A stretch of 46,165 nt of DNA from Gammaproteobacteria bacterium (GTDB lineage: Bacteria > Pseudomonadota > Gammaproteobacteria > Pseudomonadales > Cellvibrionaceae), in assembly GCA_025362015.1 (NCBI GenBank), contig JANYIO010000265.1, positions 1-46,165 on the forward strand, read 5' to 3'. The notes beneath the pieces were generated by a model. The model was given only the letters and a program-made list of their open reading frames with translations, searched no databases and was not told the origin of the DNA. Positions 1 to 46,165 of the stretch are shown here, in pieces (within the stretch, counting starts at the first letter, position 1; each line of letters begins with the position of its first letter). Both the position numbers and the translations under genes were made by a program.

Positions 1-1
1 T

Positions 2-370
2 GACATCAGCTTTGTGCAATGGATTGCACTTAAGAAACTGCGCGATGGCTCGGCACTAACTGCGAGTGACCTTTGCCGGGAGATGAGTCATGACAATGGC
101 GCCCTAACCCGTCTGCTGGACCAGCTTGAAGAGCGCGGCTATGTAGAACGCCAACGCAGTAAGCAGGATCGTCGTGTCGTTGATTTACAAATTACTGACG
201 CTGGCCTGCTCAAAGTGAAAGAACTGACGCCCTTGGTGGTCGATAACCTCAATGTTGTACTTGATCCTTTTAGTGCCGAAGAATTTGCTCAACTTATCGG
301 TTTGCTAGATAAACTAAAAATTCGCCTTGAACAATGTGCGGCGGAAAAAACATCGGACACTCCCTCATGA
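2..370 (+). CDS. MarR-family transcriptional regulator (5' truncated by window edge)
   Basis: The reading frame is open to the left edge, so the N-terminus lies outside the window; a GTG at 14 is internal to the domain and is not a credible start. What remains is the C-terminal two thirds of a MarR winged helix: a recognition-helix region (LCREMSHDNGALTRLLDQLE) followed by the wing with the typical DRR signature (KQDRRVVDLQITDAG) and a C-terminal dimerisation helix. MarR proteins bind palindromes as dimers and usually repress a neighbouring efflux operon until a small aromatic ligand binds. Its TGA overlaps the ATG of the outer-membrane component (ATGA), so it is probably the first gene of the efflux operon and its autoregulator, as in emrRAB. 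The ligand cannot be predicted. Confidence 0.88.
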   Translation, partial: DISFVQWIALKKLRDGSALTASDLCREMSHDNGALTRLLDQLEERGYVERQRSKQDRRVVDLQITDAGLLKVKELTPLVVDNLNVVLDPFSAEEFAQLIGLLDKLKIRLEQCAAEKTSDTPS

Positions 371-1869
371 AATCTACTAACTTCGCACCGCCCTTGTGGC
401 TGGCGCTAGGCACAAGCTTATTGCTGGCAAGTTGTGTATCGCCACCAAAAGATGAAGCTCGCCTCACTGTGATTGACGGAAAATCGCTGGGGTTGAGTGA
501 AAGCCAATCACCGCGCATCCAAAGCGGCTGGTGGAAAGTATTTGGCGATAGCCAACTGAACCATTTGATCGACGAATCCCTTGCCAACAATCCGAGCTTG
601 AGCGAAGCCTTGGTTCGCATTCGTCTCGCGCAAGCTCAAGCGATAGCGACCGGTGCTGCAACACGTCCGGGTGTTTCGCTAGATGGTGATGAGACTCGCC
701 AACGGCTCTCAGAAAACTATATTTATCCTCCTGCCGTAGCCGGATTCGGCATTGCCGGTGGCGATGTCGTCTGGATGGGGCAACTCACTGCGAATCTCTC
801 CTGGAATCTAGATTTCTGGGGACACCAATCCAATCTAGTTCATCAAGCAAAAGCAAAAGTCGCCGCTGCGGAATTGGATAATTTCTCTGCGCGCTTGGCG
901 CTATCGGGTGCTATCGCACAATCTTATGTTGAGCTTTACCATGCCTATATTCTTGCCGATATCGCCAAACAAAACGAACACCAGCGCGAATCTCTACTTA
1001 AGTTGACCCAACACCGTGTGAACGTAGGGCTAGATAATCAAGTTGAATTGAAAATTGCCGAAGCCGCTTTACCGCAAGTACGCAACGTACTACTGCAGGC
1101 TGAAAACCAGCGCGATCTTGCCGTCCATAATCTGGCAGCACTCTCTGGTCACGGAGCTAATATCTACGCGAGCATTGGTCGCCCACAGTTATCACCTGAT
1201 GTCACTCTCCCACTACCTAATGAATTGACGCTCGATCTGTTATCCCGTCGCCCGGATATTCTCGCAGCCAAAGTTCGAGTGGAAGCTGCAACTGCAGGTC
1301 GCACTGCCGCTAAAGCTGCGTTTTATCCTGACATTAACCTCAAAGCTTTTGTCGGTTTCCAAGCGGTTGGACTCGATAAGTTACTAGATTCCGGCAGCCT
1401 TATTTATGGTGCAGGCCCTGCATTGCACTTGCCGATCTTTGATTCCCAACGGTTAAAAGCTGGCTACTTTGGCGCGACCGCTGAGCTTGATGGTGCCATC
1501 GCCAGTTACAACGATGCGGTGTTGAAAGCTATTCGCGATGTGGCCGACCAACTTAGCCGCAACCAATCTCTAAACCAACAACTAGTGCATGCGAGGCAAA
1601 CATTGGAAGCCACTGAGGCAGCTTACAAGCTGGCAGAACAACGCTATCAGGCTGGCCTTAGCTCGCAATTGGCGGTGCTTAATGTCGAATCAAACCTGCT
1701 CAATGCGCGCCGCGATTTGGTTTCGCTAAAAACCCAGCTACTCATTACCCGCGTCACTTTGTTGCTGACCCTTGGCGGCAGCTTTGACCCAACCACAAAT
1801 CCTGTTACCGGTCAGCCGCCGTCTCTGATCAAAAACAGTCTTGTCTCGAATAATCTGGCCGTTAATTAA
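367..1869 (+). CDS. Efflux outer-membrane lipoprotein, NodT/OprM (TolC-like) family
   Basis: A 500-residue outer-membrane factor that would form the trimeric channel of a tripartite efflux pump. The N-terminus has a lipoprotein signal with lipobox LLAS-C at about residue 23, predicting lipid anchoring to the outer membrane. The body carries two copies of the OEP repeat: N-terminal SGWWKVFGDSQLNHLIDESL with ANNPSLSEALVRIRLAQAQ, and C-terminal AYKLAEQRYQAGLSSQLAVL, plus the central LLSRRPDILAAKVRVEAA signature shared by this family. I chose the ATG at 367, which overlaps the MarR stop and gives a proper signal peptide; an upstream in-frame codon at 334 would bury the signal. It is followed 11 bases later by the adaptor gene, so it is a dedicated partner of that pump. 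Confidence 0.93.
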   Translation: MKSTNFAPPLWLALGTSLLLASCVSPPKDEARLTVIDGKSLGLSESQSPRIQSGWWKVFGDSQLNHLIDESLANNPSLSEALVRIRLAQAQAIATGAATRPGVSLDGDETRQRLSENYIYPPAVAGFGIAGGDVVWMGQLTANLSWNLDFWGHQSNLVHQAKAKVAAAELDNFSARLALSGAIAQSYVELYHAYILADIAKQNEHQRESLLKLTQHRVNVGLDNQVELKIAEAALPQVRNVLLQAENQRDLAVHNLAALSGHGANIYASIGRPQLSPDVTLPLPNELTLDLLSRRPDILAAKVRVEAATAGRTAAKAAFYPDINLKAFVGFQAVGLDKLLDSGSLIYGAGPALHLPIFDSQRLKAGYFGATAELDGAIASYNDAVLKAIRDVADQLSRNQSLNQQLVHARQTLEATEAAYKLAEQRYQAGLSSQLAVLNVESNLLNARRDLVSLKTQLLITRVTLLLTLGGSFDPTTNPVTGQPPSLIKNSLVSNNLAVN

Positions 1870-1880
1870 GGAGCCTCATC

Positions 1881-3080
1881 ATGAATAATCCATCTTCTAC
1901 AACTGATAATAATCTTCCAAATAACGGCAAGCGCAACCAACGGCTGTTGATTCTCGCAGCTCTGGTAGCGATCTCAATAGTTGCCTACACAGCTTACTAT
2001 TTCTTGCATTCGCGCTTCTTTGAAGAGACCGACGATGCTTACGTTGCTTCCGATGTAGTACAAATCACCAGCGAAGTTGCGGGCACTATTACGGCGGTAC
2101 ACGTGGACAACACACAACAAGTTGAACGCGGCCAGCTCTTGATCGAACTGGACAAATCCGATGCTGAAATTGCCGTAGCATCTGCCGAGGCTGAGCTGGC
2201 ACGCACCGTACGCAGCGTGCGTGGGCTTTTCTCCAAATCCAGCGGCCTGCGTTCGGTTATCAATGCCCGAAAAATCGCGTTGCACAGCGCCAATGAAGAT
2301 CTCCAACGCCGACTTAAAGTGGCCGCGGAAGGCGGTGTTTCTGCTGAAGAATTGCAACATTCACGCGATCAAGTAGCACAGCTGGAAGCCTCACTCGCCA
2401 CCAGCACTGAAGAACTTGAGACCAATAATGCCCAGGTTGAAAACACCACGGTTACCAATCATCCCCAAGTGCTTGCAGCAGCAGCTAACCTTCGCCAGGC
2501 CGCACTCGCACTGAAACGCACCCGCATTACCGCACCGGTTAGCGGCGCCGTTGCTCGCCGCAACGTAGAGCTAGGCACTCGTATTGCTGCTGGAACACCT
2601 CTGTTTGCGGTAGTGCCTATGGAAAATGCCTGGGTCGATGCCAACTTTAAGGAAGTTCAACTTGAGCATATGCGCGTTGGTCAGCCAGTGGAGGTTCACT
2701 CTGACCTTTATGGTAAAGATGTGAAATATCATGGCAAGATCGCCGGCTTGGGTGCAGGTAGCGGCTCGGCTTTTGCACTTTTGCCACCCCAAAATGCATC
2801 CGGCAACTGGATCAAAATTGTTCAGCGCGTACCCGTACGCATAGCGCTCGATCCTAAAGAGTTAGCTAAATATCCACTGCGTCTAGGCCTGTCAATGAAA
2901 GCAGAGGTTGATATACACGATACCAGTGGCTCATTGGTCGCAACCCAGCTACGCGCGGCGCCGCAACAAGTGACGATTTCTGCCGATCAGGGGGCCATGA
3001 TTGACCAGAAAATCGTCGAGATCATTAAACGTAACAGCCACGAGCTTGCAGTTAAACCTGCCGAGAGTGGTGTACTGTGA
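1881..3080 (+). CDS. emrA: Periplasmic adaptor (membrane fusion protein), HlyD/EmrA family
   Basis: A 399-residue inner-membrane-anchored adaptor linking the transporter to the outer-membrane channel. One N-terminal membrane segment spans about residues 22-42, followed by the EmrA-type motif EETDDAYVASDVVQITSEV and the first half of a biotinyl-lipoyl domain (VAGTITAVHVDNTQQVERGQLL). A long helical hairpin follows (about 95-210), then the second lipoyl half (TRITAPVSGAVARRNVELGT) and a beta-barrel domain. It starts 8 bases after an AAGGAG ribosome site and ends by overlapping the transporter start (GTGA). The family assignment is secure; the exact name emrA reflects family resemblance, not proven substrate identity. 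Confidence 0.92.
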   Translation: MNNPSSTTDNNLPNNGKRNQRLLILAALVAISIVAYTAYYFLHSRFFEETDDAYVASDVVQITSEVAGTITAVHVDNTQQVERGQLLIELDKSDAEIAVASAEAELARTVRSVRGLFSKSSGLRSVINARKIALHSANEDLQRRLKVAAEGGVSAEELQHSRDQVAQLEASLATSTEELETNNAQVENTTVTNHPQVLAAAANLRQAALALKRTRITAPVSGAVARRNVELGTRIAAGTPLFAVVPMENAWVDANFKEVQLEHMRVGQPVEVHSDLYGKDVKYHGKIAGLGAGSGSAFALLPPQNASGNWIKIVQRVPVRIALDPKELAKYPLRLGLSMKAEVDIHDTSGSLVATQLRAAPQQVTISADQGAMIDQKIVEIIKRNSHELAVKPAESGVL

Positions 3081-4636
3081 GTAGCGCCGTTGCCAATAAC
3101 CCACCTGACCATACTTCAGGTGTTGGACTGCCCCACGGGCTAGTCGCAACCGCGTTGGCGCTCGGCACTTTCATGCAAGTGCTCGATACCACGATCGCCA
3201 ATGTTTCGATTCCAACGATTGCCGGTAACCTCGGTGTTTCCCCTGACCAGGGCACCTGGGTTATCACCTCTTTCGCCGTTGCCAATGGTATCTCGGTACC
3301 ATTGACTGGCTGGTTAATGCAACGGTTCGGCGTAGTCCGCACCTTTGCAGTTTCAGTGCTGCTCTTCACTCTTGCGTCGCTACTGTGTGGTCTTGCCTGG
3401 AGCTTGCCGTCGTTGATTGCCTTCCGGGTTTTACAGGGCGCCGTTTCCGGCCCCATGATTCCCGGCTCCCAAGCACTGTTGTTATCACTATTTCCACCCC
3501 ATAAAAAAGGCACTGCACTGGCGGTTTGGTCGATGACCACACTGGTCGCTCCTATCTTTGGTCCGATTCTTGGCGGTTATATTTCCGACAACTACTCTTG
3601 GCCATGGATTTTCCTGATCAATGTGCCCGTTGGTTTATTCTGCGCATTCGTTTGCTGGCAAGGCATGAAACATCGCGAAACACCTACACGTAAATTGCCC
3701 ATTGATGGCATAGGTTTAGGCCTATTGATTATCTGGGTAGGTTCGCTGCAAATTATGCTCGATAAAGGCAAAGATGCAGATTGGTTCCACTCCGGTTTTA
3801 TTGTCATTATGGCCGCCGTCGCATTAGTTGGTTTTATCACTTTTCTAATTTGGGAGTTCAGCGAGAAGCATCCCATTGTTGACCTGTCGCTTTTCAAAAA
3901 TCGCAACTTCAGCATCGGCACTACCGCGCTCTGTTTAGGTTACGGCGTGTTTTTTGGCGCAGTAGTATTACAACCATTGTGGATGCAAACCTGGTTAGGC
4001 TACAACGCAACCTGGGCCGGTTTTGTTGCTGCGCCCAGTGGTGTGGTGGCCGTGTTGCTATCGCCATTTGTAGGAAAATACATCTCTAAATTTGATGTAC
4101 GTTTGTTCGCGACATTTTCGTTCTTTGTCTTCGGCATCTCCTATTTCATGCGTGCCGGTTACACCGCCGATGCCAGCTTTACTACCTTTATGACACCACT
4201 GCTGGTGCAAGGTATTGCTATGTCGATTTTCTTTGTGGCGATGATTTCTATCGTTTTTGAAGGAGTAGCTCCCGCACAAATTCCATCGGCCTCAGGGTTA
4301 TCAAATTTCCTGCGCATCACTGCCGGTAGTTTTGCGACTTCGATTACGACAACCTTTTGGGATAACCACTCTGCCCTACATCAATCGCACATGGCTGAAG
4401 CGTCCAGTATTTACGATTCAAACTTGCACGAAGCTATGGGGAAACTTTCTGCTGCCGGATTTAATCAGGCACAATCGCTCAGCGTGTTAAGTCGCGAATT
4501 AAGTAGCCAAGCCCATCTTTTGTCTGCGTTGGATTTTTTCTGGATGGCAGGTTGGTTATGCTGGGGAATTGCAGGTTTGGTCTGGTTTACGCGTCGACCT
4601 AACGGCAGCCCGAGGCCTGCAGTAGCAGCGGATTAA
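3077..4636 (+). CDS. emrB: MFS drug transporter, DHA2 (14-TM) family, EmrB-like
   Basis: A 519-residue, highly hydrophobic inner-membrane antiporter expected to have 14 membrane helices. It shows the DHA2 signatures: FMQVLDTTIANVSIPTIAG in helix 1, WVITSFAVANGISVPLTGWL after it, the motif C region (APIFGPILGGYI) and WPWIFLINVPVG. It would use the proton gradient to drive substrates through the EmrA-like adaptor and the outer-membrane channel encoded just upstream. Translation begins at GTG, overlapping the adaptor TGA by four bases, so the two are probably translationally coupled. No hairpin followed by a T-run was found directly behind the gene, although the next 50 bases are AT-rich. Confidence 0.93.
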   Translation: MSSAVANNPPDHTSGVGLPHGLVATALALGTFMQVLDTTIANVSIPTIAGNLGVSPDQGTWVITSFAVANGISVPLTGWLMQRFGVVRTFAVSVLLFTLASLLCGLAWSLPSLIAFRVLQGAVSGPMIPGSQALLLSLFPPHKKGTALAVWSMTTLVAPIFGPILGGYISDNYSWPWIFLINVPVGLFCAFVCWQGMKHRETPTRKLPIDGIGLGLLIIWVGSLQIMLDKGKDADWFHSGFIVIMAAVALVGFITFLIWEFSEKHPIVDLSLFKNRNFSIGTTALCLGYGVFFGAVVLQPLWMQTWLGYNATWAGFVAAPSGVVAVLLSPFVGKYISKFDVRLFATFSFFVFGISYFMRAGYTADASFTTFMTPLLVQGIAMSIFFVAMISIVFEGVAPAQIPSASGLSNFLRITAGSFATSITTTFWDNHSALHQSHMAEASSIYDSNLHEAMGKLSAAGFNQAQSLSVLSRELSSQAHLLSALDFFWMAGWLCWGIAGLVWFTRRPNGSPRPAVAAD

Positions 4637-4690
4637 TTTTATTACTCATTTTTTTAATACAACGGAATAATTTTTTAAGGCAAACGAATC

Positions 4691-4802
4691 TACTAACGAA
4701 ACACCTGAAAAGAATACTGTTCAATTTAAAACACGCTGTGAATACGTTCATGTGCTTCTGACGGTTTTGAATCAACAGTATTCTTTATTTTCGATTTATT
4801 AA
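4691..4802. repeat. Left copy of an imperfect inverted repeat flanking the hydrolase gene
   Basis: This stretch is the imperfect reverse complement of 6054-6202. Matching blocks, read on the plus strand here, include TACTAACGAAACAC, TGAAAAG, TGTTCAA, TGTGAATAC, GGTTTTGAATCAA, CAGTA and TCTTTATTTTCGATTTATTA. The other arm is about 37 bases longer because of an insertion in its middle. The arms sit outside the hydrolase gene on each side, about 50 bases past its stop and about 25 bases before its start. Confidence 0.8.
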
Positions 4803-4851
4803 ATATACATATATTCCATACCAGGCATCACAATTTTCTCTATGTAAAAAT

Positions 4852-6027
4852 TCAAAATAATTTATGCTGCAACAACCAATCATAAATATTTTGGTTATAG
4901 ATATCGTATTGACTCAGCCCACCACCTAACCCAGTCAGCGTAAAAATGGGATCTAAAAGATCGTTGTGCCCCAATCCTTTGAAGACTGTTACTTTTGCGT
5001 GCTCTGATGGTTGACAAGCATTTATAGAGTTTACTGTCTGCACAACATTAATGTAATTAACAACACTATCCAGCTCTCCGTTAAATGCCCACGTAGGCGT
5101 ATTTTTGAGTATGCACCCTGATTGATCGCCGTAATAACCGGATATGGGAACAATTGCAGCAAGTTGATCGGGATAACTAATTGCGTAGGCCCAGGTATCT
5201 CCCGCACCTTGACTGTGGCCCATCATATAAATGCGCGAAGTATCAACTTGATACGAATTAATCGCGTAATCAATAAATAATTTGGTGCGATAAGTTGATT
5301 CAGGACTTGATGCGTCTACACATTTTTGAAGCGACAATACAATAAATGGTTGTGAATTATCCCACTGTTCTAATTTGATCGCTTTTACAAGACTTGCGCT
5401 TTCTAAAGTTGAAAGTGGTGTTTGTTGTGTTTTCGAATCAAGGAAGCGCGCATTAAACCAGCCGTGCTGAAAAATTATTAACGGAAATTTCTGAATAGGA
5501 TCATCACTATAATGAACAGGCAAGTGCTCGTAATAACCTAAGTGAGCACTGGTGGTGCCAATGTCTCGTGCAGTTTGAGCAGTAAAAGTACCCGAATTAA
5601 CACGTACAACACGCACTGCTTCGGTAGCGGGTAAATTTGCACTGTTAGTGACTTTGTAGTGAATTAAATAATCCCCTACAGTATTAGTGTCAACGGAATC
5701 CAATCCGGTAGTTTGAATTTGACTACTAATATTGCCATCGACAGGATCTGTTGCAGAAGCGCCAGCATCAACATAGTTTGAATTAAGTGATTGATTAATG
5801 ACTCTTGCACCGTTTAACGTAATGACGGGTTGATTCGGGTTGTTGGGGTTTATGAGTGTTGTCGACATACATTGTGTGTACAAGATATCGTCAGGAAGAA
5901 TCGGTAGGCTGGGGGTTATAACAGTTCCGGAGGAAGAGTTACTGTTTCCACCGCCGCCACAGCTTGTAATAAATAAAACAACTACAAAAAATAAGTTACG
6001 TATTAAAATTTTATAACCCGCTTCCAT
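4852..6027 (-). CDS. Lipoprotein alpha/beta-hydrolase (esterase) with N-terminal DUF5011-type Ig-like domain
   Basis: A predicted surface or periplasmic lipoprotein of 391 residues. The signal peptide ends in lipobox FITS-C (Cys23) and is followed by a GGGG linker common in gammaproteobacterial lipoproteins. Residues about 65-143 look like a DUF5011/bacterial Ig-like module (ARVINQSLNSNYVDAGASA, DPVDGNIS, VGDYLIHYKV). The catalytic part begins with FPLIIFQHGW (oxyanion region), has the nucleophile elbow GHSQG (Ser272), and candidate acid and base in NGELDSVV (Asp320) and GLGHND (His354). This resembles PHB-depolymerase/feruloyl-esterase-like hydrolases; the substrate is unknown. I start at the ATG five bases after AGGAG rather than the GTG two codons earlier. 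The gene stands alone between two long inverted repeats. Confidence 0.85.
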   Translation of the reverse strand: MEAGYKILIRNLFFVVVLFITSCGGGGNSNSSSGTVITPSLPILPDDILYTQCMSTTLINPNNPNQPVITLNGARVINQSLNSNYVDAGASATDPVDGNISSQIQTTGLDSVDTNTVGDYLIHYKVTNSANLPATEAVRVVRVNSGTFTAQTARDIGTTSAHLGYYEHLPVHYSDDPIQKFPLIIFQHGWFNARFLDSKTQQTPLSTLESASLVKAIKLEQWDNSQPFIVLSLQKCVDASSPESTYRTKLFIDYAINSYQVDTSRIYMMGHSQGAGDTWAYAISYPDQLAAIVPISGYYGDQSGCILKNTPTWAFNGELDSVVNYINVVQTVNSINACQPSEHAKVTVFKGLGHNDLLDPIFTLTGLGGGLSQYDIYNQNIYDWLLQHKLF

Positions 6028-6053
6028 TACCACTCCTAGATTCTTTAAGTATT

Positions 6054-6202
6054 AATAAATCGAAAATAAAGACTACTGTTTGATTCAAAACTGTATGAAG
6101 CATAAATACCGATTCGAGCTTACACAGATGTATTCACAGTATGCTTTGGCTTGAACTGCATGTTTTTACTTGAACAATATCTTTTCATGTGTTTCGTTAG
6201 TA
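6054..6202. repeat. Right copy of the imperfect inverted repeat flanking the hydrolase gene
   Basis: Its reverse complement resembles 4691-4802 over most of its length: GTTTCGTTAGTA at the outer end, CTTTTCA, TTGAACA, GTATTCACA, TTGATTCAAAAC and TAATAAATCGAAAATAAAG at the inner end. It covers the upstream region of the hydrolase gene, so any promoter of that gene probably lies in it. Confidence 0.8.
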
Positions 6203-6270
6203 AGTATCTGCTAAATAAAGTTGCAATACGGTATAGAAAACCCCATCTCATTCATGAGCTTTTATATCAA

Positions 6271-7818
6271 TTACTCTTCATTCTCGTCATTGATAGATGC
6301 ATCATCAATTGGCTCCAATAACACCGTAGTAGCGTCACTGTCATCTTCTAATAAATTTGCACCAATCCGTTTTTTAGTTTTTGCACCCAGGCGACGCAAA
6401 TCATCAACTCGTTTTACTAAATTTCCGCGACCCGTTTGCAAACGATTGCGGGCTAAATTATAGGCTTCTTGTGATTTCCCCAAATAATTCTGAATGGAGT
6501 CCATTGCTTCTAATAACAATACAAATTGATCATGCAATGCGCCCGCCTCTTTCGCGATTTGTTCCGCATTTTTATTTTGTTTTTCGTAACGCCAAATATT
6601 TTCAACTGTGCGTAAGGTCGCCAGTAAAGTTGTGGGGCTGACTAAAATGATGTGTTTGTCGTAAGCAACACGATATAAACCCGGATCATGCTGGAGGGCG
6701 AGCAAAAATGCGGCCTCAATAGGAATAAATATAAATACAAAATCTAATGCCTTTACTCCCTCTAACTTCTCATAATCTTTGATACTTAGCCCTTTGATGT
6801 GATTACGCAGCGAATTAACATGGGCATTTAAATATAACTTACGTTCCTGATCATCTTCTGTGGAGCAGAATTTTTCGTAATCGATAAGCGACACTTTCGA
6901 GTCAATAATAATATCTTTTTGTTCAGGCAAATGAATGATCACATCTGGCATGCGACGTGAGCCATCATCGCTGGTAAAACTCATTTGCGTGTCGTATTCA
7001 CGACCTTTCTGCAACCCGGATTCCTCTAACAACCGCTCAAGAATCACTTCACCCCAATTGCCTTGGGTCTTATTATTACCTTTGAGAGCCTGGGCAAGAT
7101 TAACGGCATCTTCACCAATTTTTTGTGCTTGTTTTTGTAGCTCTACAACTTGACCCGATAAACGGTTACGGTCGGCATTTTCTTTTTCATAGACATCTTC
7201 AACTTTTTTACGAAACTCATTGAGCTGTAATTTAAAGGGGTCCAATGTATTTTCTAATAAGCTCTTACTGCTTTGCGAAAACTGTTGTTGTTTATTATCA
7301 AAAATTTTATTGGCAATATTTTCAAATTCTTTTGCCAACTCTATTTTGGCATTCTGTAATAGTGCCAACTGCTCCACAAAGTTTTTACGCTCTTGATCCA
7401 AACGTGTATTTAATTCTGTCGCTTCTGCACTGACTTTTGCCAGCGCAGCATCTTTACTCAATAATTGTTGTTGTGTTTGATGCAACTGCTGCAATTTTTC
7501 TTTTGCTGCGGCAAGTTCCTGCAAACTATGATTTGATTGTTCTTGCAATTGTTGATGCACAAGTTTTAGTTGTGTTAACTCTTGCTTCGCCTCTTGCGCT
7601 TGCTGTCTGGCTTGCAACAACTCATGCTGCATGCCAGTTTCGCGCACGGCCAATTGATGAATTTCTTGTACATGTAACGACTTCAGCTCATTCTCACGCA
7701 ACAGTAATGCATCCTCCTGGCGCTTATGGCTAGTTGCCCGCAACAACAGATTGGCGAAAATAAAACCAACGCCGGCAGCAATTAACACAACGAAAACAAT
7801 AATAAATGGGCTATTCAC
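6271..7818 (-). CDS. rmuC: DNA recombination protein RmuC
   Basis: A 515-residue member of the RmuC family, a predicted PD-(D/E)XK-fold protein that limits recombination at inverted repeats; its biochemical activity is not well defined. An N-terminal membrane anchor (about residues 5-25) is followed by a long Gln/Glu/Lys-rich coiled coil (about 35-200) and then the conserved RmuC domain, recognisable from NNKTQGNWGEVILERLLEES, the MPDVIIHLPEQKDIIIDSKV core (candidate nuclease strand), and VSPTTLLATLRTVENIWRYE. The start is GTG, preceded by AAGGA at suitable spacing. It is divergent from murI with a gap of 93 bases. The acidic C-terminal tail (DDSDATTVLLEP) is not conserved in the family as I know it. 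Confidence 0.95.
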   Translation of the reverse strand: MNSPFIIVFVVLIAAGVGFIFANLLLRATSHKRQEDALLLRENELKSLHVQEIHQLAVRETGMQHELLQARQQAQEAKQELTQLKLVHQQLQEQSNHSLQELAAAKEKLQQLHQTQQQLLSKDAALAKVSAEATELNTRLDQERKNFVEQLALLQNAKIELAKEFENIANKIFDNKQQQFSQSSKSLLENTLDPFKLQLNEFRKKVEDVYEKENADRNRLSGQVVELQKQAQKIGEDAVNLAQALKGNNKTQGNWGEVILERLLEESGLQKGREYDTQMSFTSDDGSRRMPDVIIHLPEQKDIIIDSKVSLIDYEKFCSTEDDQERKLYLNAHVNSLRNHIKGLSIKDYEKLEGVKALDFVFIFIPIEAAFLLALQHDPGLYRVAYDKHIILVSPTTLLATLRTVENIWRYEKQNKNAEQIAKEAGALHDQFVLLLEAMDSIQNYLGKSQEAYNLARNRLQTGRGNLVKRVDDLRRLGAKTKKRIGANLLEDDSDATTVLLEPIDDASINDENEE

Positions 7819-7911
7819 AGCGGTTCCTTAATAAATAGGTTGAGAGCAAGTGACGGCTCCCCTAAAATTCGGTTTTCAGTATTCTATCGCAATTATTCAC
7901 ATCGAGCTTCC

Positions 7912-8730
7912 ATGACCTCATCGCCAATAGCCTCTACCCCCCGCATTCTGGTTTTTGATTCTGGCGTCGGCGGTTTGAGTATTGTCCATGAAATACAAAA
8001 AAAATTGCCTTTTGCTCCCTTAATTTATGCATCGGACAACGCATTCTTTCCCTACGGCACAAAAGGCGAAGCCGAATTAATTACCCGAGTGGATGCCGTA
8101 TTACATAAAATTATTGCGGCGCATCCAATTGATATTATCGTAATTGCCTGCAATACCGCCAGCACCCTTACCCTACCCCATATTCGCGATAATTTCCCAC
8201 AGCCAGTAGTAGGTGTAGTACCAGCGATAAAACCAGCGGCAGCACACAGCAAATCGCAAGTGATTGGCTTACTCGCAACACCCGCAACAGTGGCGCGTCC
8301 TTACACTCACGCATTGATTCGCGAACATGCGCCCAATGCCGAGGTTATTTCCGTAGGTTCGAGCGAATTAGTGGAGCTTGCAGAACATAAGTTACGTGGC
8401 GGCGAAGTAAAACCTGAACAACTCCATACTATTTTACAACCTTTTTTCCTACATTCACGTATTGCTGAAATGGATGCACTCGTTTTAGCCTGCACTCATT
8501 TCCCCTTATTGCGCAATGAATTAGCCGCACAATTTTTGCCGCAGGTACAATTGATCGATTCAGGTGAAGCTATTGCTCGTCGCGTTGCATCCTTGTTAGA
8601 ACCACATCATTTTATTGCACAAACACCTGAGCATTGGGCAGTATTTACCAAAGCATCGTCAGCAGTAAATGCGCTAAGCCCACAACTTGTTCAATTTGGA
8701 ATTCATCGCATAAACATCATCGAAGTTTAA
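7912..8730 (+). CDS. murI: Glutamate racemase
   Basis: Interconverts L- and D-glutamate without a cofactor to supply D-Glu for peptidoglycan. It is 272 residues with both catalytic cysteines visible: Cys80 in ACNTAS and Cys194 in ACTHFPLL, and the substrate-binding DSGVGGLS near the N-terminus (residues 16-23) and SDNAFFPYG (41-49). I place the start at ATG 7912; the frame is open upstream to a TTG at 7840, but that would add 24 residues not found in the family. The upstream Shine-Dalgarno is weak. The gene is followed by the methyltransferase gene after 47 T-rich bases, so they may be cotranscribed. Confidence 0.96.
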   Translation: MTSSPIASTPRILVFDSGVGGLSIVHEIQKKLPFAPLIYASDNAFFPYGTKGEAELITRVDAVLHKIIAAHPIDIIVIACNTASTLTLPHIRDNFPQPVVGVVPAIKPAAAHSKSQVIGLLATPATVARPYTHALIREHAPNAEVISVGSSELVELAEHKLRGGEVKPEQLHTILQPFFLHSRIAEMDALVLACTHFPLLRNELAAQFLPQVQLIDSGEAIARRVASLLEPHHFIAQTPEHWAVFTKASSAVNALSPQLVQFGIHRINIIEV

Positions 8731-8777
8731 AATTGCTTTCGTTTTTTATTCGATCTCGTTTTTATTAAAGGTAAGTT

Positions 8778-10040
8778 ATGACAACCGTTCCAGCTACCCA
8801 TGAATTAGAACAATTTTTAACGTATATTCAGCAAGTTTTTAACGATAGCTCTTTGCAGCGCTTAGTGTTGTCTAAATACGTGGGTAGCGATACCGAATTA
8901 GAACGTATTACAATTCGCCCAGTGAAAATAAAAGATGAATCCTTGTTATCGTTTTTGTACGAATATCGCACTCGTCATATCACTAAAAATCATCCTATCA
9001 CTGAAGCAGTGGCCTTATGGCAACAATGGCTTGGGCAAGATTTCAAAAATGCACATCTGCTAAGTGATGCCTGGGAAATTCAGTTGAGTTTTAGTAAAAA
9101 AGGTAAAGTCTTGCTTAACAAACATCGCAATAAAAATACCACTAACAACGCGACTGACGAATCATTAGAACACGATAACGAAAACGATAAAAAGAAGCCT
9201 TTAGCCCACGACAAACAAAAGCCCTTAGCCCACGACAAAAAGAAACACCGTTTCGTGGAGCAGAGCCGACCTTATTTACGTGAACTAGGTATTACTGATA
9301 ACAATGGCCAAATTATTCCCGCCATGTCGCGCAAATGGAAACAAATTAATAAATTTATTGAAGTTCTCTCCAGTGCGATTGATAGCACAGGCATTGCGCA
9401 CCGCGAAGAAGTTCACATCGCCGATTTTGGCTCGGGAAAAGCTTATTTAACGTTTGCAGTGCATGACTATTTAAGCGCACAGCTTGGCGTAAAAACTCAA
9501 GTAACCGGTGTAGAGCTACGCCAACCTCTGGTGGATTTATGCAATCAAACCGCCAGCAAATTATGTTTAAGCGGTATTCAATTTGAACAAGGCGACGTAC
9601 AACATTTTGCGGTGCGCGGAATTAATATAATGATTGCGTTACACGCCTGCGATACCGCGACAGATTATGCTATTCATATGGGCATTCGTAGTGGCGCAGA
9701 AATTATTATGTGTTCACCCTGCTGCCATAAACAAATTCGTCCACAGCTTAAAAGCCCATCCTTATTAGAACCAATATTACATCACGGCATTCACCTCGGG
9801 CAGGAAGCTGAAATGGTTACCGACGGCCTGCGTGCATTGCTGCTCGAAGCAAACGGATATGACACCCAGGTATTTGAATTTATTTCACTCGAACACACCA
9901 GTAAAAATAAAATGATTCTTGCCCAGAAGCGCAAAATAGCACGCGATAACAGCGCTATTTTGTTACAAATAAAAGCAATAAAAGAATTCTATGGAATTAC
10001 CGAACACTGCTTGGAAAGATTGTTAAAAGACAACGTTTAG
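8778..10040 (+). CDS. Class I SAM-dependent methyltransferase (Methyltransf_32-like)
   Basis: A 420-residue protein whose C-terminal half is a Rossmann methyltransferase. Motif I is IADFGSGKAYLTFAV (about 213-227) with the acidic end of strand 2 in GVELRQPL. It then has IALHACDTATDYAI and a cysteine-rich IIMCSPCCHKQI (about 307-318), a combination typical of the Methyltransf_32 group. The substrate is unknown; RNA or protein are both possible. The N-terminal half (about 1-125) is a separate domain, and the linker (about 128-160) is a lysine/aspartate-rich segment with the motif KPLAHDK repeated, encoded by a near-perfect DNA duplication at about 9191-9241. The start is preceded by AAAGGTAAG. 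Confidence 0.82.
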   Translation: MTTVPATHELEQFLTYIQQVFNDSSLQRLVLSKYVGSDTELERITIRPVKIKDESLLSFLYEYRTRHITKNHPITEAVALWQQWLGQDFKNAHLLSDAWEIQLSFSKKGKVLLNKHRNKNTTNNATDESLEHDNENDKKKPLAHDKQKPLAHDKKKHRFVEQSRPYLRELGITDNNGQIIPAMSRKWKQINKFIEVLSSAIDSTGIAHREEVHIADFGSGKAYLTFAVHDYLSAQLGVKTQVTGVELRQPLVDLCNQTASKLCLSGIQFEQGDVQHFAVRGINIMIALHACDTATDYAIHMGIRSGAEIIMCSPCCHKQIRPQLKSPSLLEPILHHGIHLGQEAEMVTDGLRALLLEANGYDTQVFEFISLEHTSKNKMILAQKRKIARDNSAILLQIKAIKEFYGITEHCLERLLKDNV

Positions 10041-10057
10041 AAAGCTTGTTAAAAGAC
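10014..10057. repeat. Short direct repeat at the 3' end of the methyltransferase gene
   Basis: The 18-base unit GAAAGATTGTTAAAAGAC at 10014-10031 recurs at 10040-10057 with one change (A to C). The first copy encodes the last residues of the methyltransferase and the second lies just past its TAG. It looks like a local slippage or duplication product. The offset of 26 bases puts the copies in different frames. Confidence 0.7.
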
Positions 10058-10164
10058 TAATAGTCCCCATAATGAATTTACACGTAGCTATAGTGTCAAT
10101 ACTTTTGTAGTATTCGACAAAGAATCAACTTTTTAGATACAACCAGCCATTAGCGGAGATCATC

Positions 10165-10842
10165 ATGCAAAACGTATCCAGTATTCAGTCGATTCAATCG
10201 ACCAGCCAAATTGCTGCAAGTAAGGTGTTACGCAACACTTACCTGCTGTTAGGCTTAACACTAGGCTTCAGTGCGCTGTGCGCTGGCATTTCAATGGCTG
10301 TAGAACTTGGTTACGGCATAAGTCTTGTAATGAGCCTTACTGCGATGGGACTGATTTGGTTTGTATTACCAAGAACGGCTAACTCTGCCAATGGTTTATT
10401 GGTCGTATTTGCTTTTACCGGCCTTGTCGGTGGCAGCTTGGGCCCAATGCTTAATCATTACGTACACTTGGCCAATGGCGCCAATATCATCATGCAAGCG
10501 TTAGGCGGTACTGCTGCGGTATTTATTGGCCTTTCTGCTTATGTTTTAACCACACGCAAAAACTTCAACTTCCTCAGTGGATTTCTGGCTGCTGGCATGA
10601 TGCTAATGTTAGTGATCATGTTCTTCCTCATTGGTGCATCATTTTTTGGCTATCAGTTTTCGGCATTGAGCTTGGCGTACTCTGCGGGTATTGTGTTACT
10701 AATGTCAGGTATGATTCTTTATCAAACCAGTGAAATTATTCACGGTGGCGAAACCAATTACATCATGGCAACAACCAGCTTGTTTCTTTCTATTATTAAT
10801 TTATTTACGAGCTTGTTGCGGCTGTTGAGCGGTAACGAATAA
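10165..10842 (+). CDS. BAX inhibitor-1 / YccA family integral membrane protein
   Basis: A 225-residue polytopic inner-membrane protein with about seven hydrophobic segments and a short polar N-terminus (QNVSSIQSIQSTSQIA). Family features include LRNTYLLLGLTLGFSALCAG in the first helix and the C-terminal YQTSEIIHGGETNYIMATTSLFLSIINLFTSLLRLL, where bacterial YccA/YbhL proteins carry conserved acidic residues linked to pH-dependent calcium leak in the related BsYetJ. In E. coli YccA is an FtsH-interacting protein. A GCGGAG ribosome site precedes the ATG. A strong terminator follows, so the gene probably ends its own transcript. Confidence 0.92.
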   Translation: MQNVSSIQSIQSTSQIAASKVLRNTYLLLGLTLGFSALCAGISMAVELGYGISLVMSLTAMGLIWFVLPRTANSANGLLVVFAFTGLVGGSLGPMLNHYVHLANGANIIMQALGGTAAVFIGLSAYVLTTRKNFNFLSGFLAAGMMLMLVIMFFLIGASFFGYQFSALSLAYSAGIVLLMSGMILYQTSEIIHGGETNYIMATTSLFLSIINLFTSLLRLLSGNE

Positions 10843-10864
10843 CCCTTAAAAAAATATTGATTGC

Positions 10865-10899
10865 AAAGGCTCCTGCACATACAGTGCTGGAGCCTTTTT
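10865..10899 (+). terminator. Rho-independent terminator after the BAX inhibitor-1 family gene
   Basis: A stem of AAAGGCTCC (10865-10873) with GGAGCCTTT (10889-10897), extended by GCAC/GTGC across one T-T mismatch, closes a five-base loop and runs into five T residues. It lies 22 bases after the stop codon. Confidence 0.9.
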
Positions 10900-10930
10900 C
10901 ATATAAAGCCTGCATAATTTGGAAAATGCT

Positions 10931-12397
10931 ATGGGACTATCGCGTCGTCACTTTTTAAAAAATACCGGTGCGGCGGCGCTTGCTTTAGGTGCATTTCGAC
11001 ATTTACCAAGTCAGGCTCAGGTCTATAGCATCGATCCCATTAATGGAATTGATAAATATGGAAAACTCATTAAAGATGCTGTAGGCATTCTGGATTTACC
11101 ACTAGGATTTAGTTACAACATTATTTCGCGCAGTGGTGAGCGCATGAGCGATGGATTAATAACGCCTTACAGTCCGGATGGAATGGCCGCCTTCCCCGTA
11201 AAAGGTAAACCGCATCAAAGTTTATTAATTCGCAATCATGAATTGCATCCTGCACACATAAAAACAGATTCTTTTGGTAGTGACATAGCGCGCGCGCGTA
11301 AATTTGTGGGAGATAAAGCTTACGATTTTTTTCACAATGAAATGCCCGCTAATGGCGGGACTACCAATCTGCTCTTTGATCACCACACTGGCAAGCTTGA
11401 GCATTCTTTCTTAAGCCTAATCGGCACGGTAGACAATTGCTCCGGAGGCGCTACGCCTTGGGGTTCATGGCTCAGCTGTGAAGAAACAGAAGATGGATTG
11501 AATCAGGGATTTGGCAAAAATCATGGTTTTGTTTTTGAAGTGCCGTCCACTGCTACCGGTTTAGTTGAAGCCATTCCCTTAACAGCAATGGGACGCTTTA
11601 AGCACGAAGCCTGCGCCGTAGATATTACTACCGGCATTGTGTACATGACCGAAGACCATGAACGCGGAATATTTTATCGTTTTATTCCCAATCAACCCAA
11701 AGTGCTCGCAGCAGGTGGTCGATTGCAAGCAATGGTGATTATTGATCAAGCTGCGACAAATACACGTAATTGGCAAGAAGATATCGAACAGAAAAAAGCT
11801 AGCATCATTGCGGTACACCAAACAATGAATTGTAAATGGGTAGATCTTGACGACGTAACCTCACCCGATGGTGATCTTAGTACAAGAGGTGAAGCTAAAG
11901 GGGCAGCAATTTTTGCGCGCTGCGAAGGCATTTCATTTGCATTGCAAAAAAACAAAAAACGTGAAGTTTTTTTCTCAGCAACCACGGGTGGCAACAAAAA
12001 AATTGGCCAATTATGGCGCTACCAACCCAGCCCCCATGAAGGCACAACACGCGAGCAAGAGCATCCCGCCACCCTGGATTTATTTTTCGAAGCAACAGAT
12101 CGCTCCGTACTTGAAGCCCCGGATAATTTAACTATAGCCCCCTGGGGTGATTTAATTATTTGTGAAGACAGTTATTCAACCGCAGCAGATGATTTCAATT
12201 ATTTACGCGGAATAACACCCAAAGGAAAAATTTACACCATTGCGATGAACCCACAAAAACAAAAAGGCGAATTTTGCGGCGCCTGCTTCTCACCCGATGG
12301 ATCAACATTATTTGTCAATATTCAAACGCCGGGAATAACTTTCGCAATTACGGGGCCTTGGGGAAAGGTACGAACTAACGCCACGAAAACTGGTTAG
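10931..12397 (+). CDS. Tat-exported PhoX/DUF839 family protein
   Basis: A 488-residue protein exported in folded form: the N-terminus LSRRHFLKNTGAAALALGAF is a twin-arginine signal (SRRHFLK) with a hydrophobic stretch. The mature part matches the DUF839/PhoX group of calcium- and iron-dependent beta-propeller phosphatases, with LIRNHELHP, GTTNLLFDHHTGKLEHSFLSL, DNCSGGATPWGSWLSCEE, FKHEACAVD and YMTEDHERGIFYRFIP. In PhoX homologues such segments supply metal ligands and a cysteine bridge, but many DUF839 proteins are not proven phosphatases, so I keep the call general. I use the ATG at 10931; a TTG at 10919 would extend the N-region by four residues. No Pho box was recognised. Confidence 0.87.
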   Translation: MGLSRRHFLKNTGAAALALGAFRHLPSQAQVYSIDPINGIDKYGKLIKDAVGILDLPLGFSYNIISRSGERMSDGLITPYSPDGMAAFPVKGKPHQSLLIRNHELHPAHIKTDSFGSDIARARKFVGDKAYDFFHNEMPANGGTTNLLFDHHTGKLEHSFLSLIGTVDNCSGGATPWGSWLSCEETEDGLNQGFGKNHGFVFEVPSTATGLVEAIPLTAMGRFKHEACAVDITTGIVYMTEDHERGIFYRFIPNQPKVLAAGGRLQAMVIIDQAATNTRNWQEDIEQKKASIIAVHQTMNCKWVDLDDVTSPDGDLSTRGEAKGAAIFARCEGISFALQKNKKREVFFSATTGGNKKIGQLWRYQPSPHEGTTREQEHPATLDLFFEATDRSVLEAPDNLTIAPWGDLIICEDSYSTAADDFNYLRGITPKGKIYTIAMNPQKQKGEFCGACFSPDGSTLFVNIQTPGITFAITGPWGKVRTNATKTG

Positions 12398-12447
12398 CTT
12401 TTAGAGTTATATTAGTTTTTAAAATTATATTATTTTTGGAAGCCCGA

Positions 12448-15207
12448 ATGACCGCCACCTACCTCTCCCTAGAATCACTCGCCCCTGCGCTTGCAAAAAA
12501 CGCGTTGATTCTTGTGCCCAACAACCGCTTGCGGAATCATCTGCTGCGCGCATTTGCACTGCAGCAAACCGCACAGGCCTGGCTGAAACCTAATATTCAA
12601 AGTTTAAGTCAATGGTTGGAAACCCAGTGGGAGGCTTTGCAAAATCAAGATGTCAGTTATTCTTGCGTCACTATCGCCAGCCCCTTACAGCGCCAAATGC
12701 TTTGGGAGGCGACGATTAAAAATTCCGCATTAGGCGCAACTTTATTGCAACCAAAACCTTTGGCACAACAAGCAGATAGTGCGCTAAAAAATCTCGAGCT
12801 TTGGTGTTTGCAGGATAGCTTTTTAACAGATTATTTTAGCGACTCGAATAGCAACAGTGCGCAATTTTCAAGTTGGATGCGCGAATTTAATCGCACCCTG
12901 AAGTTGCAACATTGTATTACGCGAGAATCAAGTTACGCATTAATCGCACAGGCTTTTCAGCAAGGGGATTTGCCCTCGTTCGCTGAAATTTATCTCGAAG
13001 GCTTTGATGATTTGCCACCCTTGATGCAAACTATTTTAGATTCAGCGGCGCAAAATTTAATTCGCTTACCCAATCAAACTGCAAAGCACACCAACATAAC
13101 TCGCACCCAAGCAAACAACACTGAGGATGAGATTCGCGCAGCGGCCTTGTGGAGTAAAGCCCAATTAATGCAAGCCCCTGAGTCTGCATTAATTGGCATG
13201 GTCGTACCCAACCTGGGCCAGTGTCGCGATCAAGTTGAGCGAATTTTTACTGAAGTATTTGAACCTTATTCGCTTCTGCCTAACGTACCGCGTTATACCT
13301 TGCCGTTTAACTTTTCTGCCGGAACACCACTCGGCACAACACCGTTAATTCACAGCTTGTTCGAAATTTTGCGCTTGCAAAATAATGATTGGCCGCTAGA
13401 ACAACTTTGCAATTTATTGCAGTCGCCATTTTGGGGCAATGAACAACTAGAAACTGTAGCGCGCGCGCAATTAATTTTACAATTGCGTAAGCTTGAGCGT
13501 CTCACCGTTAATACCAGCGACTTGCGTTATTGTGCGAGCCAATTGGAAACAAAAATTCCCGCATTAACTAGCGCCGGATTAAGCCATCGTTTTGAAACTG
13601 TGGGAAATTTATTGCGTCGCCGCTTTGATAATAAATCGGCGCGCGAATGGTTGAATTTGTTTGATCAGCTGTTAGGTTTGATGAATTGGCCGGGAACGCG
13701 ACGTTTGGATTCGCAAGAATATCAACAACTCAACCAATGGTTTGAAGTACGCGATCAATTTGCCTGCGTCGACAATCACAGCTCAGCCATCAGCTACACC
13801 CAGGCTTGCCGCTACTTGCGCGAGCTGACCGACAAAACACCGTTTCAAGCGCAGACACCGGATTCCCCCATTCAAATTCTCGGCGCACTTGAAGCCGCCG
13901 GATTGCAATTCAGTCACCTATGGGTGATGGGTTTAAGTGATAACCAATGGCCTCCAGTGCCCACCCCTAACCCACTACTACCTTTGCACTTACAACGCGA
14001 ACATCTAATGCCCCACTCCAGCGCTGCACGTGAATTGGAAATTGCCCAAGGCTTAACCCAGCGCTATCGTCAGTCGGCACAGCAGGTTATTTTTAGCAGC
14101 GCCTGCGGCGATAGCACCAACTCAGGCGAAGGTGAACTGCGCCCTAGTGCATTAATTCGCGATATTCCGCTCACGAATTTGGAAAATATTTTGCAGGAAA
14201 AATTTTCTGATCTGGAAAATTATTACCAACACTTACAAAACTTTTCGCAACTGGAAGTAATCCATGATGCAAAAGGCCCAATGCTTGGCAAGCATGAACC
14301 CATTCGCGGCGGCAGCAGTTTATTTAAATATCAAGCCACCTGCCCATTTGAAGCATTTATGCGTTTGCGTTTGGGAGCGCAAAACCCGGACGAACCTGTG
14401 ATGGGTTTTTCACCCGCAGAGCGCGGGAATCTGCTGCATGATTCTCTTGCCGATATTTGGCGCGCGCTGAAAAATTCAGCAGGTTTAGCGGCGCTGGATG
14501 AACTCGCCCTGCAAGTTTTAGTGAATAAAATTACGCAAGAAATTATTGGCAAAGCTCAAGCCCGCAATCCGCGCCAGCTCGGCAAAGTTTATTGTGAACT
14601 TGAACAACTACGTCTCAGCAAATTATTGTGTGAATGGTTGAATGGCGAACGCGAACGCCCGAACTTTGAAGTAATTGCGATTGAAGAGGAACAGACTATC
14701 GAGTTTGTAGGCTTATCACTGCGTTTGCGTAGCGATCGCATCGATCAATTTAGTAATGGCGACAAATTATTAATCGATTATAAAACCGGTAATGCTAGCG
14801 CAAAATCCTGGCAAGGCGAACGTCTAAGTGAACCGCAATTACCGCTCTATGCCGTCACTCGCGAAGATATTGCCGCGATTAGCTTTGCGCAAATTAACCG
14901 CAAAACTCAACAATGGGATGGTCTTGGTGAACTGCACGATACCAGCCTAAACCAAGCGGGAATTAAACCTGCAGATAGCTGGCCGTTACAATTAGAAGAA
15001 TGGCAAACACAACTAAAAAAACTCGCAGAAGATTTTATTGCTGGCGATGCGCGAGTGGATTTTAAAGATATTTATGCGCAAGATTATGCAAGCGATTTAG
15101 CGCCGCTAACACGCTTGGCCGATGCTGACGCGCTCGCACAATTTGCCACCACGCACGTTCAAGTTACATCATCAAAGGCACAAGTTATAAAGGCGGCTAA
15201 GTCATGA
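12448..15207 (+). CDS. AddB-like PD-(D/E)XK exonuclease (probable DNA repair protein, TIGR03623 type)
   Basis: A 919-residue protein of the group usually named probable DNA repair protein, an AddB-like partner of an AddA-like helicase. The N-terminal half is a degenerate helicase-like fold (LILVPNNRLRNHLLRAF, where AddB has an ATP-binding loop; no intact Walker A is seen). The C-terminal region has the entry ATCPFEAFMRLRLGA, the helix AERGNLLHDSLADIWRAL and the nuclease core RLRSDRIDQF...LLIDYKTG (about residues 755-778), matching a RecB-family motif with D, DYK and a downstream helix (SEPQLPLYAV). The Fe-S cysteine set of Bacillus AddB is not obvious. I prefer ATG 12448 over an upstream TTG at 12436. 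Its stop overlaps the helicase start by four bases (ATGA), implying a two-subunit complex. Confidence 0.88.
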   Translation: MTATYLSLESLAPALAKNALILVPNNRLRNHLLRAFALQQTAQAWLKPNIQSLSQWLETQWEALQNQDVSYSCVTIASPLQRQMLWEATIKNSALGATLLQPKPLAQQADSALKNLELWCLQDSFLTDYFSDSNSNSAQFSSWMREFNRTLKLQHCITRESSYALIAQAFQQGDLPSFAEIYLEGFDDLPPLMQTILDSAAQNLIRLPNQTAKHTNITRTQANNTEDEIRAAALWSKAQLMQAPESALIGMVVPNLGQCRDQVERIFTEVFEPYSLLPNVPRYTLPFNFSAGTPLGTTPLIHSLFEILRLQNNDWPLEQLCNLLQSPFWGNEQLETVARAQLILQLRKLERLTVNTSDLRYCASQLETKIPALTSAGLSHRFETVGNLLRRRFDNKSAREWLNLFDQLLGLMNWPGTRRLDSQEYQQLNQWFEVRDQFACVDNHSSAISYTQACRYLRELTDKTPFQAQTPDSPIQILGALEAAGLQFSHLWVMGLSDNQWPPVPTPNPLLPLHLQREHLMPHSSAARELEIAQGLTQRYRQSAQQVIFSSACGDSTNSGEGELRPSALIRDIPLTNLENILQEKFSDLENYYQHLQNFSQLEVIHDAKGPMLGKHEPIRGGSSLFKYQATCPFEAFMRLRLGAQNPDEPVMGFSPAERGNLLHDSLADIWRALKNSAGLAALDELALQVLVNKITQEIIGKAQARNPRQLGKVYCELEQLRLSKLLCEWLNGERERPNFEVIAIEEEQTIEFVGLSLRLRSDRIDQFSNGDKLLIDYKTGNASAKSWQGERLSEPQLPLYAVTREDIAAISFAQINRKTQQWDGLGELHDTSLNQAGIKPADSWPLQLEEWQTQLKKLAEDFIAGDARVDFKDIYAQDYASDLAPLTRLADADALAQFATTHVQVTSSKAQVIKAAKS

Positions 15208-18200
15208 ATCAGCCCCTCGACTATTTAGCTCGCCAAGCCGCTCTCGATCCAACTCGCTCTTTCGCGGTCAGTGCTCCCGCTGGCTCTGGCAAAACGGGTT
15301 TGCTCACTCAACGCTTGCTCAAACTTTTAAGCCTGTGCGACAACCCCGAAGAAGTGCTCGCCATTACTTTCACCCGCAAAGCCGCAGGTGAAATGCAAAA
15401 CCGTGTACTGCAAGCCTTATGGCAAGCCAAAGAACAACCAAAGCCCGGCAATTCCCATGACCTGCTCACCTGGGAATTGGCACAAGCTGTACTCGCCCAG
15501 GATCAAGCGCACGGGTGGAATCTATTGCAATGCCCACAGCGGTTGCGCGTACAGACCATCGACAGCTTATGCAGTGCTATCAGTCGCCAACTGCCAATTG
15601 CCAGCGGTTTTGGTAGCCAGCCCAAACCGGGCAATGATGCCGAGGCCGCTTATCGCCAGGCGGTACATCAACTGCTCACTGAGCTGGAATCAGAATCCAG
15701 CGTGCGCGCAGATCTCACGCGCCTGCTGGAGCATTTGGACAATAATCTGCAAGCCCTTGAAAGCCTGTTAATGGCATTGCTTGCCAAACGCGATCAATGG
15801 CTCGGTGTGGTTTTTCAGGCGAAAGCTAGCGATGCCCGCCCCTATTTAGAATCCGTATTGCAAGACATCATCAGCGATAGCCTTAAAGCCTCCGCACAGC
15901 TATTGCAGCTACAGGGTAGCGAGCTGGCCGCTATTGCCGATTGGGCTGCGGGTAATTTACAAGCCTCCGCACCCGACTCTTTGATCGCCAGCTTGCACGG
16001 CATTACCGGCCTGCCCCCAGCGGACTTAAGCGCGCAACAACAATGGCTCGCGATAGCCCAATTATTGCTTACCGGTGGCGGCACCTTCCGCAAAAGCCTT
16101 ACCAAAAACGAAGGTTTTCCTGCAGCCAAAGAAAACAAAGATAGCGCCGCTTATAAAAATCGTTTTGGCGAAATGACTGGCGCCCTCGTCGAGTTACATC
16201 CCGATGCGGCAGATATCATCAACGAACTGCGCAACCTGCCACCGAGCCACTATGACGATAGCCAATGGGCATTACTCGATTGCCTCACGCGCTTGTTGCC
16301 GCGTTTAGCGGCCGGGTTAGATGTGGTTTTTGCCCAGGTCGGCGAAACCGACTTTACCGCGGTAAGCCAAGCCGCACTCACCGCACTCGGTTTTGAAGAT
16401 TCACCAACCGATATAGCTCTGCAATTGGACTACCGCATTCGCCACATATTGGTGGACGAATTTCAGGATACCGCCAGCACTCAGCTTGAACTCTTGCAGA
16501 AACTCACGGCGGGTTGGGAAACGGGTGATGGCCGCAGCTTATTTATTGTCGGCGACGGCATGCAAAGTTGTTACAGTTTTCGCAATGCAAACGTAGGAAT
16601 TTTTTTAGAAGCGCGTCAGCAAGGCATTGGCAATTTAGCCTTGGAAAAACTCGATCTCACCGTCAATTTTCGCTCGCAAAGCGGTTTGGTTAATTGGGTC
16701 AATGAACAATTCCAAAACGCTTTTCCCGTGGCTGACGATATCAGCCGCGGCGCGGTGAAATACTCCGCCTCCCACGCATTCAAACCAGAATTGGAAGACG
16801 ATGCCGTTGAACTTTATTTAAGTCCATTTAGCAAAGCCGATGAAAAAGAAGGAAGCCAACCAAGAGAAGGAAGAGAACAAAGCGAAGAAAATGACGATGA
16901 CAATAGCAGCGGCAATAAATACCTGGCCGAGCTGCAAGAAGCAGAAGCAGTTGCACGTTTAATAAAAGAATTGCGCACCAAAAATCCCGACGATTCTGTT
17001 GCGCTATTGGCGCGCGGTCGCAATCATTTACAGCAAATTTTTCCCGCCATGAGTCGCCTCGGTTTGAGTTGGCAAGCTACGGATATCGACAGCCTTGCCC
17101 AGCGTATGGCAATCATAGATCTCACCAGCCTCACTCGCGCCCTGCTCGACCCCAGCGATCGTATTGCATGGCTGGCAATTTTGCGCGCGCCCTGGTGCGG
17201 ATTGGATTTAATCGATTTACATAAAATCGCTAATGCAGATCTCAATGAATTTAATCCGCGCGCAACAGCCTCCTCAGGGTCAATACAAACTGGCTTTTCC
17301 ATTATTTGGCAACAGATTTTAGGATTCGAAAAAATTACCGGTTTAAGTAGCGCAGCGCAACAAGCCCTTGCACGATTTATTAAGGTTATTCAGCCAGCAT
17401 TAGCAACACGTCAACGCAAACCATTACGCCAATGGTTGGAAGGTATTTGGCTCGCGCTAGGCGGCCCGGCAACATTATTGGATGCGCAAGATATTAATGA
17501 CATCCCCAATTTTTTTGCACTGCTCGAACAACATCAACAAGGCGGCAGCATTAGCGATTGGCAAGCATTTACTCGCGCCGTAGGAAAACTTTACGCGGCC
17601 CCACGCCACAATGCCGATGCAAAATTACAAGTTATGACGATGCACAAATCCAAAGGCCTGGAATTTGATCACGTTATAATTCCGCGCTTGCACAAACTTT
17701 CACCCAGCGATGGCCAACAATTAATGCTCTGGCGCGAACGTTTAAATCACCAGGGCGAACGTCAACTGTTACTCGGCCCACTAGCGCCCGTGGGTGGCGA
17801 GAAAGATGCGCTTTACGCTTACATCAAAAAAGAATCTGCATTGCAATTGCATTACGAAGCTACGCGTTTATTTTATGTGGGCTGTACTCGCGCCATTAAA
17901 AAATTATATCTCTTCGCTTGCCTTGCGCAGAACGAAGCTGCTCAGTCAGAACCCACACAAACAGAAAAAAGCATCTGGAAAAATCCACCCGGAAAATCCC
18001 TGCTAAATAGTATTTGGCAAAATGTACAGGCCCAGGCAAAAACTATTCAGCTTGCATCATTGACACAATCAAAAAATAGCTATGAGTTTGAACGCCCTGG
18101 TCTACAACAATTACTGCGCTTAAAACCTGAATGGCAAGCACCCGCTTTAGTTGACAATGAAACTTTAAAAATTTATCGCGGTAAAGAAGTCAGCGATGAA

Positions 18201-18779
18201 GAAAATATTCCTGCGGCCGAAACTCGTAGCACTAAGCTCGCACGCCAGACAGGAACACTTATTCACCGCGCCTTGCAAAATTTAGTGGGCTTAGCCAGCG
18301 CTATTGATATGCAGAAATGGCTATCAACTCAACAACTTTTTTGGCAAATTTATTTAAAGCAAAACGGCTGGCACACAGATGAAATTTCGCAAGCAACACA
18401 AAAAATAACCCAGGCAGTTCACAATACTCTGAATGATCAGCATGGCCAATGGTTATTGGATAACTCACACCCACAAAGCGCCAGCGAACTCGCCATCACC
18501 CACAAACAAGGCAATCACATAGATTTAAAATTGCGCGAAAATATTATAGACCGAACATTTATTGCCGAGGGCATGCGCTGGATTATTGATTACAAGAGTA
18601 GTGAACCAGGTAACGGACAATCAGTTACAGATTTTATTGTGCAGGAAACAGCATCCTATAAAACTCAGCTAGTAAGATATAGAGAGTGTTTTGCTGCTTT
18701 AGGGGAAACAGAAATTAAAACGGCGCTGTATTTTCCATTATTGGGGAATGGGGAAAGATTTGTGGAGATTGGTGAATAA
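15204..18779 (+). CDS. AddA-like UvrD-family helicase/exonuclease (TIGR03623 partner)
   Basis: A 1191-residue ATP-dependent helicase-nuclease, the likely motor of an AddAB-like double-strand end resection complex. All SF1A motifs are visible: Walker A APAGSGKT (24-31), Ia AITFTRKAAGEM, HILVDEFQDT (about 413-422), motif III in VGDGMQSCYSFR, where the common GDPKQSIY is altered, NFRSQ (about 487), MTMHKSKGLEFDHV (about 810) and RLFYVGCTRA (about 890). The C-terminal nuclease has RQTGTLIHRAL and MRWIIDYKSSE (about 1125-1135). A hydrophilic Glu/Asp/Ser insertion occurs at about 545-575. It would thread and degrade duplex ends before RecA loading. Whether RecBCD also exists in this genome cannot be seen here. 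Confidence 0.92.
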   Translation: MNQPLDYLARQAALDPTRSFAVSAPAGSGKTGLLTQRLLKLLSLCDNPEEVLAITFTRKAAGEMQNRVLQALWQAKEQPKPGNSHDLLTWELAQAVLAQDQAHGWNLLQCPQRLRVQTIDSLCSAISRQLPIASGFGSQPKPGNDAEAAYRQAVHQLLTELESESSVRADLTRLLEHLDNNLQALESLLMALLAKRDQWLGVVFQAKASDARPYLESVLQDIISDSLKASAQLLQLQGSELAAIADWAAGNLQASAPDSLIASLHGITGLPPADLSAQQQWLAIAQLLLTGGGTFRKSLTKNEGFPAAKENKDSAAYKNRFGEMTGALVELHPDAADIINELRNLPPSHYDDSQWALLDCLTRLLPRLAAGLDVVFAQVGETDFTAVSQAALTALGFEDSPTDIALQLDYRIRHILVDEFQDTASTQLELLQKLTAGWETGDGRSLFIVGDGMQSCYSFRNANVGIFLEARQQGIGNLALEKLDLTVNFRSQSGLVNWVNEQFQNAFPVADDISRGAVKYSASHAFKPELEDDAVELYLSPFSKADEKEGSQPREGREQSEENDDDNSSGNKYLAELQEAEAVARLIKELRTKNPDDSVALLARGRNHLQQIFPAMSRLGLSWQATDIDSLAQRMAIIDLTSLTRALLDPSDRIAWLAILRAPWCGLDLIDLHKIANADLNEFNPRATASSGSIQTGFSIIWQQILGFEKITGLSSAAQQALARFIKVIQPALATRQRKPLRQWLEGIWLALGGPATLLDAQDINDIPNFFALLEQHQQGGSISDWQAFTRAVGKLYAAPRHNADAKLQVMTMHKSKGLEFDHVIIPRLHKLSPSDGQQLMLWRERLNHQGERQLLLGPLAPVGGEKDALYAYIKKESALQLHYEATRLFYVGCTRAIKKLYLFACLAQNEAAQSEPTQTEKSIWKNPPGKSLLNSIWQNVQAQAKTIQLASLTQSKNSYEFERPGLQQLLRLKPEWQAPALVDNETLKIYRGKEVSDEENIPAAETRSTKLARQTGTLIHRALQNLVGLASAIDMQKWLSTQQLFWQIYLKQNGWHTDEISQATQKITQAVHNTLNDQHGQWLLDNSHPQSASELAITHKQGNHIDLKLRENIIDRTFIAEGMRWIIDYKSSEPGNGQSVTDFIVQETASYKTQLVRYRECFAALGETEIKTALYFPLLGNGERFVEIGE

Positions 18780-18796
18780 TCTATGCATCACTCAGC

Positions 18797-18857
18797 CGTC
18801 ATCCTCGCGAAGTGGGGATCCAGTTCTTAAAACTAAATCTCCGCTGAGCGAGGATGG
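18797..18857. repeat. Dispersed palindromic intergenic repeat, copy 1
   Basis: Arms CATCCTCGC (18800-18808) and GCGAGGATG (18848-18856) pair perfectly, and the inner sequence includes GGGGATCCAG. The element shares sequence and arrangement with the copy at 22420-22514. It starts 18 bases after the stop of the AddA-like gene and has no T-run, so it is a REP-like repeat rather than a simple terminator. Confidence 0.8.
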
Positions 18858-18898
18858 TAGAATTCGAGAAGGACTACACCCCGCGAGTTAAATATTAG

Positions 18899-19231
18899 CT
18901 AGCAAGGTATAGTTCCAATACAAACATAACTTATATCATATACATTTCCAAACACATTACATGTTTTTGTATACTCAACTTGTACTGGTGTTTTAGAAAA
19001 GTAGGCAGCCATCATAGCGGACACCATAACATCATAATTTAATTTGCTACTATCAAATGCAAATCGCCCCGTCACATTACAACCCCCTACAACATTATCC
19101 TTTAGTTGAATAAAAAATAATTTTTTACTGCCGGATTCAGAGGGAATAAATCCTATAATTTCACCATTTTGTCTATCTGCACTTGCATGAAATGACACAA
19201 GTAACATAGCAATACATAAAAAACTTTTCAT
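18899..19231 (-). CDS. Small secreted cysteine-containing protein of unknown function
   Basis: A 110-residue protein with a clear Sec signal (MKSFLCIAMLLVSFHASA, predicted cleavage after ASA). The mature part of about 92 residues has four cysteines: one in GGCNVTGRF, one in TKTCNVF, one in YVCIG and one as the last residue (IPC), suggesting two disulfides in the periplasm or outside. The motif GCNVTGRFAFDSSKLNYDVMVSAMMAAY looks like that of a family of small uncharacterised gammaproteobacterial proteins, but I cannot name it with confidence. GGAG precedes the ATG at good spacing. It stands alone, convergent with the AddA-like gene. Confidence 0.7.
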   Translation of the reverse strand: MKSFLCIAMLLVSFHASADRQNGEIIGFIPSESGSKKLFFIQLKDNVVGGCNVTGRFAFDSSKLNYDVMVSAMMAAYFSKTPVQVEYTKTCNVFGNVYDISYVCIGTIPC

Positions 19232-19477
19232 CTAATTTCTCCATAAAATTTTTCTAACTAAACCCAGCACCAATATTCAAGATGGTATTAAAATTGGTAA
19301 CCGAAAACACGCAGCTGACTAGTTCAAGCCAAAAAGCCAAAGCATAATACCGCCGAATAAGTAATCTAGCAAATTCGGTTATTATCATTAACAATGACCC
19401 ATAGAAAAACCTCCACAAAATCTATATAGTCACGCCCCATAAAACCCATGCGCTTTGCAAACTCAAATGGTGAACTC

Positions 19478-19954
19478 ATGAACGATGATGAATTTGAAAT
19501 ATTTTTGACTGCAGCCAATGATGAGCTTACAGCCAAGCAAGCGCTACTAACCAAGACTTATGGTTTAGGCAAACATAAACGTTGGATGTTTGAAAACGAT
19601 GAGCAAGCCAAGCTACAGTTTTTTAACGCAGACGATAAGCTGGTGCTAACCGCCGATATCGTTGATATTGGCAGCTATTCACCCGGCGCCAATACATGGA
19701 AGTGGGCTTGGGCATATGAATCCATTAAACCTGTGCTAAAAGAACAATCACTACGCATTAAAGAATTGGAAGAGATAACGGATTTAATCGTGTTTGGTGA
19801 AGAAAAGGCCTTTGAAGCAGACGAATATTTTGCCTGGGAACTAGCGGCAATGGCAGTAAAGCATTTGAATGCTTTGGGTTGCTATCGGGCATTTTCAGCG
19901 GCGCGAAATGTGTATATGTTTTTTGCGATTGTAGCGGTACATGAGATTAGCTAG
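19478..19954 (+). CDS. Uncharacterised cytoplasmic protein, DUF6882-like
   Basis: A soluble protein of 158 residues with no signal or membrane segment. The segment GLGKHKRWMFENDEQAKLQFFNA followed by SYSPGANTWKWAWAYESI resembles the DUF6882 family, in which a WxWAWxN-like motif is conserved; here it reads WKWAWAYES. A C-terminal part (EYFAWELAAMAVKHLNALGCYRAF) is helical. Two starts are possible: ATG 19448 adds ten residues; I prefer ATG 19478, which has GGTGA six bases upstream. No operon partner is visible, and a role in polymorphic-toxin or immunity contexts, as for some DUF6882-like genes, is only speculation. Confidence 0.62.
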   Translation: MNDDEFEIFLTAANDELTAKQALLTKTYGLGKHKRWMFENDEQAKLQFFNADDKLVLTADIVDIGSYSPGANTWKWAWAYESIKPVLKEQSLRIKELEEITDLIVFGEEKAFEADEYFAWELAAMAVKHLNALGCYRAFSAARNVYMFFAIVAVHEIS

Positions 19955-20115
19955 GGCGATTAGCCAAAACGTAAGGCTACCTGGAAAATAGTCCTTCACC
20001 AAAGTTTAGTGGCTTTTGCAATCACTTTAATACGTTCATATAAAATCAGTCTAACAAGTGCAATTGATGTGGCATAAAAAACTAACATAAAACTCGCGAA
20101 TACTTTCTACCTCGC

Positions 20116-20121
20116 TATAAT
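20116..20121 (+). promoter_or_regulatory. Sigma-70 -10 box for the structured RNA
   Basis: A consensus TATAAT lies 7 bases before the first base of the RNA stem, at the expected distance from a start at about 20128-20129. The -35 region around 20093-20098 (ACTCGC) is poor, so strength or an activator is uncertain. Confidence 0.6.
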
Positions 20122-20128
20122 AAAAACA

Positions 20129-20249
20129 GGTATCCGCAGATGCTGTTTTGTAACGGTAAGACCCCAAGAGAGCCCATTTAGGCACTCCTTAAATCCTGGC
20201 GTGAAAACCAAGGATTTACCCAACAACCTCAGCCTGCGGATACTTTTTT
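20129..20249 (+). ncRNA. Candidate independent structured small RNA, about 120 nt
   Basis: The 5' GTATCCGCAG (20130-20139) pairs over ten bases with CTGCGGATAC (20234-20243), which runs straight into six T residues, so the closing stem doubles as a terminator. Inside are two further hairpins: GAG-A-GCC/GGC-A-CTC (20168-20174 with 20181-20187, A-A mismatch, six-base loop) and TAAATCCT/AGGATTTA (20190-20197 with 20211-20218) extended by GG/CC. A consensus TATAAT sits just upstream. I compared it from memory with 6S, SRP RNA, 5S, RsmY/Z and common riboswitches and it matches none. No coding gene follows on this strand, which argues for a stand-alone RNA rather than a leader. Confidence 0.65.
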
Positions 20250-20474
20250 CAGCGTCTTGTTGCTTTTTAATAACAATATTATTTTGCGACTTTACGTTTC
20301 TATACTGCACGTTCATTGAATGAATAGCTGTCACACACATTAACCTTGTGTATCTTCAAGTGGCGTCGATCCTAACGGCGCCCTTTTCAACATTTGATAT
20401 CTTCATTAACAATTCTCGCTGAATAGCAAAAAAATACTCTCACTCGGCATCATCAACCGTGATTGTTAAATTTT

Positions 20475-21608
20475 TTATTCAAAATACAAATCCTTAGGTA
20501 CTTTAATATTGCGTGGATATTTTGGTTTTTCGCCACGACCTTTGCGATGGTTGCGGAGCTGGAAAACGTAGGCAAGTACCTGTGCAACGGCAAGATATAA
20601 CCCGGCAGGAATTTCAGTATCTAATTCCGTTGTGTGAAAGATAGCGCGAGCCAACACCGGGGATTCAATAATTTCTATATTGTGGGCTTTGGCAATTTCA
20701 CGAATTTTTAACGCGATATTATCACCACCTTTAGCAATCATAGTCGGTGTTGCCATGCTTTCAGGTTGGTATTTTAAAGCAACAGCATAGTGCGTCGGGT
20801 TAGTGATAATCACATCTGCCTCGGGAACTTTTGCCATCATACGTCGCTGCGCCATTTCGCGTTGCAGTTGACGAATGCGACCTTTTACTTCGGGCTTTCC
20901 GTCGGTATCTTTGGATTCGTCTCTTATCTCCTGTTTGGTCATTTTTAATTTTTTAGCATATTCCAACAATTGCAAAGGTACATCCACTGCGGCAATGATT
21001 AAGGTCGTTGCGGAAAGAATGATGGTGGCAAGAATACTAATTTTTGCAGAATGAATAATGGCGATATTGATACTTTCATCGCTTAAACGAAACATATCTT
21101 GCGCATAATATTTTAACAATAAAATAGTCGCGCCGAGAATAACCAATACTTTAGCGAGTGCTTTCGCTAATTCAATAACTGACTTCAGCGAAAACATGCG
21201 TTTTATTCCCGCCAGGGGATCCATGCGGCTCAATTTCGGTTGCAGGGCATCCATACTAAATAACCAGCCACCTAAGGCAATGGGCCCCAGGATAGAAGCA
21301 AATAACATTAAACCGAAAAAAGGCATCAAGCTTAGTATTCCCTCATAAATAGCAGAGGCTAAATGACTAATCATGGCATTGGTATCAAAAATAGTTTCAC
21401 GCTTCAATATAAAATTTGCACGAGTGAGACCGACTATTTTCGCGAACATGAAATCCGCATAATAATACAAACCACAAGCACCAAATAATAAAACCACAGA
21501 GGTAGTGAGATCGCGTGAACGTGGAATCTGCCCCTCTTCACGCGCCTTCTCAATCTTTCGGCCACTGGCCTCTTCCGTTTTTTCCTGGCTGCTGTCGTCA
21601 TCTGCCAT
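20475..21608 (-). CDS. flhB: Flagellar export gate protein FlhB
   Basis: A 377-residue component of the flagellar type III export gate that switches secretion from hook to filament substrates. A charged N-terminus (DDSSQEKTEEASGRKIEKAREEGQIPRSRDL) is characteristic, four membrane helices lie at about 33-215, and the cytoplasmic domain contains the autocleavage site NPTH (270-273) within DVIITNPTHYAVALKY. Its ATG follows the fliR stop with no gap and has GGAG upstream. In most relatives flhA follows; here it does not, and the next features downstream are non-coding. Confidence 0.97.
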   Translation of the reverse strand: MADDDSSQEKTEEASGRKIEKAREEGQIPRSRDLTTSVVLLFGACGLYYYADFMFAKIVGLTRANFILKRETIFDTNAMISHLASAIYEGILSLMPFFGLMLFASILGPIALGGWLFSMDALQPKLSRMDPLAGIKRMFSLKSVIELAKALAKVLVILGATILLLKYYAQDMFRLSDESINIAIIHSAKISILATIILSATTLIIAAVDVPLQLLEYAKKLKMTKQEIRDESKDTDGKPEVKGRIRQLQREMAQRRMMAKVPEADVIITNPTHYAVALKYQPESMATPTMIAKGGDNIALKIREIAKAHNIEIIESPVLARAIFHTTELDTEIPAGLYLAVAQVLAYVFQLRNHRKGRGEKPKYPRNIKVPKDLYFE

Positions 21609-22394
21609 TTATTTTATCTCCAGCAACATTCTGGTAGCGTTTAAACCTTCATCAATGATTTGATAAAACAGCGGCAGAAAATTTGAAAGGGAATACCACA
21701 TTAAAATATAACCAAATAGTAATGTGATTGGCATACCCACTGTAAATACGTTCATTTGTGGCGCCGATCTACTCATGACACCAAACGAAATATTTACAAT
21801 CATCATGGAAGTTAATAAGGGTAAAGAGATTAATAATGCTGAACTAAACATCCACGAAAATAATTTTACAATATGCAAATAATGCGCTGGCCCTAAACCT
21901 GCACCACCCACAGGAAAACTTTCAAAACTATCCACAATCATTTGAATAACAACGAGATGGCCGTTAATGGCTAGGAATAATAACGTGGACAATAGCAAAT
22001 AGAATTGCGACAGAATTGTTACGCTAACACCGCTCGACGGATCATTTTGCGCGGCAAAACCCAGGCCCATTTTTAATGCGACAAATTGCCCCACTAAAAT
22101 AAAAATATGCATCACAACTTGTAAACTAAAACCCAGTGCAAGGCCAATCAACACCTCCTTCATTATTAATATCATGCCTTCCAAGGACATAAATGAAATA
22201 ACAGGCATGTTAGGCAACAAGGGCACAACTAACATAGTGGTAAATAGTGCAAGTATAATTCGCACACGCGCAGGTACAACACGCGCTCCGATTATGGGAA
22301 TAGCAAAATAAAAAGCGCTGATACGCATCATCGGCCACAAATATTGGCCGATAAATTGATTTATTTGTGCTTCGCTCACTACCAGTTCTTGCAT
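21609..22394 (-). CDS. fliR: Flagellar export gate protein FliR
   Basis: A 261-residue inner-membrane protein that joins FliP and FliQ in the helical export gate. Hydrophobic helices run through the whole length; family landmarks include RISAFYFAIPIIGARVVPARVRI, EVLIGLALGFSLQVVMHIFILVGQFVALKMGLGFA and DPSSGVSVTILSQFYLLLSTLLFL. The stop abuts the flhB start, implying coupled translation. The upstream gap to fliQ (138 bases) is far larger than in typical clusters and holds a palindromic repeat. Confidence 0.96.
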   Translation of the reverse strand: MQELVVSEAQINQFIGQYLWPMMRISAFYFAIPIIGARVVPARVRIILALFTTMLVVPLLPNMPVISFMSLEGMILIMKEVLIGLALGFSLQVVMHIFILVGQFVALKMGLGFAAQNDPSSGVSVTILSQFYLLLSTLLFLAINGHLVVIQMIVDSFESFPVGGAGLGPAHYLHIVKLFSWMFSSALLISLPLLTSMMIVNISFGVMSRSAPQMNVFTVGMPITLLFGYILMWYSLSNFLPLFYQIIDEGLNATRMLLEIK

Positions 22395-22419
22395 AACATC
22401 GCCCGTTAAAATATTCCAT

Positions 22420-22514
22420 CGTCATACTCGCGCATTGGGTATCCAGCCCTTATTACCAAAAAACCAGGGTTTATCCTTTATTGAAAGCTGGATCCCCGCT
22501 TCGCGAGGATGACG
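22420..22514. repeat. Dispersed palindromic intergenic repeat, copy 2, between fliQ and fliR
   Basis: Outer arms CGTCATACTCGCG (22420-22432) and CGCGAGGATGACG (22502-22514) pair with a single mismatch, and inner arms around TATCCAGC and GCTGGATCC pair again. The ends and the GGATCC-type core match the copy at 18797-18857. In the operon mRNA it would form a long hairpin between fliQ and fliR; there is no T-run. Confidence 0.85.
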
Positions 22515-22532
22515 TGAAAAAATTAAATTTTC

Positions 22533-22802
22533 TTACCCAATTAAATAGGGAATATTGGTGTAGAGCCGGGTAAACAAATCCATAAACTTAGTAATGATCC
22601 AGGGGCCTGCCATCATGATGGTGGCAATAGTCATAATTAAACGCGGCAAAAAACTCAGTGTCTGTTCATTTATTTGTGTAGCAGCTTGAAACATACTCAC
22701 GAGCAAACCTACTATCAAACTTGGCCCTACAATGACCAAAACCATAAGCACAATGAGATAGAGCGCATCGGCAAATAAATCCATCGCAACTTCGGGAGTC
22801 AT
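22533..22802 (-). CDS. fliQ: Flagellar export gate protein FliQ
   Basis: An 89-residue protein with two membrane helices, the usual size for FliQ. It matches the family in MTPEVAMDLFADALYLIVLMV, then GPSLIVGLLVSMFQAATQINEQTLSFLPRL and the final MAGPWIITKFMDLFTRLY. Four copies are thought to wrap the FliP-FliR gate. It lies 83 bases after fliP, a gap filled by short tandem repeats. Confidence 0.96.
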   Translation of the reverse strand: MTPEVAMDLFADALYLIVLMVLVIVGPSLIVGLLVSMFQAATQINEQTLSFLPRLIMTIATIMMAGPWIITKFMDLFTRLYTNIPYLIG

Positions 22803-22838
22803 AATGTTTTCCTCAATTAAATGCTGCTACATGTTTAC

Positions 22839-22893
22839 ACACCGCTATTTTTTAAACACTGCCATTTTTTAAACACCGCCGTTTTCTAAACAC
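22839..22893. repeat. Three tandem 17-base repeats overlapping the fliP stop
   Basis: On the plus strand the units are ACACCGCTATTTTTTAA (22839-22855), ACACTGCCATTTTTTAA (22856-22872) and ACACCGCCGTTTTCTAA (22873-22889), followed by the start of a fourth (ACACC). The third unit contains the fliP stop codon, so the array looks like repeated duplication of the fliP 3' end into the fliP-fliQ gap. Confidence 0.85.
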
Positions 22894-23740
22894 CATAGCT
22901 GGCAGCAAGGGTTCCAACAATCATTGCCCAGCCATCGACCAACACAAACAACATTATTTTAAATGGCAATGAAATAATCAGGGGCGATAGCATCATCATA
23001 CCCATTGCCATAAGTACGCTGGATACCACAATATCAATCACTAAAAATGGAATGAAAATAATAAAACCAATTTGAAATGCAGTTTTTAATTCACTGATAA
23101 TAAAAGCCGGAATTAAAATATTAAACGGCGTTTCTTCAGGAGTAGCTATGGGTTTATGTTTGGCGATGCCAACAAACAAACCTATATCTGATTCGCGCGT
23201 TTGCGCCAACATAAAAGTATGAAACGGTGCTGAGGCTTTGGTAATGGCATCCTGCGCGGTGATTTGTTGCTTGATATAGGGCTGCAAGGCATCTTCATTT
23301 ACTTTATCGAATACCGGTTGCATGATAAAAAAAGTAAGGAATAAAGCGAGACCAATTAAAATCTGGTTAGAAGGTGATTGTTGCAAGCCCAACGCTTGTC
23401 GCAAAATTGAAAAAACAATAATAATACGCGTGAACGACGTCATCATCATCAACAAGGCGGGCAAAAAAGTCAGCATTGTCATAATGGCGAGAATTTGCAG
23501 CGTTACCGTATATTCTTGCGTACCATCTTTATTGGTTTTAACAGTTAGTGCGGGTAAGCCGGGAATAGCAGATAATGAACCGCCGATATTGGCGACAGAA
23601 GCTGGTGCCGGTGCAAGTTGATTTTGCTTAAGCGATACTGTTTGTGCACTTGCACTTGCACTAAGAACACACACAGCTATAAATACCCAAAAAATATATT
23701 TTAGTGAGCGGACAAATTGCGGTAAATTTTTTTCTCGCAT
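22886..23740 (-). CDS. fliP: Flagellar export gate protein FliP
   Basis: A 284-residue gate subunit with a cleavable N-terminal signal ([18 protein letters not shown]) as known for FliP, then about four membrane helices. Diagnostic segments are [36 protein letters not shown], the central [21 protein letters not shown] and [34 protein letters not shown]. It starts 12 bases after fliO. Its C-terminal codons are part of a tandem repeat (22839-22893). Confidence 0.96.
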
Positions 23741-23752
23741 AACACGCCCTTA

Positions 23753-24460
23753 TTATTTTAAATTTTTATGGCCAGAAAAACTGGTACTACTAACATCTTT
23801 TTTTTGTACCATTTCTTGTTTTTCCACCACTTCTTTTTTTTGTAGCAGCGCCATTAATTTTTGGCTGAACTCTGAGGACGCAGGAATTGCATTTTCAGTA
23901 GTATTCACCACTGGCTCTTCAAATACATGTAATGCATTAATGTGCGTAGCAGTTATGCCTAACAAAATTTGTTTGCCACCTACATCCACTAGCATTATTC
24001 GTTCACGCGTACCCAACGGCATGGTGGATAACATTTTAATGGTAGAATTTTGCATAAATCCACCCTGACTAAAACGTTTCACAAACCACGACAAACCATA
24101 AATCAAACCCAAAATTAACATCAAACCGCCGACTAGATTGGCCAGCTGTGATGAGCTGCTAATTTTTTTAGGGTCCGCAAGTGCTGGCTTATTGATGGAT
24201 AGATTGGTCGCCGTTGGAGCTATTGTCTGAATGGAGGCTGTAGGAACAGAGATTGTAGAAGCAGAGGTTGCAAGAGCAGGCGTCGGCATAACAACAGCTG
24301 AAATTTCAGTAACGGTAGTCGCAGGAGCCTTAGTCATTACTTCTGCAAACACAATTTGCGCCAATAGAGTGAATGAAAAAAAACAAAATAAAATGGGTAC
24401 ACGCAAACCGGTAAACAAAAATTTGTGCGTGCCGATGTTTAGGCCGGCGCTTAGCTTCAT
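23753..24460 (-). CDS. fliO: Flagellar assembly protein FliO
   Basis: A 235-residue single-span protein that helps FliP assemble. A hydrophobic N-terminal segment (VPILFCFFSFTLLAQIVFA) looks like a signal or first membrane helix, followed by an Ala/Thr/Pro-rich stretch and the family core LVGGLMLILGLIYGLSWFVKRF with STMPLGTRERIMLVDVGGKQILLGIT. The N-terminal low-complexity region makes it longer than E. coli FliO (about 120 residues) but similar to other gammaproteobacterial forms. It follows fliN after 26 bases. Confidence 0.88.
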   Translation of the reverse strand: MKLSAGLNIGTHKFLFTGLRVPILFCFFSFTLLAQIVFAEVMTKAPATTVTEISAVVMPTPALATSASTISVPTASIQTIAPTATNLSINKPALADPKKISSSSQLANLVGGLMLILGLIYGLSWFVKRFSQGGFMQNSTIKMLSTMPLGTRERIMLVDVGGKQILLGITATHINALHVFEEPVVNTTENAIPASSEFSQKLMALLQKKEVVEKQEMVQKKDVSSTSFSGHKNLK

Positions 24461-24486
24461 GGTTTTACCTTTTATTTGATTAAGGG

Positions 24487-24891
24487 TTAACGCAATTTCT
24501 TAATGCGCTCTGCCGGGCTGATGACATCCGTCATACGAATACCAAACTTTTCATTAACCACCACCACTTCACCGTGCGCAATTAAAGTACCGTTTACGAG
24601 CACATCTAAAGGCTCACCCGCCAAGCGATCCAACTCAATCACAGAACCTTGGTTAAGCTGTAATAAATTACGAATGGTAATAGAGGTGCGCCCCACTTCC
24701 ATTGAAATGCTCACCGGTATATCCAAAATAACTTCTAGCTCAGGGTTAACCGTTGCCCTACCAGAGTCGCTTTGCAATTCTTCAAAGTTAACCGGGCTCG
24801 CTTTTGCTGCCGCTTTCTCTTCAACCTCGGCTTGCTCTGCCATAGCGGCAGCCCAATCATCACCCGTATCATCTTGATCATCTTTTGCCAT
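24487..24891 (-). CDS. fliN: Flagellar switch protein FliN
   Basis: A 134-residue C-ring protein whose SpoA domain fills the second half: LEVILDIPVSISMEVGRTSI, LLQLNQGSVIELDRLAGEPLDVLVNG and EVVVVNEKFGIRMTDVISPAERI. FliN forms the lower rim of the C ring and docks the FliH-FliI export ATPase. The acidic, alanine-rich N-terminus is typical of gammaproteobacterial FliN. The start overlaps the fliM stop by 14 bases. Confidence 0.97.
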   Translation of the reverse strand: MAKDDQDDTGDDWAAAMAEQAEVEEKAAAKASPVNFEELQSDSGRATVNPELEVILDIPVSISMEVGRTSITIRNLLQLNQGSVIELDRLAGEPLDVLVNGTLIAHGEVVVVNEKFGIRMTDVISPAERIKKLR

Positions 24892-25888
24892 GATTAACTC
24901 CTGGAGTACCTGTTATATTTTGTGCGCTGGAACGGTCAATAAATTCTTTTACTTTTAACGCGAGATTACCACGCGATTGTCCGAGCTGAGTTCTGAACAT
25001 AGGCACGCCATTAGCGGTGAGCACATGAAAGCTGGGGAACTCAATAGGAATTACATCGCCTTCTTTTAAATCAACAATATCTCTTAACGTAATATCGCGA
25101 CGAATCACATCGCATTCCAAATCTACTTTTGCGGAAAGTACATCTTCACGCAGTGCTTTAATCCAACGCTCATCTTGCTCATCACTATCGCTTTGCAAGC
25201 CAGCATCCAATACTTCACGAATAGGTTCAATCATGGAGTACGGCATAGTGATATGCAGCTCACCACCACCACCATCCAATTCAACATGGAACGTACTTAC
25301 TACGACTACTTCACTAGGGCTTACGATATTCGCAAGCGATGGGTTTACTTCTGAATGAACAAATTCGAAATTAATGGGTATGACAGCTTTCCAGGCTTCG
25401 GTTAAATCGATAAAAACCTGGTTTAATACCATTTGTACAACACGCAATTCTGTTGGTGTAAATTCACGACCTTCAATTTTTGCGTGACGACCGTCGCCAC
25501 CGAAAAAATTATCAACCAGTTTAAATACCAATTTCGCATCAAGAATAATTAATGCTGTACCGCGCAAGGGACGAAACTTCACCATATTTAAACTGGTGGG
25601 CACATAAAGCGTGTGCACATATTCGCCAAATTTTTGAATTTGAATACCGCCAACGGAAACGTCCGCAGTGCGACGCAACAAATTAAACATACTGATGCGG
25701 GTATAGCGCGCAAAGCGTTCATTGATCATTTCCAGCGTAGGCATGCGCCCACGCACGATCCGATCCTGACTAGTGAGATCGTAATTTTTTGCCGTACCGG
25801 GCTCGTCAGCCAACCCGACGCCTACGTCGCCATCATCAACACCGTGTAAGAGGGCATCAATTTCGTCTTGCGATAATAAATCTTGCAC
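24878..25888 (-). CDS. fliM: Flagellar switch protein FliM
   Basis: A 336-residue C-ring protein. The N-terminal CheY-P binding motif LSQDEIDALL (5-14) is intact, followed by the CheC-like middle domain (MPTLEMINERFARYTRISMFNLL, FFGGDGRHAKIEGREFTPTE) that contacts FliG, and a C-terminal SpoA domain (VDLECDVIRRDITLRDIVDLKEGDVIPIE). The start is GTG with AGGAT eight bases before it. It is followed by fliN, overlapping, and preceded by fliL at 15 bases. Confidence 0.97.
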   Translation of the reverse strand: MQDLLSQDEIDALLHGVDDGDVGVGLADEPGTAKNYDLTSQDRIVRGRMPTLEMINERFARYTRISMFNLLRRTADVSVGGIQIQKFGEYVHTLYVPTSLNMVKFRPLRGTALIILDAKLVFKLVDNFFGGDGRHAKIEGREFTPTELRVVQMVLNQVFIDLTEAWKAVIPINFEFVHSEVNPSLANIVSPSEVVVVSTFHVELDGGGGELHITMPYSMIEPIREVLDAGLQSDSDEQDERWIKALREDVLSAKVDLECDVIRRDITLRDIVDLKEGDVIPIEFPSFHVLTANGVPMFRTQLGQSRGNLALKVKEFIDRSSAQNITGTPGVNHGKR

Positions 25889-25903
25889 TGGTTGCTATCC
25901 TTT

Positions 25904-26542
25904 CTATTGCATAACAAAATTAGTAAAAAGAATTTGTTCGATATTAGGTAAAGCTTTTTTAGGTTTTTCTGATTTTTCTGGCGCTTCCAGCTGTTCTTTA
26001 ATCAGTATGTTTTGCACTATTTTTAACGCTGCAGTACGTAGCTTTTCTTTACCTTCAACGGTTTGTAGATCATCAAAAGTTTGGCTACTTAGCAATAAAA
26101 CCAAACCATTGCGCACCGCCGGCATGTGCAATTCCAATATTTTTAATACCGCTTCATCGCGATACATCACCGTTAATTCTGCCTGCAAAAACCGCTGCCT
26201 GCCGTTGACATCATAATTAACCGTAAAATTAGGTTTGAGCGCTAAATAAATAATGGGCATTGCTGGCTCAACTGACTCACTGGCTTTAGCAGCCACGCTG
26301 CTTTCAGCGCCGACACTCGCCTCACTGCTAGTTGTCGTGGCTTCGCCTGGCGCTTTTTTAGGGGCTAATAATTTAATGACAGCAACAGTAGCGCCAATAG
26401 AAATTGCAACCAGTAGAAAACCACCGCCAATAATCACCAGCAATTTTTTTCTTTTTTTCTTCGTCTCTGTGGCCGCAGTCGCGGCTGCGGCTGCGGCCTC
26501 GTCCTCTTCACTTTGTTTTGCACCTTTCTTTTCTGCTGCCAT
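25904..26542 (-). CDS. fliL: Flagellar basal-body-associated protein FliL
   Basis: A 212-residue single-span protein (membrane helix about 34-58) with an unusual Ala/Glu-rich cytoplasmic head (EDEAAAAAATAATETKKKRKK) and a periplasmic FliL domain with YLALKPNFTVNYDVNGRQRFLQAELTVMYR, LELHMPAVRNGLVLLLSSQTF and ILFTNFVMQ at the end. FliL rings around the stator and affects torque. GGAG precedes the ATG. The gap of 379 bases between fliK and this gene could hold a promoter. Confidence 0.93.
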   Translation of the reverse strand: MAAEKKGAKQSEEDEAAAAAATAATETKKKRKKLLVIIGGGFLLVAISIGATVAVIKLLAPKKAPGEATTTSSEASVGAESSVAAKASESVEPAMPIIYLALKPNFTVNYDVNGRQRFLQAELTVMYRDEAVLKILELHMPAVRNGLVLLLSSQTFDDLQTVEGKEKLRTAALKIVQNILIKEQLEAPEKSEKPKKALPNIEQILFTNFVMQ

Positions 26543-26921
26543 GTCAAAACTCCGTCACATTCTTTCACTAATGGGGATTCAGCAATAGCTGTGCCAGCTA
26601 TTCCTCACTACAGCGTAGCAGTGGATTATATGTTTGCTAGGAATGGGGGCTGGTATTAAGGTTTTTTTAACGCAATCGGAAACAAGAAAGATCTCTGCGT
26701 ACAAATTTCAAGCGAAATGAATGAACAAGCAGTGCAAGGTTTTGCAGGCTGGCCGTCTTTGGGCAATAAATATTATGAATTAAACGCCTCGCCGCAAGCA
26801 GCGAGGTATATTTTTGTTCCAAAAATTTATTTCGTGGCAAGCCACGGGGAATTTAGCCATCGCTTGCGATTAAAATCCAGTATCGCCCCTTCGTGGCCTC
26901 ATTCAAAGAAACACTATTTGA
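26543..26921. other. Gene-free gap between fliK and fliL with two hairpins
   Basis: I see no convincing gene here. Two stem-loops stand out: CCTCGC/GCGAGG (26787-26792 with 26801-26806), followed on the plus strand by TATATTTTTG, and CGTGGC/GCCACG (26833-26838 with 26841-26846), followed on the minus strand by an AT-rich AAATAAATTTTT. The second could terminate or attenuate transcription coming out of fliK, which would leave fliL onward under its own promoter. An open frame at 26717-26956 (+) crosses both hairpins and has no family match that I recognise. Confidence 0.55.
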
Positions 26922-28469
26922 TTAGGCGTAATGGTCCACTAGACGCTGCTGAATAATAGCGGAAACCCTTACCAGGGTTTCATCTTCAACTAATTCTGCG
27001 GTACCGCCCTGACCTTGCTGCCCCTTGGCTTCGCCTTGCTGGCGATGAAAGGATCTATCTGAAACATCAACATTCACTAAATTTAAACCCTGCTCACTAA
27101 ACATGTCGCGTAAACGAGTAAGGCTTTGATCAAGCACCTCCCGCACACCCGCGTGATGGCTGGTAAAACTCACACTAGCTTGATCTTGATTAACGCTGAC
27201 TTTTATATGCATCGGCCCAAGATCAGGTGGGTCTAAACGTATCTCAGCAGCAGTGACATTTTGTGCGGCCAACCAGAGTACTTTTTCACCAACAGCTTGG
27301 CTCCATTGCGGCTGCCCAACGGTAACGGGTATGGCAGCTTGTACAACAAAACTTCGCGTTGCAGGCGCTAGTGAATCTGCGCTGCGCCCAAACGCATCAG
27401 GCGCCGCCGAAGAAATATTTGTATTGGCAGTTGTTGTCGATTTATTACCGCTATCACCTAGCGCCTGCTCAGCTGCATTTGCCTTGGTGTGGCTAGTCAT
27501 GGATTGAAGCATTTTTTCAAATTGATTGTTTGAATCAATATCTGCTCCTGAAACCTGTGCTGTATCACTGGTTAGTGAAGCGTCACTTTTAGCGGTATCG
27601 GAAACAGTTGTATTTTTAAATGCGCCCAAAGGTGCAGTATCGGACGTAGCCTTCATGCCGACAACTTCTGCCTGTATGGCTGCCGAGGCTGCTATTGTTG
27701 GTGCAACTAACGTTGAAGTTGCTTCTGCATTTGCAGCAGGATTCTCTTGATAATTTACATTGAAACCATTCGTCAATACGGATGAATTAGTATTGGCGTT
27801 GTCGATTGCAGTAGAAGATTTTTCAGCATTATTTAATGATTTAATATCATTGGAAAGTTCTAACTGAGATTTAAACGCCGAGTTTTTTAATCCCTCAGGA
27901 TTTTCAGCGCTCGATTTAATTCCATCTCCATCTGTCACGGCAGCGGTTGTTTGTTCTGCAGTAGCCACACCGGGAATTATTACATTAGCGGCAGATTCTG
28001 AAACAGATTGCTCTGCACACTTTTGTTTTTTTTCTCTATTGATTTCTTCTCTATTGGCTTCTTCTCTACTGGTTTCACTGTCTAGCTTTTCTTTAGCGCT
28101 AGCTTGGCGCAGCTTCTCGCTTGCCAATTGCATCTTGTCGTTAGCCTGCCGCGACTTTTCATTGGCTTCTTGTAAATTATCGGCACGCTGAGAGGCCCGT
28201 TTATTAGCCGCACTATTCTCGATGTTAGCAGTGTTTTTAGCCGCAGCCGTATGACTTCTGGATTGTTTTTGGCTTCGATCACTTGAAGCTGTTTTCGCCC
28301 TCATTTGTGCTTTTGATTCTTCGTCCTGATCAGCTCGAATATCTTTCATAGTTTGCTGAAAATTCTGAGCAGAATGGTCATTGGCAACAACGCGATTAGG
28401 AGCGTTATTTACAGATTGTTGCGCAGGTGCCACATTTAATACACTGCCATACGCCGAACTACCATTCAT
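26922..28469 (-). CDS. fliK: Flagellar hook-length control protein FliK
   Basis: A 515-residue secreted ruler and switch protein. The first 350 residues are a low-complexity Ala/Ser/Asn/Glu/Lys region with helical charged repeats (SRQANDKMQLASEKLRQAS), as expected for the variable ruler part. The conserved C-terminal Flg_hook domain is clear: QWSQAVGEKVLWLAAQNVTAAEIRLDPPDLGPMHIKVSVNQDQASVSFTSHHAGVREVLDQSLTRLRDMFSEQGL. It binds FlhB to stop hook export. I start at ATG 28469, eight bases after AGGAG; a GTG two codons earlier is too close to that site. It lies directly downstream of the hptB module. Confidence 0.94.
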   Translation of the reverse strand: MNGSSAYGSVLNVAPAQQSVNNAPNRVVANDHSAQNFQQTMKDIRADQDEESKAQMRAKTASSDRSQKQSRSHTAAAKNTANIENSAANKRASQRADNLQEANEKSRQANDKMQLASEKLRQASAKEKLDSETSREEANREEINREKKQKCAEQSVSESAANVIIPGVATAEQTTAAVTDGDGIKSSAENPEGLKNSAFKSQLELSNDIKSLNNAEKSSTAIDNANTNSSVLTNGFNVNYQENPAANAEATSTLVAPTIAASAAIQAEVVGMKATSDTAPLGAFKNTTVSDTAKSDASLTSDTAQVSGADIDSNNQFEKMLQSMTSHTKANAAEQALGDSGNKSTTTANTNISSAAPDAFGRSADSLAPATRSFVVQAAIPVTVGQPQWSQAVGEKVLWLAAQNVTAAEIRLDPPDLGPMHIKVSVNQDQASVSFTSHHAGVREVLDQSLTRLRDMFSEQGLNLVNVDVSDRSFHRQQGEAKGQQGQGGTAELVEDETLVRVSAIIQQRLVDHYA

Positions 28470-28690
28470 TGCCACCGCTCCTGTGCCGTTACGGCAAATG
28501 TTTGCCGCTTTTACTGAAGGTTGAGGGATATTAAAAGATCTAACAGGATTAGAGCAAAGTAAGTGCCAAGTGTTTGCAGGCGAAATATTAATATAAAAGG
28601 AGCAGGAGGAATAAATTCTAAAGCAGTATTATGGAGCGCCTATTGCAGAGCATGTATTGCGAAGAGTATGTTGTAACGAATGTATATAAA

Positions 28691-28730
28691 AAGTATGGAT
28701 ATGAAAGTATGGATATGAAAGTATGGATTA
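28691..28730. repeat. 14-base tandem repeat, about three units
   Basis: The unit AAGTATGGATATGA occurs at 28691-28704 and 28705-28718, with a partial third copy at 28719-28730. It lies just downstream of the hptB stop in the 276-base gap before fliK. The remainder of this gap is AT-rich, and I see no gene in it. Confidence 0.85.
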
Positions 28731-28745
28731 AAAATCTAACAAAAA

Positions 28746-29090
28746 TTATTTTAAGTAATCAAGCAACATTTTTTGAATAACTGCAAATTCTTCTTCGATG
28801 CAACAAAGATCTTCAGCAAAACTTCCAAAATTGGAATCCAATGCTTTCTGTTCAAGCGAGCCGCATAAGCTTGCTAATTGCACCGCACCCAAATTGCTAC
28901 AGCTACCTTTAAAACTATGTGCGGCACGGCGAATAGCATCGCCATCCGTGGAGTGCATCAAAGACTGAAGTGTAGCTATGCGACTTCTGGAATCAGTTAA
29001 AAAAGTTTCAATTAACAAGGCAAAATCATCCTCCATGACTTCTTTCAACACATTGACTGCATCGTAATCTAGATGTTTTGGTTTAGTCAT
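28746..29090 (-). CDS. hptB: HptB-like histidine phosphotransfer protein
   Basis: A 114-residue single Hpt domain with phospho-acceptor His58 in AAHSFKGSCSNLGA, the canonical HSxKGSxxNxGA motif. In Pseudomonas aeruginosa HptB receives phosphate from several hybrid sensor kinases (PA1611, PA1976, PA2824, RetS) and passes it to the response regulator HsbR. The start ATG lies inside the hsbR stop region (overlap of eight bases); a TTG five codons upstream is less likely. The order hsbA-hsbR-hptB matches that of P. aeruginosa PA3347-PA3345, which supports the name, although here the module sits inside the fli block. The presence of the cognate kinases cannot be checked in this window. Confidence 0.85.
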   Translation of the reverse strand: MTKPKHLDYDAVNVLKEVMEDDFALLIETFLTDSRSRIATLQSLMHSTDGDAIRRAAHSFKGSCSNLGAVQLASLCGSLEQKALDSNFGSFAEDLCCIEEEFAVIQKMLLDYLK

Positions 29091-30792
29091 CGTTAACCCA
29101 CTCAAAAATCACGTCTACTTTATTACCGTTACCGGAGTAGCGCACCGTTTTACACAATTTTTCAACGAGTGAAATACCGCGGCCACTGTAGCCAAGAGTA
29201 GAAATATCTTTGCCACTTTGTGCAGTGAAGTCAAACCCTTTACCACTATCTTCAACGCACAAATTAAGTGTTCCACCCTCAACATTAGCCGAGAAAGTAA
29301 AATAAATACGCACAAAACCCGTCGTGATTTCATTTAAAAGATGTTCACGCAAACTATAGTATTGCGCAAAACCATCCGGTGATTTTTTTAACGCAGCATC
29401 TAAACCCAAAACACCATGTTCCAGGGCATTAGAATATAATTCCGCGAGAATGGTAAAAAGGCTTCCACTAAAACTCCGCAACTCTGGCACTTCCATTAAG
29501 ATATTGAGTAAGAATGGTAGGGGATCAAATACTTTAAAACTTTCCGGTTTTACCTCAAAGTGCATATTCCAGGTAACCATACACAATTCATGGCGAATGA
29601 AAGCGCGTTGCGCTTTATTATCGAGAATATCCGGGGCTTCCATTTTTATTTCAATAAAAGATAAATCATCGTCCTGCTCCCCACCGCCAATAAATTCTTT
29701 TACATCGCTAAGAATTTCATTGAATAATTTTTCAGGCTGTTGATTATTGGAAAAAATAGCCAGCAAACTTTCTTCGCCATACATATCTCCAACTGGATTA
29801 CGCGCTTCATGAATACCATCTGACCACATAAAAATTCTATCGCCAGCATCCAAATCAAAATGCTGCACATCATTTTTAAAATTTCGTTCAGACAGCACGC
29901 CGAGCGGCAAATGTGTTGATTGAATGTGGATAATACTGGCGTCTTTTGTGCGATAAATCATGCCAGCAGGCAAACCACCATTCCAAACTTTAATGTGATT
30001 GCGTCTAAAATTTATATCTATCATGGTGGCGCAACAAAACAGCCCAATGGGTAAAATTGCTTTTAATTTTTTATTAATTTCACACAACACATCAGACATT
30101 GAAAAGCCTTTGTGTATCATGTCATAAAAAATAGATGCCAGCGGCATAGCACCAATCGCCGCGGGCAAGCCGTGGCCAGTGAAATCGCCGAGTAAAACAA
30201 CCATATTGCCGTTGGGGCGAATAGCAGCCACCATTACATCGCCGTTAAAAACCGCCAACGATGATAAAAAATATTGTACATTGCTAGCATTCAAACAACC
30301 GCTGTGGGCAACATTATCAAATACTTGTTTAGCAACTGTTTGCTCTTGTAATAGCCGCCGATGATGCTGCGCTAATTGATCGCGCTGGCTCAACATTGTG
30401 GAGTGCAAACCACGCATCCGATTAAAGGATTTTATTTTAGCTTTTAAGATGACGCGATTGTAAGGTTTCGATAAAAAATCATCGCCACCAGCATCAAGAC
30501 AATGCACAAGTGATTCAGTATCTTGCAGGGAAGTCAGAAAAATAATGGGGACAAGTTCATCACCGGCCAATTGTTTTATTTGGCGCGCCGCACCGAAGCC
30601 ATCTAACTCAGGCATAAGCGCATCAAGCAAAACAATATCAGGGCGCTCTTGCTGGAAAATGGCAACAGCTTCAAGACCGTTCTTTGCAGAAAATACTTGA
30701 TGCCCTTCTTTGCGCACTATCGTTTCCAAAATCATCCGATCGGAATCAGTGTCATCGGCAACAAGAATTTTTAAGCTGTTTATATCTGTCAT
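29083..30792 (-). CDS. hsbR: HsbR-like response regulator with PP2C phosphatase and HATPase kinase domains
   Basis: A 569-residue three-domain regulator. Receiver: residues about 8-125, acidic pocket ADDTD (12-16), phospho-acceptor Asp57 in VLLDALMPE, Thr87 and Lys109. PP2C/RsbU-type Ser phosphatase: about 190-385, with VAAIRPNGNMVVLLGDFTGHGLPAAIGAM, MFMWSDGIHEARN-like metal-binding Asp residues and EQDDDLSFIEIK. C-terminal HATPase_c (RsbW-like anti-sigma kinase): about 430-565, with LAELYSNALEHGVLGLD and VEDSGKGFDF, GYSGRGISLVEKL. In P. aeruginosa phosphorylated HsbR dephosphorylates HsbA, and unphosphorylated HsbR phosphorylates it, shifting HsbA between FlgM and the diguanylate cyclase HsbD. 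Downstream hptB overlaps it. Confidence 0.88.
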   Translation of the reverse strand: MTDINSLKILVADDTDSDRMILETIVRKEGHQVFSAKNGLEAVAIFQQERPDIVLLDALMPELDGFGAARQIKQLAGDELVPIIFLTSLQDTESLVHCLDAGGDDFLSKPYNRVILKAKIKSFNRMRGLHSTMLSQRDQLAQHHRRLLQEQTVAKQVFDNVAHSGCLNASNVQYFLSSLAVFNGDVMVAAIRPNGNMVVLLGDFTGHGLPAAIGAMPLASIFYDMIHKGFSMSDVLCEINKKLKAILPIGLFCCATMIDINFRRNHIKVWNGGLPAGMIYRTKDASIIHIQSTHLPLGVLSERNFKNDVQHFDLDAGDRIFMWSDGIHEARNPVGDMYGEESLLAIFSNNQQPEKLFNEILSDVKEFIGGGEQDDDLSFIEIKMEAPDILDNKAQRAFIRHELCMVTWNMHFEVKPESFKVFDPLPFLLNILMEVPELRSFSGSLFTILAELYSNALEHGVLGLDAALKKSPDGFAQYYSLREHLLNEITTGFVRIYFTFSANVEGGTLNLCVEDSGKGFDFTAQSGKDISTLGYSGRGISLVEKLCKTVRYSGNGNKVDVIFEWVNDD

Positions 30793-30936
30793 AACAATAT
30801 CTCAAGGCAACTATGTTATAGCGGCTAAATATATATAACTACATATACAACTACATATAGCAACTTACACATAGCAACTACACGTCGCCTCTACTTCCAC
30901 TCACAATCCGTTGTGATATAGGTAATTTTTACTTGA

Positions 30937-31242
30937 TTATTGAATTGTGAACAATTGCTCAAAATTTGAAATCAGCAATATTTTTTTCACATCGGGCGAG
31001 CAATTAACAATCTCTATCTTCGAGCGCTCGCCTCCGGCGTGATCCCGCAACAGCAGTAGCATGCCTAGTGCAGAACTGTCCAGGTAAGATGTACCCTGTA
31101 AATCAACGCAGTAGTGACTGGGAGCCTGCGTAAGTTTTTCATAGCAATTACGAAAATCTTGATGCGAGCTGAAATCAAAACGCCCTTGGATGTAAATTGT
31201 AAATTGCGTACCATCTGCAGAAACAATTGATGTGATAGCCAT
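30937..31242 (-). CDS. hsbA: HsbA-like anti-sigma-factor antagonist (STAS domain)
   Basis: A 101-residue STAS-domain protein with the phosphorylatable serine motif CVDLQGTSYLDSSALGMLLLL; Ser56 is at the position I recall being reported for P. aeruginosa HsbA. Its partners there are the anti-sigma-28 factor FlgM (unphosphorylated form) and the diguanylate cyclase HsbD (phosphorylated form), so it links motility and c-di-GMP. GAGG lies six bases upstream of the ATG. It is the first gene of the three-gene switch; the 144 bases separating it from hsbR are AT-rich and carry short imperfect repeats of CAACTACATATA. Confidence 0.85.
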   Translation of the reverse strand: MAITSIVSADGTQFTIYIQGRFDFSSHQDFRNCYEKLTQAPSHYCVDLQGTSYLDSSALGMLLLLRDHAGGERSKIEIVNCSPDVKKILLISNFEQLFTIQ

Positions 31243-31342
31243 GTTTTACCTCTTTATCACATTATTCGAATATTCATTGTGTGGATTTTTGTCGATTTAG
31301 ACGGCAGTAAACCGGTTCCCTTAAACCATGGGCACTTCAAAC

Positions 31343-31369
31343 TATAAGGCATTTGGTTTATGCCATATA
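31343..31369. other. Stem-loop in the fliJ-hsbA gap
   Basis: TATAAGGCAT (31343-31352) and ATGCCATATA (31360-31369) are complementary apart from one A-A mismatch, with a seven-base loop. It lies about 100 bases before the hsbA start and 70 after the fliJ stop. With no T-run behind it, it could be an operator or a weak mRNA processing or attenuation element. The rest of this 197-base gap shows nothing further that I can name. Confidence 0.5.
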
Positions 31370-31439
31370 TCCTTTCAAACCTAAGGGTAGCCGATAACTA
31401 ACATTTGTATAGCCCTTAATAAAAGAATGAGCTCTATTT

Positions 31440-31889
31440 TTACTGTAACTCTTTACGTCCGTATTGCTGACTAACCAACTCATCCAATTCTTTTTGGAAG
31501 CGCTTGTCTAATAACAGGCTTTCGTCGTGCTCTAAACGAAGAATCAACTCCTTGATAGAATCACATTTGTGATGAGCTACACGCCATCGCTGTTGCAGTT
31601 TATCAAGTACTGCATTTAAACGCTCAAGTTTTGCTTGCTGTTCTTTACAGGCCTCACCCAACCGCTGAATAAACCCACTGTAGGCAATCAATTCATGCGG
31701 ACGCACATCCACTTTACGCTCTGAATAAGTTTGCAAATATTGCTTGGCATAGTCGTCCAACTCGCGCAGCTGCTGCGTTTCAGCGGCGACCAATGCACGT
31801 TGCTGACTAAGCTGCTGACCGGCCTCTTGCTCTTTGCGCTCGGCTAACATGAGCACTACTTGCAAACGCTTGGCGCGCGATTCAACCAT
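31440..31889 (-). CDS. fliJ: Flagellar export chaperone FliJ
   Basis: A 149-residue all-helical protein with a continuous coiled coil (RAKRLQVVLMLAERKEQEAGQQLSQQRALV...LEHDESLLLDKRFQKELDELVSQQYGRKE), as expected for the stalk-like FliJ that sits in the FliI hexamer and activates the export gate. Sequence conservation in the family is low, so the call rests on size, coiled coil, the start MVESRAKRLQ and its place right after fliI (78-base gap). It closes the fliE-fliJ gene run. Confidence 0.9.
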   Translation of the reverse strand: MVESRAKRLQVVLMLAERKEQEAGQQLSQQRALVAAETQQLRELDDYAKQYLQTYSERKVDVRPHELIAYSGFIQRLGEACKEQQAKLERLNAVLDKLQQRWRVAHHKCDSIKELILRLEHDESLLLDKRFQKELDELVSQQYGRKELQ

Positions 31890-31967
31890 AAGCCCATCCT
31901 AATATTAGCGGTCGCAATACTAACAGCTTAAGTCGCTGTTATTGATACTTAAGTAATTGCTAAATAG

Positions 31968-33347
31968 CTATTGCCGATGTTGCGCTGCTAAAGGCCCAGC
32001 TGCCTTGGGTGAAGGAGGCTTGAGCAAGACCTGTAAATTAGCAATAGATTCTGGCATTAACACCGGCTGCGCAATGCCTTGTTGAATAAATGCGCGCAAA
32101 TAGGGGAAGCGTTCAATAGCAATATCTGTTTCCGGATCAGCCCCCGGTGCATAGGCACCGATGGCAATAAGATCACGGTTTTGTTGATAACGCGCGAGCA
32201 ATTGTTTGAAGCGCTGCATCAGCTTGAGATGAGTATCTGACACTATATTTTGCATCACGCGGCTGATAGAAGCTTCCACATCAATCGCAGGATAAATACC
32301 CTCTTCTGCTAATTTACGCGAGAGCACTATATGGCCATCAAGAATCGCACGTGCGGCGTCCGCAATAGGGTCTTGTAGATCATCCCCTTCAGTCAGTACG
32401 GTGTAAAACGCTGTGATAGAACCTTCACCTTTTGCGGCATTACCCGCACGCTCAACTAACTGTGGAATTTTAGAAAAAACGGAAGGCGGATAACCCTTGG
32501 TCGCAGGAGGTTCACCGATTGCCAAAGCAATTTCACGCTGTGCCTGGGCAAACCGGGTTAGTGAATCCATTAACAACAATACATTTAAGCCTTTATCGCG
32601 ATAGTACTCAGCGATACGGCTGGCTAATTGCGCAGAGCGTAAACGCATCAGAGGCGCATCGTCTGCGGGTGATGCTACAACCACCGCACGGCGCAACCCT
32701 TCATCACCAAGAATATGATCAATAAATTCTTTTACTTCGCGACCACGCTCACCCACTAGCCCTACCACCACAACATCAGCAGTCGTAAATTTCGTCATCA
32801 TCCCCATCAATACACTTTTACCAACGCCGCTTCCCGCCATTAAACCAAGGCGTTGGCCGCGCCCTACGGTAACCAAGGCGTTGATAGCACGCACACCTAC
32901 ATCCAGCGGTTCGCTAATAGGATGGCGCTGCATGGGGTTAATTTCTTGCGGCGTAAAATCGAGAAATTCATCGCCGATTAGCGGGCCTTTGCTATCGAGT
33001 GGCTGACCAATTCCATTCACCACCCGGCCCAACAACTGCGGTCCGATACGCATACCTTGATGCGTAGAAACAGGTACTACTCGCGCACCAGGCTGAAGGC
33101 CTTCGACACGTTTGATCGGCATTAAAAAAACTTTTTCGCCGGAAAATCCTACAACTTCAGCTTCAATGCGGCGGCCATCATTATTGATAACTTCACATTG
33201 ATGTCCGACTGAAATATTAAGCCCAACGGCTTCCAGTGTTAAACCCACTGAACGCGTAATACGTCCTTCGGCAAGGGGTGCAAGATAAGCCAGATGACGC
33301 GGAGCATAGCGTTTAAGGCGAGAGCTTAGAGATTGGCGTTCGAACAT
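31968..33347 (-). CDS. fliI: Flagellum-specific export ATPase FliI
   Basis: A 459-residue F1-beta-like ATPase that powers unfolding and entry of export substrates. Walker A is AGSGVGKS (171-178), the arginine-rich [14 protein letters not shown] follows, and Walker B is [25 protein letters not shown] with the family motif [21 protein letters not shown]. The N-terminal beta-barrel domain (about 25-95) binds FliH. It begins 2 bases after the fliH stop. The C-terminal tail ([17 protein letters not shown]) is longer and less conserved than in E. coli. Confidence 0.98.
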
Positions 33348-33349
33348 CG

Positions 33350-34129
33350 TTAAACCCCCTCTTCATCCCCGTTCGCCAACTGTCCCGTTAAAAACTGTTC
33401 CAGCACTGTTTTTAAACGCAAGGATACTGAGTAATCCACACGGCTTTCTGGCGTTTCAATACGGCAACCACCAATTTGTAATTGCGTATCGCCAAAAAAT
33501 TTCCATTCGAGCTGCTGTTCTTCGGCATAACTTTCAAGTATTGCCAAATCATCTGGATTGACACAAATGCGGATGTTTTTGCTGCCCACCGGTAGCGCTG
33601 CTACAGCGGTTTTTACTAACGCTAAAATTTGGCTTGAATCTAACAGTAGCTCGCGCTGCACCACGCTTTGTGTGAGTGAACAAATAACATCAAGCAGCAT
33701 ATTTTCAAGATCATCATCCTGCGCCGTCAAGGGTTGTAAAAGTGCCTGCATCAAAGTTTGCATTCGCGCTTGCTCAATGGCTAGTTGCTCGCGCATTTCG
33801 ATAAGGCCTTGTTGACGCCCAGCTTCATAGCCTTCTGCTTGTCCCTGTTGCTGTCCATTTTTGAAACCTTGCGCAAAACCATCTTTCTCAACAGAGTCAA
33901 AAATATCTTGCATATGTTTAGCGCTCATTCCCGGTTTTGAGCGCACCGACATTTCAACATTTTCAATCGTTTCTTTACCTTGCCTGAGCAATTTATCGCG
34001 ACTCTCACGCGCTTCTTTTTCGGCGCTTGAAAGCACGCGGCCGCTATCCGTAACCGGTGGCATAACCCATGCGCGAACATCTCCTACACTTTCTGCAGGT
34101 ATACGGCCGGGTATTGATTTTGATGTCAT
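33350..34129 (-). CDS. fliH: Flagellar export ATPase regulator FliH
   Basis: A 259-residue stator-stalk protein. A glycine-spaced helical stretch ([32 protein letters not shown], about 90-122) is the GxxxG-repeat segment typical of FliH, followed by a VMA10/E-subunit-like C-terminal domain ([21 protein letters not shown]...[15 protein letters not shown]). It anchors FliI at FliN and FlhA. It lies 94 bases downstream of fliG and touches fliI. Confidence 0.94.
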
Positions 34130-34223
34130 CTGTTTACCATCTCAGTCGTAATGCAAAACGCTTGTTTATAAATAATCATTTGGCAAAAATTAAACCATTA
34201 TTTTTATTAAACCATTGTCTTAA

Positions 34224-35255
34224 TTAAACCATTGCTTCGCCACTGCCGCCCAACGAGATCTCACCTGAGTCAGCCATACGTCGGGCAATAGTAAGAATTT
34301 CTTTTTGCGCCGCTTCCACGTCGGATAAGCGCATGGGGGGTTTGGTTTCCAAATCGTCGCGCAGTAATTCGGCAGCACGCTTGGACATATTTTGAAATAT
34401 TTTTTCTTGCAATGCTTCATCCGCACCCTTAAGTGCAACAATCAATACTTCCGATGAAACCTCGCGTAATAATGCTTGAATACCACGATCTTCCACGTCT
34501 TTAAGGTTATCAAATACAAACATAAGATCTTGAATTTGGTTGCCCATATCTTCATCGAGCTCTTTGATGGAATCCATCAAGTCGGCTTCAATAGAACCAT
34601 CAAGATTGTTCATAATTTCCGCCGCCACTTTGTAACCACCCATAGCTTTGGTTTGCGAGCTGGCATTACCAGAAAATTGTTTTTCGAGAATATCATTTAA
34701 TTCATGTAACGCAGTGGGTTGCACGGTATCCAGTGACGCAACGCGCATCATGATATCAATGCGAACTTTTTCAGTGAAAAATGCCAGAATTTCAGCGGCT
34801 TGGTCGGCATCTAAATAGGCGATAACGATGGCCTGAATTTGTGGATGTTCATTGCGAATAATATCGGCTACTGACCGCGCTTCCATCCATTTTAATGTGT
34901 CTAATCCCGTGGTATTTCCACCGAGTAAAATACGGTCAATCAAACTATGAGCCTTGTCTTCACCGAGTGCTGTAACGAGCATTTTACGAATGTAACCATC
35001 GGCGCCTACACCCAAGCCAGTTAAGGTGCGCACCTCCTCTAAAAAACTACTCATGACCGCTTGCACATCTGCTTGCTGGACGTTGTTAAGTTGCGTCATA
35101 GCACCGCCAATACGCTGTACCTCTTTAGGGCCCATATGCTTGAGAATTTCCGCAGCATCTTGCTCACCAAGCGACATCAATAAAATGGCGGCTTGATCTA
35201 GATAGCGCAACTTTCCTTTAGGCTTGTCTGCAGGTTTATCAGGAGCATTACTCAT
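34224..35255 (-). CDS. fliG: Flagellar motor switch protein FliG
   Basis: A 343-residue rotor protein linking the MS ring to the C ring. The N-terminal domain (LRYLDQAAILLMSLGEQDAAEILKHMGPKEVQ) binds FliF, the middle has the EHPQIQAIVIAYLDADQAAEIL armadillo segment, and the C-terminal torque domain keeps the charged helix (KGADEALQEKIFQNMSKRAAELLRDDLE) used against the stator. The end ISLGGSGEAMV agrees with other polar-flagellum FliG. It lies 80 bases after fliF. Confidence 0.98.
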   Translation of the reverse strand: MSNAPDKPADKPKGKLRYLDQAAILLMSLGEQDAAEILKHMGPKEVQRIGGAMTQLNNVQQADVQAVMSSFLEEVRTLTGLGVGADGYIRKMLVTALGEDKAHSLIDRILLGGNTTGLDTLKWMEARSVADIIRNEHPQIQAIVIAYLDADQAAEILAFFTEKVRIDIMMRVASLDTVQPTALHELNDILEKQFSGNASSQTKAMGGYKVAAEIMNNLDGSIEADLMDSIKELDEDMGNQIQDLMFVFDNLKDVEDRGIQALLREVSSEVLIVALKGADEALQEKIFQNMSKRAAELLRDDLETKPPMRLSDVEAAQKEILTIARRMADSGEISLGGSGEAMV

Positions 35256-35335
35256 AATCTACTCATCATTGTAATCATCATAGTACTCGTCATAGTATTC
35301 TTCATAGTCATGGGTACAGGTTATTTTCAGTATTG

Positions 35336-37042
35336 CTATTCTTCTTGATTAACCCACTTTTTAACTACTTGTGCGACGCGACCAGGATCGTTAGCAATTA
35401 AACCTTTAATGGAGTCCAGCTGTTGTTCATAAGCTTGCTCCGGCCCATTTAATAGTAAGGAGCTGCCACCACTTAAGGTGACCGTATCATCCCCTGTCAT
35501 ATTGCCTAAACCAGCCGCTTCTAGAGCCGCCAATTGTCTGGCATCTTCCTGTTCCGCAATGCCGCCACCAGAGCGAGCTATGCCGTTAAACACCGGGCGC
35601 AATAAACCAAAAATTAATGCCAAAATAATAATAACGCCAGCTAACGATTTGATGTGAGGCAAGAGCCATTTTTCCCACCATGGCATTGGTGCTAGTTCAG
35701 CGTCCGGAGCATCAGTAGCACTTGCATTCATAAACGGCGAGTTAAGTAAATTAACACTATCACCCCTTACTGCCGAGTAACCCACCGCGTCTCTCACCAG
35801 TATAGTCAAACGTTCAAGTTCGTTCGCTGTCCAGGGTAAACGAGTTTCAACACCTTCAGCATTTTTGCTGACTTTATCATCCACAACTACCGCCACGGTT
35901 AAACGTTTTAACGTGCCTTGTTGATGTTTGGTATAGCTAACAGTTCGATCCAATTCAAAATTACGGGTTGCTTGTTCGCGATTGTTGGATGGTGTTTTAG
36001 CCGCTGCCGGTTGACCATTTTGCGCTGTTAATTGCTCTGGAACTTGAGCTGCAGCAGGCGGCTGATTGGTTAGTGCGCCGGGAATTCCTGCAGCGGCATC
36101 ACCACTACTACGAGTTTCAGTTAGCGTTTGTTCACTGCGCATCGCGGGCAAATCAGGGTTGAAAGTTTCTGCTGCTTGCTCAACGGCGGTGAAGTCAATG
36201 TCTGCACTTACTTCTGCACGGAATTTACCATTACCCACGACGGGCTCTAAAATTCCACCAATGCGTTTGATAACCGATTCCTCTATCGCATGCGCATATT
36301 CATGTTGTTTTCCGGCAAGCAATAATTCCTGACTATCCTCACCGGTAGATAATAAATTACCGTGCTGATCTACCACTGTTACATCTGCAATTTTTAAATT
36401 AGTAACGCTTGAAGCCACCAAATTCATAATCGCTTTTACTTGAGCAGGCTCTACAGTTCTACCCGCAAAGACCTCTACAAAAACGGATGCTGTTGGTTTG
36501 GAAGCATCGCGCACAAATACAGTTTGTTTCGGAATGGCTAAATGTACGCGAGCACTGCGAATGGTATTGATGCTGGTAATAGTTCGCGCAAGTTCGCCTT
36601 CAATACTGCGTTGGTAACGTGTGCCCTCTACAAATTGACTGGTACCTAAAGGCTGCTCTTTATCCATCAATTCAAAACCGGGTGTTGAACTGCCAGGCAA
36701 ACCAACTTCGGCTAATTTCAAACGCGCCATATGAATATCATCGGCAGCAACTAATACTGCTCCGGTATTATTGTCCAACTTGAATTTAATTCTATTTTGT
36801 TCGAGTACCTGCGTAACATTACCAGCATCTAAATTATCCATCCGCCCAAATAAGGGCCGATAATCATCGCCTTGTGTCCAGAGCACTACTGCAAAACCAA
36901 TCGCCACGCTCGCCGCTAAGGCGATCATTAACCCAACCTGACGAAATAAATTCATGTTGGTAAAACCTTCCGCTAAATCTCCACCGCGAAATTTAGCAGT
37001 AGTAGGAAAATTTCCAGAATTGGCAGCTGCTGTATTGGCCAT
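35336..37042 (-). CDS. fliF: Flagellar MS-ring protein FliF
   Basis: A 568-residue membrane protein that forms the MS ring, the first structure assembled. Two membrane helices lie at about 33-52 and 447-467 and frame the large periplasmic part with the ring-building motifs (FKLDNNTGAVLVAADDIHMARLKLAEVGLPGS, ARVHLAIPKQTVFVRDASKPTASVFVE). A long Gln/Pro/Ala-rich linker (about 330-375) is found in other FliF proteins too. The cytoplasmic C-terminus (DSIKGLIANDPGRVAQVVKKWVNQEE) is the FliG-binding segment. It lies 36 bases after fliE. Confidence 0.98.
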   Translation of the reverse strand: MANTAAANSGNFPTTAKFRGGDLAEGFTNMNLFRQVGLMIALAASVAIGFAVVLWTQGDDYRPLFGRMDNLDAGNVTQVLEQNRIKFKLDNNTGAVLVAADDIHMARLKLAEVGLPGSSTPGFELMDKEQPLGTSQFVEGTRYQRSIEGELARTITSINTIRSARVHLAIPKQTVFVRDASKPTASVFVEVFAGRTVEPAQVKAIMNLVASSVTNLKIADVTVVDQHGNLLSTGEDSQELLLAGKQHEYAHAIEESVIKRIGGILEPVVGNGKFRAEVSADIDFTAVEQAAETFNPDLPAMRSEQTLTETRSSGDAAAGIPGALTNQPPAAAQVPEQLTAQNGQPAAAKTPSNNREQATRNFELDRTVSYTKHQQGTLKRLTVAVVVDDKVSKNAEGVETRLPWTANELERLTILVRDAVGYSAVRGDSVNLLNSPFMNASATDAPDAELAPMPWWEKWLLPHIKSLAGVIIILALIFGLLRPVFNGIARSGGGIAEQEDARQLAALEAAGLGNMTGDDTVTLSGGSSLLLNGPEQAYEQQLDSIKGLIANDPGRVAQVVKKWVNQEE

Positions 37043-37078
37043 AACCTATAAACCTTTATGAGTGACTGGAGGCTAAAA

Positions 37079-37456
37079 CTAAATGGGCATATTCATAACG
37101 TCTTTATAGGCGTCAACTAATTTATTGCGCACCTGCACCATCGCTTGAAACGACACTGATGCCTTTTGCGAAGCAATCATCACATCCGTAATATCCACAC
37201 CGGCAATACCTTTTTCATAGGCATCCGCCATAGAACTGGATTTTTGTTGTACATCATTGACGTTACTAATAGCTTTCGTCATTAAGTCGCCAAAACTCGG
37301 CATCTTATTGGTGGGCTCAACTTGTAAACCGGATAACGCGCGATTAGGTGCCATATCGCCAACAGCTAAACCCTGGGGCCGCTGAAATGCTTGTGTTTGC
37401 ATTTTCATGCTGCGCATATCACCGAGTAGACGATTGATATCAACACGATCAGTCAT
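37079..37456 (-). CDS. fliE: Flagellar hook-basal body protein FliE
   Basis: A 125-residue rod-base protein, the first type III export substrate, joining the MS ring to the rod. The conserved C-terminal half is visible: [73 protein letters not shown]. It heads the fliE-fliJ run; in relatives the promoter upstream is sigma-54 dependent and FleR activated, but I did not find a convincing -24/-12 element in the short leader. Confidence 0.96.
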
Positions 37457-37509
37457 GACAAAGCTCCTGTAATAACCTGTAATAAAAATAAATAGACAGT
37501 GTTGTGATA

Positions 37510-37535
37510 AAAAATCCGCGACAAAAAAATGTCGC
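37510..37535 (-). terminator. Possible intrinsic terminator or attenuator upstream of fliE
   Basis: Read on the minus strand, GCGACA pairs with TGTCGC (37535-37530 with 37523-37518) around a T-rich loop and is followed by GGATTTTTT. It lies about 60 bases before the fliE start, so it could end fleSR transcription or attenuate read-through into fliE. The stem has only six pairs. Confidence 0.45.
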
Positions 37536-37769
37536 TCACCATCATTACCGCATCATTACAGAGGATAAAGCATAAAGCAGGCCAAAAATTGCCGCATGGC
37601 AAGCCCGCATGGCAAGCGTTGACCAACAAATCAAATTTTCGTATAAAACTCACCCATCTTGTTCATATAACTGCCCCATTTTCTTCATGTTATTGTCACG
37701 AAGACACGGTACTTTTCTAAAACTTGAAGTAACAATAGCAACCGAAATATTAGCAAAGAGGAATGATGC

Positions 37770-37961
37770 ATGAACCAACCCATACAACTTCATGATGCCG
37801 ATGTAATGGATCACGCCATGGCTGCCTATTTATTGGATGCAGTCGCAGCAAAAAGTAAAAACAATAAGGTAAGAGTCAATATGGAATGCAGAAGAAAGCT
37901 GGAAATAAAATGGGAAGAGCGCCGCTTACAGCGCGCGATTTCTGAATTTGACTTTAATTAA
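37770..37961 (+). CDS. Small charged protein, PA3496-like
   Basis: A 63-residue protein with AGAGGA seven bases before its ATG, which is why I accept it as real. The C-terminal half is strongly basic then acidic (NMECRRKLEIKWEERRLQRAISEFDFN); this arrangement of RRKLE...WEERRLQ...DFDF resembles the small PA3496 family, named putative envelope integrity proteins in Pseudomonas. It is encoded opposite to, and between, the fleSR and fliE units, so it probably has its own promoter. The family assignment is from memory of a short motif and could be wrong. Confidence 0.55.
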   Translation: MNQPIQLHDADVMDHAMAAYLLDAVAAKSKNNKVRVNMECRRKLEIKWEERRLQRAISEFDFN

Positions 37962-38093
37962 ATAAGCCGAGAAAACGCGACCACGCGCTACCCGGAAACT
38001 TATATGGCCCAAAACTTGGCCTTGGATTATTACTCGCCATTGAATTATCAATAGCGTTCGGGTTTGGCCATGCGCGCTTTAGCAATTCCATTA

Positions 38094-39668
38094 TCATTCA
38101 GTAATCGCAAATCCCTCTTCACGCAAACGCGCCATTTTGTAACGCAATGTACGCGCGCTAATTCCCAAGCGTACTGCGGTATTTTTACGACTGCCGCCTT
38201 CCTTATGTAGGGTGTCCATAATAATTTCGTATTCGCGCTGTTTTAAATCACTACCCAAGGCTGGGTTGGGAGCGTAAGGTGTTCCGCTAATCAGCGAAAT
38301 GTTATTGTTAATGATATTGGGCACACGCAAATCCTGTGAAAAATCTCGCGCCGCATAAACATTGTTAGCATTCGCCATAAAATCACGCGCTAACGACGAC
38401 TGGTTTTGGTTAGGTTGCTGTTGCGATTGATAATGCCTTGCTGCTTCAACCAAGGTAGGTTTTTGGCTATAAATATCACCCGCATCCAAACCTAAATCTT
38501 CTGGATTAATCGTATTTTCTGTTTGTAAAATCAATGCGCGCTGCATAATATTATCAAGTTCCCGTACATTACCCGGCCACGAATAACTCAGCAAAGCTTG
38601 CTGTGCAGAAGTTGATAAAATAACACCATGACGATTTTGTTTTTGCGCATGTTTAAGCAGAATTTTTTGCGCCAAGGGTACTATATCATCTAGCCTATCG
38701 CGTAATGGTGCCCATTGCAGCGGCAATACGCTTAAACGATAATATAAATCTTCACGAAATTTTCCTGCTACAACTTCATTGCGCATATCACGATTCGATG
38801 TTGCAATGACACGCACATCCAGTTTGATTGTTTTGCGTCCACCCAAACGCTCCACTTCACGCTCTTGCAACACGCGCAATAATTTTGCTTGCAAACCAAC
38901 ATTCATTTCTGAAATTTCATCAAGCAACAATGTACCGCCATTTGCTTGTTCAAACTTTCCCGGCGCACTGGAATGTGCTCCTGTATAAGCACCCTTTTCG
39001 TGGCCGAACAACATCGCCTCCAACATATTTTCTGGAATAGCTGCGCAATTAATCGCAATAAAGGGTTGCTGTGCTCGCGGTGAGTGATTATGAATATAAC
39101 GCGCAAGCACTTCTTTACCCGTGCCTGATTCACCAATAATTAACACGGTGGATTCAGATTGCGCTACGCGTTGCGCCAACTGTAAAAGTTGCCGACTGGA
39201 CGCAGCCTGAGCAATCGGCTCATCGCCTTGAATTTGCGCAACACCTAAATGACGGGCAATGGTTTCCACTAAAATTTTAGGTGCAAAGGGTTTAACCAAA
39301 TAATCCACCGCGCCATTTTTTATCGCATCAACCGATTGGCTGATACTTGCGTAAGCAGTAATGAGTATCATCGGGATGTGTGGATACTGCGCTTTCACTT
39401 CCAGCAACAAATCATGGCCACTCATTGCGCCCATATTTACGTCAGAAATAATCATGCGCAAATCACCGTCATGCGCTAATGTTTGCAGCGCTTCTTCCGC
39501 ACTTTTTGCGGTAACTACGTGATATTTTGCCAGCTGTAAAGTATCCGCGAGGGCTTCACGTAAATTACGATCATCCTCAACCACTAAAATTTTTATCGCG
39601 TCATCGGCAACATCGGAATGCAATGTCGTTGTAGACCCTGATGCTACTGCGAGTGATGTGAGGCCCAT
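38094..39668 (-). CDS. fleR: Sigma-54-dependent flagellar response regulator FleR (FlrC)
   Basis: A 524-residue NtrC-class activator. Receiver: residues about 26-140, phospho-acceptor Asp76 in MIISDVNMG and Lys126. AAA+ domain: Walker A GESGTGKE (179-186), the sigma-54 contact loop GAYTGA (226-231; Tyr replaces the usual Phe, an accepted variant), Walker B LLLDEI (247-252). C-terminal Fis-type helix-turn-helix: TLHKEGGSRKNTAVRLGISARTLRYKMARLREEG. In Vibrio and Pseudomonas, FleS/FleR turn on the hook and basal-body genes. The frame is open upstream for 73 codons, but the ATG at 39668, one base after the fleS stop with AGGAG before it, is the real start. Confidence 0.95.
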   Translation of the reverse strand: MGLTSLAVASGSTTTLHSDVADDAIKILVVEDDRNLREALADTLQLAKYHVVTAKSAEEALQTLAHDGDLRMIISDVNMGAMSGHDLLLEVKAQYPHIPMILITAYASISQSVDAIKNGAVDYLVKPFAPKILVETIARHLGVAQIQGDEPIAQAASSRQLLQLAQRVAQSESTVLIIGESGTGKEVLARYIHNHSPRAQQPFIAINCAAIPENMLEAMLFGHEKGAYTGAHSSAPGKFEQANGGTLLLDEISEMNVGLQAKLLRVLQEREVERLGGRKTIKLDVRVIATSNRDMRNEVVAGKFREDLYYRLSVLPLQWAPLRDRLDDIVPLAQKILLKHAQKQNRHGVILSTSAQQALLSYSWPGNVRELDNIMQRALILQTENTINPEDLGLDAGDIYSQKPTLVEAARHYQSQQQPNQNQSSLARDFMANANNVYAARDFSQDLRVPNIINNNISLISGTPYAPNPALGSDLKQREYEIIMDTLHKEGGSRKNTAVRLGISARTLRYKMARLREEGFAITE

Positions 39669-39669
39669 G

Positions 39670-40983
39670 TTATTTCTCCTGCCGAATGGCGAAAGGCATA
39701 TAGAGGCTGGCGCAAGTGCCCTGCCCCAAGGTAGATTGCAAATTGAAATGACCGTGATGTGCATTAGCAACCGCTTTAACGACCGCCAAACCGAGACCAG
39801 TGCCCTGTGCTTTGGTCGTAACGAATAGCTCGCCGAGGTTAGGTAATAATTCTGGCGCAATGCCAGGGCCCGCATCGCAAACCGCAATCATTAATTGCGC
39901 ATTTTTGTTGGCATCTTTATCAGTTGTATTGCTAAGAGCGTTGTTACTCGTGAGTGCAAACGTAATCCGTAAACTGGCATTGTGCTCTACTGCTTGAATC
40001 GCATTATTGACTAAATTTAACAACGCACCTATGAGCGCCTCTCGATTGCATTGAATGACTTTTTCTTCGCACTCATTGCGCCACAAGCAAATAGATTCTG
40101 TGGTCATTAACGGTACTTCCATCGCCTCGGCAAATGCAGATTGCAATTCTTTTACCGTAATTACATCATTGAGCGGCAATTCACCTTTGGCAAATACCAA
40201 CATATCTTGCACTTGGCGTTCAATATTATTTAAACGATTGCAAATTTTTTCAGAAAATTGTTGGCGCTTTATTTCATCCAACTTACTATTGCAAAGATGG
40301 CCGGCATATAACATAGCGGCCGATAAAGGGGTGCGAATTTGATGCGCTAATGCGCTCATCATTTTACCCAGTGCAGAAAATCGTTCACTACGGCTTAATT
40401 CACTTTGTAAGCGCCGTGTTTCTGTTTGATCGGTGAGTAAAATTATTTGACCATTAGCACCCAAATTGCGAGTAGCAATGCTAATACGGCGACCATCGCG
40501 TAAAGACACTTCATGGCCATCGTCTTGACGCGGCGCGAAACTACGCACGATGACCTGGCGCCACAATTGTCCTTGTAAAGGTTCACCTAATAAATCAATG
40601 GCGGCAGGATTGCATTCTGAAATACGCCCGGAGGAATCAAGCACAGCAACTCCACCTGGTAAAAAATTCAATAAATTTTCAAGACGATTTGCAATTTTTT
40701 CTTTCTCTGCCAATTCCTTCAGACGCTGATCAGCAACACTACTTAACTCCTGATTTAATTCAGCGACGCGGTTTTCAAGCAGATAATAAGAATCTGTCAG
40801 CTGTTGCGACATTTGATTAAATAACTCAAATGCACTTTTCAAATCCTGACTTTTATCAGAGACAGCGGCTTCGCCAACAACAGGGTTTACAATTAAAAGC
40901 TGATTGACAGGCAAAGGCTCAACCATCATTGCTGGCACTAGCGATAAAGCAGTAGCTGTGTGGATACTGTGCAGGCCCGGCAT
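39670..40983 (-). CDS. fleS: Flagellar sensor histidine kinase FleS (FlrB)
   Basis: A 437-residue cytoplasmic kinase without membrane helices. A coiled coil (about 60-105) leads to a PAS domain (about 100-190, ENLLNFLPGGVAVLDSSGRISECNPAAIDLLGEP), then the dimerisation helix with His214 in SALAHQIRTPLSAAM, and an HATPase with NLVNNAIQAVEHN, CDAGPGIAPE and TKAQGTGLGLAVVK. It would phosphorylate FleR, encoded one base downstream. GAGGGT lies eight bases before the ATG. The signal sensed is thought to be basal-body assembly state rather than an external cue. Confidence 0.93.
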   Translation of the reverse strand: MPGLHSIHTATALSLVPAMMVEPLPVNQLLIVNPVVGEAAVSDKSQDLKSAFELFNQMSQQLTDSYYLLENRVAELNQELSSVADQRLKELAEKEKIANRLENLLNFLPGGVAVLDSSGRISECNPAAIDLLGEPLQGQLWRQVIVRSFAPRQDDGHEVSLRDGRRISIATRNLGANGQIILLTDQTETRRLQSELSRSERFSALGKMMSALAHQIRTPLSAAMLYAGHLCNSKLDEIKRQQFSEKICNRLNNIERQVQDMLVFAKGELPLNDVITVKELQSAFAEAMEVPLMTTESICLWRNECEEKVIQCNREALIGALLNLVNNAIQAVEHNASLRITFALTSNNALSNTTDKDANKNAQLMIAVCDAGPGIAPELLPNLGELFVTTKAQGTGLGLAVVKAVANAHHGHFNLQSTLGQGTCASLYMPFAIRQEK

Positions 40984-41170
40984 GGGCTAACCCTCGTATG
41001 AATAGCGTCAAACAACTAACGCAGAGTTTGTTCATACAGAGGGTTTTGCAAAGGTGATGCCAAAATATTTATAGCTTAAAATTCAACAAGTTAGCCACCT
41101 CAAAAAAACACTAGTCAAAACCTTGGCACCAGAAATAGTTGTGGCAACAGTTAATTAAGTTATGCATGGC

Positions 41171-41210
41171 CAGCAAACTTTATCTAAAACAAGCAAACTT
41201 TATTTAAAAG
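41171..41210. repeat. 20-base direct tandem repeat upstream of the CsbD-like gene
   Basis: CAGCAAACTTTATCTAAAAC (41171-41190) is followed at once by a copy with three changes (41191-41210). It lies midway between the two divergent genes fleS and csbD, so it may be a duplicated protein-binding site or simply slippage. Confidence 0.75.
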
Positions 41211-41422
41211 TAGCATCGACCTAAACACAAACATTTCACTATCCACAAACATATTGCCGCTATTGAATAGCTCGTAGGCATTACCATAAATGGCCTGTAA
41301 ATATGCATTTTTGGTTTGGAGTTTTATCTAACCACGATCAACTCACAATACTGAATTTTTTTGTGTTTACCAACGTACGCTGACACACAGACCGCCATCA
41401 GGAAAGAATGAGATCGTAGATG

Positions 41423-41451
41423 TTCCTACTAACAACAATTGCTAGTAAGAA
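41423..41451. promoter_or_regulatory. Operator-like palindrome upstream of the CsbD-like gene
   Basis: TTCCTACTAACAA (41423-41435) and TTGCTAGTAAGAA (41439-41451) are inverted copies matching at 11 of 13 positions around a CAA spacer. The element is 65 bases before the start codon, a position suited to a dimeric regulator. The regulator is unknown. Confidence 0.45.
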
Positions 41452-41515
41452 AATAAATTTTCGGCAATATTTTAATAATGTCGTTATTGAATATTAATTA
41501 TTGGAGTAATGAATC

Positions 41516-41701
41516 ATGAACAAAGATCAAATCGAAGGCACAGTAAAAAACGCAGCCGGCAAAATGCAACAAAAAGTTGGCGAAGCAGTAGGTAGTGACA
41601 AGCAACAAGTTAAAGGCTTGGAAAAACAAATCGCAGGCAAGGCGCAAGAAGCCGTTGGTAATTTCAAAGAAAATATCAAAGATGCCAAAAAAAGCCGTTA
41701 A
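41516..41701 (+). CDS. CsbD-family stress-response protein
   Basis: A 61-residue hydrophilic protein with the family pattern MNKDQIEGTVKNAAGKMQQKVGEAVGS followed by a degenerate second helix repeat (VKGLEKQIAGKAQEAVGNFKENIKDAKKS). CsbD-like proteins (YjbJ in E. coli) are abundant, unstructured or helical stress-induced proteins with no known biochemical role. TTGGAG lies nine bases upstream of the ATG. A strong stem-loop follows the gene. It does not appear to share a transcript with the flagellar genes. Confidence 0.93.
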   Translation: MNKDQIEGTVKNAAGKMQQKVGEAVGSDKQQVKGLEKQIAGKAQEAVGNFKENIKDAKKSR

Positions 41702-41736
41702 TAACGCAGCAATGAAATTTTTTAATAGTTATGAAA

Positions 41737-41769
41737 AAGGATCTCTAATGGGTTGCATTGGAGGTCCTT
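41737..41769 (+). other. 14-bp stem-loop downstream of the CsbD-like gene
   Basis: As plus-strand RNA, 41737-41750 pairs with 41756-41769 over fourteen uninterrupted base pairs, two of them G-U, around a five-base loop. There is no T-run on this strand, so it is more likely an mRNA-stabilising 3' structure or a factor-assisted end. On the minus strand the G-U pairs become A-C mismatches, but a run of five T follows. Confidence 0.6.
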
Positions 41770-41900
41770 AAATCATTGTGGCGGTTTACTTCCGCGTTAA
41801 ACATAGGCATGTGCCACCAGTCTGATAGCCCATAAGGCATGAAGTTTTGGTAGTCCTACATTGCAGTAAACTAGCATGGAAAGCTAAGAGATTTCCAATC

Positions 41901-42257
41901 ATGGTTAGTCTGGTGCACAAAATTGCAAATAACAACGATCCACATGCTCAGCAAATCGCCGAAGCAATCGTCTTAAGATGGCAAAAAATTGAGTTCGGTC
42001 TGTGTCCTATTATTGGCCGACGAGGCGTTGCCGCACTTTATAAACGCAGCCTGCATCTTACTAGTCAAACCTATCCATGGCTGGCGAGCACAGATAATGG
42101 AATTAATTTCGCGGCGTTTAAAGTAGCACTCGAACAACAGAATAGTGCCGATGCAATAGCCGCCGGGGATGCTCTGCTAGAAACATTCTACGAATTGTTT
42201 AGTACTTTGGTCGGATCCTCGCTATCCGAACGATTACTGTTCTCAGTGACGAACTAA
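41901..42257 (+). CDS. Uncharacterised small protein preceding the KaiC-like gene
   Basis: A 118-residue soluble protein, mostly helical (MVSLVHKIANNNDPHAQQIAEAIVLRWQKIEFGLCPIIGRRGVAALYKRSLHLTSQTYPWLAS). The part PIIGRRGVAALYKRSLHL looks like a conserved core; I believe similar small proteins occur beside KaiC-like or GGDEF genes in other Proteobacteria but cannot name a family. The frame extends to 41847; I choose the internal ATG at 41901 because the extra 18 residues (VVLHCSKLAWKAKRFPI) look unrelated, though its ribosome site is weak. It ends 32 bases before the KaiC-like gene, suggesting joint transcription. Confidence 0.65.
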   Translation: MVSLVHKIANNNDPHAQQIAEAIVLRWQKIEFGLCPIIGRRGVAALYKRSLHLTSQTYPWLASTDNGINFAAFKVALEQQNSADAIAAGDALLETFYELFSTLVGSSLSERLLFSVTN

Positions 42258-42289
42258 CTCTTCCAGCAATACACTCGTAAAGGACATCC

Positions 42290-43786
42290 ATGAAGAACAC
42301 CAAAGTAATTATCAATCGTTTAACCACTGGTGTTCCAGGTCTCGATGAAATTCTCGGGGGTGGTTTGTCAGAGTTCTCGTTCAACCTTATCGCAGGATCA
42401 CCTGGCTGCGGCAAGACTACGCTTGCGCACCAAATAATGTTTGCGTTGGCCACACCGAAGCGCCCCGCACTCTTTTTCACAGTATTGGGAGAGCCACCCC
42501 TGAAAATGCTGCGCTACCAACAACAGTTCGATTTCTTCAATAGCGAAGCAATTAATCACTCGATCTACTTCATCAACCTCACTGACGAAATCCAGGCAGG
42601 TAACCTCGACGAAGTATTACAGCGGATTGTCACCGAGGTCGAAAAACATAAGCCTGCTTTGGTGTTTGTAGATTCTTTTCGTTCCCTTGCACTTAGTAAC
42701 ATCAAAGAAGGCAATAGCTACAACAACTTACAGCAATTCGTACAACAGCTCGGGATGTTGATGACGAGTTGGCAAGCCACCACATTCCTGCTCGGCGAAT
42801 ACCTAAACGAAACTGATATTAATTCCGTGTTCGCTGTAGCGGACGGGCTGATCTGGCTACGCCAGAGTGTGTTGCGTAATTCGATGGTTCGTAAAATGGA
42901 AATCATGAAAATGCGCGGCCAGCCATCCTTGCCTGGGTTGCATACTTTTCGCATTGACACGACCGGTATCCAAGTCTTTCCACCGGCCATAATTCCCAGA
43001 CCAGCACATGTCGACGCAACCAGAGCACCGCCCTGCATCCGCTTGCAGATAGGTGTTCCAGAACTAGACGACATGCTAGGTGGCGGTTTACCACGCGGCT
43101 ATTCACTATTAGTGGCCGGCCCATCGGGATCAGGCAAGAGTCTTCTGGCGAGTGCTTTTCTGGCTGAGGGTGCGCGCTGCGGAGAGACTGGCGTTATAGC
43201 AGCCTTTGAGCAACATCCAAGTCAATCCCTTAATCGCACCATTGCCGAGCTCATTAACAACGATCAGGTTGGCCTCGTGGACAGCCGTGCATCTGATCTC
43301 TCTATCAATGAAATAGTAACGTTTGTTATCAAGGAAATACGACGACTTAAAGCTACCCGGGTCGTGATCGATTCGCTTTCAGGTTTCGAGCTTGCGGTAG
43401 CACCCACTTTCCGTGCAGATTTTCGCGAATCAATGGCACGCATGGTCGCTGCCTTAACGAGTGAAGGGGTGACCACGTTAATGACTTCCGAACTTGAAGA
43501 TCGCTACACAGATTTACGTTTCAGCCCCTACAGCACCGCCTTTCTGACTGACTCAATTATTGTCATGCGTTACATCGAAGTTAATAGCCGACTACTGCGT
43601 GTCATGGCGGTGGTTAAGGTGCGCGCCAGTGCCCACTCGAACGAATTGCGCGAATTCAGTATTGGTGATGATGGTATTCGTATTGGCGAGATGCTTCTCG
43701 ATGAAGAGGGATTACTCGGCGGCAAACCAACTCGAAAACACGTTGCCGATTTACCCACAACAACCAGCGGAGCTAACAATGGTTAA
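42290..43786 (+). CDS. KaiC-like double-domain RecA-fold ATPase
   Basis: A 498-residue protein with two KaiC/RecA domains. Domain 1: GVPGLDEILGGGLSE, Walker A GSPGCGKT (36-43), Walker B-like PALVFVDSFRSL, and RKMEIMKMRGQPSLPGLHTFRI, which aligns with the end of KaiC CI. Domain 2: GVPELDDMLGGGLPRGYSLLVAGPSGSGKS (Walker A 277-284), FEQHP (306-310) where KaiC has a catalytic Glu-Glu pair, VVIDSLSGFELA, and YSTAFLTDSIIVMRYIEV (414-431). In my by-eye alignment the KaiC phosphosites Ser431/Thr432 fall on Ala417 and Phe418, so the classical phosphorylation cycle is unlikely. No kaiA or kaiB is nearby. A GGDEF cyclase gene overlaps its end, pointing to a c-di-GMP output. Confidence 0.88.
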   Translation: MKNTKVIINRLTTGVPGLDEILGGGLSEFSFNLIAGSPGCGKTTLAHQIMFALATPKRPALFFTVLGEPPLKMLRYQQQFDFFNSEAINHSIYFINLTDEIQAGNLDEVLQRIVTEVEKHKPALVFVDSFRSLALSNIKEGNSYNNLQQFVQQLGMLMTSWQATTFLLGEYLNETDINSVFAVADGLIWLRQSVLRNSMVRKMEIMKMRGQPSLPGLHTFRIDTTGIQVFPPAIIPRPAHVDATRAPPCIRLQIGVPELDDMLGGGLPRGYSLLVAGPSGSGKSLLASAFLAEGARCGETGVIAAFEQHPSQSLNRTIAELINNDQVGLVDSRASDLSINEIVTFVIKEIRRLKATRVVIDSLSGFELAVAPTFRADFRESMARMVAALTSEGVTTLMTSELEDRYTDLRFSPYSTAFLTDSIIVMRYIEVNSRLLRVMAVVKVRASAHSNELREFSIGDDGIRIGEMLLDEEGLLGGKPTRKHVADLPTTTSGANNG

Positions 43787-44582
43787 AGCACATAATTCCG
43801 ATAAGGACAAAACCACTCGCCCCAGCAAGAATGAAGAGACCAATGCAGCGCATGAAAAGGCTATTCATAAATTAGCACAACTGGAAGCGCAAATTGAAAA
43901 GTCGCGTGCAATTCTAGCTCGGCTACATATGGATATTCTGCAATCGGGAAGTGTCTGGGCTACCCAACAACCCCAGATAGTAAAAGTAAATGAACAATTG
44001 GTATTGGCAACACTAAACGCCCAAAGCGAGGCTGAAGCAAAGGCGCAAGCACTGGAGAAAATATCGCGCGCAGCTGAGCTTGATCCGTTAACAGAAATTC
44101 CCAATCGCGTGTTGTTACTCGACCGCTTAGTTCATGCAATCGCCATTGCAAAACGTAATAAAGCCCACTTGGCGCTGCTTTTTGTAGATCTCAATAAGTT
44201 CAAGGAGATCAACGACACCTACGGTCACGCAGCCGGGGATCAGGTGCTCAAGCGAGTGGCATATTGCCTCACATCCTCTGTTCGCGAAGCAGATACGGTC
44301 AGCCGCTATGGTGGTGATGAATTTCTCATTCTACTTACTGAAGTATCTCAAGCGTCAGATGCAGTTCTCATTGCTGACAAGGTACTCACTGCACTCGGCA
44401 CGCCCAGCCTCGTGGGTGATGAAATGCTGAGCCTGACCGCTAGCATTGGTATTAGCATCTACCCCACCCACGGCGAAGATATTGACACCCTTATTGCGCG
44501 TGCCGACACTGCCATGTATCAAGCAAAAAAGCGCAAGCTCGGTCACCTAGTCTATTGCGGTGAAGAATCCGTCAGCGAATAA
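43779..44582 (+). CDS. Diguanylate cyclase (GGDEF domain) coupled to the KaiC-like ATPase
   Basis: A 267-residue cytoplasmic protein that should make c-di-GMP from two GTP. The first 100 residues are a charged coiled-coil region (NEETNAAHEKAIHKLAQLEAQIEKSRAILARL, SEAEAKAQALEKISRAAE) with no sensor domain I recognise, which could pair with the KaiC-like protein. The catalytic domain starts at DPLTEIPNR and has the intact active site GGDEF (178-182) and an inhibitory I-site RxxD (READ, 169-172) at the standard five-residue spacing. The start ATG lies within the KaiC-like gene, overlapping it by eight bases. The frame is open further upstream, but that part is antisense to no family and simply overlaps the KaiC-like gene. 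Confidence 0.92.
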   Translation: MVKAHNSDKDKTTRPSKNEETNAAHEKAIHKLAQLEAQIEKSRAILARLHMDILQSGSVWATQQPQIVKVNEQLVLATLNAQSEAEAKAQALEKISRAAELDPLTEIPNRVLLLDRLVHAIAIAKRNKAHLALLFVDLNKFKEINDTYGHAAGDQVLKRVAYCLTSSVREADTVSRYGGDEFLILLTEVSQASDAVLIADKVLTALGTPSLVGDEMLSLTASIGISIYPTHGEDIDTLIARADTAMYQAKKRKLGHLVYCGEESVSE

Positions 44583-44652
44583 CCCGCGCAGCTAAATTAA
44601 TCAACCTGCCATAGAGTGAAATCTAATGATTAAAACATCTCAACTAAAAATG

Positions 44653-45048
44653 TTATTCCGTTAAAAGACTACAAATTTTTTCAGCTGTTTTCTTTAGTGT
44701 TTCAGTATCTGTGTTTTTTGCATACGTAAAACTTAAATCATCCATTGAGTCCATAGGCACTAAATGAATGTGGGTATGCGGCACTTCTAAACCGGCAATC
44801 ATCATTCCAATACGTTTGCACGGAAACGCAAGCTTTAGTGCATGAGATATTTTTTGGCTTACGCGAATAAGATGTGCCATGACATCCTCAGGCAAATCTG
44901 TCCACTGATCAACTTCCATGCGCGGGATAACTAATACGTGCCCTTGACGAATAGGTTGGATAGTTAAAATCGCCACTGCGACATCATCTTTCCACACAAA
45001 ATTGCCGGGGATTTGGCCTTCTATAATTAAACTAAATACACTTGTCAT
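44653..45048 (-). CDS. HIT-family nucleotide hydrolase/transferase
   Basis: A 131-residue HIT-domain protein with the catalytic triad motif HTHIH (91-95) in EVPHTHIHLVPM and the upstream GHVLVIPRMEVDQWTDLPED. Members hydrolyse nucleoside phosphoramidates or dinucleoside polyphosphates; the physiological substrate is unknown. It begins nine bases after the stop of the duplicated-module gene, so the two form a short operon. Read the other way, it is convergent with the GGDEF gene, 70 bases apart. Confidence 0.92.
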   Translation of the reverse strand: MTSVFSLIIEGQIPGNFVWKDDVAVAILTIQPIRQGHVLVIPRMEVDQWTDLPEDVMAHLIRVSQKISHALKLAFPCKRIGMMIAGLEVPHTHIHLVPMDSMDDLSFTYAKNTDTETLKKTAEKICSLLTE

Positions 45049-45057
45049 TACCTTCTC

Positions 45058-45909
45058 CTAATAAATTGCGAGGCCGCAGCCGAATAATTGTTTTGCCAGA
45101 AATTCATCCAGCTGGGCGACATTTTCACTTTGTAATTTCATCGTATCAAAACGTAATTCGATAAATTCATAGCCATGCTTTTTATAAAAATCCTGCTTGA
45201 TCAATTTTGTTGTTAAAGCAGCGGCATTGTCTTCATTGCCCCATATATCGATGGCAACTTGTAAATCCGGTAGAAAAAAATCGACTATTACTTTTTCATT
45301 GCCTGACTGCAAATGATAATTACAAGCGTGATGCACACCGGCAAGATATAACCAATTCTCCACCACAAAAGCTGACTGTAGATTCAGCAACTGCCCACTT
45401 AAGGTCTTGTTTGAATGTGTAAATGCTACGCCAGTAAGCTGTGCAATAGCCGCTTGAAAAACCGGATTATCGAGCATAGTTTCTGGCCAGGTAACAAACG
45501 GAATTCCCGATTGTTCGCTAGTGTGTTGCTCACCACCCAATATTTTTCCGCGAGGAGTCAGCAGCCAACCGCGAATATGTTTTTTGATCCAGCCACACTC
45601 AGCCAATAACAAATTGATTAAACGTGCTGGTAAATCCACTTTGCCGGCAATGTGGGTGGCGCTCAGCGGAGCTTCTGGCAGTAACTTTAGTAATGGGTGA
45701 TCCTGCACAGATTCAGGCCAGGCGATATATTCGCCATATTTCGGATGGTTAATATAAATACCACCCTCAAATTTACCTTTCTCGGTAAGTTGCCAGTGGT
45801 TATCTACCTTCACCATCCATCCACCTTGAGCAAGTAAAATAAATAGCTCTTTGCTCTCCTTCTGCAGTAGGCGCGCCAAGGCGGTGGTGGAGATATGTTT
45901 TTCAGACAT
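45058..45909 (-). CDS. Protein with two copies of a helical module and a nuclease-like C-terminal domain
   Basis: A 283-residue soluble protein. Residues about 4-72 and 77-148 are two versions of one module: L..L....ELFILLAQGGWMVKVDNHWQLTEKGKFEGG...GEYIAWPE against L..L....INLLLAECGWIKKHIRGWLLTPRGKILGG...IPFVTWPE. Each looks like a winged-helix or antirepressor-type DNA-binding unit. After a linker, residues about 190-280 (HHACNYHLQSGNEKVIVDFFLPDLQVAIDIWG...KQDFYKKHGYEFIELRF) follow the pattern of DUF559/PD-(D/E)XK nucleases: D-x-x-L-P, a second acidic residue, then a KQ helix and the final GYEFIEL strand. I start at ATG 45909, preceded by GGAAGG; a TTG at 45924 would add five residues. I do not know its function. 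Confidence 0.65.
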   Translation of the reverse strand: MSEKHISTTALARLLQKESKELFILLAQGGWMVKVDNHWQLTEKGKFEGGIYINHPKYGEYIAWPESVQDHPLLKLLPEAPLSATHIAGKVDLPARLINLLLAECGWIKKHIRGWLLTPRGKILGGEQHTSEQSGIPFVTWPETMLDNPVFQAAIAQLTGVAFTHSNKTLSGQLLNLQSAFVVENWLYLAGVHHACNYHLQSGNEKVIVDFFLPDLQVAIDIWGNEDNAAALTTKLIKQDFYKKHGYEFIELRFDTMKLQSENVAQLDEFLAKQLFGCGLAIY

Positions 45910-46165
45910 GTAGTTACCTTCCAACGTTTATAAATTGCAATTTGAAAATGAACAAGTTAAAAACAAACAACTTAAAAAGGGCCTATTTAAACATGAGTCT
46001 AACCCAACCTGTAGTTACTCACTAGGCGCCAACGACAGTGCTGGCACATCAATTATGATTTTAACTCTATTTTTGCTGGCTTTAATTTAACCAACCCCCT
46101 ATACTGCGCGCACTTTCAGTAAAGCCCCTCCTAATTCGTGAGATTAATGTTGCGGGGTTATGCTG
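45910..46165. other. Intergenic region at the right edge
   Basis: The 256 bases contain no gene that I can support. It should carry the promoter of the duplicated-module/HIT operon on the minus strand. A TATACT at 46100-46105 on the plus strand could be a -10 element for a gene starting beyond the window, but its -35 is unclear. Confidence 0.4.

Follow-up and report, generated by a model that had tools for sequence, protein, structure and literature searches.

The kinase that reads KaiC in cyanobacteria is SasA, and the functions of the phosphosites and catalytic glutamates of KaiC itself are general knowledge. On the side of cyclic di-GMP, GGDEF cyclases with coiled-coil or S-helix linkers are familiar enzymes in which an N-terminal helix sets the dimer geometry and an RxxD site provides feedback. 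KaiC-like proteins of environmental Pseudomonas, with stress and biofilm phenotypes, were reportedly described by Terrettaz and others in 2023; they possibly belong to the family considered below, since P. protegens FD6 has a member of it (locus L055). According to passages of a survey (PMC5520375), SasA binds through a KaiB-like thioredoxin fold, and any clocks outside the cyanobacteria must use an output pathway unlike that of Synechococcus. Passages of a report from 2011 (PMC3164672) place kaiC next to histidine kinase or GGDEF/EAL genes, describe a third ('black') kaiC group with few phosphosites and with AF among its listed profiles, and liken the N-terminus of a kaiC-linked kinase to KaiB/SasA.

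The locus described here was found in a window of 46,165 nucleotides, the whole stretch of DNA that was analysed, from a gammaproteobacterial genome. It shares with the contexts in those passages of the 2011 report the presence of kinase or GGDEF/EAL genes after kaiC or close to it, and its family also carries AF (PMC3164672). With SasA its relatives share a kinase read-out beside a KaiC-family ATPase, but a coil and a separate helical protein stand in place of the KaiB-like fold. On the reading proposed below, it would differ from the coiled-coil and S-helix GGDEF cyclases in that the sensor is a separate ATPase with an adaptor, not part of the same chain. The proximity of kaiC to kinase or GGDEF/EAL genes has thus been known since 2011, and no earlier account of the small protein, of an N-terminal coil that kinase and cyclase outputs share, or of a fusion of the small domain to coil-GGDEF was found in those passages (PMC3164672) or in the openly licensed literature searched. 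We consider it rather probable that enzymes carrying the coil, in this case a diguanylate cyclase, are gated by a non-circadian KaiC-family ATPase that works with a helical adaptor of its own.

Results

Gene layout

Three genes, all on the plus strand, make up the set at 41901-44582: a small all-helical protein of 118 amino acids (41901-42257), proposed to link the ATPase as an adaptor to the output enzyme's coil; a two-domain KaiC-like ATPase of 498 amino acids (42290-43786); and a predicted diguanylate cyclase of 267 amino acids (43779-44582). The cyclase ATG lies inside the KaiC-like gene, giving an overlap of 8 nt (43779-43786), and a GGAG (43769-43772) stands six bases 5' of it; both elements, spanning 43769-43786 on the plus strand, were read directly in the sequence and are consistent with a putative translational coupling at this junction. 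The KaiC-like and output genes also overlap in 14 of 76 relatives, and a 4-nt overlap joins the small gene to the KaiC-like gene in 76 of 81 loci (L037 included), with starts chosen mechanically in both counts. No kinase gene lies 3' of the cyclase in the window operon, and a scan for promoters and terminators returned sites not more numerous than in shuffled sequences. An earlier note on this DNA had described three plus-strand genes running together, beginning with a small unknown helical protein and ending with a cyclase whose start lies within the KaiC-like gene. The layout bears out that description, and the set recurs outside the strain.

KaiC-like ATPase

The KaiC-like protein matched PF06745 twice, with 233 bits over two stretches, above the gathering score; taken separately, its domains gave 130.6 and 100.3 bits. 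It fell below the cut-offs of the NCBIfam circ_KaiC model (TIGR02655, 153 bits against 546) and of PRK09302.1 (234 bits against 408). The only near full-length PF06745 matches in its own genome were the two domains of this protein, with four partial matches at three other places. A structural model (pLDDT 82.7) matched KaiC structures over the whole length (E 1.1e-39, TM about 0.76). The same two domains in the same order, the whole-length fold and both Walker A motifs are accordingly shared with KaiC of the cyanobacterial clock (PDB 4ijm, 4o0m and 1tf7, among others); in contrast to the clock protein, which it matches at about 24% identity, the window protein has lost the phosphosites, its Glu pairs are changed in both domains, no KaiB was found, and it is accompanied by a helical protein for which no known fold was matched.

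The residue changes extend through the family. Across 67 aligned sequences the Walker A Gly-Lys-Thr/Ser was present in both domains of every one. The positions of KaiC S431 and T432 are Ala417 and Phe418 in the window protein, with Ala in 65/67 and Phe in 66/67 sequences, and the position of T426 is Ser412, retained in 66/67. In domain 2 the Glu pair reads Glu307 (66/67)-Gln308 (59/67), the second catalytic Glu being replaced by Gln308. Domain 1 has Gly67-Glu68 (67/67) and a one-residue insertion where KaiC has Glu-Glu; where a one-residue gap is placed decides which residue of this domain stands in for the catalytic Glu. The note's alignment, which lacked the domain 2 phosphosites and one catalytic Glu, was upheld on both counts, with Ser/Thr not restored by the present alignment and the domain 1 pair found to be altered too. 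The absence of kaiB that it had reported also held: no KaiB match was found in the window's own genome (96% complete, 328 contigs) by a search that was positive in the S. elongatus control. Neither the small protein nor the cyclase matched KaiA in Pfam.

A clock or hourglass timer, in which the KaiC-like protein would keep time and be read out through c-di-GMP, could draw on the KaiC family fold and on both Walker A motifs, and timing has been proposed, in passages of the 2011 report, for a different kaiC group without KaiB in Ramlibacter (PMC3164672). According to the same passages, KaiC homologues that cannot phosphorylate two residues are probably incapable of cyclic timing (PMC3164672), and because those residues are changed here and no KaiB was found in the 96%-complete genome we reject the clock reading as extremely improbable. 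Clock chemistry is absent from the predicted ATPase, and no oscillation should be expected of it.

Small protein and conservation of the gene set

The small protein belongs to no Pfam or NCBIfam family. Its AlphaFold2 model (pLDDT 88.6) comprises seven helices and gave no fold match in the PDB or among viral models at E 0.001. Its gene, of which the window's own genome holds one copy, lies directly 5' of the KaiC-like gene.

Genome contigs were scanned with an alignment of eight relatives, which gave at least 591 stretches with at least 543 confirmed relatives among them, and the best 80 were taken. A small-gene match was present just upstream of the KaiC-like gene in all 80 of these best of at least 543 relatives; in one of them (L066) the match is split between frames. 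Gene order outside the strain, on which the earlier note had staked its reading, was in this way recovered for the small-KaiC pair. The 80 loci, 41 of them named Pseudomonas and the rest mostly from Burkholderiales and Xanthomonadales groups, are not independent, because they are the best matches to a KaiC query and because so many are named Pseudomonas. On these conservation data the three-gene set is more than a chance arrangement, and the predicted small protein is a third regular part of it, beyond ATPase and output enzyme.

Profile searches for the small protein covered broader samples. In the class it was found in 6 of 274 genomes, five times beside KaiC and the sixth time (G155) as a fusion. 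In the order it was found in 5 of 390 genomes, four times beside KaiC and once as a weak match (L152, in G569) that lacks a KaiC neighbour within 1.5 kb. One further operon-type match, in G312, came from the orders to which G155 and G209 belong, each represented by three genomes. Searches with tblastn were less sensitive, missing the small gene in two genomes (G174 and G128) where the profile later found it. No small gene was seen in L040, a KaiC relative at 54%, and none was detected by tblastn at E 0.01 within 1.5 kb of distant KaiC homologues (L016-L036, about 24-32% identity), which is a weak test.

The KaiC-like gene is itself sparsely distributed. KaiC matches at 49-71% identity occurred in 8 of 369 genomes of the class besides the window's own, two of them partial, and the gene is present in 2 of 21 genomes of the genus, which implies that the module is dispensable. 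The window protein stands at 76% to Pseudomonas members against 70% to its genus mate, and this closer relationship suggests a horizontal gain of the putative KaiC-like gene.

Output enzymes

Pfam finds GGDEF at residues 99-253 of the window cyclase and nothing else (PF00990, E 5.7e-50; motif READTVSRYGGDEF). The RYGGDEF motif and the I-site READ (RxxD) are intact, as expected of a diguanylate cyclase, and the domain is preceded by a coil. In all of this the cyclase is the enzyme that the note had described, with intact GGDEF and I-site, a coil and no recognised sensor domain. It is one of many in its genome, where 30 GGDEF matches were counted at E 1e-10.

The third gene is of several kinds across the family. 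Readable outputs numbered 77, from the window, L037 and 75 of the best 80 relatives; the output genes of L052, L064, L077, L084 and L096 were dropped, lying at a contig end or being broken or absent. Pfam found HATPase_c in 70 of the 77, HisKA in 68 and GGDEF in 35. By type, 42 are kinases without GGDEF, 28 have both parts and seven are GGDEF only (the window, L037, L071, L102, L106, L119 and L123). As states set for the tree, with L110 (degenerate GGDEF+kinase) and L122 (broken) set apart, 41 are kinase only, 27 both and seven GGDEF only. Types are quoted throughout by Pfam or tree state, a motif tally being coarser and missing kinases with a changed His. No output matched KaiB in Pfam at E 0.001, and a SasA-type KaiB-like N-terminus was thus not found among the 77, which differs from the kaiC-linked kinase N-terminus discussed in passages of the 2011 report (PMC3164672).

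The prevalence of kinases raises the alternative that the system is a phosphorelay, with the kinase as the real output, and that the window copy is a decayed remnant that has lost both kinase and function. HATPase_c in 70/77 outputs and the 42 outputs without GGDEF fit this account, as do the genus mate, the only other member found in the genus, whose output is a 587-aa protein that retains GGDEF and kinase, and the window's own genome, where no other coil gene was found and the best kinase match, at 41%, is without the coil. All three window genes are nevertheless open, with GGDEF motif and I-site intact. GGDEF-only outputs sit on seven scattered tips and need seven changes on the tree, although well-supported (starred) branches force only two; the tree was quickly built, and 23 of its 83 inner branches are drawn open. 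Where decay can be followed it is in the kinase half: 7 of 27 GGDEF+kinase outputs have another residue in place of the phospho-accepting His, which 40 of 41 kinase-only outputs retain, while the I-site RxxD is kept in 35/35 GGDEF outputs and GGDEF or SGDEF in 34/35. We therefore regard the remnant account as unlikely.

The window cyclase looks like a shortened GGDEF+kinase protein, the type of output that the genus mate carries. The seven His-replaced outputs are spread over roughly three regions of the tree, and the GGDEF-only rows L106 and L123 group with His-replaced rows (branch supports 93 and 85, not starred); this distribution suggests, without proving it, that a double output first lost its kinase function and then became a cyclase alone. 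The nearest tree group of the window contains rows with intact His, a weak placement (82). Two further loci show the parts in other arrangements: L102 has a separate kinase-like gene directly after the cyclase, and one Aquabacterium genome has two operons, one with a GGDEF+kinase output and the other with the GGDEF part missing.

Shared N-terminal coil

Kinase and cyclase outputs are joined by their N-termini. An HMM built from 40 kinase-only N-termini matched all 35 GGDEF-type N-termini at E 7.3e-7 or better, and at 1e-3 it had no hit among 3253 mechanical control ORFs taken from the flanks or among 700 shuffles. The coil of the window cyclase, at about residues 1-97 (43779-44069, plus strand), matched this kinase-type HMM, built without the window, at E 3.9e-12. 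The predicted coil is, on this evidence, homologous in the kinase and cyclase versions.

A coil profile was then applied to 14 genomes, of which 11, the window's included, had contributed rows to it. It gave 27 matches, and all 14 of those with E <1e-10 belong to small-KaiC-output operons, of which one genome has two; the window coil, itself a row of the profile, scored E 5.8e-23. The best match in G379 (1.2e-6) is likewise the output gene of an operon. Three weak matches fell outside operons: 9.2e-7 in G785 (contig C1), 0.0024 in G780 (C2) and 0.0043 in G775 (C1, at 4.53 Mb). That in G785 covers only the second half of the coil, before a GGDEF domain, and neither a KaiC nor a small gene was seen in the 9.5 kb examined there. 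No other gene with the coil was found in the window's own genome. The predicted coil is thus typical of small-KaiC-output operons, though not wholly exclusive to them.

Fusion of the small domain to a cyclase

In G155, residues 24-125 of a protein of 364 amino acids match the small domain (71 bits, E 4.8e-24 in a one-sequence search; E 2.6e-20 genome-wide) and residues 172-323 are GGDEF; the stretch between them resembles, by eye, the second half of the coil. This single predicted fusion ties the small protein directly to coil-GGDEF. No KaiC gene was found in the 15 kb examined there, so that a KaiC-like neighbour is not required for the small domain to occur. Two candidate KaiC-output fusions were set aside, one in L045 because the match runs past a stop and one in L122 because its GGDEF part is in another frame.

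A direct fusion of small domain, coil and GGDEF without a nearby KaiC gene is what would be expected if the small protein alone regulated coil-borne enzymes, as a ligand-binding sensor subunit, while the KaiC-like ATPase, expressed alongside it as a distinct factor, acted on the small protein in a chaperone-like or energy-sensing role. Every small-protein match examined adjoins KaiC, however, except the fusion and one weak match, and we hold this arrangement to be rather unlikely.

Genomic neighbourhood

The window genes adjoin genes with FleS/FleR-type domains and a fli block, as the note had said in placing them beside the fleSR end of the flagellar block. This position holds for the window and is not conserved: fliE/fliF/fliG matches were found in 1 of 89 related loci. 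A regulator linked to the flagellum and acting on the neighbouring fleSR/fli genes would gain from the fact that this one locus, L085, is the nearest tree row by path and has fliE/F/G within 8 kb. Three others (L057, L091 and L094) match only a FleR-like regulator, a common family, and the copy of the genus mate is located elsewhere, among other genes. Such a regulator is very unlikely, and the flagellar link was rejected as a conserved part of the gene set.

A role as a defence system was also considered and rejected. PADLOC matched only the KaiC-like protein, with ATPase-type hits of which the best (mad8, E 4.1e-11) covers a short P-loop segment, and gave no match for the small protein or the cyclase.

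Discussion

The predicted genes described here form a real, conserved three-part set, which most likely feeds an ATP-driven, non-circadian signal into an enzyme that carries the coil. At the level of sequence the link between ATPase and output is well supported, whereas the physical mechanism is inferred. The ATPase would form a hexameric ring, as KaiC does, and its nucleotide state or assembly would be the input. The small protein may serve as the adaptor on which the output enzyme's coil docks, and docking would set the geometry of the GGDEF dimer, so that the state of the ATPase would switch c-di-GMP synthesis on or off. The cyclase is the sole predicted output of the window operon.

The earlier note had proposed the ATPase as the sensory or timing input of the cyclase. 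The conserved gene set favours the sensory part, and the coil-only N-terminus of the predicted cyclase fits an ATPase input; the timing part falls with the lost phosphosites and with a search of the 96%-complete genome that found no KaiB. Its further proposal, a switch of c-di-GMP rather than an oscillator, stands as to the non-circadian character and needs widening as to the output, which is not always c-di-GMP, given the 42 of 77 outputs that are kinases without GGDEF.

Since related sets with the enzyme swapped occur in many proteobacteria, the KaiC-like ATPase is probably a plug-in sensor for different outputs. The broadest form of this idea, to which we would give an even chance, is that a KaiC-family ATPase without clock chemistry serves as a general plug-in sensor which, with its helical adaptor, controls any enzyme bearing the coil, the enzyme having been repeatedly exchanged between c-di-GMP synthesis and histidine kinase and the unused half decaying first. 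The candidate system is concrete and widespread and has three defined parts; the coil marks its partners by sequence, and the natural swaps allow clean tests. If the proposal is true, the module would be a distinct means by which second messengers respond to the ATP state of the cell, KaiC homologues would have an output route independent of both KaiB and SasA, and cyclases without a sensor domain would have an input.

Genomic neighbourhood of the operon

The family most commonly found flanking related operons, comprising a small helical-protein gene, a KaiC-like ATPase gene and an output gene, was a Crp-like regulator gene, which was observed within 6 kb at 17 of 81 loci, 11 of them outside Pseudomonas. 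One example, at positions 4814-5665 of the stretch L111, was confirmed in Pfam. A Crp-like gene also lies upstream (L146:5351-6088) of the G155 fusion, a single 364-aa protein in which the small domain is joined to the coil and GGDEF. In Aquabacterium terrae (L085:455-3755 and 7573-11129), fliE, fliF and fliG lie no more than 8 kb from the operon, as in the window, and this was the only one of the 89 related loci with these three genes nearby. The flagellar block of the window also encodes, at 29083-30792, a protein with receiver, SpoIIE phosphatase and HATPase domains. Directly upstream of the window operon, at 41516-41701, is a gene for a CsbD-like stress protein, for which tblastn (threshold 1e-3) returned no match in the 89 related loci.

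Isolated matches to components, and output variants

Two matches to components of the system had no KaiC-like gene in the DNA around them. At L164:4241-4825 (G785:C1), the latter half of the family coil precedes a GGDEF gene that is 50% identical to the window cyclase over residues 66-255, and neither a KaiC-like nor a small gene was found in 9.5 kb. In genome G569 (L152), a sequence that matches the small protein weakly, at E 4.2e-9, had no KaiC-like gene within 1.5 kb.

The output itself varies. The same Aquabacterium genome (G776) carries a second operon (L163, G776:C1:354000-364000) whose output has a coil and kinase without GGDEF and looks as if the GGDEF domain had been excised. In four more distant relatives (L038, L042, L043 and L044) inspected by eye, a similar motif precedes the output's enzyme parts, which are kinase, kinase-receiver, GGDEF or GGDEF-EAL. 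At four loci (L052, L064, L096 and L122) the output gene of the operon is missing, truncated or frame-shifted, so the KaiC-like gene may persist after loss of its output.
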